The position numbers and the translations under genes are program-made. Below the pieces are notes generated by a model that had not been told where the DNA came from, did not search any database, and worked only from the letters and a program-made list of their open reading frames with translations. 64,000 nucleotides of DNA from Pirellulales bacterium (lineage in GTDB: Bacteria; Planctomycetota; Planctomycetia; Pirellulales; JAEUIK01): assembly GCA_019636335.1 (NCBI GenBank), contig JAHBXR010000004.1, forward strand, positions 62,001 through 126,000. Reading direction: 5' to 3'. This document shows, in pieces, positions 1 to 64,000 of the stretch (position 1 is the first letter of the stretch; each line of letters starts with the position of its first letter).

Positions 1-1440
1 CAGTTGGCGATCGGCAAGAACCCGGGAGCTGTCGGACGGCTTGAAGTATTAAACGGCGCCACGGCGGAAACGGGATACATCGGCTACTTAGGTGCCGGTG
101 GCCACGGCACGGCGCTGATCAACGGTCCAGGCTCGCGTTGGGATGTAACGTGGGGCTTGTGGCTCGGTTCGGGCGGGAGTGGAACGGGGGAGGTGACGAT
201 TTCGAACGGTGGCGTGGTTTCCCTGGTCGGGGGCGGTGCGTTGGGAATCTTTTCGCCCGATACCTATGGTGAAATGACCATTACCGGCAGTGGTTCGCAG
301 TTCATTGCCACCGGTGGCATGCATGTTGGACTCGATGGGCAGGGACAGTTGACCATTGCGAACGGCGGCTTCGCGAGCTTTGTGGGCAGCAACATTGGCG
401 CTGGCGCAGACGCCGAGGGAACCGTTGAAGTAAGAGGCAATGGCTCGCGAATCGAAACGCAAGGCATCGGCGTTGGTGAAAATGGTCGCGGTACGTTGCT
501 CGTCCGACAGGCCGGTCAGATCGATATCGACGGACACCTGACGGCCGGCATCGCCAGTACGGGAACCGGTGAAATCGACGTTCGTGCTGGCGCCTCCATC
601 AACATGACGGGGGGCATCGATATCGGACAGGCGGGCACTGCTACGATGAATGTTTCTAGCGGGGCACAAGTCTCGAGTAGATGGGGCCAAATCGGCATGC
701 ACCAAGGATCCTCTGGCGAGGTGGCCATCAGTGGCGCCGATTCACAATGGAACCTGTCAGAATTCCTGTCTGTTGGTTCATCCAATAACAATAACGGTGG
801 TGTCGGCTGGCTGACACTGGACGATCAGTCCACGATGCAGATTGCAAACCAGGTGCTCCTAGGTTCGCAGGGTACGCTTCAGTTGATCACGGGGGGACGC
901 ATGAATGTCGGGCAAGGCGATGTCGGCGACGTGCCTGCTAACACGCTCCGCGTCGGCCCTGGCGGCAGGCTGGGTGGAACAGGCACGATCCTGGGCGACG
1001 TGCTCGTCGACGGGGGTGTTGTTTCCCCTGGCTTTTCGCCCGGCAAGTTGGACGTGGTGGGGAATTACCTGCAAGGTTCGTTCGGCTCGCTCGATCTGGA
1101 GATCGGCGGTCTGCTGCCGGGGCAGTACGACCAGCTTTCGGTGACCGGCAATCTCTCGCTAGCCGGGACGGTGAACATCGCTTTCATCGATGGCTTTCTG
1201 CCCTCGGTGGGGGATCAATTCGATTTCTTCCAGGTGGGAGGAACCTTCGATCTAAGCGAGGCCACCCTTCAATGGAACAACGTTCCGGCCGGCTTCCAAT
1301 ACAACTCGGCGTTCCAAGATGGCCTCTATTCGGTCCACATCACGGCCGTCCCCGAGCCAAGTTCGCTGGTGTTGGCCCTGGCGGGGGCGGCACTGACAGC
1401 CTGGACGCTTCGCCAACGAAAGCAGCGAACGGCGGTTTAA
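1..1440 (+). CDS. PEP-CTERM protein with T5SS/PEP-CTERM repeats (5' end cut)
   Basis: The reading frame is open from the first base, so the true start and signal peptide lie outside the window. The visible 479 codons are Gly/Ala/Thr-rich repeats of about 45 residues in which phrases such as GNGSRIETQGIGVGENGRG recur. This is the pattern of the T5SS/PEP-CTERM-associated repeat, expected to fold as a beta-helix. The C-terminus has the sorting signal: VPEP, a hydrophobic stretch, then RQRKQR. Such proteins are exported and processed by an exosortase; no exosortase is visible here. Codons from about 1012 to 1358 are almost identical to the 3' part of the next gene. The specific role is unknown; a surface or extracellular-matrix role is inferred. 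Confidence 0.85.
   Translation, partial: QLAIGKNPGAVGRLEVLNGATAETGYIGYLGAGGHGTALINGPGSRWDVTWGLWLGSGGSGTGEVTISNGGVVSLVGGGALGIFSPDTYGEMTITGSGSQFIATGGMHVGLDGQGQLTIANGGFASFVGSNIGAGADAEGTVEVRGNGSRIETQGIGVGENGRGTLLVRQAGQIDIDGHLTAGIASTGTGEIDVRAGASINMTGGIDIGQAGTATMNVSSGAQVSSRWGQIGMHQGSSGEVAISGADSQWNLSEFLSVGSSNNNNGGVGWLTLDDQSTMQIANQVLLGSQGTLQLITGGRMNVGQGDVGDVPANTLRVGPGGRLGGTGTILGDVLVDGGVVSPGFSPGKLDVVGNYLQGSFGSLDLEIGGLLPGQYDQLSVTGNLSLAGTVNIAFIDGFLPSVGDQFDFFQVGGTFDLSEATLQWNNVPAGFQYNSAFQDGLYSVHITAVPEPSSLVLALAGAALTAWTLRQRKQRTAV
1012..1358 (+). repeat. Near-identical 347-nt block, copy 1 (pairs with 3190-3536)
   Basis: This block matches 3190-3536 with only about eight scattered differences (for example near 1023, 1032, 1080, 1140, 1283 and 1313-1315). 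Sequences on both sides diverge. It encodes the common C-terminal domain ahead of the PEP-CTERM tail. The sharp edges suggest recent recombination between the tandem genes rather than uniform divergence. Confidence 0.85.
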
Positions 1441-1566
1441 AGACGACCTGCTCAGGACGTGCAACCGACTCGGAACCTCTAGGACTGCTAGTGAACAAGT
1501 ACCACACCCTGGTTGATCTCAACTGGTTTGGCATTTTGTTCTCTTGTCCTGTGAGGTTCCGCCCCC

Positions 1567-3618
1567 ATGAATTGCGTATCTGTTCGCCCGTTTTTCCTAG
1601 CTGCTGCCACTGTTCTGGCGACATTTCGTCTGTTTGCGACAGTTGGATTGGTGCAGGCCGACGATATTCGCTGGACCGGCAATCAATCACCCGGCGCCTA
1701 TCCCGTTGCTCAAGGATCATTTCACGATGGAGCTAATTGGCAGTACTTCGCTCCTCCTGGAGTACTCGACCGGGCGGTGCTTGGGTCGGGCCTGGTTACC
1801 GAAGTGAATCCCACGACCTCGCCACGCTATGTCTACTTCGGCGACTCCACTTTTATCTACCCAAACACACCCAATCAAATGTTCATTCCGGGCGGAACCG
1901 CCACGGTCGAGGCGCTAGCGGTCCAAAGTGGAGCCTGGACATTCGACTTTAATACTTTTGGCGATCTGAGCATCTTTAATCTTTCCGAGATACGATACGG
2001 AAATCTGCATGTGAATGGTTGGCTTACGGTCGGCGGTCCGGCTCAGGATGTGTCATTCCAGGGTGCCGCGACCACATTGAACGTACGCGGCCCCGGTGAA
2101 ACCCACGCCGGAGCAATCGCGGCGGGCTGGGACGCCGATTATGCCGGTACGATCAATGTGAGCAATGGAGCGAGGCTGGTATCGACCGCCGACGACATTG
2201 TGGTCGGTTTCTGGGGGGATGGCGCGCTGAATGTCTCCGGCGTGCCATCTGCCGATGGAATTCCCACCGTCGAGACGCCTTACTCATTAAGATTTGGTGT
2301 CCTCGGTAATTCGCTGGGGACCTTGTTTGCCGACGGCGGCGCAACGTTTCGTGCCGGCCAACGGTTAGACATCGGCGTGGGGGGCCAAGGCCAAGTCTGG
2401 CTGAGTGGTCCTGGCACCGATCTATCGACGCAAGAGGAAATTGGCGTCGGCTACTGGGGGCACGGAATGCTTGATATCCGATCCGGTGCAACCGCGCACA
2501 CGTCAAGTTGGATGAGCATCGCGATCGCCTCGGGCAGTGCCGGCGAGGTGGTCGTCGAGGGAAACGGTAGCCAACTTAATGTCGCGGATATCCTCAATGT
2601 GGGATTCGGCGGCGAGGGACACCTGACCGTGCGAAACGGTGCCAGTGTGGTCGCACACGAGATGATCTCAGTCGGCGATCTGGCAGGCGCGAATGGCGAG
2701 TTGGTTATTGCGGATGGCGGCACTGTGCAGACGCATTTCCTGAGACTCGGCGAGCATTCACAAGCTGAAGGACGAGTTAATCTCAGCGGAAACTCGCTCC
2801 TGGATGTCACCGGAACGGGGTTGATTGGTCATCATGGGCACGGCGAAGTGCGGCTGGCGGCCACAGCCGCGCTGAATCTGATGAGCTTGGATGCGGCCAT
2901 CGCGCCAACAGCTACTGCGGAGATCTTGGTGACTGGCGAGAGCTCACATTTAACTGTTGGAGGTGATGCGCGGCTTGGCGACCAGGGCGCGGCCCAGCTT
3001 CATGTTGTTGATAATGGATATGTCTCGATCGCCACACATTTGATGATCAACGCGACCTCAGAAGTCAACGTCTCCCAGGGCGGGATGGTGACGATTGGCC
3101 AGGCCATACCCATCAGCGATGCGGTAGTAATGGGCGAAGGTGGACTGCTTTCAGGCGCCGGCACAATCGTCGGTAATATCGTTAACGATGGGGGTGTTGT
3201 ATCCCCTGGTTTTTCGCCCGGCAAGTTGGACGTGGTGGGGAATTACCTGCAAGGTTCATTCGGCTCGCTCGATCTGGAGATCGGCGGTCTGCTGCCGGGG
3301 CAGTACGACCAGCTTTCAGTGACCGGCAATCTCTCGCTAGCCGGGACGGTGAACATCGCTTTCATCGATGGCTTTCTGCCCTCGGTGGGGGATCAATTCG
3401 ATTTCTTCCAGGTGGGAGGAACCTTCGATCTAAGCGAGGCCACCCTTCAATGGAACAACGCTCCGGCCGGCTTCCAATACAGCACGGCGTTCCAAGATGG
3501 CCTCTATTCGGTCCACATCACGGCCGTCCCCGAGCCCTCGACCTTGGTGCTGGCGGCATGCGGTGCTTTGGGCATCCTTGGCTTTGCCCGGCGTCGCAGT
3601 TGCAAACCCAACTCATAA
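1567..3618 (+). CDS. PEP-CTERM protein with T5SS/PEP-CTERM repeats
   Basis: A complete 683-residue protein. The ATG start is followed by a signal peptide (MNCVSVRPFFLAAATVLATF, cleaved probably after VQA). A short N-terminal module beginning DDIRWTG follows, then a long run of Gly-rich T5SS/PEP-CTERM repeats (about residues 130-520), a C-terminal domain shared with the preceding gene, and a PEP-CTERM tail (VPEPSTLVLA, hydrophobic segment, ARRRS). GTGAGG lies about 12 nt ahead of the start. The gene is a tandem duplicate of the upstream one, separated by 126 bp. It is expected to be exported and anchored or released by exosortase. No enzymatic motif is seen, so a structural surface role is an inference. 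Confidence 0.88.
   Translation: MNCVSVRPFFLAAATVLATFRLFATVGLVQADDIRWTGNQSPGAYPVAQGSFHDGANWQYFAPPGVLDRAVLGSGLVTEVNPTTSPRYVYFGDSTFIYPNTPNQMFIPGGTATVEALAVQSGAWTFDFNTFGDLSIFNLSEIRYGNLHVNGWLTVGGPAQDVSFQGAATTLNVRGPGETHAGAIAAGWDADYAGTINVSNGARLVSTADDIVVGFWGDGALNVSGVPSADGIPTVETPYSLRFGVLGNSLGTLFADGGATFRAGQRLDIGVGGQGQVWLSGPGTDLSTQEEIGVGYWGHGMLDIRSGATAHTSSWMSIAIASGSAGEVVVEGNGSQLNVADILNVGFGGEGHLTVRNGASVVAHEMISVGDLAGANGELVIADGGTVQTHFLRLGEHSQAEGRVNLSGNSLLDVTGTGLIGHHGHGEVRLAATAALNLMSLDAAIAPTATAEILVTGESSHLTVGGDARLGDQGAAQLHVVDNGYVSIATHLMINATSEVNVSQGGMVTIGQAIPISDAVVMGEGGLLSGAGTIVGNIVNDGGVVSPGFSPGKLDVVGNYLQGSFGSLDLEIGGLLPGQYDQLSVTGNLSLAGTVNIAFIDGFLPSVGDQFDFFQVGGTFDLSEATLQWNNAPAGFQYSTAFQDGLYSVHITAVPEPSTLVLAACGALGILGFARRRSCKPNS
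3190..3536 (+). repeat. Near-identical 347-nt block, copy 2 (pairs with 1012-1358)
   Basis: Second copy of the block in the upstream PEP-CTERM gene, at an offset of 2178. Most differences are silent. The visible amino-acid changes are Val to Ala near 3462 and a change of Asn-Ser to Ser-Thr near 3481-3486. Similarity stops abruptly at the PEP-CTERM tail. Confidence 0.85.
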
Positions 3619-3637
3619 AAACCGGCCAAATATCGCA

Positions 3638-3655
3638 CGAGCTTTTCAAAGCTCG
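3638..3655. terminator. Hairpin between convergent genes
   Basis: CGAGCTTT and AAAGCTCG form an 8-bp inverted repeat, flanked by an outer CGGCC/GGCCG pairing, between two convergent genes ending at 3618 and 3674. There is no U-tract on either strand. A shared transcription end point is plausible from position only. Confidence 0.35.
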
Positions 3656-3673
3656 CGGGCCGACGAATGATGG

Positions 3674-5398
3674 TCAGCGTTTCTTCTTGCCGTCGGGCTT
3701 GGCGCGGGCGGTGGCTTTTTCGTCGAGCGGCGGCAGGTGATCGAAGATGGTGCTCACCTGCACGCTGGCGCGGGCTTCGTCGACATAATCTTCCGCCTGC
3801 CCCTGGATGCGCTCCGCGCGGATCTTTTCCTTGATCTCGGCCTGCGTCTCGGTGAAGGGCGTCCGCCCGGCTTCCTGGCGTTCGATCACCCGCACGATGT
3901 GAAATGCATCGTCGTCCTCGAGAATGGCGCTGAGCGTACCGATTGGCAGTGAGAAGATGGCGTGGTCGAGCTTTTTCGAGGCCAGGCTGCCGGCGGTGGT
4001 CCAATCGCGCACGCCGCCGTCGGCAGCGGTCGGGCCATCGGAGCCGCTCTTGGCCACCTCGGCGAAAGGTTCTCCGCGCATCACCCGATTGCCGAGTTCC
4101 GCGATCTTGGCGTACGCTTCGCGCTTGCGCCGTCCGCGGAAGTGGCGCACCGAGATTTGTTCCCACCGCGCCTTCGCGGCAAACTCATAGTCGGCGATGT
4201 GGTCGTGATAGTAGGCGAGCATCTCGTCGTGCGAGATCTCGAAGTCACGCTTGATCTGATTCTGCACCCATTGCTGCGCGAGCATCATTTCCATGAAGGC
4301 CCGCTTCTCGCGCTCGAGCGACGTCCCGTAGGTGCGATAGATCTCGTCGAGCTGCGTGCGCGTCTGCACCTTGGCGCGCTCCAGCCGTCGCTTCAACTCG
4401 TGCTTCTCGAACTCGTCGGCCAGCGAGCCGTCGATCTTCTTCAGATTCTCGGCCGGAATCTTGCGCCGCAACTCGATGATGACCGCCTTCGTATCGATCA
4501 ACGCCTCGAGCCGTTGACGCGTCAATCGTTCACGGATCGGCTCGAGATACTCGGGCGGGATCTTGTCGGCGTTGCTCTTCAGCACTTCGTTCACGTGCAG
4601 CGCGACTTCGCTGGCCAGGATGACGTCCGATCCGACGCGAGCCAGAATCGTCGCCCCCGACAGCACCTGGGCGCCAGGGGGCGCCCCCTGGTCGGCCACG
4701 ATCGGCCCTGTCGCAGGTCCGGGTACCCGCGTCATGCCCAAGCCCGCATCGATCGGCGTCTGAGAGGCGTAAGGCACGTCGCCAATCGGCGCCAAAGGCG
4801 GCCCCGCCGGCATCGACGAGGGGGGTGTGAGGGGCACTTGCGGCGCCGTCGGAATCGTCCCGCTCGTGGCTTGGTAAGGAGGGGGCACAGGCACGGCCGG
4901 GGGTACTTGGGCCGGCATTGGTCCCGCTACGGGGGACACGGCCGCGCCAGGCGCGACATTCGATCCCGGTTGCAGATAGGCCACCTGCTGCACAGACGCC
5001 TGCCGATAGGCCGCCTGTTGGCGCTCGGCGGCGATGGCGGCCGCGCGGCGCACGTCGTCGCGAGTCGGAATGCGCGGTTCGTCATCCGGAGGCGCGGCGC
5101 CCGGCCACGACGAGGGACGCACCGCCAACGTCGGTTCGTGCGGCGAACCCGGGATACCGGCTCGGTAGCGTGCGTCGTTGGTGGCCGTGCGGGCCCAGGC
5201 CGGCATGTCGGTCTGCGAGCCCAGGTATCGCGAACCCGAGGCGTCGTTCGACGTAATATACCCGTCGTTGACTTGCGCCAGTGCCGGCGCGGGCGAAACG
5301 ATTTCGTCCAGCAACGTAGCGAGGAACGAATCGCTCCCGCCGACGCCCAGGACGACGAGCACGAAAATCGGCGTGAGCAGTCGGACAGTGCGTGCCAC
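3674..5398 (-). CDS. Secreted parvulin-type peptidyl-prolyl isomerase (SurA/PpiC-like)
   Basis: Predicted to catalyse cis-trans isomerisation of prolyl bonds and assist folding of exported proteins outside the inner membrane. From a GTG start at 5398 the protein has 574 residues. The open frame runs further upstream, but the residues there do not look like a signal peptide, whereas those after this GTG do (TVRLLTPIFVLVVLGVGG). A Pro/Ala-rich linker fills about residues 70-240. A SurA-like helical region starting ILARVGSDVILASEV follows, and a PpiC rotamase domain occupies about 410-520 (SGSDGPTAADGGVRDW). The tail is Lys-rich (KPDGKKKR). It follows mfd on the same strand with a gap of about 170 bp. 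The SurA-like assignment is from order of domains, not full alignment. Confidence 0.82.
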   Translation of the reverse strand: MARTVRLLTPIFVLVVLGVGGSDSFLATLLDEIVSPAPALAQVNDGYITSNDASGSRYLGSQTDMPAWARTATNDARYRAGIPGSPHEPTLAVRPSSWPGAAPPDDEPRIPTRDDVRRAAAIAAERQQAAYRQASVQQVAYLQPGSNVAPGAAVSPVAGPMPAQVPPAVPVPPPYQATSGTIPTAPQVPLTPPSSMPAGPPLAPIGDVPYASQTPIDAGLGMTRVPGPATGPIVADQGAPPGAQVLSGATILARVGSDVILASEVALHVNEVLKSNADKIPPEYLEPIRERLTRQRLEALIDTKAVIIELRRKIPAENLKKIDGSLADEFEKHELKRRLERAKVQTRTQLDEIYRTYGTSLEREKRAFMEMMLAQQWVQNQIKRDFEISHDEMLAYYHDHIADYEFAAKARWEQISVRHFRGRRKREAYAKIAELGNRVMRGEPFAEVAKSGSDGPTAADGGVRDWTTAGSLASKKLDHAIFSLPIGTLSAILEDDDAFHIVRVIERQEAGRTPFTETQAEIKEKIRAERIQGQAEDYVDEARASVQVSTIFDHLPPLDEKATARAKPDGKKKR

Positions 5399-5569
5399 GA
5401 TCGTTATTGACTCTCGAACCGGCTGATGTGTCCGCGGCAAAACAGCGTTTTGGCAACTCGCGACGAGCGTGCGAACGACCCTGTTTCGTCGCCCTCTGCC
5501 CACACGGCGAACGAGCGCGAAGTGTTTTCCGCCCGATCTCCAGGCGGGGGGCGGGATTGTAGAAAGGCC

Positions 5570-8500
5570 TTACGTGGCCTGCAACAGCGATTTCGCTTCG
5601 GCGTAGACCACGTCCGGATCGACAACGCCTTTGCCCAGCAAGAGATAGGCGCTCTCGCGATCGGCGATCTTCAATCGCCCGCCGCTCGAACGGGCCAGTT
5701 CCGCGATCAATTTCGGGTCGGAATAGCCCAGCACGAGGTAATTATCCTCGATCCGCACCGTGTGGACGCGCCACCGCGCGGCCAGCAGGCGCAGTTCTGC
5801 TAGCGCCAGCAAGCGACGCACCACGTCCGGATGCGGCCCGAATCGATCGACCAGCTCGTCCGCGAAATCCTTCAATTGGTCGAAGGTTGCTACCCGCGCC
5901 AGACGCCGGTACAGATCGATCTTCGATCGCACGTCGGGCACGTAGCCGCGGGGCAGCCACGCCTCGCCCGGTAGCGCTACGTCGACGTCGATCGTGGCCT
6001 TGGCGGGCATCTGCTTCAGATGCCGTACCGCCTTCTCGAGCAGGTCGCAGTACAACTCGTATCCCACCGCCGCGATGTGGCCGCTCTGCTCCGTGCCTAG
6101 GATATTGCCCGCCCCGCGAATCTCGAGATCGCGCATCGAGATGGCGAAGCCGGCTCCCATGTCGCTGAACTCCTCGATGGCCCGCAGCCGCCGAGCCGCC
6201 GTGGGATTGAGCGCCTTGTTCTGATCGATCAACAGATAGCAGTACGCGCGATGCTTGTAGCGCCCCACGCGGCCGCGCAACTGGTGCAGATCGGCCAGCC
6301 CGTACTGGTCTCCCTGATCGATGAAGATCGTGTTCGCGTTGGGAATATCGAGTCCGCTCTCGATGATCGTCGTCGACAGCAGGATGTCGTAGCGCTGGGC
6401 GATGAAATCGACCATCACCTGCTCGAGCTCCCCTTCGCCCATCTGACCGTGGCCGATGCAGATGCTGGCTTCAGGCACGATCTTGTTCAGCAGATCGGCC
6501 ACGCGCTCGATATCGTGGACGCGATTGTGGACGAAAAAGGCCTGCCCCCCCCGGTTCAGCTCGCGGAGAATCGCCTGCCGGATGAGATCCTTGTCGAAGC
6601 GGGTCACGCGCGTCTCGACCGCCATCCGGTCTTCGGGGGGCGTCTCGAGATTCGAAATGTCGCGCAGGCCCAGGAGCGACATGTGCAACGTGCGTGGAAT
6701 CGGCGTGGCGGTGAGGGTCAGCACGTCGACGATCTGTCTCAGCGTCTTGAGGCGCTCCTTCGCCCCCACGCCAAAGCGCTGTTCTTCATCGATGACGACG
6801 AGTCCCAGGTTGCGGAAGCGGATATCCTCCTGCACGAGCCGATGCGTGCCGATGACGATATCGATGCCCCCCGACTCCAGCCCCGCGATGACCTCGTGCT
6901 GCTGCTTGCCGGTGAGAAACCGGCTCAGCGAAGCGATCGTGTAAGGATACTCGCTGAAACGCGCGGCAAACGTTCGCCGATGCTGTTCGGCCAGCACCGT
7001 CGTCGGTACCAGCACCGCCACCTGATAGCCACTCTCGACGGCGCGGAACGCCGCGCGCATGGCGACCTCGGTCTTGCCGTAGCCGACCTCACCGCAAATC
7101 AGTCGATCCATGGGGCGCGAGCCGTGCATGTCGCGCTTCACCTCTTCGATCGCGGCCAACTGATCGGGAGTCTCCTGATACGGAAACGCGGCGTCGAACT
7201 CGTTCTGCCAGGGCGTGTCGAGCGGAAAGCTGATCCCGGGCCGCGATGCTCGCGCCGCCTGCAACTCGAGCATGTCGGCCGCCAGATCCTCGATCGCCTC
7301 TTCGACGCGATCTTTTTGCCGGCTCCAGGTGCGCCCACCCAATCGCGCCAGCATGGGACGCGACTTCATCCCACCGACATACTTCTGCACCAGCTCGATC
7401 CGCGAGACCGGTACAAAGAGCTTCGTCCCGCCGTGGAATTCGAGCTCCAGGTGCTCTTCGGTCTGCGCGCCCTTGTCGAGCAGCTCGAGCCCGCGATACC
7501 GCGCTATGCCATGCCCCACGTGGACGACATAGTCCCCCTCGCGCAGGTCGAGAAAACTGTCGATGACGCGACCCAAGCGTCGCCGCGAGGAGCGTGCCAT
7601 GTCGGTCCGCTGGAACAGCTCGGCACTGGCCAACACGATCGTCCGCGCCACGACCAGGCGAAAACCGGCCCGCAGCCGCCCGATGACGAAGTGCAAGCGC
7701 CCCTCCGCCACCAGACGCGTGGCGCTGAAGAGCTCTTGCAGCCGCGTGACCTCGGCCTCGGTCTGGCAGATGAGATACACATCGTGCCCGATGGCCGCCG
7801 CCTCGAGCTCGTCGCGCACCCGGGCAATCTCGCCGCTGAATCGCTCGACCGATTCGATGCGCAGATGGCACGTGGCCTCGAACGATCCGCGCGCGACACT
7901 CTCGGCCGTGATCGACGGAAACTGGTACAGCCGGCGCAGCACCTCGGCCACCGTATGGCACCGCTGCCGATCTTCCTGCCGCTCGACGTAGTGGCGCCCC
8001 TCTTCGTCCAGCTCCGCGGGCTCGACCAGCAGCAGCCACGTTCCCGCCGGCAGATAATCGGCCAGGTGCCCCTGCTGACGTGTCGTGGGATCGAGGATCG
8101 ACAGCTCGACGGCGTCGAGCGAAACCAGGCTGCGCTGGGCCGCGACGTCGAACGCGCGAATCGATTCGATCGCGTCGCCGAATAATTCCACGCGCACCGG
8201 ATGCTCGAAGTCCGGGGCAAAGAGATCGATGATCCCGCCACGAACGGAAAACTCTCCCGGCATCGCCACGGCGCTCATCGGCTGAAAGCCATTCTCGACC
8301 AGCCAGCGCGTCAACTCGTCGAGATCGAGTTCTTCCCCCCGGCGCAGCGTACGCGTCCGGGCGGCGAGCGTCTCTCGGTCGGGCACGGGCTGCACCAACG
8401 CCTGGATGCTCGTCACCAGGATGGGGGCCGCCCGCCCTGTCGCCAGCCGCTTGATGACGCGCAGCCGATCGCCGAACTCTTCATCGGCGCGCGTCCGATC

Positions 8501-8803
8501 GGCCGAAGTCGTTTCGGTGGCGGGAAAGCGGTCGCACGCCGCCGTGCTGAACAGGGCGATGTCGTCGACCATCTCGTCCACATCGCCCGGATGGGGGCAG
8601 ACCAGGACCAACGGCCCCGAAGCATGCGCCGCCAGTGCGGCCGCGGCCAGCGCGCAGCTCGACCCCCAGACTCCGTCGAGCGCAGCCCCGTGCCCTGCCT
8701 GCAGCGAGGACAACACTTCGGCGAAGCCTTCTACCGCTTCGATGCGCTCGGACAGCCGCAATAGCCGCTGCGAGGCGCCCTCGTCGGTTCGGACTTGAGT
8801 CAT
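5570..8803 (-). CDS. mfd: Transcription-repair coupling factor
   Basis: This cytoplasmic ATP-driven DNA translocase removes RNA polymerase stalled at lesions and recruits UvrA. It has 1077 residues, close to the usual 1100-1150. Order of domains: an N-terminal UvrB-like module (about 20-340), the CarD-like RNA polymerase interaction domain (about 415-480, DYVVHVGHGIARYRG), Walker A GEVGYGKTE near residue 568, the DEEQ box (DEEQRFGVG) near 669, helicase motifs including GRVGRYKHRAY, and a C-terminal TRCF domain. The ATG at 8803 has only a weak ribosome site. It is transcribed divergently from the ThuA-like gene and is followed by the isomerase gene. Identification is firm. Confidence 0.96.
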   Translation of the reverse strand: MTQVRTDEGASQRLLRLSERIEAVEGFAEVLSSLQAGHGAALDGVWGSSCALAAAALAAHASGPLVLVCPHPGDVDEMVDDIALFSTAACDRFPATETTSADRTRADEEFGDRLRVIKRLATGRAAPILVTSIQALVQPVPDRETLAARTRTLRRGEELDLDELTRWLVENGFQPMSAVAMPGEFSVRGGIIDLFAPDFEHPVRVELFGDAIESIRAFDVAAQRSLVSLDAVELSILDPTTRQQGHLADYLPAGTWLLLVEPAELDEEGRHYVERQEDRQRCHTVAEVLRRLYQFPSITAESVARGSFEATCHLRIESVERFSGEIARVRDELEAAAIGHDVYLICQTEAEVTRLQELFSATRLVAEGRLHFVIGRLRAGFRLVVARTIVLASAELFQRTDMARSSRRRLGRVIDSFLDLREGDYVVHVGHGIARYRGLELLDKGAQTEEHLELEFHGGTKLFVPVSRIELVQKYVGGMKSRPMLARLGGRTWSRQKDRVEEAIEDLAADMLELQAARASRPGISFPLDTPWQNEFDAAFPYQETPDQLAAIEEVKRDMHGSRPMDRLICGEVGYGKTEVAMRAAFRAVESGYQVAVLVPTTVLAEQHRRTFAARFSEYPYTIASLSRFLTGKQQHEVIAGLESGGIDIVIGTHRLVQEDIRFRNLGLVVIDEEQRFGVGAKERLKTLRQIVDVLTLTATPIPRTLHMSLLGLRDISNLETPPEDRMAVETRVTRFDKDLIRQAILRELNRGGQAFFVHNRVHDIERVADLLNKIVPEASICIGHGQMGEGELEQVMVDFIAQRYDILLSTTIIESGLDIPNANTIFIDQGDQYGLADLHQLRGRVGRYKHRAYCYLLIDQNKALNPTAARRLRAIEEFSDMGAGFAISMRDLEIRGAGNILGTEQSGHIAAVGYELYCDLLEKAVRHLKQMPAKATIDVDVALPGEAWLPRGYVPDVRSKIDLYRRLARVATFDQLKDFADELVDRFGPHPDVVRRLLALAELRLLAARWRVHTVRIEDNYLVLGYSDPKLIAELARSSGGRLKIADRESAYLLLGKGVVDPDVVYAEAKSLLQAT

Positions 8804-9067
8804 GATTGGTCATCGAATTCTAGTGACGCGGCCGGTTTTTTGAAGTCCGACGCGTCTCGCCCATAGGTGGTTACGCCAGAAAACCATCCCACCGCCAAAA
8901 AGGCGGGACCAGGAATCGCAACGGGGCATGATTCACCCGACCGCGCCCCCGGGGTACGATCGTGGAGGATCGGTGCCCGGTGGTCGGAAGCATGGCGTTG
9001 CCTGCCGCCTCGGAGCCCCTCGATCGAAATCAAACGACCAATGGTCCCCCCTCTCTCTCCTTGCCGC

Positions 9068-9072
9068 GGAGG
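9068..9072 (+). promoter_or_regulatory. Ribosome binding site fixing a GTG start
   Basis: GGAGG lies seven bases before GTG at 9080. The frame is open from 8867, but only the start at 9080 gives both a good ribosome site and a signal peptide. Confidence 0.7.
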
Positions 9073-9079
9073 TTCTCTC

Positions 9080-10123
9080 GTGTCGCGTATGGAATCTTGG
9101 TGTCGTCGGGCGCTGCTGGGCACGTTGGCCGCGGTGGCGCTGGGGGGGGCTGGTGAAACGGCCGTCGCCGATGCTCCGACCACGGTCGTCTACGAGGGGA
9201 ACGACGGGCCGGGCCGCGGCAATCACGTCGTGCTTGTCAGCGGCGACGAAGAATACCGCTCCGAAGAAACGCTGCCTGAGTTGGCGCAGATCCTCGCCGA
9301 GCGCCACGGGTTCAAATGTACCGTGCTTTTTGCCATCGACCCGGACGACGGCACGATCAACCCGAACCAGAGCGACAACATTCCCGGCCTCGAGGCCCTG
9401 CGCGACGCCGACTTGCTCGTCCTCTTCACGCGCTTTCGCCGTTTGCCCGAGTGGCAAATGAAGGAACTGGTCGATTACATCGAGTCGGGTCGACCGATCG
9501 TCGGCTTGCGAACGGCGACCCATGCGTTCGACAACAAGGGAGACGATCCCTACGCACGCTACGGCTGGCAGAGCCGGGATTGGGAAGGGGGCTTTGGCCG
9601 GCAGGTGCTCGGCGAGACGTGGATCAATCACCACGGTCAGCATGGCAGCCAAAGCACTCGTGGCATCATCGCGCCGGGGCAAGAGAGCAACCCGATTCTG
9701 CGCGGCATCGGCGATGGCGATATCTGGGGACCGACCGACGTCTACGGCGTGCGACTCCCTCTGCCGGGCGACAGTCAGCCGCTGGTGTTGGGCCAGGTGT
9801 TGACCGGCATGCAGCCCGACGATCCCCCCGTCGATGGCGCGCAGAACGATCCGATGATGCCGATCGCCTGGACGAAGACTTTCACCGGCAAGGTGGGCAA
9901 GAGGGCGCGCGTCTTCACCACCACCATGGGCGCGTCGCAAGATTTCGCCAGCGAGGGGCTGCGCCGCTTGCTCGTCAATGCCTGCTATTGGGCCGTCGGA
10001 CTCGAAGACAAGATCCCCGAGCACAGCGACGTGGCGATCGTCGGCACGTTCGAGCCGCGGCCCTTCCGCAACAATGGCTTCAAGCCGGGCGTGCGTCCCG
10101 CCGACCTCGTTGAAGAGAAGTAG
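9080..10123 (+). CDS. Secreted ThuA-like domain protein
   Basis: A 347-residue protein beginning at GTG 9080. The N-terminal segment (ESWCRRALLGTLAAVALGGAG) is a signal peptide ending near AVADA. The rest is a ThuA-like fold (class I glutamine amidotransferase-like): it opens with HVVLVSGDEEYRSEETLPEL, then RDADLLVLFTRFRRLP, then GLRTATHAFDN. ThuA domains are frequent in planctomycete secreted proteins and are linked to sugar utilisation in other bacteria, but the reaction is not established. A Cys nucleophile typical of true amidotransferases is not evident. It stands alone between the divergent mfd and a convergent epimerase gene. Confidence 0.82.
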   Translation: MSRMESWCRRALLGTLAAVALGGAGETAVADAPTTVVYEGNDGPGRGNHVVLVSGDEEYRSEETLPELAQILAERHGFKCTVLFAIDPDDGTINPNQSDNIPGLEALRDADLLVLFTRFRRLPEWQMKELVDYIESGRPIVGLRTATHAFDNKGDDPYARYGWQSRDWEGGFGRQVLGETWINHHGQHGSQSTRGIIAPGQESNPILRGIGDGDIWGPTDVYGVRLPLPGDSQPLVLGQVLTGMQPDDPPVDGAQNDPMMPIAWTKTFTGKVGKRARVFTTTMGASQDFASEGLRRLLVNACYWAVGLEDKIPEHSDVAIVGTFEPRPFRNNGFKPGVRPADLVEEK

Positions 10124-10224
10124 CCGCCCACGTCGAGCATTCCCGCGGAATCCCACCTTTTGAGCACCGTGCCTGGCAAGGCAGCGCGAGGGCGCCGCGG
10201 CGCAACATCCGTCGCGACGCAGGC

Positions 10225-11265
10225 TCAGAAGCGCCCGTCCCTCACCTGAAACTTCGTCGGCTTGTCGAGCAAGCGGCCCCCTGAGCGAATCCAAGCCGCT
10301 ACCATGGCCAACAGTTCCTCGCCGTCGATTTCCGGCAGGCCGAAGCATTGGTGACAGCTCGAAGCATCGGACAGCAGCGAGCGTTCTCCTTCGCCTTCGG
10401 CGAACGTGGGCACGAGGCCGAGATGGCGCCCCAACGTCTCGGCCACGGCGCGAACCGCATGATGCCCCCGCCCCGTCAGGTTCAACACGCGCGGCGGAGA
10501 AGAGGCCCGCGCAAACGACTCGAGCGCCACGCGATTCGCATAACCTTGCCACACCATATTCACGCGCGGCGTCGACAAGTCGATCGGTGTGCCCGCCATC
10601 AAGGTGCGCGCAATATCGACCGGCACGCCGTAGCGCAGATCGACGGCATAGTTGAGCCGTAACAAGCACACGGGCGTCCCGTACCGCGCGCTGGCGAATT
10701 GAAACATCCGCTCGCGCCCCAATGCCGTGCTGGCGTATTCACCGACCGGCGCCGGCGGTGTCGTTTCATTCGGCGCCGGTTCGGACGGCGACACGTAGGG
10801 ATAGACATTGCCCGTGCTGAAGGCGACCACGCGCGACGCGCGATAGCGTTCCAGAAGCGCACCGGGGGCAAGCACATTGGTGGCCCAGGCCATCCAGGGG
10901 GCCGAGCTGGCCCCGAACTTGAACCCCGTCATGAAAAGCACGTGAGCCGCGTCGGGCAGCTTCTCGCGCGCGGCCGGATCCAGCAGATCGCACGCTACCG
11001 TCACGATGCGATCGCGCTCGAGCTCGTCGCGCAGGCCCGGCTCCGAAAAGCGCGAGACACCGATCACGCGGACCGTTTCACGCCCCGCCGCATCGAGCGC
11101 TCGCCGCGCCATCCGGGCCAGGCTCGGTCCCATCTTGCCCCCCACGCCCAGCAGCAAGAGATCGCCCGAGAACTCGGCCAGGGCGCGGACCGTGGAAGGC
11201 GCGGGCCGCGACAGCAACTCTTCGAGTTCGGCCTCGGAGGTCGGCGTCACGTGCGCTTCGGACAT
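10225..11265 (-). CDS. NAD-dependent epimerase/dehydratase family protein
   Basis: A 346-residue protein with an N-terminal Rossmann fold: beta strand LLLLGVGGKMG near residues 54-64, carrying the glycine-rich dinucleotide loop. Later parts include a YASTALGRERMF segment (about 176-187) that supplies a Tyr of the extended SDR active site, although spacing to the usual Lys is not clean (Arg follows). Its closest general resemblance is to nucleotide-sugar epimerases. The substrate cannot be read from the sequence. The ATG at 11265 is the only good start. The next upstream gene is divergent, so it is probably monocistronic. Confidence 0.78.
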   Translation of the reverse strand: MSEAHVTPTSEAELEELLSRPAPSTVRALAEFSGDLLLLGVGGKMGPSLARMARRALDAAGRETVRVIGVSRFSEPGLRDELERDRIVTVACDLLDPAAREKLPDAAHVLFMTGFKFGASSAPWMAWATNVLAPGALLERYRASRVVAFSTGNVYPYVSPSEPAPNETTPPAPVGEYASTALGRERMFQFASARYGTPVCLLRLNYAVDLRYGVPVDIARTLMAGTPIDLSTPRVNMVWQGYANRVALESFARASSPPRVLNLTGRGHHAVRAVAETLGRHLGLVPTFAEGEGERSLLSDASSCHQCFGLPEIDGEELLAMVAAWIRSGGRLLDKPTKFQVRDGRF

Positions 11266-11464
11266 GCTGCTCGCCTGGTTTGAAGTCAGGTCCCCCCACG
11301 ACCGCCGGGGCCGGAATCATCGCCGCGTGCGGCACTATAACGCTCGCAATCGCTGCAATCCACGCCGGCAGACTCCCGGCGGCTGGCCCCCGCCGAGCTA
11401 GGTTTTTCCATGGGGATGCGCACTTCCCCTCGATTCGCAGTCACCCACCGGCGAATTCTACGGC

Positions 11465-12559
11465 ATGAACTCCTTCCAGGCTCGCGTGGCGACGCCGTAC
11501 GTCGATCTTTCGCCCCGCGCGGCACGCCGCGTATTGGCGCTGTTTTGCGCGACAGTCCTCGGGTTCGTTCTGATAACCTTGTCTCCCTGGCGATCGGGTT
11601 ACGCCGACTCGCCCGAGCGGCGGCCCAGCGACGTGCAACTGTACGCGGCCGAAGTCGCACGCATCCAGGCCGGCGAAGGCTACTACGAGGCGGCCGGCGT
11701 CGAGCTCCGCGCGCGGGGATATCCGACGCGCAGCGTCTTCAACTGGCGCACGCCGCTGCCGATGTGGTTCCTGGGGATGTTGCCCAAGCCCGCGTGGGGC
11801 AAGGTCCTGCTGGCGTCCGCCGCGCTGGCCACGCTCTTTCTGGCCATGGCGGCGACGGTCGACGACGCCGGCATCGGTACCGCGGCCTTGGGTCTGCTGC
11901 TGCTCGGCGGCGCTTTGCTCCCTTGCTTCGTCGGCGAGCTGTATGTGATGCCGGTCGTTTGGGCCGGCACGATCATCGCCCTGTCTCTGTCGGCCATGGC
12001 GGCCGGTTATCGCAAGACCGGCATTGCCATCGGACTGGCGGCTCCCTTCCTGCGCGAGTTGGCGCTCTTATTCTCGGCGATCATGTTCGTCGATGCCTGG
12101 CGCACGCGCCGGCGTGACGAGGCGCTCGCTTGGGGGGGGGGCATCGTCGCGTTCCTCGCCTTCTATGGCTGGCACGCCTCTACGGTTCATACGCTGATCC
12201 AGCCGGGCGACCGCAGCCACTACGAAAGCTGGCTGCAGTTCGGCGGTGCGCCCTTTTTACTCTCGCTGTCGCAGATGAACTGCTACCTGCTGCTCTTGCC
12301 CCAATGGGTGACCGGTATCTATCTCCCTCTCGCCCTGCTCGGCTTCGCTAGTTGGCAGGCACCTTGGGCACAGCGCATGGCTCTCGTCTCGCTGAGCTAC
12401 CTGGCGCTCTTCGCCCTCGTCGGGCAGAGCTTCAACCAATACTGGGGCATGCTCTTTGCCCCACTGCTCTGCCTGGGCGCGGCGCGTGGTGCCTTCGCCA
12501 TCCGCGACCTGTGCCGCGCCGCCGCACGCACGGAATTCACGCGGGCAGTGAGGGCCTGA
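11465..12559 (+). CDS. Polytopic membrane protein of unknown function
   Basis: A 364-residue protein with about nine hydrophobic segments (for example VLALFCATVLGFVLITL near 25-45, VLLASAALATLFLAMAATV near 118-137, and AFLAFYGWHA near 230). After the first helix comes a soluble loop rich in charged residues (DVQLYAAEVARIQAGEGYYE), a pattern seen in membrane glycosyltransferase-like and dolichol-mannosyltransferase-like families. No catalytic Asp motif could be identified with confidence. It converges with the YfhO-like gene that ends at 12660. Function unknown; a role in envelope polysaccharide chemistry is only a guess. Confidence 0.7.
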   Translation: MNSFQARVATPYVDLSPRAARRVLALFCATVLGFVLITLSPWRSGYADSPERRPSDVQLYAAEVARIQAGEGYYEAAGVELRARGYPTRSVFNWRTPLPMWFLGMLPKPAWGKVLLASAALATLFLAMAATVDDAGIGTAALGLLLLGGALLPCFVGELYVMPVVWAGTIIALSLSAMAAGYRKTGIAIGLAAPFLRELALLFSAIMFVDAWRTRRRDEALAWGGGIVAFLAFYGWHASTVHTLIQPGDRSHYESWLQFGGAPFLLSLSQMNCYLLLLPQWVTGIYLPLALLGFASWQAPWAQRMALVSLSYLALFALVGQSFNQYWGMLFAPLLCLGAARGAFAIRDLCRAAARTEFTRAVRA

Positions 12560-12659
12560 CAAGCCTTCGCGCGTGGCGCCGCTCGCGTGCCGCACGCCTC
12601 ACACTTGTCCGGACATGCCACGGCAGGCAGACGCCTGGTTCGTTTCTCGAGCGACCGTG

Positions 12660-15305
12660 TCAGGGGGAGGGCTCTTTGGGCAGGAGGCGCCCGTTCGCCG
12701 GCAGGCCCCACCACGGTTGCCAGCGTGCGATCTCGCCCCCCACCGAGAGTACCGGTTCTTCTCGCGACAAGTCGTCCCGTGCCACCTGAGGTTCCGCCTG
12801 CGGTAGCTCGGTTGCCGCTCGGACGCGCTGCTGGCGGCAGGCACGCCGGTGCGACACGACAATCAACAAAAGGGTTGCCAGCAAACTGACCACGCTGACC
12901 ACCGCACCGCACTGAAACCAGGGATCGACATACTCGAAGACGACCTTTGACGGTCCCGCCGGCACGCTTACCGCCCGCAGCAGATAGTTGGCCGGCATCA
13001 CGGGGCACGACTGCCCGTTCACCGTGGCGTGCCAATGCGGATCGTACATCTCGGCCAGCAACAACACGCGCGGTTGCGCCGCCCAGACATCGATTTCCAC
13101 CCGGTTGTTGCTGAAACCGGTGATGCGCGCGAGTTCTTTTGGCTGCAACGGTTCCGGCGATGGCATCATCGACGTCGTCTCGATCACCGGGGTCGCCGAA
13201 GGGCGATTCTTGAAACTGGTGATGTAGCGCAACGCCTCGTCCGGACTGGCCACGGTCCTGGTGTCGCGTAACAGTCGCGCGCGAGCAAAGAAGGGATTGA
13301 GCGGAATCAGCGCGCGCCCGACATGACGCGCCAGCACCTTGGCGCCGACGGGCACCTCGGTCTCGCGGCAGATCAGATAATCGACCGCCAGCATCTGGAA
13401 GAATCGCCGCATCCAGTCCGCGCGGACGGCCCCCAAGCCCGAGCGGGGCGCCGCATGCGTCGCTTGAAACACTTGCGCGTATCGTTCGAGATAAGTGCCC
13501 GCATAGCCGGACACGGTCGTGTAACCGTACCCCATTCCGCCGTTGCGAAACGTGCGGCAAGATTCGCCATCTTTCTCGAGCACCATGCCGGTCGCGTTGT
13601 CTTGCACGCGCGCGGGAAAGTTATGCCGCTCGAACACATCGGCAAAATTGTCCGGCAAGCGCGTGAGGTCTGCTTCGTAGGTGGACAGCAGCGAGGAAAA
13701 CGTGAGCCCGAGATCCGCCCACAGCAGCAGCGCCGCCAACGGAACACCAAGCTTCCGCCAGCGCGCGTGCCAGCAGACGAAGATCAGCAGCGCGGCGCCA
13801 CAGGCGAAGAGCAGCGCTTGTGCGAGTCCCCATAGCGTAGTAGAAGCCGACACGAGCACGACGGTCAGATCGTCGTGCTCGATCGCCGGACGATCGATGT
13901 CCATGGGAGGATACACCCATTGCAGGAGCGCTCCCCAGTGAGAATCGAGCCGGTCGTGCGCAGGGTAGTACCACGCGAGGAGCGTGATGCAGGCCAGTGC
14001 CACAACGGCGCAGGCGCAGGCCGCTGCCCGCACCAGCGCCGGTCGAGTTGCTCCGTTTGCTCCGTCGTTGCTCTCCGACACCCCCTCGCGCGCGCCGAGG
14101 GGGACAAATCCGGCGAACATCGCTTGAAATCCATAGCCGGCCAACGTGGCCAGACAGAACAAACTGATCTCGGAATACTTGCCCGGCCCGCGAAACAACG
14201 AGACCAGTGGCACGTAGTCGTAGAAGATGCGAAAGAGCGGCGTGTAGCCCCCCAGTCCCAGGACCAGGAATATCAAACCCGTGTAGAGCAGCGCGGCGCG
14301 TTGTTCGCGCGGGGCGGCCCCCACGCCGACCACCGCCGCCACCAAGGGCACGATGCCCACGTAGAGACAGGTCTCCCAGAAAATGCCGCGTCCCCAATAG
14401 ACGCCGCTGTCTGGCGCGGGGGTGCCGAAAAAAGTCGGCGTCAGCGCCGTCAGCGCCGACTCGGGCGGCAAGGAAAGCGTCGTCGCAAAATCATAGTCGG
14501 TATCCGTGCGCGACGAACGCAGGGCAAAGTCGATCGAGGGGAACAACTGCGCCGCGGCGATCCCGACGCCCGCGATGACAAATACGCCCAGGAACAAGGT
14601 GGCCCGTACATCCTGCCAGGAACAGCGGTCTTCGCTCGCTCGGACGAGCAACTGCGACACGACGTAACACAGAAAGAACAGCGAGAAGATGAACGTGAAC
14701 TGCGGATAACCCGCCACGATCAGGGTGCCGTAGGCGAGTGCCAGGTATCCCAGGTAGTGGAGGCGCCCCGTGGCGCGGTAGCGTTCCCAACAGCCCAGCA
14801 TCCAGGGCCAGGAGACGAACCCGACCAGCATGTTCAGGTGCCCCGCGTCGATGCGCCCGGCCATGCGGCTCGACAAGGGAAAGACGAGGGCCGCGCACGA
14901 CGCCGCGGCATTGCCCAGTCCCAGCGTGCGCAGATACCACCAACAGCCAATCCCCGTCAGCACCACGGAGAGAGCCACCACCCAGTTGATGGCCACTTCC
15001 GTCGGCAGCACGAGATACAGCAAGTTGAGCGGATGGAAGATCGCCGCCTGCCCCTCGGCGAGTTGCGGAAATCCCAGCAAGGCGTGAGGATTCCACAGTG
15101 GAAGCTCGCCGTGACTCAGCGATCGCCCGACGAAATCGTGTGCAAAGAAGTAATACGCGGGGTTGTCGCCGAACTGAGCTTCGCCCAAGACCCGGCCGCG
15201 CGGCAGAAGCAAGATGCCGACAAACGGCAACAAGAGCGCCACCGCCAACAAGGCGAGTACGTACTCGGCGAGCAACTCGCCCAGACGATGAAATTTGCTC
15301 CACAC
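12660..15305 (-). CDS. YfhO-type integral membrane protein (copy A)
   Basis: An 881-residue protein when started at GTG 15305, a site whose upstream bases (GGAATTGGAAC before the GTG) closely resemble those of the paralogue at 18030. The N-terminal 540 residues contain about a dozen transmembrane helices with conserved patches such as FGDNPAYYFFAHDFVGRS and LWNPHALLGFPQLAEGQA. The C-terminal 300 residues form an extracytoplasmic domain with RVLLLAEMYDPHWHATVNG, followed by a final helix near 820. This matches YfhO family architecture, which in Firmicutes relates to glycosylation of cell-wall or membrane glycopolymers. It lies 133 bp downstream of its paralogue, so co-transcription is likely. 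Confidence 0.83.
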   Translation of the reverse strand: MWSKFHRLGELLAEYVLALLAVALLLPFVGILLLPRGRVLGEAQFGDNPAYYFFAHDFVGRSLSHGELPLWNPHALLGFPQLAEGQAAIFHPLNLLYLVLPTEVAINWVVALSVVLTGIGCWWYLRTLGLGNAAASCAALVFPLSSRMAGRIDAGHLNMLVGFVSWPWMLGCWERYRATGRLHYLGYLALAYGTLIVAGYPQFTFIFSLFFLCYVVSQLLVRASEDRCSWQDVRATLFLGVFVIAGVGIAAAQLFPSIDFALRSSRTDTDYDFATTLSLPPESALTALTPTFFGTPAPDSGVYWGRGIFWETCLYVGIVPLVAAVVGVGAAPREQRAALLYTGLIFLVLGLGGYTPLFRIFYDYVPLVSLFRGPGKYSEISLFCLATLAGYGFQAMFAGFVPLGAREGVSESNDGANGATRPALVRAAACACAVVALACITLLAWYYPAHDRLDSHWGALLQWVYPPMDIDRPAIEHDDLTVVLVSASTTLWGLAQALLFACGAALLIFVCWHARWRKLGVPLAALLLWADLGLTFSSLLSTYEADLTRLPDNFADVFERHNFPARVQDNATGMVLEKDGESCRTFRNGGMGYGYTTVSGYAGTYLERYAQVFQATHAAPRSGLGAVRADWMRRFFQMLAVDYLICRETEVPVGAKVLARHVGRALIPLNPFFARARLLRDTRTVASPDEALRYITSFKNRPSATPVIETTSMMPSPEPLQPKELARITGFSNNRVEIDVWAAQPRVLLLAEMYDPHWHATVNGQSCPVMPANYLLRAVSVPAGPSKVVFEYVDPWFQCGAVVSVVSLLATLLLIVVSHRRACRQQRVRAATELPQAEPQVARDDLSREEPVLSVGGEIARWQPWWGLPANGRLLPKEPSP

Positions 15306-15438
15306 GTTCCAATTCCCCCCACGGCAAGGAACGCAACTCGTCAACTTCCGTTCAGCTCCGGTCCCCGCCTCTGCTTCGTCTTCATAAGACCTCTCGTCCG
15401 TCTCTCGAGGCAGCAATTGCTCTTGGCCGTTCGCCCCG

Positions 15439-18030
15439 CTAACGGCGCGAACGAAATCCCCAGCACCGCCAGGCCGAAGTCTCGCTCGCCGTCACCATCG
15501 CCAACTCGCTCTCGCAAGACTTCGCACTGCCGGCGGCACGGCCCCTGCCTGATGCCGACACGGCGGGCCTGTCGACGGACAGATCGCGTCGCGCGCTCAG
15601 GTACGATCCCACCACAATCGCCAGGGTGATGAGCAAGGAGGCGAGACTGAGGATCGTCCCCCAGCGAAATAGCGGATCGACGTATTCGAAAACGACCTGG
15701 GATCGCCCCATCGGCACGCGCACGGCGCGCAGGAGGTAATTGGCCGGCATGACTGCCGCCGGTTTTCCATCGACCGTGGCGCGCCAGTTCTTGTCGTACA
15801 TTTCAGCCAGCAACAGCACGCGAGGCTGCGCGGCAAAGACATCCAACTCCACGCGCGTATTGGTGTATTCCGTGATGCGTGCCACTTCGGCCGGACGCAA
15901 GGGGCTCGCCGTCGGCAAGGGCTCCGTCGTCTCGAGGATCGGGCGCGACGAAGGGCGAGTATTCTGGTTGCGGATGTAGGCTTCCGCCTCCTGGGGATCG
16001 TCCGTGGCCAGCGCCTCGCGCAGCAAGCGCGCGCGGGCAAAGGGGGGATGGAGCGGCACCAGGACGCGTCCCAAGTGACGGCCCACGATGGGCGTGCCGG
16101 GTTCCAGATCGCTTTCCAGCGCCATCACGTATTCGACCGACAACATGCGATACAGCCGCCGCATCCATTCGGCCTCGGCAATCGCGCCCGCCCGCCCCTC
16201 CGGCCCGACGATCGACGCATAGCGCTCCAGCACATTGTCCGTGTAACCCGAGAGGCTGGTGAACCCGTAGCTCATCCCCTGGTTGTGGAACGTCTGACAC
16301 ACCTCGTCTTGGCGCCCCAGTGCCACCTCGGCCGTCAGGTCATGCACGCGCGGAGGCACCTGGTGCCGATCGATGACGTCGGCAAAGGGCTCGGGCAAGC
16401 GGGTCATTGCCGCATCGAACGTCGAAAGCCGATTCGAAAACGACAAGCCGAGATCGCCCAGGAGAATCACCACCGCCAAGGGGAGCGTCAGGCGTCGCCA
16501 GGCAGGGCGCCACGCGGCGTAGAGCAACAGTGCCGTCGCCGCCAGCAACAGCAAGGCCTGTGTCAGCCCGAGCATGGCCCGGCGCCCCGCCTGCCCCACG
16601 AATTCGGAATTCATCACATCGATCGATTTGATCGGCAACTCACGCTGCGCGTCTACCCAGCGCATGAACGAGTGCCATCGCGAACCGGCAGAAGAAAAAT
16701 CCAAGAGAAAGTAGGCCAGCAAGCCACAGACCAGCACGGCCAGTCCCAGGAGCGCGAACGAAGCTGCCCGCAGCCAGGCCACTTGCGGCACGACCGCTGT
16801 CGCAGGCGAGATCTCGCGTTCCTGACGTCGACTAAAACCCTGGAAGATCGCCTGCATGCCATAGCCGGTAAGCGTGGCCAGGCAGAAGAACGCGACCGCC
16901 GAATACCTGCTCGGGGCGCGGAACAACCCGGCCAGCGGCACGTATTCGTAGATCAGCCCGTAGATCGGCGTATGCCGGCCGAACCCGACTGCCAGGAACA
17001 GCAGAGCGCAGCCGACCAGGGCCGTGCGCTTTTCTCGCGGCGCCGCAAAGGCGCCGACGACCGCGGCCACGACCGGCAGAATACCGACGTAGAGGCACGT
17101 CTCCCAATTCAGACTGCGCCCCCAGTATTGATTCGTCCCCGTCGCCGAGTAGCCGAAGAAGTTCGGCGTGAGCACTGTCAGCAACGATTCGGGCGGCAGC
17201 GACAAGCTGCTCGAAAACTCGTAAGCCGAGTTCGCACGCGACGACCGCGACATGAAATCGAGCGTGGGCAGGAGCTGCGCCGCCGCGATCCCAATGCCCA
17301 ACAGGACGAACAGCGCCAGCCAGCAGACGGCCTTCAGATCGGCGGCGGCCTGTTGCTTCGAGTTCGCGGCGATGAACTGCAACGCCACGTAACAGAGGAA
17401 AAACAACGAGAAGATGAAGGTGTACTGTGGATAGCCGGCAAAGATCAGCGCGGCGTACGACAGGGCCAGCACGCCGAGGTGATAAAAACGCCCCGTCGTG
17501 CGATACCGCTCCCAGGCTCCCAGCACCAGCGGCCACGAGAGGAACCCGACCAACATGTTCAAGTGGCCGGCGTCGATGCGGGCTGGCATGCGGCCACCCA
17601 TCGCCCAGACGATCGCGCCACACCACGCCGCGGCCGGGCCGATGCTCAGGGCGCGAAGATAGCCCCAAAAGGCCACGCCGGCGAAGACGATCGCCAGCGA
17701 GATGACCCAGTTCATCGCGATCTCGGTCGGAAAAACGTAATACAACGTCGAGAGCGGGTGGAAGATGCCCGCCTGCCCTTCGGCGAGTTGTGGAAAGCCC
17801 AACATCGCGTAGGGATTCCACAAAGGCATTTCCCCCATGCGAATCGTCCGCGCCACGAAATCGTGCGCGAAGAAGTAGTACGCCGGGTTATCGCCGAAGA
17901 TCATCTCGCCGAAGATCTCGCCGCGCGGCGAGAAGAGGGTGCTGGCAAAAGGCGCAAAGAGAACCAGCACCAACGTTGCCACGGCAACGGCGCGCGCACG
18001 CCCAGATGTCGACCCCAAGATCGTGCTCAC
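15439..18030 (-). CDS. YfhO-type integral membrane protein (copy B)
   Basis: An 863-residue paralogue of the downstream gene, read from GTG at 18030 (preceded by GGGGAATGGAAC). It shares the block FGDNPAYYFFAHDFVART, LWNPYAMLGFPQLAEGQA and RIDAGHLNMLVGF in the membrane half, and RVLLLAEMYDKNWRATVDG plus AVMPANYLLRAVRVP in the C-terminal soluble half. Divergence is spread over the whole length, so the duplication is old. It is the first gene of the pair and lies divergent from the large dehydrogenase gene at 18341. Role inferred: transfer or flipping of a sugar to an envelope polymer. Confidence 0.83.
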   Translation of the reverse strand: MSTILGSTSGRARAVAVATLVLVLFAPFASTLFSPRGEIFGEMIFGDNPAYYFFAHDFVARTIRMGEMPLWNPYAMLGFPQLAEGQAGIFHPLSTLYYVFPTEIAMNWVISLAIVFAGVAFWGYLRALSIGPAAAWCGAIVWAMGGRMPARIDAGHLNMLVGFLSWPLVLGAWERYRTTGRFYHLGVLALSYAALIFAGYPQYTFIFSLFFLCYVALQFIAANSKQQAAADLKAVCWLALFVLLGIGIAAAQLLPTLDFMSRSSRANSAYEFSSSLSLPPESLLTVLTPNFFGYSATGTNQYWGRSLNWETCLYVGILPVVAAVVGAFAAPREKRTALVGCALLFLAVGFGRHTPIYGLIYEYVPLAGLFRAPSRYSAVAFFCLATLTGYGMQAIFQGFSRRQEREISPATAVVPQVAWLRAASFALLGLAVLVCGLLAYFLLDFSSAGSRWHSFMRWVDAQRELPIKSIDVMNSEFVGQAGRRAMLGLTQALLLLAATALLLYAAWRPAWRRLTLPLAVVILLGDLGLSFSNRLSTFDAAMTRLPEPFADVIDRHQVPPRVHDLTAEVALGRQDEVCQTFHNQGMSYGFTSLSGYTDNVLERYASIVGPEGRAGAIAEAEWMRRLYRMLSVEYVMALESDLEPGTPIVGRHLGRVLVPLHPPFARARLLREALATDDPQEAEAYIRNQNTRPSSRPILETTEPLPTASPLRPAEVARITEYTNTRVELDVFAAQPRVLLLAEMYDKNWRATVDGKPAAVMPANYLLRAVRVPMGRSQVVFEYVDPLFRWGTILSLASLLITLAIVVGSYLSARRDLSVDRPAVSASGRGRAAGSAKSCESELAMVTASETSAWRCWGFRSRR

Positions 18031-18340
18031 GTTCCATTCCCCACACTCGGAACGCCGCCTGCTGGGTACCCCAGCCATCTGCCTCTGCACTCTCTCACAT
18101 CCGGGTCGTATGGTAGCCCCCCGGCGTTTAAATGCAAATTTTCCTGGTCATTTTTCCTTCTTTTGTCACGAATTCATGGTTCGCGCCCTAATCCTTCGCC
18201 TGCCTTACCCACAACGGCGCGGCGCTGTCCCCACGTTGCAAGTGCTCCAACGGCTGTTCAGAATGACCCTCGCACATCACCTTTGAAGCAAAGAATCCTT
18301 TCCATCTCCCTTCATCCGTGAAACCCCCTACTCCACTGCC
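18031..18340. other. Divergent intergenic region, relatively AT-rich
   Basis: About 310 bp between the minus-strand YfhO-type gene and the plus-strand dehydrogenase gene. The middle (about 18125-18180) is markedly more AT-rich than its surroundings, with runs of T, as expected of divergent promoters. No gene and no clear operator was seen. Confidence 0.5.
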
Positions 18341-21300
18341 ATGCTCCTGCCGCGCTGCTGGGCTCGAAATCTGTTCCTTGTGATGTGTGCGTTGGGCGCT
18401 GCCCACGCTCCGTGCAGGGCCGCTGAACCCGAACGCATTCCGCACAACCAAGAGGCGCTGCCGGGACCCGCGCTAACCCCCGAGGAAGCGGTCTCGCGGA
18501 TGACCGTGCCCCAGGGTTTTGCCGTAGAAATCGTTGCGGCCGAGCCCGATCTCGTGAATCCCGTCGCCATGACCTTCGACGAGCGGGGGCGCATCTGGGT
18601 CACGGAAAGCCTCGAGTATCCACGCCTGGAAGCCGGCGCAGGCCGCGACCGCATCCGCGTGCTCGAAGACACCGACCACGACGGCCGCGCCGATCGATTC
18701 ACCACTTTTGCCGAAGGACTCAACATTCCTTCAGGCATTGCCGTCGGTTACGGCGGCGTGTGGGTGGCCAACGCGCCCGACCTGCTCTTCCTGGCCGATG
18801 ACGATGGCGATCTCCAGGCCGATCGGCGCGAGGTGGTCGTCACCGGCTTCGGCCGAGAGGACACCCACGAGCTCCCCAACTCCCTCACGTGGGGCCCCGA
18901 CGGTTATCTCTACGGTCTCAACGGCGTCTTCAACCGCAGTCGCGTCGAGCAAGAGGGACAGGTCAGCGAGTTCACCTGCGCGATGTTCCGCATTGACCCG
19001 CGCACGCGCCGCTTCGAAATCTTTTGCGAGGGGACGAGCAATCCCTGGGGCATCGCCTGGGACAGTGAAGGGAGCGCCTTCGTCAGTGCCTGCGTCATCG
19101 ATCACCTGTGGCACCTGGTCGAAAGTGGCTACTACCATCGGCAGGCGGGCGCCTATCCACCCCACACGTGGAAGATCGAGTCGATCGTCGATCACGCGCA
19201 TCAAAAGGCGGCCTACTGCGGCATTCACTACTTCGACAGCGCCGCCTATCCCGAACCGTACCGGCGCCGCCTTTACATGGGCAATATCCATGGCAATGCC
19301 ATCAATGCCGATCGACTGACCCGGCACGGCGCCACGTATCGTGGCGAGACGGAGGAAGACCTGCTCCGTGCCAACGACGCCTGGTTCATGCCGGTGGCGC
19401 AAAAGACGGGTCCCGACGGCTGCCTCTACATTCTCGACTGGTACGACCGGTACCACTGCTATCAAGACGCGCGGCGCGACTCCGACGGCATCGACCGTCT
19501 GAAAGGTCGCCTCTACCGTTTGCGCTACGGCGAGACACCGCGCGCCGGCGACTTCGATCTCACCCAAGCATCCGACGAGCAACTGATCGCGCGCCTGCAT
19601 GACGAGAACGTCTACTTTCGCGAGGTGGCACAGCGGCTCTTAGCGGAACGAGCCTCGTCCGCCGCGCGGCCGAAGTTGCAGACCCTCGTCTTCGATGAGG
19701 CCGCTCCCCGGCATGCCCGCCTGCACGCGCTGTGGGCACTGCTGGGCAGTCGCCAGCTCGACCCTGTGTTTCATGAGCAGCTTTTATCGCATGCCGATGC
19801 GAGCCTGCGCGCCTGGGGCGTGCGTGCCGCCGGCAATGCCCGCTCGCCAGACGCAGCCCTGCATGCCGCGCTCGGACGTCTGGCCGGCGATCCTTCCCCT
19901 GACGTCCGCCTGCAGGTAGCGATCGCCTCGCGCAAGCTGCCCCAGTTCGAGGCCATTCCCACCCTGCTCGAAGTGTTCTCTCACTCGATCGACGATCCTC
20001 TCTTGCCGCGCGTCGTGTGGCAGAACCTGCACCCCTTGCTTGAAGCACGGGAGCAGGTCGCGCGTCTCGTCGAGCTGACCCAAGGCGACCAATCCGCCGC
20101 CACCGCCGGATTGGGCCTGCTGACCGAGCGCCTGATCGAGCGCTTGATCGCACGCCGCGATCGCGACGTGACGCCTGTCACTACGCTGGTGCTGGCGAGC
20201 ACGGAACGCCGCAAGGCCGACCCCGCGGCGGCACGTGCGGCCCTCGCCACATTAACGTCGCTCGTCGAAGCAGCTCGTCTTCCGGCCGAGCAACAAGCGT
20301 CGCTGCACGCCGCGATCGAGCCACGACTCGTCGAGATCATCGCCCAGGGAGAAAGCGCTCCGCTGTTTCTCGAGGCCCTGATTCTCTCCACCTCCTGGCA
20401 AGGGGGTGGTGCGGCGAAGGCCGTCGAACTGTTCACTACCGCCACGACACCCACGCCGGTGCGAGTCCGCGCGCTCGAGGCCCTGGTCCTGGCCCCGAAT
20501 CAGGAACTGTGGCAATACGTCACTACCCTGCTCGCCGCGGGTTCCGACTCGGTACCGATCGAATTGCGCCTCGCCACGCTGCGCGCGCTGGCAAAATTTC
20601 ACGCCGCGCCGGTGCCCGAGTTTGTCCTCGACCTTTACCCGCACCTCGAGCCGGAACTGAGGCCCGCGGCCATCGAATTGCTGGTCAGTCGTCAGTCATG
20701 GGGTCGGGCATTGCTCGAGGCGATTGCCGCCAAGCGCGTCCCGGCCGAGGCGCTCAACGTCGGACAAGTGCGCCAACTTCTCGCCAGCAAAGACGACGAC
20801 ATCGCGCAGCGCGTGCGCGAGACGTGGGGCACGCTTCGTAGCGAGCGCAATCCCGAGCGCGAGCAGGTCATTCGCCGCGTGCGAGCGCTGCTCGAGCGCG
20901 AGCCCGGCAATGCCGAGGCGGGCGTCGCGGTCTTTACGCGCGTCTGTGCCGAGTGCCACCGCCTGCACGGCGCCGGCAAGGACGTGGGCCCCGACCTGAC
21001 CCTCAACGGCCGCAATTCGTTCGACCAGTTGCTCTCGAACGTGCTCGATCCCAGCCTGGTCGTAGGCGCGGCTTATCAAGCCCGCACGGTAGTCACCACC
21101 GATGGCAAGATCTTCCGCGGCCTCGTGGCCGAGGATTCCCCGGAACGCGTCGTGCTCAAGGTGCAAGGGGGCCAGCTCGAAACCGTGCCGCGCGCCGAGA
21201 TCGACGAGATGGAAACCAGCCCCCTTTCGCTGATGCCCGAGGGCCTCGAACGTCAACTCACCGAGCGCGAGCTGCTCGATCTCTTCGCCTTCCTGGTACT

Positions 21301-21352
21301 CGACCGTCCGCCCTCCGATCCCACGGCCAAGCGTCTGCCCGGCGCGCCATGA
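18341..21352 (+). CDS. Secreted PVC-type dehydrogenase / HEAT / cytochrome c protein
   Basis: A 1003-residue exported protein. The signal peptide (CWARNLFLVMCALGAAHAP) is followed by a beta-propeller 'membrane-bound dehydrogenase' domain (about 50-400; segments PVAMTFDERGRIWVTESLEYP and NSLTWGPDGYLYGLNGVFN). A HEAT-like helical region (about 400-830) follows, and a C-terminal cytochrome c domain has one heme site, CAECH, near residue 868 with VGPDLT after it. The order fits the planctomycete families with TIGR02604/TIGR02603-like domains. These are thought to oxidise sugars or related compounds outside the cytoplasmic membrane and pass electrons to the heme; the substrate is unknown. No strong ribosome site precedes the ATG. 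Confidence 0.88.
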   Translation: MLLPRCWARNLFLVMCALGAAHAPCRAAEPERIPHNQEALPGPALTPEEAVSRMTVPQGFAVEIVAAEPDLVNPVAMTFDERGRIWVTESLEYPRLEAGAGRDRIRVLEDTDHDGRADRFTTFAEGLNIPSGIAVGYGGVWVANAPDLLFLADDDGDLQADRREVVVTGFGREDTHELPNSLTWGPDGYLYGLNGVFNRSRVEQEGQVSEFTCAMFRIDPRTRRFEIFCEGTSNPWGIAWDSEGSAFVSACVIDHLWHLVESGYYHRQAGAYPPHTWKIESIVDHAHQKAAYCGIHYFDSAAYPEPYRRRLYMGNIHGNAINADRLTRHGATYRGETEEDLLRANDAWFMPVAQKTGPDGCLYILDWYDRYHCYQDARRDSDGIDRLKGRLYRLRYGETPRAGDFDLTQASDEQLIARLHDENVYFREVAQRLLAERASSAARPKLQTLVFDEAAPRHARLHALWALLGSRQLDPVFHEQLLSHADASLRAWGVRAAGNARSPDAALHAALGRLAGDPSPDVRLQVAIASRKLPQFEAIPTLLEVFSHSIDDPLLPRVVWQNLHPLLEAREQVARLVELTQGDQSAATAGLGLLTERLIERLIARRDRDVTPVTTLVLASTERRKADPAAARAALATLTSLVEAARLPAEQQASLHAAIEPRLVEIIAQGESAPLFLEALILSTSWQGGGAAKAVELFTTATTPTPVRVRALEALVLAPNQELWQYVTTLLAAGSDSVPIELRLATLRALAKFHAAPVPEFVLDLYPHLEPELRPAAIELLVSRQSWGRALLEAIAAKRVPAEALNVGQVRQLLASKDDDIAQRVRETWGTLRSERNPEREQVIRRVRALLEREPGNAEAGVAVFTRVCAECHRLHGAGKDVGPDLTLNGRNSFDQLLSNVLDPSLVVGAAYQARTVVTTDGKIFRGLVAEDSPERVVLKVQGGQLETVPRAEIDEMETSPLSLMPEGLERQLTERELLDLFAFLVLDRPPSDPTAKRLPGAP

Positions 21353-21386
21353 TCGCGAGATGCTGCTACATCGCACAACGAAAAGA

Positions 21387-21428
21387 GCCGACCGGAATCG
21401 CACCCCCCTGAGGGCGACTCCGGCCGGC
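21387..21428 (-). terminator. Intrinsic terminator for the Cys-rich lipoprotein gene
   Basis: GCCGACCGGAATCGC (21387-21401) and GCGACTCCGGCCGGC (21414-21428) form a 15-bp stem with two wobble or mismatch positions. On the minus strand the stem is followed by TCTTTT. It sits about 80 bp past the end of the minus-strand gene and could also block read-through from the plus-strand gene ending at 21352. Confidence 0.65.
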
Positions 21429-21506
21429 ACGGAGCGAGAGAACTCGCACAAGTTTTTATTCAGGCGATCACAGGAATGGCCTGATTTTGATTGCTCGCAG
21501 CCACGC

Positions 21507-22010
21507 TCACGGACCGATGTTGCCCGGGTTGCGGGCCAGGAAGTCGCGCGGACCGCGGTTCGTATAGTAGGGATACGTCACGGCGGCCGTCGGTGGCCCC
21601 GGTGGGCCCTGCGTGTTCGCCAGGCGACGGGCGGCCAGGTTGCAATGGCCGTTGGCACAGCCCGGGCCACCAGCCATCATCGGCCCCCCGTGCATGCCGC
21701 TGTCGGCGTACATGTCTCCGCCGCCACAGCCGGTGCAGCCGGTGTCGTAGCTGCCGCCACCGCACGAGCTGCATCCACCGCTGCTGCATCCGCCACCGCC
21801 ACACGAGTCGCACCCACCGCCGCACGAATCGCAGCCGGTGTCGCAGCATCCGCCACAGCCGCCGCAATCGTGCCCTTCCCAGCAGCAATCTTCGTAGGTC
21901 GACGGTCCGCACCAGCCGTGATGGCAATGGAAGATGCGGTCGACCAGGCAACAGCCGGTGCTGCTTCCGAGGAAGGCCAGCATCGCCAGCGACAACAAAA
22001 CGCGTTTCAT
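21507..22010 (-). CDS. Small Cys/Gly-rich lipoprotein-like secreted protein
   Basis: A 167-residue protein from ATG 22010, preceded by GGGAGAGGGAGAA. The N-terminus (MKRVLLSLAMLAFLGSSTGC) is a signal sequence ending in a plausible lipobox. The mature part carries about 21 cysteines, mostly in CGG/CDSCGGG-type units between residues 20 and 105, with several His. The last 50 residues are different: GPPGPPTAAVTYPYYTNRGP and RDFLARNPGNIGP, resembling tails of small planctomycete exported proteins. The function is unknown; metal binding or disulfide cross-linking of the envelope are possibilities. It is followed by a good terminator and divides divergently from metK. Confidence 0.72.
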   Translation of the reverse strand: MKRVLLSLAMLAFLGSSTGCCLVDRIFHCHHGWCGPSTYEDCCWEGHDCGGCGGCCDTGCDSCGGGCDSCGGGGCSSGGCSSCGGGSYDTGCTGCGGGDMYADSGMHGGPMMAGGPGCANGHCNLAARRLANTQGPPGPPTAAVTYPYYTNRGPRDFLARNPGNIGP

Positions 22011-22675
22011 GATTCGAGTTCTCCCTCTCCCGGCCGTCGCGGCGCGTCTCGCCTGCCCGATCGTGTCCCGGCAAACGTCGCGGTCGCGGTGGCAAATGGC
22101 GCGGCAGTCCATCGCCGCACACGGTTGATGTTCGTTCGTCGAGCGGTGGATTTCGCGGCGTCTGTTCGCCCTCTCGCCCAGCAGCGCCACCGCGCGATGT
22201 TTGGTCCTCAATCGCAGGGGCCGCGATTGCCGGCTGGCGCGTCGCGAAAGCGCGAACGACGGACAGCGAGCTGATACGGCCGGCGGGGAGCGAAATCGTG
22301 CTCCATGACGTGCGCCGTCGGAGAACCCAAGACACCCCCCAAGATGTCGTCGGCCGGGCATCAATCCTGCCCAGGCCGCATGGTCACCTGTAAAGTTCTA
22401 TCGGCCCCGACAATCGCTACAGTTCAGTATTTCGCTACGATTGATCGAACCGATACAATCGCTGCGATCGGCCGCGGGAGCGGAAGTCGCCAGCCTTTGC
22501 CAGCAGTCGTGCCAGCTACTGCCACTTGGCGCGACACCATTGCCCGCCGACCGGCGAAATCTCTATACTGACCGTTTCCAACTACCTTTTCGCCCGGGAC
22601 TGCTTCCACCGCAAAGTCGGGTGGGGTTGGAGTTTCGAGCCTTTTGAACGCACCTACACACTGGGAGGGTCTCGC
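22011..22675. other. Long divergent intergenic region upstream of metK
   Basis: About 665 bp without a convincing gene. Frames in it lack ribosome sites and recognisable protein features. It holds a candidate promoter for metK (22540-22569) and short repeats of CAATCGCT near 22411 and 22457. No SAM riboswitch class could be recognised. Confidence 0.5.
22540..22569 (+). promoter_or_regulatory. Candidate sigma70-type promoter for metK
   Basis: TTGCCC (22540-22545) and TATACT (22564-22569) are separated by 18 bp, about 106 bp before the metK start. The -10 hexamer matches the usual consensus in five of six positions and the -35 in four. Confidence 0.4.
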
Positions 22676-23860
<1,185 letters not shown>

Positions 23861-23934
23861 TGGCCGTTGGCGTCTTGCGACGTCGCCCCACCTACCATAA
23901 CCCATTCCCGCTCGCCAAAGTCGAGTGAGGCGCC

Positions 23935-24750
23935 ATGGATGCGCTGTTCCCGTCACCAGGACTGCTCGTGCGCGCCGGCCGTAAGACGTGGCGCGATCAG
24001 CTCGCCCGGCAAGGCGTAGGGCTGCTGCTCGTCTTATTGCTCGGCGCGGCGCTCACGCTCGGTTTTCGGCGACTGACCGGCGCGCTCGAACGCCCCTTGG
24101 CGGCGCCGATGCTGGCCGCCGCGGCCGTAGCGCTGGCGGCTATCTCCAGTCTGCTGCACCTCGCTAGCCGGCGCCTGTGGCCCACGCCTGCTGGTCGCTG
24201 GCTCGAAGTCTCGATCGTGTTGGGCCTGCTCGTTGCCGGGCTCGCACTTTCGCTCCCCGGTAGCTCGCCGGCAGGAATGGCATTCTTCTGGCTCGTGCTC
24301 GCCACGGCCGAAACCGCCACTCGGGCGCCGTGGAGGAGTCGCCCGGACAAGCGTGTGGAATCGCACGTCGCCGATCGCACGTCGCTCCATTCTCATACGC
24401 ACGTCGAATCAGTCCCCGCCCGCAGCGATCTGAGCGCAGGCGACGAGGGACTTTCTCAGGGGACCTTGCAGCAGATCACGCGCACGCGCTCGGACGAGGG
24501 GGTGGAAGCGGTCGAAGGCAGGCTGGGGGTGGAACTAGCCGCCGGGCAGCGCACCGCCACGGCACACGTGGCCTTCTGCCCCCCCTTTGCTCGGGTGCCG
24601 CGCATCGAAGTCGCGGTCGACGGCGAAGAAGCACGGGTAAAACTCGCCCAGGCCCTCCCGCACGGGGCGCGGTTCGACGTAAAATTGAACGCGCCGGCCG
24701 AAGAGCCGCTCGTGCTGCCGTTGCGATTCAGCGCCACCTGCGCCCCTTGA
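23935..24750 (+). CDS. Hypothetical membrane protein with C-terminal soluble domain
   Basis: A 271-residue protein. Three hydrophobic segments lie at about residues 25-45 (GVGLLLVLLLGAALTLGF), 58-82 and 92-125. A hydrophilic linker rich in His/Ser/Arg follows (SHVADRTSLHSHTHVESV). The C-terminal domain (about 165-271) has a beta-rich look, with ARVPRIEVAVDGEEARVKL. The family is not recognised. It follows metK by 74 bp and precedes a 37-residue membrane protein, so the three may share a transcript. Confidence 0.65.
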   Translation: MDALFPSPGLLVRAGRKTWRDQLARQGVGLLLVLLLGAALTLGFRRLTGALERPLAAPMLAAAAVALAAISSLLHLASRRLWPTPAGRWLEVSIVLGLLVAGLALSLPGSSPAGMAFFWLVLATAETATRAPWRSRPDKRVESHVADRTSLHSHTHVESVPARSDLSAGDEGLSQGTLQQITRTRSDEGVEAVEGRLGVELAAGQRTATAHVAFCPPFARVPRIEVAVDGEEARVKLAQALPHGARFDVKLNAPAEEPLVLPLRFSATCAP

Positions 24751-24798
24751 AACTTGCGGCCCGACTCGCTGCCGTACTTCCACCCCGAAATGCTTCCG

Positions 24799-24912
24799 AT
24801 GGCACGTTGGCCCCGTCACGTCTGGACGTCGATTTTCACCTACGGCACGATCTTCGTGCTCTTCCCGCTGATTTGCTATCTGGCGTATAGCTGGGTCAAA
24901 GGCGGCTTTTGA
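24799..24912 (+). CDS. Short single-helix membrane protein
   Basis: ATG at 24799 (or in-frame ATG at 24790) opens a 37-residue frame: MARWPRHVWTSIFTYG, then a hydrophobic helix (TIFVLFPLICYLAYSW), ending VKGGF. The charge pattern (basic start, one helix, short tail) is typical of small inner-membrane proteins. It begins 48 bp after the preceding membrane-protein gene on the same strand. There is no convincing ribosome site, so it is a moderate-confidence call. Confidence 0.5.
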   Translation: MARWPRHVWTSIFTYGTIFVLFPLICYLAYSWVKGGF

Positions 24913-25026
24913 TTCCGCCGGTCGCGACCGCGCAGCGCTCACGGGAATCTGCATGGGGTGGCAGCCTGCATCGGTATTCCGGCGCGGGGGCATGCCGATC
25001 GTCGCGGTGCTCGAGCCCCGCATGCT

Positions 25027-26016
25027 CTACGGCTCGCCGGCGAGATGCTCGACGAAAAAGCCCGCCACGCGCTCGCCATACTCTTCACGCGCCACCTCGA
25101 GAGCGCCGTTGTGACGCGCGCCGGGCACGACCCAGCTTGTGACCCGCGGCAGCAGCGCGATCCAACGCTCGAAGTATGCCTGGGGCACGAGCCGATCCAG
25201 GGCGCCATGGATCACGAGCACCGGCTGCCGCACGCGGCGAAACGCGCGCTCCACCGGCGCGAATCGAATTCCGTGTCGCCGCTCGACGCGACGTCGTGCC
25301 CCCCAGGCCAAGGCCGCTAGCACTCCCTCGGGCAGGCGCGAAAAGAACGGCGTCAACATCGTAAAGATCGACATGTACCGGCGGATGTAATACACCTGCA
25401 TCGCCGCGGTCGCATAGGCGCCATCGGCCACCACGGCGCGGACGCGCGCGTCGCGGCCCGCCAGGCACAAGGCCGCCACTCCACCGCGACTCACGCCGAA
25501 CAGTCCCACGCCGCGCGGATCGGCATCGTCGCGCGCGGCCACATAATCGAGCGCGGCGCGCAGATCGGTCAACTCGTACTCGGTCAGCCAGGGGAGCGGC
25601 CGATAGCCCAGCGCGGCTTCACTCTCGCCGTGGTTGCGAAAATCGAAACAGAACAGGTCGAACCCGCGGCGGCGCAAATCGGCTACGTACGGCAGTAGTG
25701 TCCAACGATCGCCCGTCAGCTCGTGGCAGCAGAGGACGACCCCCAGCCGCGCGGACGCCGTCGTCCGCAGGTAGGTCCCGACGAGGTGTCGCTCGTCGGC
25801 CGTCGTGAAGCGACACGTTTCCCCCTCGGCCAGCGCGGGCTGCGGCTCGGCATCGAGCCACGGCACGTGCTCGAGCCCCCGTGCAATCACGGGTACGTAA
25901 ACGATCCAGACCACCCCGACGACGATCGCCAGCAGGGCCAGACCAGCCAACAGAATCGACGCGACGAAGGCCAAGGGATCGCAGAATGGTTGGACGTTGG
26001 AGCAGGACGAAAACAA
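25027..26016 (-). CDS. Membrane-anchored alpha/beta hydrolase
   Basis: A 329-residue protein with an N-terminal helix (SILLAGLALLAIVVGVVWIV, about 19-40) and a soluble alpha/beta-hydrolase domain. Catalytic elements visible: nucleophile elbow GVSRG (Ser near 175), acid in IHGALDRLVP, and His in PGARHNG near the end. An oxyanion region CCHELTGDRWTL precedes. The closest general type is the dipeptidyl-peptidase or acyl-esterase-like 'alpha/beta hydrolase' of Bem46-like proteins; the substrate is unknown. It lies 69 bp downstream of the prc gene on the same strand and may be co-transcribed. Confidence 0.82.
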   Translation of the reverse strand: MFSSCSNVQPFCDPLAFVASILLAGLALLAIVVGVVWIVYVPVIARGLEHVPWLDAEPQPALAEGETCRFTTADERHLVGTYLRTTASARLGVVLCCHELTGDRWTLLPYVADLRRRGFDLFCFDFRNHGESEAALGYRPLPWLTEYELTDLRAALDYVAARDDADPRGVGLFGVSRGGVAALCLAGRDARVRAVVADGAYATAAMQVYYIRRYMSIFTMLTPFFSRLPEGVLAALAWGARRRVERRHGIRFAPVERAFRRVRQPVLVIHGALDRLVPQAYFERWIALLPRVTSWVVPGARHNGALEVAREEYGERVAGFFVEHLAGEP

Positions 26017-26085
26017 CGGTGGCCGGACGCGGTCCTTACCGACCGGCCGGCCACCTTATGTTAACGTCTTGGCAAGTGCCTGGGG

Positions 26086-28158
26086 CTACTTGGCCGCCAG
26101 CTTGAATAGCCGCAGGTAATCGACCGTGATCGCCAGCGCCTCGTCCGTGTAGAAATCGCGTTTGAAGATCTCGTCGGTCGGGCTCTCGCTCTCTTCGAGC
26201 TCCTCCTCGGCCTTCTTTTCCGCATCGAGTTCGGCTCGTTCGGCGAGGAACTTTTCTTCGTTCAGCGTCACCGACTTGCGGTTCTTGCGATCCTGGTACC
26301 GGCTGATGTCGGCCAGGGCCTTCTTGAACTCGGCCGAAGCGTCGCGGCGGCGGCTCGACAAGTCGTTGAGCTGGTCGATCACCGTGCGATCCACCTGGTT
26401 CACGCGCTTGAATTGCGAGGGATCGACGCGGTCGAATTCCATCGCGTAGTCGAGGTCCGACTCGCCCACCGGAAGATGCGTGGTCAGCGACGGCAGCTCG
26501 ATGTCGGACACCACGCCGCGGTTCTGCGTGCTATCGCCGTTGGGACGATAGAACTTCTGCATGGTGATCTTCAAGGCGCCCAGGTCCGGCGGATTCGGGC
26601 CGAGGAACAATTCGCGGCCCAGCTCGCTCAGCGTCTGGACGGTACCTTTCCCGTGCGTGGCATGGTCGCCGATGATCAACCCACGCCGGTAGTCCTGGAT
26701 CGCCCCGGCGAAGATCTCGCTGGCACTGGCGCTGAACTTGTTGATCAATACCACAAGCGGACCATCCCAGGCTACTCCGCGCTCCAGGTCGTCGTAGCTC
26801 TGGACGTTGCCCCCCGCGTCCTTCACCTGCACGATCGGACCTTCGTCGATGAACAGGCCGGTCAGGCTGATGGCCTCGTTCAGCGAGCCGCCGCCGTTGT
26901 TGCGCAGGTCCATCAGCACGGCGTCGACGCCATCCTTGCGGAACTGGTCGAGAATCTTGCGCACGTCGCGCGTCGTGCTCTTGTAGTCGGGCAGACGGCG
27001 GCGGGCACCGTCCATATCCATGTAGAAGCTGGGCAGGTTGATCACGCCGATGCGATACGGCTTGCCATCCTGCCGCGAGCCGGCGTCGATGATCTTGCCG
27101 CGCGCCTCGCTGTCTTTCAGCTCGATCTCGGCACGCGTGACGTTGTAGATCTCGGTCTTGCCGCCGACGGTCACCACCTGCAGGCGGACGATCGTCCCCT
27201 TGTCGCCGCGGATCTTGTTCACCACGTCGGTGAGCTTCATGTCGGTAACGTCTTCGATCTCTCCCTTGTCCCCCTGACCGACGCCGATGACGCGGTCTTC
27301 GGGCTTCAGCCGGCCGTCCTTGTCGGCCGCGCCGCCGGGAATGATCTTGTTCACGATCGTCTCGCCATCGCGCGATTGCAGCGCGGCGCCGATGCCTTCC
27401 AGCTTCAGACGCATCACGATCGAGAAGTTCTCCAGATTCGAGGCCGACATGTACGACGTGTGCGGATCGTACGACGTCGTGATCGACGAGAGGAACATTT
27501 CCAACAGCTCGTCGCCGTCGGTCTGGTGCATGCGGCGAGCGAAGCTCTTGTAACGCTTGGCCAGCTTTTCGCGGGCCTTGTCGAGCGTCTTCACGTCATC
27601 CTTGGTCTTCTCCATCAGGATGTCGTACTTGACGCGCTTGCGCCACAGATCGCGTGCCTCGGCTTCGCTGGCGGGGTACTTCGCCTCGTCGGCGTCCGCC
27701 ACCATTTCTTCGTCGACGGTGAAGTCGTGCTCCTCGGCCAGCAATTGCTGAGCAAGCTTTTCCCGTTCGTCGACACGCTTCAGATACGTGCCGAAGACCT
27801 CGTAGGCAAAGCTGGCGTCGCCGGCGTTGGCCATCTCGTCCAGATCGTTCGCGCGCTGGGAGAAACGATCGACATCCGACTGGTAGAAGTAAAGCTTCAT
27901 CGGGTCGAGGGTCTTCAAAAAGGCCTTCAGACCGCGCTGCGAAATCTCGTCGTCGAGCGGGTGCTTCGAAAGATGCCGCGTCTTGAGCAACTGCGACACG
28001 GCCCGCATCGCCATCCGGTCCGGGGCCCGCCGATCCTCCGGCTGTGTGCCGGACAGGTCGGCTCGCACGGCTGTCACCGAGACGATCACCGCCAAGAACC
28101 CGCAAATCGAAAGCCCCAGAGCTCGGCGTCGCCCGACGGTGAAGTTCAGAACGGCCAT
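26086..28158 (-). CDS. prc: C-terminal (tail-specific) processing protease, S41 family
   Basis: A 690-residue periplasmic protease that degrades proteins from their C-terminus. Length matches the Prc/Tsp type. Order: a signal/anchor segment (ALGLSICGFLAVIVSVTAV), an N-terminal helical domain (about 35-230), a PDZ domain (about 235-330, with GIGAALQSRDGETIVNKIIP), the S41 catalytic core with Ser in FSASASEIFAGAIQDY near 475 and Lys in HATHGKGTVQ near 502, and a C-terminal DUF3340-like extension. The Ser-Lys dyad spacing is like that of E. coli Prc. It is the first gene before the alpha/beta hydrolase. A motif shared with other genes lies about 55-72 bp upstream. Confidence 0.93.
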   Translation of the reverse strand: MAVLNFTVGRRRALGLSICGFLAVIVSVTAVRADLSGTQPEDRRAPDRMAMRAVSQLLKTRHLSKHPLDDEISQRGLKAFLKTLDPMKLYFYQSDVDRFSQRANDLDEMANAGDASFAYEVFGTYLKRVDEREKLAQQLLAEEHDFTVDEEMVADADEAKYPASEAEARDLWRKRVKYDILMEKTKDDVKTLDKAREKLAKRYKSFARRMHQTDGDELLEMFLSSITTSYDPHTSYMSASNLENFSIVMRLKLEGIGAALQSRDGETIVNKIIPGGAADKDGRLKPEDRVIGVGQGDKGEIEDVTDMKLTDVVNKIRGDKGTIVRLQVVTVGGKTEIYNVTRAEIELKDSEARGKIIDAGSRQDGKPYRIGVINLPSFYMDMDGARRRLPDYKSTTRDVRKILDQFRKDGVDAVLMDLRNNGGGSLNEAISLTGLFIDEGPIVQVKDAGGNVQSYDDLERGVAWDGPLVVLINKFSASASEIFAGAIQDYRRGLIIGDHATHGKGTVQTLSELGRELFLGPNPPDLGALKITMQKFYRPNGDSTQNRGVVSDIELPSLTTHLPVGESDLDYAMEFDRVDPSQFKRVNQVDRTVIDQLNDLSSRRRDASAEFKKALADISRYQDRKNRKSVTLNEEKFLAERAELDAEKKAEEELEESESPTDEIFKRDFYTDEALAITVDYLRLFKLAAK

Positions 28159-28444
28159 GTGAATCCCTTACCTCGTACTTGGAGCGGCAAGACCAACCGT
28201 AAGTTCCGTGTTGGGAAAGACTTAAACCGCCATGTTAACTGTTCCCGCAAGACAAAACAATATCAACTGGGCAAACTGCGAACCCTCACGGCCACGGTTG
28301 CCAGAGGGGGCAAACCGCTCGCTCGCCAGGAGTTGCGACCAGACGACGACGCTGCGGAAAGCCAACTTACGTCGACGATCCCTATACGTGCCACGCTCCC
28401 ATTTGGCTCGCCGGGTTCCACGCTCCGGACACAGATTTTGTCGA

Positions 28445-29218
28445 TCACGGTCGGGGGGCGAGCCCTGCGCGGTCGACGATCGCCTCGACCAGCAGCGGGT
28501 GAGGGCCAAGATGTTCCGTCATCAGCCAGTGCTGTTCTCCCCGCGACGAGCGCGCCTCGATGGTCCCTCGCAAGCGTTCCAGCAACGCTCCGCGGAACAG
28601 GAGATGGGGCTGCACCACGATCCGCCCGAAGGGCAAGCCCGCCACCAGATCGAACGTCCGCTCGACGCGCGGCTCCGCCATCGACAGAAAACAAACCTCG
28701 TACCAGCCGACCGGTCGCCGCTCGAATCGCCAGCGGGCGAAGGCCGCCATCTCGGCGTTGGCGTCGGGCTCGTAGCTCCCCCGCCCCACCAGCACGAGCA
28801 GCGTCTCCGCCGGCGTTGCGGGGGCCGCATCGCCGCCGGCGATTTCATCGCAGCGCAGCGCCGAGAGCTCGATCAGTCGGTCGTGGCAGCCCAGGTGGGG
28901 TGCGAGGAGCAGTTCACACGCAGGATGCGCTTCCCGCGCACGCTCGACGGCAAACGGAATATCGCGCCGCGCATGCCCCGCGGCGAAAAGCAATAATGGT
29001 ACCACCGCGATGCGACGGGCGCCACGCGCCGCCAGCCGGGCAAAGCCCTCGGCGATGGTCGGCCCGGCATGCTCGAGGAAGCACGTCTCCACGGCCAGCG
29101 CCGGCAGGCGCTCGGTGACGAGCCGCGTCAGCGTTTCGATCTCGGCCATGCCTGCTGCGTCGGTCGTACCGTGTCCGATCAGCAGCACGCCATCCGGAGC
29201 AGACTCGGCGCGACTCAT
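28445..29218 (-). CDS. cbiX: Sirohydrochlorin cobaltochelatase-like protein (CbiX family)
   Basis: A 257-residue cytoplasmic protein predicted to insert cobalt or iron into sirohydrochlorin. Signatures: LLIGHGTTDAAG near the start (metal-binding His) and LLLFAAGHARRDIP near 80-93, the second conserved His region. The second half (about 130-257) is a repeat of the fold or a planctomycete-specific extension (FLSMAEPRVERTFDLV). The ATG at 29218 begins 8 bp after the stop of the upstream leucine-rich lipoprotein gene, so the two are translationally close. No cobalamin riboswitch and no other cobalamin genes are nearby. Substrate choice is not settled. Confidence 0.78.
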   Translation of the reverse strand: MSRAESAPDGVLLIGHGTTDAAGMAEIETLTRLVTERLPALAVETCFLEHAGPTIAEGFARLAARGARRIAVVPLLLFAAGHARRDIPFAVERAREAHPACELLLAPHLGCHDRLIELSALRCDEIAGGDAAPATPAETLLVLVGRGSYEPDANAEMAAFARWRFERRPVGWYEVCFLSMAEPRVERTFDLVAGLPFGRIVVQPHLLFRGALLERLRGTIEARSSRGEQHWLMTEHLGPHPLLVEAIVDRAGLAPRP

Positions 29219-29226
29219 GGCAAGCG

Positions 29227-30579
29227 TCAGCTCTCGTCGGCCTGGATGGTCGCCTGCGGCAGCGCCTCGCGCAGCCGGTCCGCGCCTTCCTTCGTGACGT
29301 CGGTCAGACGCAGATTGATGAACTTGAGCTGCTTCATCGCCGCCAGCTTCTCGACGGCGGCATCGGTCAGCTTGGCCTGCTTGAGATCGAGCGACTTCAA
29401 GTTCTTGAGCGCGGCAAGCTGGTCGAGTCCCGCGTCCGTGACGGCGGTGTCCTCGAGCGAGAGCTCTTCGAGCGCGCCCAGCTTGGCCACTTCGGCCAGC
29501 CCGGCGTCGGTCACGCCCGTGTGCCACAAGTTCAGCGAAGTGAGCTTCGGCAGACCGGCCAGGTGGGCGAGTCCCACATCGCTGACCTTGGTCTCGCTCA
29601 GGTCCAGGAATACCAGGTCCTGCAGGTCGGCCAGATTTGCCAGCCCGGCGTCCGTGATTGGCGTATCGCGCAGCGAGAGGCGTTTGAGCTTCTTGAAGTT
29701 CGCGATGTGCTCGAGACCGTCGTCCCCCACCTGCGTGCGGAAGAGTTGGACGTCTTCCAGATTCGTCAATCCCGTGATGTACGATAGCCCGGCGCCGCTG
29801 ACGTAGGTGTCTTCGAGCACGAGCACCACCATGTTCTTCAGCCCGGCCAGATGTTCGAGGCCGGTATCCGAGACCTGCGGGCTGCGGATCTTGAGTGCCT
29901 TGAGTCCCTCGATTCCCTTGAGATGCTCGAGTCCCGCGTCGGAGACGAGAAAACATCCGCGCAGATCGAGCAGCTTGAGCCGCTTGTAATTGCCCAGGGT
30001 GGCCAGCCCGTCGTCGGTGATGTTGTTGTAGAGCAGGATCAACTGATCGAGCTGGGGCAATTCGACGACGTGCTCGAGGCCCGCATCGGTCATGTTCGAC
30101 CGCCGCAGGTTGAGCACGGTGAGCTTCGTGAGCTCCTTGAGGCGTTCGATACCCGCGTCGGTGACGCCGGTGTTCTCGAGCCCCAGGTTCGTGAGCCCTT
30201 TGAGCTTCAAGAGATGGTCGACCGCGGCATCAGTAATGCCGGGGCCCCAGGCAGTAAGTTGCGTCAGTTTCGGCAACTTCTCGAGATTGGCCAGCGTGTC
30301 GTCGGTGATGGGGAGCTCGCCGAAATTGATGCTGGTGATGTTGCCGTTGGCATCGCGTTTGAGCGGCGTGCCGGTTTTCTCCAGCGTCGCGACGACTTCG
30401 GGATCGTCGGCCGTGACGGCCGACGCCGGTGGCGAGGGAGCAGCCGTGCTGGAGGTCGCCGCGGTCGAGTCGGCGGCCGGTTTCGGGGCCTCGCTGGCCG
30501 CCGGCTTGTTCTCGCTCTTTGCGCAACCGCCAGCCAACAGACAGCCTAGCACTAATCCCAGCAACGCACCCATTCGCAT
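29227..30579 (-). CDS. Leucine-rich repeat lipoprotein
   Basis: A 450-residue protein. The signal peptide ends in the lipobox LAGGC (Cys near residue 19), followed by a low-complexity Ala/Pro/Thr linker to about 60. From about 75 to 440 there are roughly fourteen leucine-rich repeats of about 24 residues with the pattern LTxLxLxxTxVTDAGLxxL, typical of bacterial internalin-A-like or ribonuclease-inhibitor-like repeats. It is probably an outer-face lipoprotein with protein-binding function. It is first in a two-gene unit with the CbiX-like gene, although the functions look unrelated. Confidence 0.85.
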   Translation of the reverse strand: MRMGALLGLVLGCLLAGGCAKSENKPAASEAPKPAADSTAATSSTAAPSPPASAVTADDPEVVATLEKTGTPLKRDANGNITSINFGELPITDDTLANLEKLPKLTQLTAWGPGITDAAVDHLLKLKGLTNLGLENTGVTDAGIERLKELTKLTVLNLRRSNMTDAGLEHVVELPQLDQLILLYNNITDDGLATLGNYKRLKLLDLRGCFLVSDAGLEHLKGIEGLKALKIRSPQVSDTGLEHLAGLKNMVVLVLEDTYVSGAGLSYITGLTNLEDVQLFRTQVGDDGLEHIANFKKLKRLSLRDTPITDAGLANLADLQDLVFLDLSETKVSDVGLAHLAGLPKLTSLNLWHTGVTDAGLAEVAKLGALEELSLEDTAVTDAGLDQLAALKNLKSLDLKQAKLTDAAVEKLAAMKQLKFINLRLTDVTKEGADRLREALPQATIQADES

Positions 30580-30814
30580 CGGGCTCGATCTCCGCTTCGG
30601 TGACGAGGTTTTCGTTCTCTCGCACTCAGCGTAATGGTCGGGCTAAACCCACGCAATTGGCCCCGACGCCTGACAGGGGTCTCGAACCCTGCCTTGGGGG
30701 CCCGGCGACCTGCTATACTCGCGGCGGTCCGGCGGCACTAGAACCTCTCGGTGCCTCGGTCCGGCATTTCAGCGCTGTCGGTTTACCAATTCGATCAGGC
30801 GGAGAAGGTCTGTC

Positions 30815-31252
30815 ATGAACGGAACCACCTGGATGATGCTCGGCGCGATTTGCGGGGCGCTGGGAGTAAGCCTGGGAGCTTTCGGCGCCCACGGCCTCGA
30901 ATCGGCACTGACCGCCGACGCGGCCGATGCTCAGGCGGTCGAGCTACGCGAAAAGCGCCTCGACAACTACGAGGTGGCCACCAAGTATCTGATGTACCAC
31001 GCGCCAGCGCTCATCGTCGTGGGCATGATCGCCTCGCGACGGCGTTCGCGAGCACTCACCGTGGCCGGCTGGGGGTTCCTCGCCGGCGCCGTTCTCTTTT
31101 CGGGCTGCCTCTATGCGTGGGTCTTCACGCAGATCGCGCCGCTCGTACACATCGTGCCCATCGGCGGCACGGGCTACATCATCGGTTGGATCGCCCTGGC
31201 GGTGGCAGCCTGGCAATATGGCACGATGCCCCCCGCAACCTCGGCGGCGTAG
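30815..31252 (+). CDS. DUF423 family membrane protein
   Basis: A 145-residue protein with four transmembrane helices. The N-terminus matches the DUF423 (YgdD/YwdK) signature: LGAICGALGVSLGAFGAHGL. A DNYEVATKYLMYHAPALIVVG segment follows, as in the family. A ribosome site GGAGAAGG lies about six bases upstream of the ATG. Family members are small inner-membrane proteins of unknown function. An insertion of charged residues (about 33-48) after the first helix is typical. Transcription diverges from the leucine-rich lipoprotein. Confidence 0.87.
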   Translation: MNGTTWMMLGAICGALGVSLGAFGAHGLESALTADAADAQAVELREKRLDNYEVATKYLMYHAPALIVVGMIASRRRSRALTVAGWGFLAGAVLFSGCLYAWVFTQIAPLVHIVPIGGTGYIIGWIALAVAAWQYGTMPPATSAA

Positions 31253-31290
31253 CCCCCCGCCACGATCGTGGTGATGCCCTGTGGCGGTGT

Positions 31291-33240
31291 TTACTCCGTT
31301 GCGTCCTTGGCCGACTTGTTCACCGTCGCGCCGACGACGAACCAGCCGGTCTCCTCGGTCACCACGAACAGGCCCGCCGGGCCAAGGTAGGGACGCACCA
31401 ACTCGTAGTCGGGCATCTTTTCGGGGTCGATCTTCTGCTCGCGCGGCGGAGCGTCTTTGCCACCTCCCAGCACGCGATTGAGCATCGTGCCGAACATCGT
31501 CTTCGACTGGGGCATCTTGCCCTGGCGCACGAGCTCGTACGTCGGGCGGAAGGCCTCTTCCGTACGCGTGAAGGCGCGGAAGCTACCTGCCTCGGCCTTG
31601 GCTCCCAGTCTGGCCAGCTCGGCCTCGACGAGCTTGAAGTCGGCATCATCGGCCAGCTTCTTCCGCTCGGCATCCTGGTGCAGAATCTTCTCCAGGAAGT
31701 CGACGTGCGTGGCGACGTATAAATGGCCGTTCGCCACGGTGACCGCCGAATTCGGCAGCACGCGTTCTTCGTTGGCGATCGCGTCCCCCGCGTCGAGCGG
31801 CGGCAGGCCTGGGTTCTCGACCGCCGGCGGCACGATCCCACCGAAATCGATATCGGGGGCCTCGACTTCCGCTTCACGAATCTCCCAGATCACGTGCCCT
31901 TCGAACTCGCGTTTGATCACGCTCGGATCCGGCTCCATCGATTTGCGAATCGCCTCGGCCAGCGCCTTCTCGTTCTTCGCTTCAACGGCGAAAAGCATGC
32001 GCTCGCAGTCGGGCGTGATCGGCGTCTCGTAGTCGGTAATGATCGTGGCGCGCGAGCCCAGGTGAGCGATCATGTCGCGCTTGAGATTGATCTTTGGGCC
32101 GTTCGGGTCGTCCTCGAGGCTTTGCACCACATCGGCCCACACGCCTGGCTCCCCCTCGCCCACCGTCTCGTCGAAGATCGGACCGAAGTAGTCGTAGGCC
32201 TTTTGCACGTCGACGTTCAGGCTCACGTACATGGCGACGTCGGCCGGTACCCAGTCTTGCGGGGCGAGATTGCCCGAGTTCGGAAACTCGAGCATGTTCA
32301 TCGATTTTTCCCACGGCTTCGGGGCGAAGATCGCCGTGCGATGCAGAATGTCGTGCTCCGGCGCGGCGGCCAGCGTGACGAAGCCGCCGGCGCCTCGCAG
32401 CGCCTCGAAGCCGGTCTTCTTCATCGCCTTGACGTAGTCCATCCCCACGCGCCTCCGCGTCGGGTCGAGCCCACGAATCGCTTCGGCCAGGGCGATCGGC
32501 TCGGCAAACCAACGGACGCTCGGCTGCTGATCCTTTGCGTCCTGCTGGCAGCGTTTCATCACCGCCTGGTACACCTCGTTGCCGGCGAGCGTCCCCTTCG
32601 CGGCGCCCGAGAAGCGCCCCAGAATGTCTTCGGCGACCGCCAGGTTGTCCGAGGCGCAGAGCAGGTTGTCTTTCAGAAAGTAAACCGCCTTGCGAGAACG
32701 GGGCTCGACCGTCGGATCGGTGTCGGCGTCGGGCTCGGCCGGCGGCAGCTCGTAGATCACGATCTTCGTGTCGCCCACCGTCTTTTCGCTGCGTTTGGCC
32801 TGCTGCTTGGCCAATTCCGTGCGGACCTTGTCGAGGAGTTCATTCGCTTTGTCGAGATGGTCGGTCACGTCGACGAGCATCGCCACGCCGGGATCCGACT
32901 TGCCGTCGTGGATGATCGCGCCGCAGACTTCGCCGTTGGGGATACCTTCCAGGTCTTCCCAGGCCAGACCGATCCGCTCGCGGCTCTCCGACAGGCGCTC
33001 GCGCAACTGCCGTTTCAGGTCTTCGGTAAAGGCCTGCATCTGCGGGTCGTCCATCAACTTGCCGAGCTGCGTCTTCTCCCACGCGGTGGTCAATTCGTTG
33101 TAGTTGTCGGCCGTTACGAAACCTCGCGTCGTGGCGGGCAGAAGCGTGTCGGCAGGCGGCGCGGCCATCGCCGTGGCAGCAGCCACGGTGAACGCCAGAC
33201 AGGTCGACCAGAACCAGACGCTACAGGACCAAATGCGCAC
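31291..33240 (-). CDS. Exported protein of unknown function (planctomycete type)
   Basis: From GTG at 33240, which has AGGAGA eight bases upstream, the protein has 649 residues; upstream codons in the frame are not needed. The first 28 residues are a signal peptide (SCSVWFWSTCLAFTVAAATA). The rest is a mixed alpha/beta soluble protein without catalytic motifs that I recognise. Segments such as DWVPADVAMYVSLNVDVQKA and NSAVTVANGHLYVATHVDFL resemble large secreted proteins found repeatedly in planctomycetes. Acidic tracts occur (PPAEPDADTDPT). Function unknown. It is divergent from the HD-domain gene. Confidence 0.7.
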   Translation of the reverse strand: MRIWSCSVWFWSTCLAFTVAAATAMAAPPADTLLPATTRGFVTADNYNELTTAWEKTQLGKLMDDPQMQAFTEDLKRQLRERLSESRERIGLAWEDLEGIPNGEVCGAIIHDGKSDPGVAMLVDVTDHLDKANELLDKVRTELAKQQAKRSEKTVGDTKIVIYELPPAEPDADTDPTVEPRSRKAVYFLKDNLLCASDNLAVAEDILGRFSGAAKGTLAGNEVYQAVMKRCQQDAKDQQPSVRWFAEPIALAEAIRGLDPTRRRVGMDYVKAMKKTGFEALRGAGGFVTLAAAPEHDILHRTAIFAPKPWEKSMNMLEFPNSGNLAPQDWVPADVAMYVSLNVDVQKAYDYFGPIFDETVGEGEPGVWADVVQSLEDDPNGPKINLKRDMIAHLGSRATIITDYETPITPDCERMLFAVEAKNEKALAEAIRKSMEPDPSVIKREFEGHVIWEIREAEVEAPDIDFGGIVPPAVENPGLPPLDAGDAIANEERVLPNSAVTVANGHLYVATHVDFLEKILHQDAERKKLADDADFKLVEAELARLGAKAEAGSFRAFTRTEEAFRPTYELVRQGKMPQSKTMFGTMLNRVLGGGKDAPPREQKIDPEKMPDYELVRPYLGPAGLFVVTEETGWFVVGATVNKSAKDATE

Positions 33241-33558
33241 GGTGGGCTCTCCTCGAAGGCGGGCAGACGGCAGGGGCTTCGTCATCTTCGGGTATTCGCG
33301 GAAAAGAAGTTTAGACCGTTAGAAACAGAATCAATTCGTCAATCGGCACGAGACTTACAGCCGCGCTCCCGCCTGCGGGCGAGCGCTCGACAACACCTTC
33401 TCCGCGTACACCTTGTTGCGTGGCCGACCAAAGCGATCGGGGGACGTCCAACCACCGACCACGCAGGCTGGGCGAACTTTGCCGGCTGCGTCTCACGTTA
33501 CCGCGACCGTGCCACGGTCGCTAGGCGCATGGTCCACCGGGGGGGATAATTCGCCCTC
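33241..33558. other. Divergent intergenic region
   Basis: About 318 bp between the secreted protein gene and the HD-domain gene. A motif related to one found upstream of other minus-strand genes (minus strand CGGTCTAAACTTCTTTTCC) lies at about 33300-33320. No gene was seen in the remaining sequence. Confidence 0.45.
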
Positions 33559-34959
33559 ATGAAGGACTTTGCCAGCGAAAGCCTCAGCCACGACCCGCTC
33601 CACGGCTATATCCCCTTTATCGCCGATACCGCCCTGCCGCCGGGCGAAGTCTCGGAGCGGGCCATCATCGACCACCCCTGGGTGCAACGGCTGCGCCAAA
33701 TCCATCAATTGCAGACCGCGTGGTGGGTCTTTCCCTCGGCCGAACACACCCGCTTTCAGCACGTCGTGGGGGTGATGCACGTTGCCAGCCGGGCCACGGC
33801 GGCCCTTTACGACAGCCTGGCCGAAGTCTGCCCCGAGGTCCCCAGCCGCGGTTACGTCGAAACGTTGCTCCGTATGGCCGGCCTGCTCCACGACGTGGGA
33901 CATGGCCCGTTCGGCCACTTTTTCGACGACCACTTTCTCTCGGCGCACGGCCTGACGCACGAGACCCTCGGCCAGCGGATCATCATCGATGAGCTGGGGC
34001 CCTTGCTGGCCCGCGTGCGCCGCAATCCCTACAGCCGCCTGGAACCCGGCGAGTCGCTCGATCCGGCGCAGATCGCGCTCTTGATCAGCCGCCCCCGCGC
34101 GGGCGACGCCCCCCACGCCCCCCGCTGGCTCCGGTTTCTCCGCAGCCTGTTCAGCGGCCTCTATACGGTCGACAACATGGACTTCGTGCTGCGCGACGCC
34201 TACATGACGGGGCTCAGCACGCGCAGCTTCGATCTCGCGCGACTGCTGCACTACAGCTTTTTCAGCGACGCCGGGCTCACGATCCACAGCCGGGGTGTTT
34301 CGGCCCTTGTCCATTTTCTGGGCGTCCGCGCCGAGTTGTTCCGCAGCGTCTACTTCCACCGCACGGTGCGCGCCATCGATCTCACGCTGCGCGATCTCTT
34401 CGCCGCCAGTCGCGAGGGACTCTTCCCCGGCAACCCGCTCGAACACCTCGAGGCCTACCAGCGCTTCACCGAATGGTCGTTGTTGGTCGATGTGGCGCGC
34501 TGGCACGAGAGTGGCGATCCCGCACGGAAAGCATTGGGCCTGCGCTGGCAGGAGTTTCTCGGCCGGCGCGTGACGTGGAAGATGGCCGCCGAGCAGACCC
34601 GTTTCTTCGTGCCGGGGGATGCCGAGCGCACGAGCATCTTCAGCCGAGAAGACTTTTTCGAGCAGGCGCTGCGGGCCCAATTGCCGGCCGAGCTGCGCGA
34701 CATCCCATTGCGCGTGGATCTTGCGCGTCATGTACACCGACCCGGCACGCGCGGTCCCGCCGCGGGGCAGAACTTTGTCTTCGAGCCTGCTACGGGGAAC
34801 ACGCGCTCGATCGACGCCAGCGAACTGTTTCGACAGTTGCCCGCCAGCTACCGTATCTGCCGCGTCTACGCGCAGACGAACGAACACGACGCCGCGATCG
34901 CCGCGGCGCTGGCCGATCTCGTCGGCGCCGAGGGGGAAGACAGCCTTACGAACATGTAG
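33559..34959 (+). CDS. HD-domain phosphohydrolase (dNTPase-like)
   Basis: A 466-residue cytoplasmic protein of the HD superfamily, similar to SAMHD1/YwfO-type deoxynucleotide triphosphohydrolases. Metal ligands visible: EHTRFQHVVGV near residue 65 (first His), the HD pair in LLHDVGHGPFGHFFDDH near 112, and the later Asp in DNMDFVLRDAYMTG near 212. The N-terminus HDPLHGYIPF is typical of this family, where a conserved DPxHG opens the domain. Substrate (dNTP, or another phosphate ester) cannot be inferred with certainty. It is a single gene with convergent neighbour at 34984. Confidence 0.87.
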   Translation: MKDFASESLSHDPLHGYIPFIADTALPPGEVSERAIIDHPWVQRLRQIHQLQTAWWVFPSAEHTRFQHVVGVMHVASRATAALYDSLAEVCPEVPSRGYVETLLRMAGLLHDVGHGPFGHFFDDHFLSAHGLTHETLGQRIIIDELGPLLARVRRNPYSRLEPGESLDPAQIALLISRPRAGDAPHAPRWLRFLRSLFSGLYTVDNMDFVLRDAYMTGLSTRSFDLARLLHYSFFSDAGLTIHSRGVSALVHFLGVRAELFRSVYFHRTVRAIDLTLRDLFAASREGLFPGNPLEHLEAYQRFTEWSLLVDVARWHESGDPARKALGLRWQEFLGRRVTWKMAAEQTRFFVPGDAERTSIFSREDFFEQALRAQLPAELRDIPLRVDLARHVHRPGTRGPAAGQNFVFEPATGNTRSIDASELFRQLPASYRICRVYAQTNEHDAAIAAALADLVGAEGEDSLTNM

Positions 34960-34983
34960 TCCGCGCGGGCACGAGCAGAACTT

Positions 34984-35424
34984 TTAATAGTTCCACCGGT
35001 AGCGATATTTGCGCGCGTCGAGCTCGCGGGTGAGCTTGTCCTCGGCCAGGGCCGAATAGATGCCCCCCTGCTGCTGCGGGCCGACGAAGCGATACTGCTT
35101 CAAGCGGTTGCCGTGATAGCTCACGTCGCGCCCTTTCGGCTGCTTGGGCACCGGCATGGTGACGCTCGTGTTGCGGCGCAGTTCGTCCCGCTCGATGTCG
35201 TATTTGATTACCCGCGGCTGACCGTAGTAGAGCGGATGGCGGTACGAACGCAGGCGTGCGTCGTCGCGCAACGTGGCCCGTTCATCACTTTCGAGAGAAA
35301 GCTCGGCGGCTCGGAGAGTGCCGGGAAGGGCCACCACGCACGCGAGCAGCGCGCCCGCTGCAAAAACAATACGACCCCGGCGTGCAGCCCGAGCGCGGGC
35401 CGCCGTCTGGCGATCCAAAGACAT
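34984..35424 (-). CDS. Small exported protein of unknown function
   Basis: A 146-residue protein from ATG at 35424. The N-terminus is basic then hydrophobic (ARRGRIVFAAGALLACVVALP) with an AxA site near TLRAAE, so it is probably exported. The mature part is rich in Arg/Tyr (RSYRHPLYYGQPRVIKYDI, ending RKYRYRWNY). The family is not recognised. It ends 24 bp from the stop of the convergent HD gene. A motif shared with other minus-strand genes lies about 145-163 bp upstream. Confidence 0.65.
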   Translation of the reverse strand: MSLDRQTAARARAARRGRIVFAAGALLACVVALPGTLRAAELSLESDERATLRDDARLRSYRHPLYYGQPRVIKYDIERDELRRNTSVTMPVPKQPKGRDVSYHGNRLKQYRFVGPQQQGGIYSALAEDKLTRELDARKYRYRWNY

Positions 35425-35736
35425 GAGTTGTACCTGCTTCTCTGTTCTGTTCCGCGCCGAACCCTCGTGGTTCGACGAGCAGGTATCGTACCGACCGCCG
35501 GTTTTCGCTGTCCAGCAAATTGTCGGGAAAAGCAGAGGATTCTCGGACCGCGGGCCAGCACCCTTAGATTGGGTAGACTTTACCGGCGCCTCGCATTCGA
35601 ACGCAGGGTGGGCCATGCCATCACGCTCCCCAGCGTCACCCGGGGTAAGCGCTACCTGGCAGAAGCAGAGCTCGCCAGCGACGTTCGCTACCTAAGTCGA
35701 CACGGTCAGCTCACATCGCCGCGACGCGATTGAACG
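35425..35736. other. Intergenic region with shared motif
   Basis: About 312 bp upstream of the small exported protein gene. At 35569-35587 the minus strand reads GCCGGTAAAGTCTACCCAA, a close match to a site upstream of another minus-strand gene at 44109-44127. Otherwise no gene or hairpin of note. Confidence 0.45.
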
Positions 35737-38055
35737 TCAGGGATTCTCGGCTGCGGGCTTGGCTGTGGGCTGCGCCGATGCAGCGGGCGCCGCCGTTGGA
35801 TTCGCGGTCGGCGAATCGGGCATCGTAATCCACTCGTTGTGCGACAGATAATGCCGCTCTGCCGTCGTGAGATCGACTTCCGGATCGATCACCAGCCGCC
35901 AGGGCTCGGGCGGAATCGACGACAGATACAACACGCGCACGCCCGGCCTCGACTCGAACTGCTGCTCCCAGCGATCGGCCACGTGCTGTGCGTACTGATG
36001 AATCATCAAAGGATTCTTCAGCATGTTTAGAATTTGCCAGTTGACGAGATCGGCGTACGGATTCCAGACGAACAGGGTGCCTCGCTCGGGCTCGCGACGC
36101 ACGTGTACGAGCGGAAGCGCCGTCCAATCGGCCGTGTAGAGCTGTCCCATCGGCACATAGACCGTCTGGGGCGAAAGCAGCAGCGGTCGCAGCTCGTCGT
36201 GATTCAACCGCACGACACCATCTCCCAGGTCGCGCTGCAAGGTGATATCGGCGACGCGCACGAAGGGTGTGCTCGGATCGGGGGCGCCCCAGAGTGCCAG
36301 AGGGTGAATCACGGAGAACACGGCCCCAGCTTGACGGCCGTGTTGCGGATCGGCGGCCAGATCGCGCAATGTCTCGCGAAACTGGTTATAGGTCGCGACC
36401 CGCTCCGCGCTATTGGGCGGCGTACGTAATAGCGCCGCGTACAGCGAACGGGCACGCTGCGCACGCTCGATCATCGCGGGCGATGCCTTCAACTCGCGCA
36501 GGCGGCGCTCGAGATATCCAAGCTGCACCGGAACCGAGCCGGTCTGATACAAGCTCTCATCGGGCAAGACGCGGCGGAACTTCTCGTTCCAAAGGTCTTT
36601 TGCCCGCTGACCTGCCTCCAGCGTCGTCATCGGCACTTCGCGTCCACCCGCGAAGGGATTGATCAGAATGCGCTCGCCGTACAACGGCACGAACTCGACG
36701 ATCACCTCGGGCAGCTTCGACCAATCGACGTTACCGGGATTGAGATTCTCGTACACGATCTGCTCGCCTGAGTACGAGAACCAGTCGATCTCGGGCTTGC
36801 CGTTCTCCCCCGTCGTCTGCAACGAAGGATCGTCGACATAGAAGGTCGGAAACTGCGACAACTTCAACGACGATTTCATGCGCCAACTGAACAGGCCCCC
36901 TTCCTCGGTCCAGATCACCGGACCGGCAATCGCCAGGTGACGCAGGGGCCAGACGCACTGCAAGACCAGCCAGCAAACGAGGATCGTCGAGACGGGCCAG
37001 CGCGACACGGGCGCCGCGGGGGCCGGTTGAATGCCCGACGGCTTCGGCTGCCAGCCCAGCGCGGCGCCAATGCCCGGAATCGCGATCGCCCCGGCAAAGA
37101 ACCAGCTCCAGTCGGGCCAGGGCACCTTCGGCTTCCGCACCACGTTCCACAACCGCGTCGGCCAGTCGGGCGCGAAGAAGATCAACGCCGACAGCACGCC
37201 CAGCAACGGGAACCAGCCGATGTCGTCGAAGAATAGGAAATGATTGAGGGCGTGGAAGACCACGGTCAGCATAAAGCCCAAGAATCGCGTGCGCCGGAAC
37301 ACCAGCAAGAAGCCCACCGTCAGATCGAAGGCCAACCCCGCGTACGAGAGAAAGTAGGCCGTCTGCGGTCGGGCCAGCAGCTCGCGCAACCAGTCGAAGG
37401 TCTCCGCCGAGAGATAGGGACGATACGGCGCCAGCACCGCGGGCGAGTTGGCGACCGAACGCATCGGTTCCGCGGCGTTCAAATAGGGCGCGTTGAGTTT
37501 GGTCAGCCCACCGTAGAAGTAGACGATGAACAACTGCGCGCGGAACAGGAATACGCCCCAGAAGGGCACCCAGCGCGAGGGTGCGTCCCCCTCGGGAAGA
37601 GTGGCAGCTTTATTGCGCGCATCGACGCTCCAGCACCGGTCGGCCGGAATGAAGATCAAGTACAACAGCAACAAGCACTCCAGATAGTAGTGATTGTTGT
37701 AGTTGGCGGCATCGATCAGAAAGACATAGCTCCGCAGCAGGAAGGCGACGATCGTGGCCGGGCGATAGAGAAACCCCGCCGCCACGGCCACGCCCGAGAC
37801 TCCCATCAACAGGATAGCCAGGCTCATCCAGGGATCGGCCAGCGGCTGGATCCAGCTCAGTCCCGGATAGCTGAAGTGCCAGTTGACGCGGGGACTCGTA
37901 TAGAGCAGCTCGACGATCGAGGTATTGCCCTGGGGGCGTAGCAGGCTGACGGCTTCGAGCGCCGTGACAAGGCCGACGAAAATTCGCATCGCGGCCAGCG
38001 AGCCGCCATCGACGGGAGCGGCCATCCATCGCGTAAAGCGCTGCCAGACGTTCAT
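35737..38055 (-). CDS. HTTM-domain protein (vitamin K-dependent carboxylase-like)
   Basis: A 772-residue integral membrane protein. The N-terminal half (about residues 1-350) is an HTTM domain with multiple helices. Its motif YNNHYYLECLLLLYLIFIPA (about 115-135) resembles the region of vertebrate gamma-glutamyl carboxylase that includes the Asn-His pair near its active site. The C-terminal half is soluble or membrane-peripheral (about 370-772) and ends in a Pro/Ala-rich tail. Bacterial HTTM proteins may act on lipids or proteins; substrate and cofactor are unknown. It is the last gene of a minus-strand group with a beta-hydroxylase-like and an aldolase-like gene. Confidence 0.82.
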   Translation of the reverse strand: MNVWQRFTRWMAAPVDGGSLAAMRIFVGLVTALEAVSLLRPQGNTSIVELLYTSPRVNWHFSYPGLSWIQPLADPWMSLAILLMGVSGVAVAAGFLYRPATIVAFLLRSYVFLIDAANYNNHYYLECLLLLYLIFIPADRCWSVDARNKAATLPEGDAPSRWVPFWGVFLFRAQLFIVYFYGGLTKLNAPYLNAAEPMRSVANSPAVLAPYRPYLSAETFDWLRELLARPQTAYFLSYAGLAFDLTVGFLLVFRRTRFLGFMLTVVFHALNHFLFFDDIGWFPLLGVLSALIFFAPDWPTRLWNVVRKPKVPWPDWSWFFAGAIAIPGIGAALGWQPKPSGIQPAPAAPVSRWPVSTILVCWLVLQCVWPLRHLAIAGPVIWTEEGGLFSWRMKSSLKLSQFPTFYVDDPSLQTTGENGKPEIDWFSYSGEQIVYENLNPGNVDWSKLPEVIVEFVPLYGERILINPFAGGREVPMTTLEAGQRAKDLWNEKFRRVLPDESLYQTGSVPVQLGYLERRLRELKASPAMIERAQRARSLYAALLRTPPNSAERVATYNQFRETLRDLAADPQHGRQAGAVFSVIHPLALWGAPDPSTPFVRVADITLQRDLGDGVVRLNHDELRPLLLSPQTVYVPMGQLYTADWTALPLVHVRREPERGTLFVWNPYADLVNWQILNMLKNPLMIHQYAQHVADRWEQQFESRPGVRVLYLSSIPPEPWRLVIDPEVDLTTAERHYLSHNEWITMPDSPTANPTAAPAASAQPTAKPAAENP

Positions 38056-38267
38056 GTAGACTTTCGCAACTCCGTCTGGACCAAATGCTCGGCGGCGCGA
38101 CCTGAACGGCGCGCCGCAATGGCGTAGAAATCGCCTCAGACTTCCCCAGCACGAACACTTCCACGGTAAGTGGGGTGCGGGGGTCCGTCAAGCAGTCACA
38201 AATCCCTTGCTGCAAAATAGTTGCTGCGTTTAATTCGCACGCTCCCAGAGACCCCGGCTCGAACCCG

Positions 38268-38963
38268 TCAGCCCAGGGGGGCCCCGGCCCGATCCAGTTT
38301 CGTCGTGGGCCAAATAATCAGTCGGCTCAGCAAAAACATCATCAGATCGTTCAACCACCGCACCGGCCCCGGCAGAGGCCGCTTGATGTCGAGAAACAAC
38401 ACCACGCGCGGGTCGCCGCTGTCGTTCCAGGCCTCGTGTTCGTAGGTGTCGTCGAAGAGCAGGCTGCGCCCAGGCTCCCAGGCCCGCACCTCGTCGAGCA
38501 CTCGGATCCGGGCCGAGCCACGCGGCTCGGGAATCACCAGCCCCAGGTGATAGCGCAGCACGCCGCGGAAGGGTCCTCGATGCGGCGGCACGTGGTTGTG
38601 CCCCTCGAAGATCGAGAACATGGCGGTCGTCATGCCTGGCACGGACTGCAATAGTTCGGCCGTGCGAGGACAGCGCCGGCAATTTTCCTCGAGGTCCTTG
38701 TCCCAGATGCGAAAGACGAACGCCTTCCACTTGTCGTCGGCGATGGTCGTCTCACCCGGTAGCACATCGTACAGCCGGGGCACACCCCGTCCCGCCAACA
38801 ACGGCGCGAGCTCGTCGCGAATCTCTTCCCAGTGCGTTTCGAACGTCGCGATCCAGGGAAAATCGTTCGTTTCGAAGAAGGCCGGCGTCGGGCTGAAGCA
38901 GCCGACCCACGCGCCATACAGGCGCGAAAAAGTCCGGAGCGCCAGTCGCACGGGGTTCGCCAT
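38268..38963 (-). CDS. Aspartyl/asparaginyl beta-hydroxylase-like protein
   Basis: A 231-residue protein from ATG 38963, predicted to be an Fe(II)/2-oxoglutarate-dependent oxygenase. The double-stranded beta-helix core shows the first metal His in HNHVPPHRGPFRGVLRYHLG (about 125-145), the second in DDTYEHEAWNDSGDPRVVLF (about 178-198), and a 2-oxoglutarate-binding Arg just after. These match the aspartyl/asparaginyl hydroxylase family. The C-terminus has a hydrophobic segment (MFLLSRLIIWPTT), so it may be membrane-associated. It starts 32 bp after the aldolase-like gene and is followed after 212 bp by the HTTM gene. Confidence 0.85.
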   Translation of the reverse strand: MANPVRLALRTFSRLYGAWVGCFSPTPAFFETNDFPWIATFETHWEEIRDELAPLLAGRGVPRLYDVLPGETTIADDKWKAFVFRIWDKDLEENCRRCPRTAELLQSVPGMTTAMFSIFEGHNHVPPHRGPFRGVLRYHLGLVIPEPRGSARIRVLDEVRAWEPGRSLLFDDTYEHEAWNDSGDPRVVLFLDIKRPLPGPVRWLNDLMMFLLSRLIIWPTTKLDRAGAPLG

Positions 38964-38995
38964 CTCGGGGTTGCTCGCTGAAACTCGGGCAGCCG

Positions 38996-39772
38996 TTACT
39001 TGCAATATTTGGCGTAGGCGTCTTTGGTCGCTTCGATGCCGCGCTTCAGGCACGAGACATCGCCGCCGACGCTCAACATGCGACACCCCAGCTCGACGGC
39101 GCGATCGGCATACGCGGGATCGGCTGGCACGATGCCCCAATGCTTACCATGCTGGCGGCAGGCCTTGGCCACGCGCTCGATGGCCTCCCACGTGCCGGGG
39201 TGGTCGAGCTGGCCGAGATGCCCCAACGCCTGCGAAAGATCGCTCGGCCCGACGAACAACAGATCTACGCCATCGATAGCCGCAATCGTCTCGGCCTCTT
39301 GCAGGGCGCCGGTCGTCTCGATCTGAATCGCCACGAAGTGCTCGCGATTCGCGTCGGCGGCAAACTGGGCCTGCGTCTTGTGCGTGTAGTGGGCGTCGTA
39401 GCCGCTGGTGTTCATGCCGCGAAATCCCCGCGGCGCGAACTTGCACCACTGCACGAACTCCTCGGCCTGCGCGGCCGATTCGATCCGCGCGGCCATCACG
39501 CCGCCCCCTCCCGCCTCGAGATTCTGCGTCACCAGCGCGTAGTCGGTCGGCGCCATGCGGACGAAGCAATCGAAGTCGTTGGCCCGCGCACAAACCGAGA
39601 GCAACAACACCTGCTCGTACGTCAGGCCGCCATGCTCCTGATCGATCCAGAAGCCGTCGAAGCCACCGGCCAGGCCGAACAGGTCGACCGTCACGGGGTT
39701 GATCGTGCGACCCATGCAAAACAGGCGTACCACCTTGTCCGCAGCCAGCATCTGCTTGATCTTCACACCCAT
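38996..39772 (-). CDS. HpcH/HpaI-family aldolase/citrate lyase-like protein
   Basis: A 258-residue protein from ATG 39772 with GAGGAAG about ten bases upstream. It belongs to the pyruvate-dependent class II aldolases that cleave 2-keto-4-hydroxy acids using a divalent metal. Markers: WIDQEHGGLTYEQ (about 41-53), metal ligand Glu in VAIQIETTGAL (about 145-155), and metal ligand Asp in VDLLFVGPSDLSQALGH (about 167-183). Substrate unknown. First gene of the minus-strand group with the beta-hydroxylase-like and HTTM genes. Confidence 0.87.
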   Translation of the reverse strand: MGVKIKQMLAADKVVRLFCMGRTINPVTVDLFGLAGGFDGFWIDQEHGGLTYEQVLLLSVCARANDFDCFVRMAPTDYALVTQNLEAGGGGVMAARIESAAQAEEFVQWCKFAPRGFRGMNTSGYDAHYTHKTQAQFAADANREHFVAIQIETTGALQEAETIAAIDGVDLLFVGPSDLSQALGHLGQLDHPGTWEAIERVAKACRQHGKHWGIVPADPAYADRAVELGCRMLSVGGDVSCLKRGIEATKDAYAKYCK

Positions 39773-40249
39773 CGTGCGGTCGCTTCCTCGTTTGAAATGC
39801 CACAAAAACAGGAAAACCAGGCCGGTTCCAGGATCGGACCGGTCGCTCAAAGCGGGCAGTCTGACACCCGCGCCGGGGGTGGTCAAGCTGCCGAAGCGGG
39901 CGAAAAAAGAGTCGCTTCGACCGCCTGTCCCGTCTGCCGGCCGTTCGCGAAGTGATTATTACAACGGAACTTGCGAATTGGCGACTTTTTTCGTGAACCT
40001 GCCAACCGATACAGTGTCTAAAGACTCCGTAAGGCCGGTCGTTCATCCGGCAGGGGAGATTCCCGGCCTGCTGACACAACTTGACCCGTGTGGGGAAAGG
40101 TGTCAGTCTTGAGTGACCGGATGGGCCGGGCTGCGACGGTGGTACGCCGACCGTCGCGGCCCGTCTGATCCGGAAGGTGCGGTGCCGAGTGGGCGCCGGC
40201 CGCACGGATGACGTTTCTCTCCAACCGCGCGAAGCGCAGGAAGACGAAC
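39773..40249. other. Long intergenic region with structured segment
   Basis: About 477 bp without a convincing gene, between the aldolase gene and a doubtful small gene. The part from 40032 to 40205 is unusually rich in self-complementary sequence and is listed separately. The remainder has no clear feature. Confidence 0.5.
40032..40205 (+). ncRNA. Candidate structured RNA or leader: four consecutive hairpins
   Basis: Four inverted repeats lie end to end. H1: AGGCCGG (40032-40038) with CCGGCCT (40063-40069). H2: CTGACAC (40071-40077) with GTGTCAG (40100-40106), with an inner CCC/GGG. H3: CCGGAT (40117-40122) with ATCCGG (40168-40173), enclosing GGGCTGCGACGGT (40128-40140) with ACCGTCGCGGCCC (40150-40162). 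H4: GTGCGG (40177-40182) with CCGCAC (40200-40205). There is no U-tract, so H3 is not a plain terminator. No known riboswitch signature was recognised. The strand is assumed from the plus-strand genes downstream. Confidence 0.4.
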
Positions 40250-40540
40250 ATGCGTAACTCGATCATTACCCGCTGCTCGAACGACGTCCTTGGTATTCGC
40301 CAAGATCGCGCCGTCGTGGCCGCCGGTGCCGAACGAGTGCATGCGTCAGCATCGCTTGCGCGCAGTCTCTCCTTTGGGCATCTGCATCTATTGGCGGAGA
40401 AATTTGCCACGGCGCTCACGCGTTATTGGCAGATGGCCGCCAGGGCTACGACGAAGCCGAAATGTGCCGTCGTCGTGGTTACGCCGCCAGTCGGACGCCG
40501 AGTCCGTGCGGTGCCCAGGGTTTCCGTCGAAAGAACCTAG
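40250..40540 (+). CDS. Doubtful small protein between structured leader and ECF sigma
   Basis: ATG at 40250 with AGGAAG about eight bases upstream opens a 96-residue frame (begins MRNSIITRCSNDVLGIRQ, ends RRVRAVPRVSVERT). It has no recognisable domain, no membrane segment, and Ala/Arg-rich composition as expected of chance frames in GC-rich DNA. A longer form from ATG 40208 is possible. It lies on the strand of the ECF sigma gene, 178 bp ahead of it. The ribosome site is the main support. Confidence 0.35.
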   Translation: MRNSIITRCSNDVLGIRQDRAVVAAGAERVHASASLARSLSFGHLHLLAEKFATALTRYWQMAARATTKPKCAVVVVTPPVGRRVRAVPRVSVERT

Positions 40541-40718
40541 TCGCCCGACAGGTTCTTCCTCACACCGAGGCTAACGACGGAAGCCGGCCCAGCCGACGCT
40601 TTGGCTGACCGTGCCCGTTCATTCGCGCACCTGCGTCAGCCCCAGCGATTCCAGCGTTGGGTCCTGTGCGTGCCGCCGTGCCGCAATCGCCAGGAAATAG
40701 GCGCGGAGAGAATTCCCC

Positions 40719-41312
40719 ATGTTTGCTACTACGACCGATACCAACGAGTTGAACGAACTGACCACCACCGGATCGCTGGTCCGCGCCGCGCAGGCGGGAG
40801 ACCGGGACGCCTTCGGTGCGCTGGTCGAGCGATACCAGTCGAGCGCCTACGCCATCGCGCTGCGTCGTCTGCGGAACCACGCCGAGGCCGAAGAGCTCGT
40901 CCAGGAGGTCTTCGTCCAGGCGCTGCGGAAGATCGACCAGTTGCGCGAAGGCGAGTGCTTCGGAAGCTGGCTCCGCGCGATCACGGTCCGCATGGCGATC
41001 AACCGCGCCGTGCGGTCGGCGCCGGTCTACGCGACCGAGCCGGAGACCTTCGTCTCGGCCTGCGTCAACCACGAAACGCCGCTCGCCAGCGCCCTCACCG
41101 AAGAGCGCCGGCAGCGCGTGCAGGCCGGTTTGGGTCGGCTACGCCGGCTCGACCGCGAGACCCTCGAGGCGTTCTACGTCCGGGGTCGCTCGCTGGCCGA
41201 GATGAGCGACGAGTTCCGCTCGCCGGTCGGAACGATCAAGCGGCGTCTGCACGTCGCGCGGAAGCGCCTGGCCAAGGAGCTCGAAGACCTGGCCGAGCCA
41301 GTCGGAGCCTAA
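40719..41312 (+). CDS. ECF (extracytoplasmic function) RNA polymerase sigma factor
   Basis: A 197-residue sigma70-family factor that directs RNA polymerase to alternative promoters. Region 2: DAFGALVERYQSSAYAIALR and the AEAEELVQEVFVQALRKI segment (about 30-75). Region 4: LDRETLEAFYVRGRSLAEMS and the helix-turn-helix SPVGTIKRRLHVARKRLAKE (about 145-185). GGAGAG lies about nine bases before the ATG. No anti-sigma gene is adjacent; the downstream gene is convergent. A structured stretch precedes it at 40032-40205. Confidence 0.9.
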   Translation: MFATTTDTNELNELTTTGSLVRAAQAGDRDAFGALVERYQSSAYAIALRRLRNHAEAEELVQEVFVQALRKIDQLREGECFGSWLRAITVRMAINRAVRSAPVYATEPETFVSACVNHETPLASALTEERRQRVQAGLGRLRRLDRETLEAFYVRGRSLAEMSDEFRSPVGTIKRRLHVARKRLAKELEDLAEPVGA

Positions 41313-41419
41313 TCCGCTGGCACGGCACGGTCCTCAGATCTCGCGGTTCGACTCCTGCGTGCTACGGCACCAGGAGTCGAGCCGCATTTTCATGCGCGTC
41401 GGACCCCTGCCCCCTGATC

Positions 41420-43822
41420 TCACTGCCCCGCCATCTGATTCACCACGCCGCTGGGCAGTTCGACCTTGGCCCAGAACGGATGCTGCCGATCGCCGCGCGT
41501 CCGCACGTCCTCGAGCAGGACGACGAGGTCGGGCAGCACGTTGAACTTCTGTCCGCCTTGCTTGGTCCTGTTCCCTTGTAGCTCGATGCTTCCGTCGAAT
41601 TGCACCATCTCGGGCGCGAGCCACACGGTCACGCGGCGGGCCCCCGAATCGACGCGCACGTTCCCCGTTGCCGTGAGCTTCGCGTCGACCTGCACGGGAC
41701 GGGTCCCGCGCGGCGGCGGCCAATGGTCGGGATCGACCAGGGTCTTTTCCGGCAGGTCGGCCAACTCGACCCACCAGAAGAAGTTGTCCCAGGGGCGCAT
41801 TGCCTGGCAGGTGAATTCGCGCGGGAAGAAGTCGCGCTTCTGGCGTCCCATCCAATCGAAGAGGCGCAGAATCTCGTCCGAGAAATGTTCGTGCCCGCGG
41901 CCGACATATTCCACCACCGTGGTGTTAAAGCCCCGATCGAGCATGCGATCGAAGTCGCGGGCGTTGCGGATCATCTTGTCGCCGTCCATTTCGCCTCCGA
42001 CGAAATAGAGGGGCACGTAGCGCGCGTTCTCCCAATAGAAGTTCGTATAGCGGTCCGAGGTGCCCGAGATGGGAATCGCGCCGGCCCACAGATCGGGATG
42101 TGCGATGGCGAGGTCCCACGCGGCGTCGGCCCCCATCGCGTGTCCGCTCAGGTAGACGTGGTCGACATCGATGGCAAACCGGCGACACGCATCGCGCAAC
42201 GTGTCGAGCACCGCGGCATGCTCGCGGGCCGAGTATTCGTAACCGCGCTGTGAAGGTTTGCTCCAGGCCGGCGCGATGACGATGTATCCGTGGCGGGTGG
42301 CCTGCCCCAGGCGCGCGCCGTTCTCCATCCGCCCGCCGGCCCACCAATCGATCTGCAGCGCCGGATCGGTTCCCGAGGCGTGCAGCGTGACGATCGTCGG
42401 ATAGCGGCGATAGGGATCGTACTCCGGGGGCAACTGCACCAGGTACTGAATATCGGGCCCACCATCGAAGGCGGGCACGCTCAACTGGTGCAAGCCGGGC
42501 GTTTCGGCATTGGCCGGCGGAAGCTGCCACGGCGGCTTCATCTGCGAGATGAGCCGCGCCACATGCTCCGGCGTCGAACCCTCCTGCGAACGAATCCGAT
42601 CGAGAATGCGGTCGCGATCGAGCTTTACTTCTTCGGCCAGATAGTCGCGAATCAAGTTGCGCAGGTCGTACATGGCCAGGGCCACGCCCAGGCTCTCGGT
42701 GGCCGAGTTGCTGCCGGCGAGCCAGCCACTGGCCGCCAGGGCGATCTTTTCGCCCGGCTCCATCTGCGGATCGTCCATCAATTGGCGGTAGGCGCTCAAG
42801 CGATCGAGCGTGACGGGGCCCAATTCGGCCGCGATCTCGTCGCGCCAGGGACGCAGGCGTTCGCGCACGTCCGAGTCTTTGATCGCTTCGAGCTGCTCGT
42901 CGATCCGCGCCAAGACGGTGCTGCGCGTGGCCTCCTGCGTCTGGAACTGCTCGCTCATTTCGCGCGCCGCCCCCAACGTTTCGCCCGCGACTCCCTCCGA
43001 GGGAAAGTTCGCCACGAGCTGCGCGGCAAACCGATGCTGCCCCGCGTCGCGGCGCAGCTTGATCTCGAGCAGGAGCCGGCGGGCGCCCAACTGCAGTAGC
43101 GACTTGAGCTGCGGCGCGAGCTCTTCGCGACGATCGGGAAAATCGGCCACGATCTGCTCCAGCTCGCGCTGCGCGTCCTGGTAGCGGTCGCTCTGCAGGT
43201 AAAGTCGGGCCACTTTCAGCCGTTGCTCGATGTCCGACCCATTGACGTTGTTCGCCAGAATCGCCGACAGCGTTTCGCGGGGAATCGAACTGGTCGCCAG
43301 CCGCTGGTCCCAGATGTGCGTCAGCCCCTCGACCTTGGTCCACAGGGGCGTGATGACCGTAATGCCCTGGATGACGTCGACATTGCCCCGGTCCGTGTAC
43401 ATCTTGAACGTACGGCGGCCGAACGAATCGAAGGGCTCGATCGAGACGATCTGTCCCACGTTGTTCACCATCGGTCCTTCGCGTGGGACCGCCTGCCGGA
43501 CATGGAAGCGTTCGACCGCCTCGGCCCCCGCCCCCTCGCGAACCTCCTGCACCTGGCGTTTGGCGACGAACGTGCGACGGAGATCGTCGTGGATGAGCAG
43601 GATGAGCCGCAGCCCCCCTTCTTTCTTCTTCATCACCGCCTTGGGATCCTCGGCCACCGCCGAGATGGGCGCGATGCTGCCCGACAGAATGCGACCGTCC
43701 TTCATCACCACGTCGCTCGCGGACGCGTGAGGGGGGGGAGTAGGACCGAAAACAAGCGTGACTGAAAGCGCGCTCGCGAGCGGCAGCACGTGCAGCAGCC
43801 GCACAATCAACCATTGGCGCAT
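41420..43822 (-). CDS. Exported alpha/beta-hydrolase-fold protein with altered nucleophile elbow
   Basis: An 800-residue protein from ATG 43822, with GGGAAGAC upstream. An N-terminal signal (WLIVRLLHVLPLASALSVTL) is followed by a short beta-rich region (VVMKDGRILSGSI) and a long helical part (about 180-480, including TPR-like LQSDRYQDAQRELEQIV). The C-terminal alpha/beta-hydrolase domain (about 480-760) is related to phospholipase/feruloyl-esterase-like carbohydrate esterases. The nucleophile elbow reads LSGHAMGADAAWD (near 560) with Ala where Ser is normal. Asp in GGEMDGDKM and His in GRGHEHF remain. The catalytic state is therefore uncertain; a binding or structural role is possible. Confidence 0.78.
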   Translation of the reverse strand: MRQWLIVRLLHVLPLASALSVTLVFGPTPPPHASASDVVMKDGRILSGSIAPISAVAEDPKAVMKKKEGGLRLILLIHDDLRRTFVAKRQVQEVREGAGAEAVERFHVRQAVPREGPMVNNVGQIVSIEPFDSFGRRTFKMYTDRGNVDVIQGITVITPLWTKVEGLTHIWDQRLATSSIPRETLSAILANNVNGSDIEQRLKVARLYLQSDRYQDAQRELEQIVADFPDRREELAPQLKSLLQLGARRLLLEIKLRRDAGQHRFAAQLVANFPSEGVAGETLGAAREMSEQFQTQEATRSTVLARIDEQLEAIKDSDVRERLRPWRDEIAAELGPVTLDRLSAYRQLMDDPQMEPGEKIALAASGWLAGSNSATESLGVALAMYDLRNLIRDYLAEEVKLDRDRILDRIRSQEGSTPEHVARLISQMKPPWQLPPANAETPGLHQLSVPAFDGGPDIQYLVQLPPEYDPYRRYPTIVTLHASGTDPALQIDWWAGGRMENGARLGQATRHGYIVIAPAWSKPSQRGYEYSAREHAAVLDTLRDACRRFAIDVDHVYLSGHAMGADAAWDLAIAHPDLWAGAIPISGTSDRYTNFYWENARYVPLYFVGGEMDGDKMIRNARDFDRMLDRGFNTTVVEYVGRGHEHFSDEILRLFDWMGRQKRDFFPREFTCQAMRPWDNFFWWVELADLPEKTLVDPDHWPPPRGTRPVQVDAKLTATGNVRVDSGARRVTVWLAPEMVQFDGSIELQGNRTKQGGQKFNVLPDLVVLLEDVRTRGDRQHPFWAKVELPSGVVNQMAGQ

Positions 43823-44285
43823 GGCGTCTTCCCGAACAGGATCGCCCAAGCCTGAGCTCTCTTCTGATCTCGCGGCGCGGTGCCTACGTCGCGCCGGCGA
43901 ATCTTGCGACCGGCACCGAGCGAACCGGGCCGGCCTTGGTTCCGATGCGTTCCATTGTCGCCCCGCCCCCCAGGGAGTCAACGAAAATGCTAGACGGCGG
44001 AACGATTTGCGTCGGCCGCGTTCGCTTCGTGCCCACGGCATCGAAGCATCCGTTGCCAGCAGTGCCGCACCATTGACACCCCCGGTGCAATCCGCAAAAT
44101 TGGCGCGACTGGGAAGATTTTACCGGCCCCTGCGCTGCCATAAACCCGAGCATGACCAGCGCGAGCCCGACCGACGTGCCTCGGGCGCCGCAGTGGGCTC
44201 GAGCCCGGTGTGGGCACGACGAATGCCTCGGCGGTCGATGGCCTCGGGTCTTGGTCCCTGCCGTGCAGCATATTGCGAGGGTGGC
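43823..44285. other. Divergent intergenic region with shared motif
   Basis: About 463 bp between the hydrolase-like gene (minus) and a small membrane-protein gene (plus). At 44109-44127 the minus strand reads GCCGGTAAAATCTTCCCAG, nearly the same as at 35569-35587. Open frames across the region lack ribosome sites or recognisable protein features. Confidence 0.45.
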
Positions 44286-44534
44286 TTGGTTTCGCGCCGC
44301 TGGCTGATTCAACTCGTCGTCGCAGCCCTGTTGCTGCCGATCGTTATCTGCGTCCTTGCCGCGGTGGGCCGGTTGCTGGCCGGCATGGGGGACGCGACCG
44401 GCGGCGCGGTGCTCGACTACCTCGCGCTGGGGGCGGGAGTCCTCTGGCTCGTCGACCTGATCGCGCTCGTGATCTTGCTCGCGCTCGAAGCCGTGACGCG
44501 TGACGAGCAACCTAGCGACGAAGAGCTCCCCTAG
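44286..44534 (+). CDS. Small two-helix membrane protein
   Basis: TTG at 44286 preceded by GAGGGTGG gives 82 residues; an in-frame ATG at 44238 is an alternative start. Two hydrophobic helices (LIQLVVAALLLPIVICVLAA and LDYLALGAGVLWLVDLIALV) are joined by a short loop, and the tail is acidic (DEQPSDEELP). The family is not recognised. It ends 19 bp before the convergent creatininase-family gene. Confidence 0.5.
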   Translation: MVSRRWLIQLVVAALLLPIVICVLAAVGRLLAGMGDATGGAVLDYLALGAGVLWLVDLIALVILLALEAVTRDEQPSDEELP

Positions 44535-44553
44535 CGCCGCCACTCCCCACCTC

Positions 44554-45441
44554 TTAGCGGCGACGTTCCAGCGAGCTAGCCTGTCCCCACGGCATCGGCA
44601 TCGTCGGCTCCACGGTGTGCGTTTCCTTGCGCGGGGGAGCCGGACGGCCGTACCATTCGTCGATGAACTCCCCCAACCGCGTGACGGCCTCTTCGAACGC
44701 CTGCCGCCCCTTCTCGGCGGTGGCCAATTCGGCATCCCCCAGCACGCCCGTGTCCGAATAACTGGCCGTCCACGAGGTCACCGAGACCGGGCCGGCGCCG
44801 AACAGGTCGGTGTAACGATAGCGCGATTTCCACGTGTTGTACGAGATATCGTCCGAGCGAATCTTGTCCTTGCGCACGTCCTCGGGCGCGATGTGCAGGT
44901 ACATGCTCGTCTCCAGCTCGCAGGCATGCGCGCACCCGCCGGGAAAATGACTCTCGCGCCAGCGCGGCAAGAACTCCGGGTCGACGGTCAACATCAGCCA
45001 CCAGGCCGTGAACGCGCACTCGGCGTCCGTCTCGAGATTGCACCGCCGCGCGACCAGGTCGAGATTCGGCATGTTCGAGCCGTGGCCGTTCAAGAGCAGA
45101 ATCTTCTTGAAGCCGTGGTAGGCCAGGCTCTTGCAGATATCGAGCACGTGCTCGATGAAGTGCGTGTAGTGGATGTTGATCGTGCCGGGAAAATCCATCA
45201 CGTGGCCGGTGTAGCCGTACGATACGCTCGGCAGCACCACCGCCTTCGTGCGATTCCGCTTTCCGGTCTCGAGCGCGACGCTCGTCGACAGCAGCATGTC
45301 GACATCGAGCGGCAGGTGGGGGCCGTGTTGCTCGACCGCTCCCACCGGCACGAGGGCGATCTTGCCGGCGGCGACTGCCTCGTTCACGTCGGGCCAGGTG
45401 AGCTTCTCGTAGCGGTATTCTTCCAGGGCAGGACCGGTCAT
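44554..45441 (-). CDS. Creatininase-family amidohydrolase
   Basis: A 295-residue metal-dependent hydrolase from ATG 45441. The family hallmark is clear: VGAVEQHGPHLPLDVDMLLS (about 32-51), containing the ExHGxHLPLxxD metal ligands, and LLLNGHGSNMPN (about 115-126). Family members cleave creatinine, formamidopyrimidines or mycofactocin-type peptides; the substrate is not defined here. It lies 101 bp downstream of the DUF1501 gene on the same strand. Confidence 0.88.
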   Translation of the reverse strand: MTGPALEEYRYEKLTWPDVNEAVAAGKIALVPVGAVEQHGPHLPLDVDMLLSTSVALETGKRNRTKAVVLPSVSYGYTGHVMDFPGTINIHYTHFIEHVLDICKSLAYHGFKKILLLNGHGSNMPNLDLVARRCNLETDAECAFTAWWLMLTVDPEFLPRWRESHFPGGCAHACELETSMYLHIAPEDVRKDKIRSDDISYNTWKSRYRYTDLFGAGPVSVTSWTASYSDTGVLGDAELATAEKGRQAFEEAVTRLGEFIDEWYGRPAPPRKETHTVEPTMPMPWGQASSLERRR

Positions 45442-45542
45442 GCTGAGTGTCTCCGCGCGCCAGGCGAGTTGAAGGGCGGATGGCGACGGAACGAAGTCGC
45501 GCCGTCCGATGCCGAAGAGTGTAGCGAGCGCGGCGGCGTGCG

Positions 45543-46964
45543 TCACGCCAGCAGGGCGTCGATCACGTTGCCATGCACGTCGGTCAGACGCATGTCGCGC
45601 CCGCCAAAGCGGAACGTCAGCCGCTGGTGGTCGAGCCCCAAGAGGTGCAGGATCGTGGCGTGCAGGTCGTGCATCTCGACCTTGTTCTCGAGGGCGTAGT
45701 AGCCATATTCGTCGGTCGCGCCGTAGGTCATGCCGCCGCGGATGCCGCCGCCAGCCAGCCACATCGTAAAGCCGAAGGGATTGTGGTCGCGGCCATCGCT
45801 TCCCTGCGCCATGGGCGTGCGGCCGAATTCCCCTCCCCACAGCACGATCGTTTCGTCGAGCAGTCCCCGCGACTTCAGATCGCGCAACAACGCCGCCACC
45901 GGGCGGTCGGTGGCCTGCGCGTTCGCCTGGTGCCCTTCGACCAGGTTCGAATGCTGATCCCAGCGATCGCCCGGCACCTTGGGACACAACACTTCGACGA
46001 ACCGCACGCCGCGCTCCACCAGCCGCCGCGCCAGCAAACAACGCGCTCCGTAGATCTGCGTCTCGGGACGATCGACACCGTACGCTGCCAACGTCGCGGC
46101 GCTTTCGTCGGCGAAATCGAGCAACTCGGGCACGGCCGTCTGCATGCGCAGCGCCAGCTCGAAGTTGGCAATCGCCGACTCGAAACGCTCGTCGTGGGCA
46201 AAGCGCTCGGCCGCGTGGCGATCGAGTCCGCGCACCAGGGCCAGCTTATCGCGCTCGGCCGCGGCATCGCTGCTGGCGGAACGCAGATCGGCCACCTGCA
46301 CCGGCCCCTGCTGGAACATCGTGGCCTGATAGCTCGCCGGCAAGAAGCCGCTCGAGAAGCAATCGCGCCCCCCCGGCGGGATCAAGCCGCTGTCGAGCAC
46401 GACAAAGCCCGGCAGATCGCGGCATGCGCTCCCCAGGCCATAGGTGACCCAGGAACCGAAGCTGGGGCGCCCCTGCAGACCGCTCCCCGTGTGCAGGAAA
46501 TAGTTGGCCGACGTATGCTCCGAAAACTCGGAGACCATCGAACGCACGATCGCCAGATCGTCGACGCACTCGGCCACGGCCGGAAAGAGATCGCTCACTG
46601 GAATGCCGCTCTGGCCCCGCGGGCGGAACTTCCAGGGCGATTGCAGCACCGTGCCCACGTTGTTGAATTGCGTGAGGGGCACCTTCATCTGGATCGGCTT
46701 GCCATGCTCACGTGCGAGGCGCGGCTTGGGATCGAACGTATCGACCTGCGACGGTCCACCATCCATGTAGAGAAAGATGACGTTCTTCGCCCGCGGCGCA
46801 AAATGGGGCGGAAGCACGTGCTCGTCCGTCTCCGACGACGCCACCGCGCCATAGGCCGGGTCGGCCGCCAGCGCGGCAAGTGCCAGCGCCCCGAATCCCC
46901 CCGCACAGCGCGCGAGCATTTCGCGCCGCGTCTGTGCTCGCGAAATGTAGCGGTGGCAGTGCAT
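45543..46964 (-). CDS. DUF1501 protein (alkaline-phosphatase/sulfatase superfamily)
   Basis: A 473-residue exported protein. The N-terminus carries a probable Tat-type signal (RREMLARCAGGFGALALAAL). The core matches DUF1501: VIFLYMDGGPSQVDTFDPKP (about 60-80) with the metal-site Asp of the alkaline-phosphatase superfamily, FGSWVTYGLGS, and later WGGEFGRTPMAQGSDGRDHN (about 375-395) and HATILHLLGLDHQRLTFRF. DUF1501 genes nearly always follow PSD1-type cytochrome genes in planctomycetes, as here (gap 19 bp). They are thought to act outside the cytoplasm in degradation of complex organic matter; the substrate is unknown. Confidence 0.93.
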   Translation of the reverse strand: MHCHRYISRAQTRREMLARCAGGFGALALAALAADPAYGAVASSETDEHVLPPHFAPRAKNVIFLYMDGGPSQVDTFDPKPRLAREHGKPIQMKVPLTQFNNVGTVLQSPWKFRPRGQSGIPVSDLFPAVAECVDDLAIVRSMVSEFSEHTSANYFLHTGSGLQGRPSFGSWVTYGLGSACRDLPGFVVLDSGLIPPGGRDCFSSGFLPASYQATMFQQGPVQVADLRSASSDAAAERDKLALVRGLDRHAAERFAHDERFESAIANFELALRMQTAVPELLDFADESAATLAAYGVDRPETQIYGARCLLARRLVERGVRFVEVLCPKVPGDRWDQHSNLVEGHQANAQATDRPVAALLRDLKSRGLLDETIVLWGGEFGRTPMAQGSDGRDHNPFGFTMWLAGGGIRGGMTYGATDEYGYYALENKVEMHDLHATILHLLGLDHQRLTFRFGGRDMRLTDVHGNVIDALLA

Positions 46965-46983
46965 GACAGATTCCTCGCGCTCG

Positions 46984-49900
46984 TTATTCGACGAACACGA
47001 ACTCCTTGGTGTTCATTAGCGCATGGGCCAGTCCCTGGTAGGCCAGGGGCGGCGTATCTCCCGCACGCATCCGCGCGTCGAGATACGCAAGTGCCGCGTC
47101 GAGTTCCTGCGCATCGGGCGCACGCGAAAACGCTGCCAGGTACATGGCCGTGATGCGCGCGTGCGCGTCTACTTGCGGGTGCTCGGCCAGCACGCGCTCG
47201 GCCCAGACGCGGGCTTGATCGAGCACGAAGGGGTTGTTGAGCATGGCCAGCGACTGGCTGGGCGTGTTCGACGTACCGCGGCGTCCCATCGTCGTGATGG
47301 GGCGGGGAAAATCGAACGCCACCAGCATGGGCTGGATGAAGTTGCGTCGCACGCCGGTATAGAGCGTGCGGCGGCCATCGCCGTCGAGCGGTCCGCGCGC
47401 TTGCGGCGTGCCGCGGTCGACTGTGCCCTCTTCGATATAGGGCATGATCGGGGGGCCTCCCACCGTGCGATCGAGGCGACCGCTGACGGTCAACAACGCA
47501 TCGCGTATCGCCTCGACCTCGAGCCGTTGCGGCGGCACGTGCTGCCAGAGCCGATTCGTCGGATCGGCGGCCACCGCCTCGGGCGAAGCCTGCCCCGACA
47601 ACCGATAGGTCGCCGAATTGAGCATCAAGCGATGCATCGCCTTGAGCGACCACCCCGACTCGATAAAACGCCGTGCCAGGTAGTCGAGCAACTCGGGATG
47701 CGTGGGAAGTTCGCCCATGTGGCCGAAGTCGTCGGGCGTGGCCACGAGCCCCCGACCAAAGTGGTGCTGCCAGAGGCGATTCACCATGACTCGCGCCAAC
47801 AGCGGGTTCTGCGCGGGATCGACCACGCGGCGTGCGAGCTCGAGACGTCCGCTGCCCACCGCCGACGAGCGTTCCTGGACTCCGCCGAAGACCTGCATGA
47901 ACCGCCGCGGCGCCGGCTCGCCCAGCACGCGATAGTTGCCGCGCACGAAGACGCGCTCGTCCTCGCCCGTTCCGTCCACCATCGCCAGTGCGTATTGCGG
48001 CGCAGGCAGTGCGGCCTCGACCTCGCGATAGTAGGCGGCCACGTCCTCTTTGAGCTCGACGTGCAGAAGTCCCGACGCGAGCATCCAATTCACGAGGGCC
48101 ACGTGATCGTCGTCGACTGTTCCGCCGCTTTCTCGGCTGGCCGTCGCGGCGGCCACGGCTTCGAGCACCGCCGACTGGTAGCGTGCCGCGAGCTCCTCGA
48201 CCGATGCCACCGGCGGCGTCAGCACTAGGCTCGATATGCCGCTCGGCGATAGCGCTGGGGCCACTTCGTCCGACGTGCGAATCTCGCGCGCGAAGAGATA
48301 ACCATCGACCGCGCGGTTCTGCGCGATCGCCTCGGGCAGCGTCTGCGTGGGATTCGGCAGCGGGCTGTCGACCAATTCGAGGTAAGCGCGATGACCGCGC
48401 CACAACTCGAGATCGAACGTGCGCCAGGCGAGCCGATCGTCGTCGAGCCCGATGGTCAGCCCGCCGTAGATCGGATCGCGAATCAGCGTGAAGCCATCGA
48501 TGATCACATTCAGCCGGCTGCCGCGCCCCGCGGCCAGCACGTGCAGGTAACGCCGGTCGATCGTGAAGCTGGGCGAGCGCAGCGTGCCTTCGAGCCGTGG
48601 CGACAACTGGCCACTATGCGCCGCACCAGGGGGGACCAACCTCGCGCGGGGCTCGCGATTCGCTCCCGCGACGGTGAGCAACCACTCGCCCGAGGACGCG
48701 GGCCCGGCGCCAAAACTGTCGCCGGTGGCCAACCAATCGCGCCACGCCGCCAACTGAGGATCGGCAAAGCCCGCCAGCCGCGTGGCGCCTGCCAGCCGAG
48801 CGGCGGCATCATCGCTGGCGGCGCTGAGGCGCAGGGCGAGTGCCTCGCTCTCGGCGCCAAACTCGGCGGGGTCCGCGCTCGCGGTGCCTAGCACGCGCCA
48901 GGCGTGAAGCGGATGGGCAGGATCCTTGAGCTCGTCGCCCGCCAAGGCCTCGAGCCAGCGCGTCAGTTGGCTGGGATCGAGACCCCGTTCGCGCGCGATG
49001 CGTCCGCAGTGGGCGTCGCGATCTTGTGCGCCGTTCGTCGATTGCTCGACCGCCGTATTCACTTCGCGGGCCGCCAGCAGGCTTGCCGCCACCTGCTCGC
49101 CCACGCGATGCCAACCGGGCCGCTGTTGCGGCAGTTCCCCCACCCACCCCGCGCGAATCTGCGCCAGTTGCTCCTTGCCGGCGGCGATTCGTCCCCCGGG
49201 ATCGAGCGGCGCCTGCTGATAACGCGAGCTCTTCAAGTAGCCGGCCAGCGCGTAGTAGTCCTTCGTCGCGATGGCGTCGAACTTGTGATCGTGGCAGCGG
49301 GCGCAGGCGATCGTCTGCGCGAGAAATGTCTTCCCCAACACGTCGAGCTGGTTGTCGATTCGATCGGCCTGCGTCTGCCGCACATCGACTGGCGAGTGCG
49401 ACGCCTCGAGCAGCCAGTAGAAGCCCGTGCCGAGCACCGATTCGTTCGTGCCGTCGTGCGGATTTCGTCGCGGCTCGGTCAGCAGATCGCCCGCCAGATG
49501 CTCGACGACGAACTGGTCGTAGGGCAGGTCGGCATTCAAGGCGCGCACGACATAATCGCGATAGCGCCAGGCATGGTAGATGTCGTAATCGAATTCGTGT
49601 CCGAGCGTATCGGCGTAGCGCACCAGATCGAGCCAGTGCCGCCCCCAGCGTTCGCCGTAGTGGGGCGAGGCGAGCAGTCGCTCGACGACGCGCGCTTCGG
49701 CCTGCGGCGAATTGTCGGCCAGATAGGCGGCCAGTTCCTCGGTCGTCGGGGGCAGGCCAATCAGGTCGAACGTCACTCGGCGTAACCACGCGGCGCGCGG
49801 CAAGGGGGCCGCGGGCGCCAGGCTGGCTGCTTCGAGCGGCGCCAAAATGTAGGCATCGAGTTCTGTTTTCGCCCACGCGACATCGCGCACCGGCGGGGGA

Positions 49901-50409
49901 GACGATTTGGCAAGTGGCTGGTAAGCCCAATGCTTCGCGCGTTCGGCGAGCTCGAATCCGCTGGCCGGCTTCACGGCGGCTGCCGTCGACTCGGCCGGCC
50001 AGGGAGCCCCGTCGGCCACCCAACGCTCGAACAACTTGATTTGCTTGTCCGACAGCTTGCCCGTGGGGGGCATCTGGTAGCCGTCGGGACCGTAACGCAG
50101 GGCTTCGACCGCGAGACTTTCTTCCGGCTTGCGCGGCTCGATGGCCGGCCCGGTATCGCCGCCCGCCAGCCAAGCCGCGCGCGAATCGACGCGCAGCCCT
50201 CCCTTTTGCTCCTGGTCGGCGTGGCAGCGGTAACAGTTGTCGACCAGCAGCGGGCGGATCTGCCTCTCGAAGAACTCGATCTGCTCGGCCGAAAAATCGG
50301 GCGACCCCTCGTCCCCCCGGGCACGCGGCACAATCAAGGCAGCGCCCGCCAACAGCAAAACACCGAGCACGTATCGAGTTCGCACGATCGGTGAGAGACC
50401 GTTCCGCAT
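46984..50409 (-). CDS. PSD1-type protein with cytochrome c, DUF1549 and DUF1553 domains
   Basis: From ATG at 50409 the protein has 1141 residues; codons upstream are open, but this start places a signal peptide (VRTRYVLGVLLLAGAALIVP) at the N-terminus. A planctomycete cytochrome c domain follows with heme site CYRCH (about residue 60) and MPPTGKLSDKQIKLFERWV. DUF1549 comes next (about 190-400; AWLRRVTFDLIGLPPTTEEL, IACARCHDHKFDAI with a second CxxCH). A central beta-rich, possibly carbohydrate-binding module spans about 500-760, and DUF1553 is at the C-terminus (RVMVNRLWQHHFGRGLV, then NTPSQSLAMLNNPFV). Operon partner of the DUF1501 gene. Confidence 0.9.
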   Translation of the reverse strand: MRNGLSPIVRTRYVLGVLLLAGAALIVPRARGDEGSPDFSAEQIEFFERQIRPLLVDNCYRCHADQEQKGGLRVDSRAAWLAGGDTGPAIEPRKPEESLAVEALRYGPDGYQMPPTGKLSDKQIKLFERWVADGAPWPAESTAAAVKPASGFELAERAKHWAYQPLAKSSPPPVRDVAWAKTELDAYILAPLEAASLAPAAPLPRAAWLRRVTFDLIGLPPTTEELAAYLADNSPQAEARVVERLLASPHYGERWGRHWLDLVRYADTLGHEFDYDIYHAWRYRDYVVRALNADLPYDQFVVEHLAGDLLTEPRRNPHDGTNESVLGTGFYWLLEASHSPVDVRQTQADRIDNQLDVLGKTFLAQTIACARCHDHKFDAIATKDYYALAGYLKSSRYQQAPLDPGGRIAAGKEQLAQIRAGWVGELPQQRPGWHRVGEQVAASLLAAREVNTAVEQSTNGAQDRDAHCGRIARERGLDPSQLTRWLEALAGDELKDPAHPLHAWRVLGTASADPAEFGAESEALALRLSAASDDAAARLAGATRLAGFADPQLAAWRDWLATGDSFGAGPASSGEWLLTVAGANREPRARLVPPGAAHSGQLSPRLEGTLRSPSFTIDRRYLHVLAAGRGSRLNVIIDGFTLIRDPIYGGLTIGLDDDRLAWRTFDLELWRGHRAYLELVDSPLPNPTQTLPEAIAQNRAVDGYLFAREIRTSDEVAPALSPSGISSLVLTPPVASVEELAARYQSAVLEAVAAATASRESGGTVDDDHVALVNWMLASGLLHVELKEDVAAYYREVEAALPAPQYALAMVDGTGEDERVFVRGNYRVLGEPAPRRFMQVFGGVQERSSAVGSGRLELARRVVDPAQNPLLARVMVNRLWQHHFGRGLVATPDDFGHMGELPTHPELLDYLARRFIESGWSLKAMHRLMLNSATYRLSGQASPEAVAADPTNRLWQHVPPQRLEVEAIRDALLTVSGRLDRTVGGPPIMPYIEEGTVDRGTPQARGPLDGDGRRTLYTGVRRNFIQPMLVAFDFPRPITTMGRRGTSNTPSQSLAMLNNPFVLDQARVWAERVLAEHPQVDAHARITAMYLAAFSRAPDAQELDAALAYLDARMRAGDTPPLAYQGLAHALMNTKEFVFVE

Positions 50410-50545
50410 GGAGTGGATCGCGTGGCTGGCGGGCGAGAAGGTCACAAGCCCCGGGTCTGGCGCTGGCGCCGTACGCTCGATTGTCTTCCAATCGCCACGG
50501 CACGGCAAGAAGTTCGGCCTCGCTCGGCAGGCTCGCCTGGATGTC

Positions 50546-52576
50546 CTATTCCCACAACTCCATGCGGCGGTCGTTTCGCTGCTGGATCAGACGACGCACC
50601 GGCTCTTCCTGTAGTTTGCCGGCAGGGTCGAACAACAGCTCCGACGAGCACTTCTGCGGATCGAGCGGCACGCGACGTTGCCATCGCTCGAGAGCTCCCT
50701 TGCGGGCCTGCACGCGCGTCGGCAAGGGGCCAACATAGTCGAACGCGAAATCGCGGAATTCATCGTCTTGTTGCAGCGCGCGATGCGCGAGATAGCGCAC
50801 CGGCGAATAAGGATCGACGAGCAACTCGGCCAAGAACGGAGGCATCCACTCCGTCCCCGCGATCTGCCGCGCCGGCTCCCAACCAAAATGCCAGGCGGTC
50901 AAGGCCCGCTGACCGGCATCGCCGCGCAGCAGCCAGCGGAGCGCCGCCGAAGTGGTCCGAGACTCCTCGTCGAGCTGCGGGGCCGGCTGGCCGTACCAGC
51001 TCGTCAGATGCTCCCCCGTCCACTGGAGCGTCTCGTCGAGATGGCACAGATTGCAGGCGTTCGGCCGGCCGTACTTCGTGCTCTCTTCCACGCTCGGGTT
51101 CGTCACCGTGTGCGAGCGGATCCCCTTCATCAGCCCGTACGTCGTGTGGGGCATGTGGCAGTTGTAGCAACGGCTCCCTTCCGAATCGGCCGCATGGTGC
51201 GTGTGCTCCGTCAGCTTCGACTCGTACTCGCCGTGACACTGCAGGCAGGCCTGGTTGCCGTCCATCCCCGCGCCCAACTGGTTCTCTGGCTTCCCTTCGT
51301 GCAGCGAGTGGCAACTGACGCACGACAGGTCGCCGCGTTGATGACAGGCCGTTTCCAAGAGCCCGTTGTATTCCCGACCCGAAACGCGCACCATGCCGTC
51401 GGGCCAGAAGAAGTGGCTGAGCATCTCGGCCGACTGCATCGGGTTGGTCGGCTGCGCCAGATCGGGATCTGCTCCCTGTTCGAGCGCCACCCTTCGCGGA
51501 TTGCGCAATACGAAACGCGTCGAGTCGAGTGGTTGTCCCGGACGAAAGGTGTCTCCCTGACCGTGCCAGTAGTCCTGCTGATCGTGAACCGAGTGGACAC
51601 TGTGGCAGCGTCCGCAGACTTGAGCCGAAGTCTTCGCATCGCATCGTGCCGGATTGATGATCGTCGGATCGGCCACGTCGCTGGCCGGCTTCCGCGGAGC
51701 GTCGAACGCAGCGCCGGCCAGTGCCGTGCCGGCCGCCTCGTGCCTGGCGATGTGCTCCGCCCCCGGACCGTGGCAGGCCTCGCACGCGATGCCCAGTTCG
51801 GCCACGCGCGTCTCGGGTGATCCAACCCCTTGAGCGAGCTTCGGCTGACCGGCTACCGCATGGCACGCCACGCAGACTTCGTTCCAGGCCTGCACCTTGA
51901 GGGGTGCCTCGTACGGCTCGCTGGGGCCGTGCAAGAAGACGTCCGAACGGGGTACCCAGCGAGCCTCGTCGATGAGATAGATGAGCGGCACGGTCACCAG
52001 GCGCTTCGTCTCGGGCCCCTGCACCCAGTAAAGTTGCATGTGGTGCGAGCCGGTCGACATGATCACGCGACGATCGACCTGCGGAGGCTCGCTGGGCAGG
52101 CCCGGACGTCGGTCGGCCGGGGGCGCCTTCATGTCGAGATACCACTCGGGGTCGGGCAGATTGACCCAGAACTCCTCGCCCCGGCGCGAAAGGCGATATT
52201 CGCGTCCCTGGGCCTTCAACACCACATCGTCGAACGGCGCGACGACCGACTCGGGCGAGACGGCCTGCGTCATCGTGCGATGGTAGCTATGGTGCCACGA
52301 CCGAAACTGTTCCTGGTGACACTTCTGGCAGGCCTGCGACGTGACGTAGCCCCCCTCGGTGCGCCGACTGGGGAGCATCTCGGCCTGCGTGAGCGAGGTG
52401 TGATCGCCGATGCGGATCAGACTGTTGACATAGAGCAGCGCGCCCCCCACGATCGCAAGCAGGAGTGCCCCGCCGATCCAAGGTCGCACGCGGCTGGCGC
52501 GCAACCCTGTCATGGGCAGCGCCACCACAATGGCGATCCCGCTTACCAACAGTAATGGCGGCAGAGCGGACCACAT
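50546..52576 (-). CDS. Octaheme c-type cytochrome (copy A)
   Basis: A 676-residue protein. The N-terminus has two membrane helices (PPLLLVSGIAIVVALPMTGL and GGALLLAIVGGALLYVNSLI). Eight heme-binding CxxCH sites follow near residues 82 (CQKCH), 234 (CVACH), 263 (CEACH), 320 (CGRCH), 418 (CVSCH), 443 (CLQCH), 469 (CYNCH) and 507 (CNLCH). Many extra His (GSHHMQLYW, HTHHAADSEG) could be distal ligands. The last 150 residues look HEAT-like (RYLAHRALQQDDEFRDF). It is expected on the outer face of the cytoplasmic membrane, moving electrons; the partner is unknown. It starts 10 bp after the stop of its paralogue, so the two form an operon. Hemes 5-8 lie in a block nearly identical to the paralogue. 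Confidence 0.88.
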   Translation of the reverse strand: MWSALPPLLLVSGIAIVVALPMTGLRASRVRPWIGGALLLAIVGGALLYVNSLIRIGDHTSLTQAEMLPSRRTEGGYVTSQACQKCHQEQFRSWHHSYHRTMTQAVSPESVVAPFDDVVLKAQGREYRLSRRGEEFWVNLPDPEWYLDMKAPPADRRPGLPSEPPQVDRRVIMSTGSHHMQLYWVQGPETKRLVTVPLIYLIDEARWVPRSDVFLHGPSEPYEAPLKVQAWNEVCVACHAVAGQPKLAQGVGSPETRVAELGIACEACHGPGAEHIARHEAAGTALAGAAFDAPRKPASDVADPTIINPARCDAKTSAQVCGRCHSVHSVHDQQDYWHGQGDTFRPGQPLDSTRFVLRNPRRVALEQGADPDLAQPTNPMQSAEMLSHFFWPDGMVRVSGREYNGLLETACHQRGDLSCVSCHSLHEGKPENQLGAGMDGNQACLQCHGEYESKLTEHTHHAADSEGSRCYNCHMPHTTYGLMKGIRSHTVTNPSVEESTKYGRPNACNLCHLDETLQWTGEHLTSWYGQPAPQLDEESRTTSAALRWLLRGDAGQRALTAWHFGWEPARQIAGTEWMPPFLAELLVDPYSPVRYLAHRALQQDDEFRDFAFDYVGPLPTRVQARKGALERWQRRVPLDPQKCSSELLFDPAGKLQEEPVRRLIQQRNDRRMELWE
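50978..51324 (-). repeat. Near-identical 347-nt block, copy 1 (pairs with 53019-53365)
   Basis: Only four differences are seen against 53019-53365, at 50999, 51014, 51119 and 51173, and all are silent. It encodes the residues from CVSCHSLHEG to SWYGQPAP, which are identical in both cytochromes. Flanking sequence is clearly diverged. The pattern implies recent gene conversion or very strong constraint. Confidence 0.88.
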
Positions 52577-52586
52577 CGAGAAACGA

Positions 52587-54629
52587 CTATTCCCAGAGCT
52601 CCAACTTGCGATCGTCGCGCGCGCCGATCGTCTTCCGTACGGCCTCCTCCTGCAGCGTCCCGTCCGGGTTCATCAGCAGGCGCGCCGCGGCCGGTGGCGG
52701 GATCTCGTGGGGAGCGTTTTTCCAGCGTTCAATCATTTGCTCGCGCACGGCAGCACGCTCCTTGAGGGGCGCGACGAAGTCGTAGTCGATCTCTTGGAAA
52801 CCTTCGTTCTTCTTGAGCGCGTGGTAGCTCATATAACGCACGGCGGAATAAGGATCGACGAGCAGCTCGGCCAGAAAGGGGGGCATCCAGTCGGTGCCCG
52901 AGGCCTGCCGCGCCGGTTCCCAGCCGAAATGCCACGCCGCCAAGGCCCGCTGACCGGCATCGCCGCGCAGCAGCCAGCGGAGCGCCGCCGACGTCTGTTT
53001 TTCTTCTTCAAGCAACGTCGGGGCCGGCTGGCCGTACCAACTCGTCAGATGCTCTCCCGTCCACTGGAGCGTCTCGTCGAGATGGCACAGATTGCAGGCG
53101 TTCGGCCGGCCGTACTTCGTGCTCTCTTCCACGCTCGGGTTCGTCACCGTGTGCGAGCGAATCCCCTTCATCAGCCCGTACGTCGTGTGGGGCATGTGGC
53201 AGTTGTAGCAACGACTCCCTTCCGAATCGGCCGCATGGTGCGTGTGCTCCGTCAGCTTCGACTCGTACTCGCCGTGACACTGCAGGCAGGCCTGGTTGCC
53301 GTCCATCCCCGCGCCCAACTGGTTCTCTGGCTTCCCTTCGTGCAGCGAGTGGCAACTGACGCACGCCATGTCACCCCGCTGATAGCAAGGAGACTCGAGC
53401 AAGCCGTTGAAATCGCGACCCGAGACTCGCACCTGTCCATCCGGCCAATAGTAGTGCGACAGAATTGCGGGCAGTTGATATTTGTTCGTCGGACGGACGG
53501 CGTTCGGGTCCGCTCCTGCTTCGAGCGCGATCTGTCGTGGGTCGCGTACGACGAGCCGATTCTCGAATAAGTTCGTGCCCGGCCGAAACGTATCCCCCTG
53601 CCCATGCTTCCAATCGAGCTCGTCCTGGGGATGGCTGATTCCGTGGCACCGTCCGCAGATCTGTGCCGAGGTCTTCGAATCGCAACGGGCGGGGTTGATG
53701 ATTGTCGGGTCGCCTGAACCCGTGCCGCGCTGCGGCGTCGAAGCCGCCTGGTCGGCGCTGGCGAGTTGGCCGGCTTCAGCCTGGCGCTGGGCAACCGTAT
53801 GTACCCGCACGTGCTCTTCGCCTGGGCCGTGGCAGGCTTCGCAGGCAATGCCCAATTCGGCCACGCGTGTATCGGCATGGCCACTCTTTTCGTCGACGCG
53901 CGGTTGCCCGGCCACGGCGTGGCAATTGACGCACACGTCATTCCACGACTGCACGGGCAGGTGATCTTCGTAATACTTGCCTCCCACCAGGAAGACATTC
54001 GCACGAGGGGCCCACCGCTGGTCGTGAATCAGATAGATGATCGGCACGTTGTAGTACCGATTCGTCAAGGGGCTGACCGTCCAATAGAGTTGCATGTGAT
54101 GCGATCCGGTCGACATCACGATGCGGCGATCCACTTGCGGCGCGTCGGTAAGCTTCACCTTGGATTTCGTTTCCTCCGCTTGCCGCGTCAGGATCCATTC
54201 GACGTCGGGCATATTCACCCAGAACTCGTCGCCGCGGCGATAGAAGCGAAACTTGAGTCCTTGGGTTTCAATCTCCGTGTTGTCGAACGGGGCAAGAACC
54301 GTCTCGGGGGTTACCGCCTGCGTCATCGTGCGATGGTAACTGTCGTGCCAACTGTGGAACTGGTCGGCGTGGCAAGACTGGCAGGCCTGCGAGCTGACAT
54401 AGCCCCCTTCGACCCGACGGTCGGGGACCGGTTTCGCCTCGGCCAGATGCGGACCACCCAGAAAGGGGCGCGCGCCAAAGAACAACATTCCTCCCCCTGC
54501 CAGCACCAGCAGCAACGCCAGGAGAGCGATGCGCTTGGAAGGCCACGGAAGTCGCGAACCGGTGGCCGGCAGCGCCGCCACGACGGCGATGCCAACGACC
54601 AGCATCAATTGTGGAAGGATTCCCCCCAT
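52587..54629 (-). CDS. Octaheme c-type cytochrome (copy B)
   Basis: A 680-residue paralogue of copy A and first gene of the operon. Two N-terminal helices (LMLVVGIAVVAALPATGS and IALLALLLVLAGGGMLFFGA) precede eight CxxCH sites in the same order (CQSCH, CVNCH, CEACH, CGRCH, CVSCH, CLQCH, CYNCH, CNLCH). The first four hemes and the tail differ clearly from copy A; an insertion of about 15 residues rich in Ala/Gln (VAQRQAEAGQLASADQAAST) lies between hemes 3 and 4. The C-terminus again has HEAT-like helices (VRYMSYHALKKNEGF). No reductase or quinol oxidase gene is adjacent. The electron acceptor is unknown. Confidence 0.88.
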   Translation of the reverse strand: MGGILPQLMLVVGIAVVAALPATGSRLPWPSKRIALLALLLVLAGGGMLFFGARPFLGGPHLAEAKPVPDRRVEGGYVSSQACQSCHADQFHSWHDSYHRTMTQAVTPETVLAPFDNTEIETQGLKFRFYRRGDEFWVNMPDVEWILTRQAEETKSKVKLTDAPQVDRRIVMSTGSHHMQLYWTVSPLTNRYYNVPIIYLIHDQRWAPRANVFLVGGKYYEDHLPVQSWNDVCVNCHAVAGQPRVDEKSGHADTRVAELGIACEACHGPGEEHVRVHTVAQRQAEAGQLASADQAASTPQRGTGSGDPTIINPARCDSKTSAQICGRCHGISHPQDELDWKHGQGDTFRPGTNLFENRLVVRDPRQIALEAGADPNAVRPTNKYQLPAILSHYYWPDGQVRVSGRDFNGLLESPCYQRGDMACVSCHSLHEGKPENQLGAGMDGNQACLQCHGEYESKLTEHTHHAADSEGSRCYNCHMPHTTYGLMKGIRSHTVTNPSVEESTKYGRPNACNLCHLDETLQWTGEHLTSWYGQPAPTLLEEEKQTSAALRWLLRGDAGQRALAAWHFGWEPARQASGTDWMPPFLAELLVDPYSAVRYMSYHALKKNEGFQEIDYDFVAPLKERAAVREQMIERWKNAPHEIPPPAAARLLMNPDGTLQEEAVRKTIGARDDRKLELWE
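53019..53365 (-). repeat. Near-identical 347-nt block, copy 2 (pairs with 50978-51324)
   Basis: Counterpart of the block in the downstream cytochrome at an offset of 2041. A shorter exact match (52940-52992 with 50899-50951) lies just beside it, separated by a diverged stretch. Confidence 0.88.
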
Positions 54630-55078
54630 CGATCGAATCTCAGCAAGGGGTCACGGCGAGATGGTTGCGCGGAAACTCGGCACAGAAAAGCGCCACCGAG
54701 GGCTATCTTCGAGTCTATCCTGACTCTAGCAGCGAAACAAACTTTCGGCCGTGGCGGAGTGAACCTGGGGCGAGATCCCCGCAGGCGGCTGGGCGCGCCA
54801 TAAAAAGCCCCCTTCATGCGTCTTGGCCCCGGGCCGCAAACGGTGTCTCGAGCGATTCCTCCGGACAGGCCCCGATCGAATTCGCTCGCGCAGCATGCTG
54901 CGCCATCTCCGGGCGCGTGCGAATCCGACACACCGAAGCGTGCGTTGGCCGTGGAGTCCGTCGCACGTATTCCTTGACCGGCAGGTACCAACCCAAGCGG
55001 GCCTCAGGGCGATCCTCGCAACCGCTCCAATTCGCCCGATCGTTCGTTTCGACACCCCGGAGGCGCGAACCTGCGAAC
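54630..55078. other. Divergent intergenic region between cytochromes and leuA
   Basis: About 450 bp. It contains a weak promoter candidate for the cytochrome operon at 54712-54740. Open frames across the region on both strands are Arg/Ser-rich and show no protein family, so I read it as noncoding. Confidence 0.5.
54712..54740 (-). promoter_or_regulatory. Candidate promoter of the octaheme cytochrome operon
   Basis: On the minus strand TTGTTT (54740-54735) and TAGACT (54717-54712) are 17 bp apart, about 83 bp before the ATG at 54629. The hexamers match the sigma70 consensus in only three and four of six positions. Confidence 0.3.
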
Positions 55079-55107
55079 TTGACCGAGGGTCTTGGGTTCG
55101 GTAGAGT
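55079..55107 (+). promoter_or_regulatory. Promoter of the leuA leader
   Basis: TTGACC (55079-55084) and TAGAGT (55102-55107) are separated by exactly 17 bp. The -35 matches TTGACA in five of six positions and the -10 matches TATAAT in four. Transcription would begin near 55114, about 80 nt before the leader peptide. Confidence 0.55.
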
Positions 55108-55192
55108 CGATAAGCCCTTGAGGCGTCCGGAAATGACCCGAATTGGGTGAATTTCGATCGCCCAAGTCCACAACTGCCTGGGAACGCTTCCC

Positions 55193-55261
55193 GTGTCGCC
55201 ACAAACCCTACTGCCGCTACTTTTGCTGGGCCTAGGGGCCCGGTTTGGGCTTGAGGGTTAA
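55193..55261 (+). CDS. Leucine-rich leader peptide of leuA
   Basis: GTG at 55193, preceded by GGGAA eight bases upstream, opens a 22-codon frame ending at TAA 55259-55261. The sequence begins MSPQTLLPLLLLGLG and has eight Leu in total. Leu codons in order are CTA, CTG, CTA, CTT, TTG, CTG, CTA and CTT. CTA and CTT are rare in this high-GC DNA, so their excess is notable. A terminator follows 33 bp later and leuA starts 255 bp downstream. The arrangement is that of an attenuation control peptide: slow translation at Leu codons when leucyl-tRNA is scarce would alter folding of the transcript. Confidence 0.75.
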   Translation: MSPQTLLPLLLLGLGARFGLEG

Positions 55262-55308
55262 TCCACGGTCGCTTCCTGAAATCGAATGCCACCGAACCCC
55301 GAGGCCCA
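55246..55308 (+). promoter_or_regulatory. Proposed antiterminator of the leuA leader
   Basis: TGGGCTTGAGGGTT (55246-55259) can pair with AACCCCGAGGCCCA (55295-55308), giving 12 of 14 pairs (one wobble, two mismatches). This would occupy the left arm of the terminator. The first segment ends at the leader stop codon, so a ribosome at the stop would mask it. An upstream stretch AAACCCT (55203-55209), at the first Leu codon, can pair with the same segment as a protector. Confidence 0.6.
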
Positions 55309-55331
55309 GCCGGTCTCGGGGTTCTTTTTTT
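55294..55331 (+). terminator. Intrinsic terminator in the leuA leader (attenuator)
   Basis: GAACCCCGAG (55294-55303) and CTCGGGGTTC (55315-55324) form a perfect 10-bp stem with an 11-nt loop, followed by seven T (55325-55331). There is no other plus-strand gene for over 10 kb upstream, so its target is the leuA leader transcript itself. Confidence 0.85.
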
Positions 55332-55401
55332 GCCCGTTCGCCGACTTCCAGCGAACCGGAACGGTAGGGAGTAGGATGTTGATGGCCGTTGAAATCCGAC
55401 C

Positions 55402-55462
55402 GGGGCGACAAGCCCCTTCGAGGGCATGGCTGGTGCTACGAAGGCCGACCAAGAGTCGGCCT
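55402..55462 (+). promoter_or_regulatory. Two further hairpins between attenuator and leuA
   Basis: GGGGC-GACAA-GCCCC (55402-55416) and AGGCCGAC-CAAGA-GTCGGCCT (55442-55462, 8-bp stem) lie in the transcribed region between the terminator and the leuA start. Neither is followed by a U-tract. They may be mRNA stability elements. Confidence 0.4.
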
Positions 55463-55516
55463 GCTCGTCGCGTCGCACCCACCATCGACCCTGTTTAGCC
55501 CGGACCACAAATCATC

Positions 55517-57073
<1,557 letters not shown>

Positions 57074-57173
57074 AGCGCCGCGAACGTGGCGGCGTCGAAT
57101 TCAATTCCACGTCGCTAGCGCATTAACAGGCGATAGTCGTGGGCGCGGACCGGTCGTGCCAGCTCCAGGCTCG

Positions 57174-57668
57174 CTACGCCGCAAAGGCCAGATAGTAGAA
57201 CGTCCAGCCGGTGACGGTCGTCAGCCCCATATCGATGGCCGCCAGCCGTCCCCACAAAAGATGACTGGCGCTATGCTCCGAGGGCACCGGGGGCGAGGGA
57301 AAGCGCCGCAGCGCGCGCACGACCACCAGGGTCCACAAGATCGCCGTCGAGACGGCAAAGAACAGATGTACGTACAGCACGGTGAACACGATCCCCGGCT
57401 GCGTCGGCGTTCCATAGTAGGGAGAAGCCTCGGCACGCTCGCGCCAGCCATGCACTCGGATGTCGACCTCGAAGATCACCACGGTCACCGCCAGCACGGC
57501 GGCCAAGGCCAACTGAACGCGCTTGTGCCACAGGTAATTCCGGCGATAGCGCACCAGCCAGACGCTCCAGATCAGCGCAGGCATGACCGCGAACATCGCG
57601 AGAAACACGACGTCGAGCATGAAGGAGGCCCGCGTTCCCAAGAAGCCATTGAAACCGGCGTACTCCAT
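57174..57668 (-). CDS. DUF420 family membrane protein
   Basis: A 164-residue protein with four or five transmembrane helices; AGGATGG lies just before the ATG. The N-terminal FLGTRASFMLDVVFLAMFAV, the loop YRRNYLWHKRVQLALAAVLA with its conserved His, and the C-terminal HLLWGRLAAIDMGLTTVTGW resemble DUF420 proteins, some of which assist cytochrome oxidase assembly (CtaM-like). No oxidase genes lie in the window. The gene converges with leuA. Confidence 0.8.
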   Translation of the reverse strand: MEYAGFNGFLGTRASFMLDVVFLAMFAVMPALIWSVWLVRYRRNYLWHKRVQLALAAVLAVTVVIFEVDIRVHGWRERAEASPYYGTPTQPGIVFTVLYVHLFFAVSTAILWTLVVVRALRRFPSPPVPSEHSASHLLWGRLAAIDMGLTTVTGWTFYYLAFAA

Positions 57669-57873
57669 CCATCCTCCAGGATGCCTGAGCGAAATGAGCG
57701 GCGCACGATGGGCGCCCCAAGCAGCCCATCTACTGACGAGATTCTAGGCGAAGAGCGCCCCGTGCAGAATGCCGGTTCCCGCTCGGCGGAGACATCACCC
57801 GAGGTACCCACCTCCGTTCTTCGGTGCGGTCGGGGGCGCCGCACGCTAAAGAAAACACCGAGGACGAGCCCCA

Positions 57874-58320
57874 CTAGTGGCCCTCGAGATCGGCCCGCAG
57901 CCGCTCCAGCTCGCGCCGCAGGGCGGGCACCTCAGACTCGTCGATCCGCTCGTCCGCGGCCAGGGCGTCGAGCTGATCGTTGAGCGACATCCACTCGACG
58001 AACTCGATCTTTTTCCCACGCGCCGCGAGACGCAATTGGGCCACCTGCTCGAGCAGATCGTCGCGTTCCTCGGCGGGGATCTCGGCGCTGCCGATCAGCC
58101 GTTCGACGCGGGCCAGATCGCTATCGACGCCGTAACGCACGAAACTGGGCCACAACCACAGCGCGCCGCCACTGCAGAACACCAACATCGCCAGCGTCGC
58201 GCCACAGCCGAGCGCGAACGAGCTCACACACCCCCGGCCACCGCCGGCCGGCAGCCTGGTGTGCGGATTCTCACGGTGCGTGCTGCTGAAATCGCCGTAG
58301 GGATTGGCTTTGCCGAACAT
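57874..58320 (-). CDS. Small membrane protein with coiled-coil tail
   Basis: A 148-residue protein from ATG at 58320; a TTG at 58332 would extend it by four residues. One transmembrane helix (ALGCGATLAMLVFCSGGALWLW, about 35-56) separates a Pro/Gly/Arg-rich cytoplasmic start from a charged, heptad-like extracytoplasmic part (DLARVERLIGSAEIPAEERD and ALRRELERLRADLEGH). The family is not recognised. It lies 205 bp from the DUF420 gene on the same strand. Confidence 0.62.
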   Translation of the reverse strand: MFGKANPYGDFSSTHRENPHTRLPAGGGRGCVSSFALGCGATLAMLVFCSGGALWLWPSFVRYGVDSDLARVERLIGSAEIPAEERDDLLEQVAQLRLAARGKKIEFVEWMSLNDQLDALAADERIDESEVPALRRELERLRADLEGH

Positions 58321-58435
58321 CGCCGTGCGCAACTCAAGTCATCGAGGCACTGCCTGCGGACGATTGTCACCAAACCTGATCGGTACGGCAAGCCAGGCCG
58401 GCACTCGACTGGCATTCAGTTACGTCCTCGATCTT

Positions 58436-60493
58436 TCAATACTCCCCAATCAGGTAGAACCACGTGTTGGATTCCAGCCCACCCGCATCGGTGACCTTGG
58501 CCGTGATCGACTCGAAAGAATTCTCCGGCAAATGAACCGTGTATGAAAAAGCGCCGTTTTCGTCAGTCGTCGTCGAGTGTCCGGCGAGGAGACCTCCGAA
58601 TTCGACCGTGAGCCCTTCATTCCCTTCGGGGTCGATCACACGTCCAAAGAACGTGTAGATATTGCCCGGTTGAACGTACCACCCTTGTTCATTGCCTGGT
58701 GGCGCCACGATTTTGGGTGGATCGTTCACGGGCTCGACTTGTACTTCGAAGGTCGTGTTGGTCGTAAACCCTAAATTATCGGTGGCACTGATGGTCAGTG
58801 TCGCGCTACCGAATTCGTCGGACGCAAAAGAAATGATCAATTCGCCCGTCACCGGATTGATCTCTACCGAAGAGAAGAGCTGCGAGTTGGTATTCGAGAC
58901 GATTGAATAGCTCAACGACAGACCAGACTGCTGAGCATCGCTGAAGATGGTAGCTAAGCTGATGACGATCGAGTCGGCGTCTTCGTCGACCACAATGTTG
59001 TCGATGCCGTTCGTGGTGGGAAACGTATTGGTCTCGGTCAGCTCGCCCGTCGTCAGATCGGTGAGCGTATCCAGCGGCAAGTCTGCCAACAGCCAATCGG
59101 CGTCTGCGCCCCCCGTCAGGACATCTACCGCGGTATCATTGATCAGCGTCGAGCCGTTGAGATATTTACCATTGTTGGCGCCCCCCGCTTCACCACTGAG
59201 GCGCGCCACGCGCACGTTATAGCTGGCCTCGGAGGTCCATTCCTTGAGAATGTCCGACCAGGCGACTTCCTCGGGCTGACCGAAGCCCCCCTTCCCCCCC
59301 CACAGCAGATCTTCGCCGGCATCGCCCTGCAGCGTGTCGGCGCCCATCCCTCCCACCAACACATCGCGACCGTTGCCACCGTAGAGCACATCGGCGCCAT
59401 CCTGGCCGTGCAGCAGATCGTGACCATCGTTGCCGTAGAGCGTGTCGTTCCCCCCGCCACCGAACAGCACGTTGTCCAACGCGTTGCCGATGATCAGGTC
59501 GGCGCCGCTCGTACCGCGCACATTCTCGAGACCCCGGCTGCTGGATAACGTGATCTTCGTGCCTGCGCTGACCGTCTGCTGACTGGTCGAGCTCAAGTCG
59601 AGCGTAATCGCCGTGCCGAACTCGCCAAAGTCGATGGAATCGTGATCGCTATCGGCGGCTTCGACGATTGTGTCCTCACCCTGCGCAACCCCACGGTAGC
59701 CATAAAAGTCCGATCCTGTGCCACCGATCAGCAGGTCGTTTCCGCCATCGCCGTAGATCGTGTCTCCCTCGGCGCCGTCTCCTCCGTAGATGGTGTCGTC
59801 CCCTTCGCCGCCGTTGAGATAGTCCCCTTCGGGTCCGTCCCCGCCGTGGATCCAGTCGTGACCATCGCCGCCGTCGACGAAATCGATGCCCGAGCCGGCG
59901 TCGATCGAATCGTTGCCGTCTCCTCCGTAGATGCTGTCGTTCCCCTCGCCCCCATCGCTGCTGCTGCCGTATAGAGCCGAGATCGTGTCGTCGCCGGCGC
60001 CGGCGTAAATCAGATCCGCCCCCTTGTGGCCGATGATGAAGTCGGCAAAGCCGCTGCCGGTGATGACGTCGTCTCCCCCGCCTCCGTTCAGCGTGGTGCC
60101 GAGGATCCCGGTGAAGCCATGGGCCGCGGTCACGTCACCGAGATGAATCTTGTCGTTACCGTCGGCGCCCCCCATATAGTTCGTGCCGGCGACATCGATG
60201 AGTTGCACCATGCCGGTCGTCACGCCGGCGGCACTCCCGTTCCAATGGACGACACTGCCCGACTCGTTCTCGACCGAAACATAGCCGCTTCGCGCGCGGA
60301 TAAAGAGCTCGTCGCTCTGCTCAGTGCCTACCACCGACAACTTGCCGAGACTTGCATTCCAGGTGGTGTTGATCGACAGCAGTCGTCGTGACTCGAGTGA
60401 TTCTGCCGTCAGGATCCTTCCGGACGGACGCCTTCGTTGTTTGGTACCGTGTACATAGGTGGCCAATCGTCGCGAGTCACTTCGCAGGTACAT
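58436..60493 (-). CDS. Secreted RTX-type Ca-binding repeat protein
   Basis: A 685-residue protein from ATG 60493, with AGGAGAT six bases upstream. The N-terminus is basic and lacks a standard signal peptide; it has TAESLESRRLLS (about 33-44), an N-terminal motif frequent in large planctomycete secreted proteins. About residues 130-400 hold nonapeptide repeats of the RTX type (GGEGDDTIYGGDGAEGDTIY, GNDTLYGNDGHDLLHG) that bind calcium. The C-terminal part (about 490-685) looks like cadherin/Ig-like beta domains (VEPVNDPPKIVAPPGNEQG). No type I secretion genes are near. An exoprotein or surface role is inferred. Confidence 0.83.
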   Translation of the reverse strand: MYLRSDSRRLATYVHGTKQRRRPSGRILTAESLESRRLLSINTTWNASLGKLSVVGTEQSDELFIRARSGYVSVENESGSVVHWNGSAAGVTTGMVQLIDVAGTNYMGGADGNDKIHLGDVTAAHGFTGILGTTLNGGGGDDVITGSGFADFIIGHKGADLIYAGAGDDTISALYGSSSDGGEGNDSIYGGDGNDSIDAGSGIDFVDGGDGHDWIHGGDGPEGDYLNGGEGDDTIYGGDGAEGDTIYGDGGNDLLIGGTGSDFYGYRGVAQGEDTIVEAADSDHDSIDFGEFGTAITLDLSSTSQQTVSAGTKITLSSSRGLENVRGTSGADLIIGNALDNVLFGGGGNDTLYGNDGHDLLHGQDGADVLYGGNGRDVLVGGMGADTLQGDAGEDLLWGGKGGFGQPEEVAWSDILKEWTSEASYNVRVARLSGEAGGANNGKYLNGSTLINDTAVDVLTGGADADWLLADLPLDTLTDLTTGELTETNTFPTTNGIDNIVVDEDADSIVISLATIFSDAQQSGLSLSYSIVSNTNSQLFSSVEINPVTGELIISFASDEFGSATLTISATDNLGFTTNTTFEVQVEPVNDPPKIVAPPGNEQGWYVQPGNIYTFFGRVIDPEGNEGLTVEFGGLLAGHSTTTDENGAFSYTVHLPENSFESITAKVTDAGGLESNTWFYLIGEY

Positions 60494-61039
60494 GTCAGAT
60501 CTCCTGGCGTGCATGCGCAGCGCGAACCAGGGCAGACAAGACCGCCTGAATGCTCCGCGCGAACGGAATCGATGGAGTGGTCACCGAGGGCCAAAGGGGG
60601 CCCGGCAGGTTGACCGCCGAGGGACTAGATCACCCTCTGCACCTGCCTCGAGTGACGCTGGGGGGTTCGCCGCACGCAGAGATCGGCAAGGTCACAGACC
60701 AAACCGATCGGCGCACAAGGCGCAGCGAACACGGCAAACTCGTCCCAGGACGAGTGCCCATGAGTAGAACTAAACGGACACGCCAAAAACGGCGTTTCGG
60801 AAAACAAGCAACAATAGTGGATGCGCCGTGTACACAATTCGAGCAGGTGTCACGGGAAGCGAGCCCCTCACCGGGACCGCTCCGCCCTAAGGGGCGGGGG
60901 AAGTATCCCTCGGCCTGGGCGGATCGCAGGATGCGCTCCCAAAATCGCGACGTCGGTCGTGATGTTGCGAGCCGTGAGCAGCCTTGCTGCGAACCTGGCG
61001 AGGGGGAAGAGTGCCACGAGGGCGTTCTTTTCCAGGCTG
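60494..61039. other. Intergenic region upstream of the RTX gene
   Basis: About 546 bp between two minus-strand genes. A small perfect hairpin CCGCCC-TAAG-GGGCGG lies at 60882-60897 and could be a terminator without U-tract for the kinase gene, but there is no strong support. No coding feature seen on either strand. Confidence 0.45.
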
Positions 61040-63262
61040 CTAAGGGGCGAAAGCGGCTGCAAATTCCGGGAGCGTCCGGTCCCCCAGGGGATCTTGCAAA
61101 GTGGGAGAGGCAAAGCGAGCTGCCGGCATCCGCGCGTGCCGGCAAAGGGCCGCGAACCTGGGATCGGAACGGAGCGCGCCAAAGCGAGGATCGTGCTCGA
61201 CGCCCCCAGGATCGAGACCCAGTTCGACGGCCGCTTTCAGATGATCGAGCGCAGCTTCTACCCACTGGGGATCCAACTCCGCAGCTTTCGCGTAAATGGT
61301 CGCCGCCAATAAGCGTGTTTGACCGGTGTCTGGCCCGATGGCCAATGCCTGCTCGATGTCGACCATTGCCCGTTGCGGCACGTTCGACGTGTTGAACGAA
61401 TGATTCAGATGGGCGCTTGCGCGCCCGATCCAGGCCGGCTGGCAGTTCGGATCGAGCTCGATCGCCCTCTCAAAGCAAGCGATGGCCTGATTCGTCCTGC
61501 CACTTCGGCTCTCGGCATACCCTCGCACGTACCAAACCTTGGCCGTGTTGAACCCCAGCTTAATTGCCTGTTCGGTGTGGTAAACGGCGGCGTCGAAGTA
61601 ATGTTCTTTTGCCCGGCAAAAAGCGAGCGCCGCGTGTACCTGTGCGTTTGGTAGCAGTTCTAACGCTTCCTCGTAGTCTCCGGCGGCGAGGCCGTACTTG
61701 CCTTGCACCTGATAGATGCGTCCCCGGGTCGCCAACGTGACGGCGTCGCGTTTTCCCGACTCGATTGCGGCGGTGATCAAATGGGCGGCGAGCGGCTCGT
61801 CTCCCGCTCGAAAAGCCACGACCGCCGCTGTCGAGGCACGCTCGGCATAGGGTGGCCGCAGCCACCACCACGCGGCGCCGCAGGCCAGCGCCCCGCCCAG
61901 CACGGCGGCACAACAGGCCACGAACACTCGATGACGCACCACCCAGCGACGCACGCGGCAACGCCAACTCAGCCAGTCGCGCAACTCGTGGCCTACTTCG
62001 GCGGCCGAACTAGGGCGCCCTTCCGGCTCGAATGCCACGCAGCGTTCCACGAGCGCACGTAGCCGACTATCCCGCGCCAGAACCGAGTCGTCCGGGTACC
62101 ACGGCGCGCCGCGTTGATTTTTCAAGTGCTGCTGCGCCGCGTCTTCGAGCGAGGTGGGCGCTGACTCCTTGGCAGGCGGAAAGGGCACCTGCCCCGTCAG
62201 CAGTTCGTACAACACGATCCCCAGCGCGAAAATATCGGCCCGCTCGCCGTGCTCGGGTGCTACGTCGATCACCTCGCGCGAAATGCCGGCCACCATCTCC
62301 GGGGCCATATAGGGGAGCGTGCCCCCCAGGTTGCGATGCGCCTCGGCGGGATCGACCGAAAGATTGAAGTCGAGCAGCATGGGCCGCCCCGACCAATCGA
62401 GCAGAATGTTCGACGGCTTCAGGTCGCGATGCTGAATCCCGCGACCGTGCGCGTAGCTGAGCGCATCGGCGATCTGTGCCACGAGACCGACGATCTGCTC
62501 CTCGAAACTCGGGCCAAACCAGGGACGCGATTCGGCGCGAACGTCGGAATTCGGCTGAGCCTGCGCCACGCGTCGCAACAAGCCCGCCAGGCGGCGGGGC
62601 GATTCCTCGGCCAGCGACTGGTCGAGCAGATCGCACAAGGTCGCACGGCCGTGAAAGGCCATGCAGATCGCCGACAGCCCGCTCTCCGCGTCGTACTTGA
62701 CGCTGTGTACGGTCACGATATTCGGATGCTTGAGCTGCCCCAGCAGCCGTGCCTCGCGTTCGGCAATCGCGGTGACCTTGAGCACGACCTCACGATTGCC
62801 GAGTGTGGGATCGGTCGCGAGAAACACCCGCGCAAACGCGCCGTGGCCGATCTCCTCGACCAGTTGAAAGCCCGCGAACACCTCCCCCGCGACGGGCCAG
62901 ATCGACGTGTCCGATAGCCCCACAAGATCGAACGACCCCAGCAGCTCGTGAATCTCGAGACGCCGCCTCACCGAGGCCTGATAGCGGGCAAAGCGTCCGG
63001 AAAATTGCTCGGGATCGACCTCCTCGCCCGATTCTCGGCGCAGGCAGAATTCCTCGTAGGCGAGATCCACCACCAGCGACTTGTGCTGCTGCAGTTCGGG
63101 ATTGGCGCGCAGCGCCTCCAGCGCATCGATCGTCGTCCCGCCGCGCCATTGGCGTTTGATCTCCTCGACGAGATTCTCCTCGCGCCGAGAGCGCTGCGAG
63201 CTGATATTCAGCGTCGAGGCTTCGTGTTCCGACCGCGTCGATTGTCGCTGGGCAGGGCTCAT
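61040..63262 (-). CDS. Ser/Thr protein kinase with TPR domain
   Basis: A 740-residue membrane protein. An N-terminal segment of about 130 residues of unknown fold is followed by the kinase domain (about 130-420). It shows the loop EEIGHGAFARVF, Lys in REVVLKVT, catalytic HRDLKPSN near 278, the metal-binding site as DFN instead of DFG, and APE in LPYMAPEMVAG. One helix (VFVACCAAVLGGALACGAAWWWL, about 445-468) leads to an extracytoplasmic C-terminal half with TPR-like repeats (YEEALELLPNAQVHAALAFC and AIACFERAIELDPNCQPAWI). Its ATG overlaps the stop of the ECF sigma gene (ATGA), so the two are translationally coupled and probably form a signalling pair. Confidence 0.9.
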   Translation of the reverse strand: MSPAQRQSTRSEHEASTLNISSQRSRREENLVEEIKRQWRGGTTIDALEALRANPELQQHKSLVVDLAYEEFCLRRESGEEVDPEQFSGRFARYQASVRRRLEIHELLGSFDLVGLSDTSIWPVAGEVFAGFQLVEEIGHGAFARVFLATDPTLGNREVVLKVTAIAEREARLLGQLKHPNIVTVHSVKYDAESGLSAICMAFHGRATLCDLLDQSLAEESPRRLAGLLRRVAQAQPNSDVRAESRPWFGPSFEEQIVGLVAQIADALSYAHGRGIQHRDLKPSNILLDWSGRPMLLDFNLSVDPAEAHRNLGGTLPYMAPEMVAGISREVIDVAPEHGERADIFALGIVLYELLTGQVPFPPAKESAPTSLEDAAQQHLKNQRGAPWYPDDSVLARDSRLRALVERCVAFEPEGRPSSAAEVGHELRDWLSWRCRVRRWVVRHRVFVACCAAVLGGALACGAAWWWLRPPYAERASTAAVVAFRAGDEPLAAHLITAAIESGKRDAVTLATRGRIYQVQGKYGLAAGDYEEALELLPNAQVHAALAFCRAKEHYFDAAVYHTEQAIKLGFNTAKVWYVRGYAESRSGRTNQAIACFERAIELDPNCQPAWIGRASAHLNHSFNTSNVPQRAMVDIEQALAIGPDTGQTRLLAATIYAKAAELDPQWVEAALDHLKAAVELGLDPGGVEHDPRFGALRSDPRFAALCRHARMPAARFASPTLQDPLGDRTLPEFAAAFAP

Positions 63263-63837
63263 GTCCCGGTCTCAAGGTATTCGCGTTCGATCGAATCCAT
63301 GACACGACGAACGGTCCGCTCGGCGCAGCCCAGCGCGGCGGCGATTTCCACATACGTGGCGCCTTTGGCGCGCATCTCGACCATCTCGCGATAGTGCTGC
63401 GGCAGACCGGCCATCAAAAGCTGCCAGCGTTCCTTCGCAGCCACCACCTGGCTGGGACGCGCTCCGTGCGCTTCCAGTGCGATCTCGTTCGAGGGCGCCC
63501 CGCCGAGTGGCACGCCCCGGCGAATATCGCGGCAGGCCCGATGATGATCGCGCACGGCATGTCGCAGCTTGTTGCGTACGATCGCCGTAATGAGCCCCAC
63601 CAGTTCTTTCGGCTGGTCGATGCCCGCCAGACGCGAACGATGACGGAAGAACGACATCCAGGCTGCTTGCGCCAGATCGATCGAGTCGAGCCGCGTGCGC
63701 ATCTGAGGTCCCAGCCCTCGCGCTAGCACGCTGCGAACGTGGGGCTCGTAGCGCTCGACGAGCTCCCACGCGGCCGAATCCGAGCCGGCGCGAACCTCTT
63801 CGAGGAGTTCGGCGAATGTGCGCTGAGTGGATGGCAT
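63259..63837 (-). CDS. ECF-type RNA polymerase sigma factor coupled to the kinase
   Basis: A 192-residue factor from ATG 63837. Region 2: AWELVERYEPHVRSVLARGL and the IDLAQAAWMSFFRHRSRLAG segment. Region 4: LPQHYREMVEMRAKGATYVE and the helix-turn-helix ALGCAERTVRRVMDSIEREY. This form is typical of planctomycete ECF groups paired with Ser/Thr kinases. Stop and kinase start overlap by four bases, so translation is coupled. No anti-sigma gene is present; the kinase probably controls the factor instead. Confidence 0.88.
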   Translation of the reverse strand: MPSTQRTFAELLEEVRAGSDSAAWELVERYEPHVRSVLARGLGPQMRTRLDSIDLAQAAWMSFFRHRSRLAGIDQPKELVGLITAIVRNKLRHAVRDHHRACRDIRRGVPLGGAPSNEIALEAHGARPSQVVAAKERWQLLMAGLPQHYREMVEMRAKGATYVEIAAALGCAERTVRRVMDSIEREYLETGT

Positions 63838-64000
63838 CTTAAGTGGGTAACTATTCAACCCGGCCCCCCCATATTGGCGCTAGCTGCGGATATCGTACCT
63901 GCTGCGAAACTTTTTTTCGAAGTTCATGTCCGGTGACAGCCGGCCAGGGGCACACCTAGGTGGGGATTGCGATCACTGCCACCGCCACGCGTGCAAACAT
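63838..64000. other. Upstream region of the sigma/kinase operon
   Basis: 163 bp to the end of the window. A short AT-rich patch with seven T lies near 63908-63914. No complete gene is seen. Confidence 0.4.

Follow-up and report, generated by a model that had tools for sequence, protein, structure and literature searches.

In Proteobacteria, leu genes are known to be controlled by leader-peptide attenuation: the leuL attenuator of Salmonella and E. coli places a leader with consecutive Leu codons, followed by antiterminator and terminator hairpins, ahead of a leu biosynthetic gene. According to a survey from 2010, attenuation by leader peptides was known only in Proteobacteria and Actinobacteria before the Firmicutes case that this survey itself described (PMC2965389). 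For leu genes, it has been described in Actinobacteria (PMC1262725, PMC4046766) and in Firmicutes (PMC5794164). In the actinobacterial LEU element (Seliverstov et al. 2005), a run of Leu codons pairs with the region just before leuA, and internal structure is enclosed by this pairing (PMC1262725). Corynebacterium glutamicum has leaders at leuA, trpE, ilvB, and aroF, with four Leu codons in the leuA leader and Phe-Tyr-Phe in the leader of aroF, which encodes DAHP synthase (PMC4046766). The peptide of the S. aureus ilv-leu attenuator contains Leu (and Ile) codons and is combined with a terminator, and genetic evidence for attenuation was presented (PMC5794164). A paper on leader-gene distances, in which Planctomycetes were included, makes no mention of leuA or leucine (PMC4833913). 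The open-access literature yielded no attenuator at any amino acid gene of a planctomycete, subscription papers being outside the scope of this search.

The window analyzed here, which is the whole stretch of 64,000 nucleotides from a bacterium of the order Pirellulales, contains a leuA gene that is very probably controlled by a ribosome-mediated transcription attenuator sensing the supply of leucyl-tRNA. This conclusion was reached by comparison and without expression data, and it is based on the parts of the element, their order and conservation, the co-variation of the competing pairing, and the agreement between leader codons and pathway at three genes; the response of the leuA attenuator to leucine in vivo and the direction of this response are inferred. 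The putative attenuator shows the main defining features of the classical system that can be computed, and it would work like that system. It resembles the proteobacterial leu leader (Rfam Leu_leader) in having a leader peptide with Leu codons and alternative hairpins that follow the same logic. However, it differs from that leader in that it lacks an Rfam sequence match, its stop codon lies in the antiterminator arm, the protector pairing (1:2) is weakly conserved, and a second leader follows. A scan of the window with Rfam 15 at gathering thresholds detected no family, including Leu_leader and T-box, and only chance-level matches appeared at a permissive threshold (E up to 5). An earlier note on this DNA had known of no described leuA attenuator in planctomycetes, and none was found in Rfam 15 and the open-access literature, to which our search was limited. 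The S. aureus ilv-leu system is similar in that a leader peptide with Leu codons and a terminator occurs outside Proteobacteria and Actinobacteria, but it belongs to another phylum, its gene is ilvD, and its antiterminator captures the U-tract and not a stem arm (PMC5794164).

Organization of the leuA leader region

The following features make up the first element and its target gene.

55079 to 55107, plus strand: candidate sigma-70-type promoter, TTGACC-N17-TAGAGT (consensus scan, 9 of 12 matches)
55193 to 55261, plus strand: predicted leader peptide 1 (LeuL-like), GTG start, 22 codons, 8 Leu (sequence and Leu-rich frame in relatives)
55236 to 55252, plus strand: possible protector pairing (region 1:2), overlapping the antiterminator 5' arm (local fold)
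55246 to 55259, plus strand: antiterminator 5' arm (region 2), overlapping the stop codon of leader 1 (pairing with the terminator left arm; co-variation)
55294 to 55331, plus strand: intrinsic terminator, perfect 10-bp stem (13 pairs in total) followed by seven T (fold; stem co-variation)
55517 to 57073, plus strand: leuA, 2-isopropylmalate synthase (NCBIfam NF002086 and TIGR00973 above cut-off)

The earlier note had named a promoter, a Leu-rich frame using rare Leu codons, a 14-nt segment overlapping the stop codon and able to pair with the left arm of a terminator, and the terminator itself with its perfect 10-bp stem and seven T, and all of these were found again in the sequence. The promoter hexamers TTGACC and TAGAGT start at 55079 and 55102 with a spacer of 17, and this is the single such site in 921 bp, with 0.2 expected from shuffled sequence. 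The promoter and the GTG start of leader 1 are nevertheless consensus guesses only and unproven, and no obvious ribosome-binding site is located upstream of the GTG. The 22-codon frame from 55193, translated as MSPQTLLPLLLLGLGARFGLEG, agreed to the base with the earlier description; its eight Leu codons comprise three CTA, two CTT, two CTG, and one TTG, the control run extends from 55208 to 55234 with the last CTA at 55232-55234, and the stop codon is at 55259-55261. Translation of leader 1 is inferred from the comparison of sequences and has not been shown. The leuA gene has 40 Leu codons, and CTA, CTT, TTA, and TTG are all absent from these. When all leaders were compared with the leuA genes, CTA and CTT made up 18% and 21% of the Leu codons in the former and 1% and 3% in the latter, and CTA, CTT, and TTG were far commoner in leaders.

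The terminator arms (55294-55303 and 55315-55324) form the perfect 10-bp stem and are followed by TTTTTTT, and in the predicted fold the stem grows to 13 pairs with -26.4 kcal/mol. Region 2 (TGGGCTTGAGGGTT) can pair with 55295-55308 (AACCCCGAGGCCCA) with two mismatches and -20.3 kcal/mol. In the absence of the terminator right arm, the antiterminator (-27.6 kcal/mol) is as stable as the terminator, which fits what a kinetic switch requires. The fold of the full leader on its own favors the terminator, and the switch rests on kinetics. The possible protector pairing has -8.7 kcal/mol and a z of -2.3 at this locus and is weak across loci (mean z -1.1); likewise, a 22-nt hairpin ahead of region 2, tested across loci, had only weak conservation.

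In the proposed mechanism, RNA polymerase would transcribe leader 1 with a ribosome following behind. When charged tRNA-Leu is ample, the ribosome would reach the stop codon and cover region 2, allowing the terminator to form, so that transcription would stop. When leucine is short, the ribosome would wait on the Leu codons of the control run and leave region 2 free. With the right arm of the terminator still unmade, region 2 would pair with the left arm, and polymerase would continue into leuA.

Conservation of the leader and the competing structures

The upstream regions of leuA were gathered from 57 genomes of the family and the order (Pirellulales), and 50 of these regions were usable. A terminator was present in 38 of the 50 regions, and in 36 of these 38 a short Leu-rich frame ended shortly ahead of it, compared with 1.3 expected from shuffling. 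Frames with at least five Leu in eight residues were found within 150 nt ahead of the terminator at 36 of 39 loci versus 0.2 expected from dinucleotide shuffling, and none of this kind was found on the reverse strand of the same leuA loci. The predicted leader-terminator arrangement at leuA is thus more than chance. The stop codon of the leader is located in the antiterminator arm or adjoins it at nearly all loci, as the attenuation mechanism needs, the position of leader 1 and its stop codon in our window being slightly off from most relatives.

Both structures co-varied. In the terminator stem, 7 of the 13 pairs had changed on both sides among 27 aligned loci. For the antiterminator, pairing of region 2 with the terminator left arm from the same locus gave -19.96 kcal/mol, versus -17.61 kcal/mol when the arms were swapped between loci, a difference that was reached in 0 of 20,000 permutations. 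This difference was gone when region 2 was shuffled (20 shuffles; mean -0.13, minimum -0.83), and one reversed-sequence control retained a small residual effect (-0.84, p 0.004), so that the controls were weak or null. It should be noted that the pairing permutation tests were made with no correction for relatedness or common descent. The attenuator reading proposed in the earlier note was accordingly supported in those tests that could be computed and might have refuted it, since the Leu-rich frame and the terminator are both present at related leuA loci and the proposed antiterminator pairing co-varies.

A covariance model (R1) was built from the last eight leader codons through the terminator, and thus starts past nearly all of the Leu codons. 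When the phylum was searched with R1, 26 of the 30 best loci were upstream of leuA on the right strand, 16 of these 26 belonged to a family of another order in the same class that had not been used in training, and nearly all of the leuA loci had Leu-rich frames ending at the predicted place. R1 was found directly upstream of leuA in at least 84 of 136 leuA-bearing Pirellulales genomes, and Lacipirellula limnantheis I41 (L257), for example, carries the element with the leader MLAPNLNSLLLLLLAGGMA. No recognizable element was found in roughly one third of the order, to which most of the families f7 and f2 belong, and therefore the element is not essential for leuA; this partial absence had been missed in the earlier note, as had the second leader and the other two genes described below. 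In other classes, many R1 matches scored lower than about 35 bits and are probably plain terminators.

In one relative, two leuA copies with identical scores form a divergent, inverted pair (G009:C241:16854-20383, L060), and a third copy is on contig C252. Either a recent inverted duplication or an artefact of the assembly may account for the pair.

A predicted second leader upstream of leuA

A second conserved leader frame with a structure of its own, uORF2, lies between the terminator and leuA.

55376 to 55498, plus strand: predicted leader peptide 2 (uORF2), MLMAVEIRPGRQAPSRAWLVLRRPTKSRPARRVAPTIDPV, with the core RAxL(V/A/L)LxxPTxGRP (in-frame conservation)
55421 to 55440, plus strand: segment with the Leu codons of uORF2, 5' side of an outer stem (pairing test with the segment before leuA)
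55442 to 55462, plus strand: hairpin AGGCCGAC-CAAGA-GTCGGCCT inside uORF2 (kept across loci)
55475 to 55493, plus strand: 3' strand of the outer stem, ending 24 nt before leuA (minimum-energy folds)

The dN/dS-like ratio was 0.37 in the uORF2 frame versus 0.61 and 3.2 in the other two frames, and an in-frame ATG is present at 30 of 33 loci, the N-terminus being variable and the core conserved. The invariant Leu codons of uORF2 are mostly TTG, also CTG, CTA, and CTT, and never CTC. Pairing of the Leu-codon segment with the region before leuA was stronger within loci (-19.7 kcal/mol) than after swapping (-16.9 kcal/mol; 0 of 10,000), with null reversed controls. Of 28 minimum-energy folds, 27 contained the outer stem, which was less frequent when the downstream sequence was shuffled or swapped. 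Matched pairing with the same pre-leuA region, though smaller in effect, was also obtained for a segment 18-40 nt upstream of the uORF2 motif, which leaves the limits of the outer stem uncertain. The hairpin sits directly after the invariant Leu codons and, with a mean of -16.3 kcal/mol, has been kept at nearly all of 36 loci, also where its sequence has changed (L005, L008, L010, L234), and on its own it had little co-variation in the aligned set. Pairing of this hairpin or its 3' arm with the pre-leuA region was tested and rejected. The possibility that the second element is a non-coding RNA or a protein-binding hairpin was dropped, because the analysis of codon positions indicated a coding sequence. 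The element occurs once in the source genome, where the other match to the pattern has two mismatches, and in the phylum-wide search, the matches beyond the order were near chance, at most about 30 bits compared with mostly 41-64 bits inside it.

The planctomycete uORF2 resembles the actinobacterial LEU element in its plan. The LEU element, however, pairs with the Shine-Dalgarno box of leuA and can form a pseudoknot (PMC1262725), while the partner of uORF2 ends 24 nt before leuA and is mostly upstream of the leuA start; no Shine-Dalgarno box was identified. Also unlike the LEU element, uORF2 encloses one hairpin, has a conserved peptide core (RAxLVLxxPT), and is preceded by a classical attenuator. 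We infer that a ribosome stalled on the uORF2 Leu codons would open the outer stem and thereby increase leuA translation. uORF2 probably adds a second, translational (or Rho-dependent) control by leucine. Rho-dependent control or nascent-chain arrest are alternatives for its action, and the conserved peptide might be a nascent-chain arrest sequence.

It could be argued that translational attenuation by uORF2 is the main control of leuA and that the upstream terminator is secondary, since uORF2 is coding and under purifying selection, a segment ahead of leuA pairs and co-varies with its Leu codons, and a few loci combine a weak first element with a strong uORF2 (G022). We consider this unlikely, because uORF2 was found in only 31 of 146 genomes (E 1e-4) and is limited to part of Pirellulales, whereas the terminator element is present in at least 84 of 136 genomes and in a second order, and because the pairing of the 18-40 nt upstream segment means that the exact base stem is not fixed.

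The same architecture at cimA and DAHP synthase genes

The weaker R1 matches, with no selection by gene, were mostly ahead of two other genes, those for citramalate synthase (cimA, TIGR00977) and DAHP synthase (NF006421). The predicted cimA leaders are exemplified by ...VRIIIIAGQRRS and ...VIIIAEVRP, and those of DAHP synthase by MRSIQTTYYWFYFPPHGRGVGGGL, with YYWFYF-type leaders in relatives. In orthologue sets obtained by protein search, Ile-rich frames were located ahead of the terminator at 15 of 26 cimA loci (fewer than 0.05 expected), and Phe/Tyr/Trp-rich frames at 25 of 27 DAHP synthase loci (0.2 expected). The antiterminator pairing co-varied at both cimA (p 0.001) and DAHP synthase (0 of 10,000). 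The source genome itself has an attenuator-like arrangement of an Ile-codon leader, ...GIIRAISEITQEVRP, and a terminator at cimA (L151, G000:C2:162900-166500), and the leader MSSHVTYRPSFIFSFTRYTSGAGGGV and a terminator upstream of DAHP synthase (L225, G000:C33:18770). At ilvB and trpE, which served as negative controls, terminators were found at 2 of 30 loci each and leaders at none.

Hence, the codon identity of the predicted leaders is found to follow the end product of the pathway at three genes. This match is the strongest evidence for ribosome-mediated attenuation and makes transcription attenuation of this type well supported, though not shown experimentally. The same results bear on the other explanations for the element at leuA. 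Short, hydrophobic, Leu-rich peptides can be membrane peptides, and the Leu-rich frame could encode a conserved small membrane protein with a function of its own, the terminator merely ending its mRNA. This seems very improbable when leader 1 is conserved across loci only in its Leu content and in the position of its end and stop codon, and not in its sequence, when rare Leu codons are preferred, when the stop region and the terminator co-vary in their pairing, and when the architecture elsewhere carries Ile or Phe/Tyr/Trp codons fitting the downstream pathway. There is similarly very little to recommend a riboswitch, T-box, or protein-binding leader that controls the terminator and in which the short frame is incidental; a terminator with an alternative pairing would suit any such switch, but the Rfam 15 scans of the window described above yielded no family at threshold, and a model based on an RNA ligand does not predict that codon identity tracks the pathway at three genes. 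Finally, intrinsic terminators are usually found after genes, but that this one belongs to an upstream plus-strand gene and has no role in leuA regulation can practically be dismissed, because the leuA region is preceded by a divergent minus-strand gene (52587-54629), so that the terminator cannot belong to a plus-strand gene ahead of it, and because the R1 element follows an amino-acid-specific frame and, in 84 genomes of the order, is upstream of the LeuA match by a median distance of about 170 nt.

Ribosome-mediated attenuation would thus extend over two or more orders of one class of planctomycetes and act at three separate genes, each with leader codons that correspond to its own end product. 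The enzymes concerned, encoded by leuA, cimA, and the DAHP synthase gene, are all committed-step enzymes. Similarly to C. glutamicum, the planctomycetes appear to control the two steps of leuA and DAHP synthase, but unlike the actinobacterium, they cover cimA (Ile) as well and not ilvB or trpE. The novelty of this system lies in the second leader placed in tandem and in the attenuator at cimA; the cimA leader would provide direct control of the citramalate route by isoleucine, and leuA, with its second leader, is a case in which the stacking of two leucine sensors on one gene can be tested. Its occurrence at several genes would make attenuation a general strategy of regulation in this phylum, about whose amino acid regulation little is known, and it speaks for transcription-translation coupling in these planctomycete cells. 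Taken jointly, the idea that many Pirellulales leuA genes have stacked transcriptional and translational leucine sensors and that the phylum has a three-gene attenuator regulon (Leu, Ile, Phe/Tyr/Trp) remains tentative, and we hold its chance of being correct to be slightly below even.

Flanking genes

Two multihaem cytochrome paralogues are arranged in tandem on the minus strand of the window (50546-52576 and 52587-54629). They share a near-identical block (about 51015-51324 and 53056-53365) with exact matches of 151 bp and 104 bp, and are otherwise diverged, suggesting gene conversion. On the other side of leuA, also on the minus strand, the gene at 58436-60514 encodes a protein of 692 aa that contains several RTX-type calcium-binding repeats (PF00353) and weakly matches a bacterial Ig domain.
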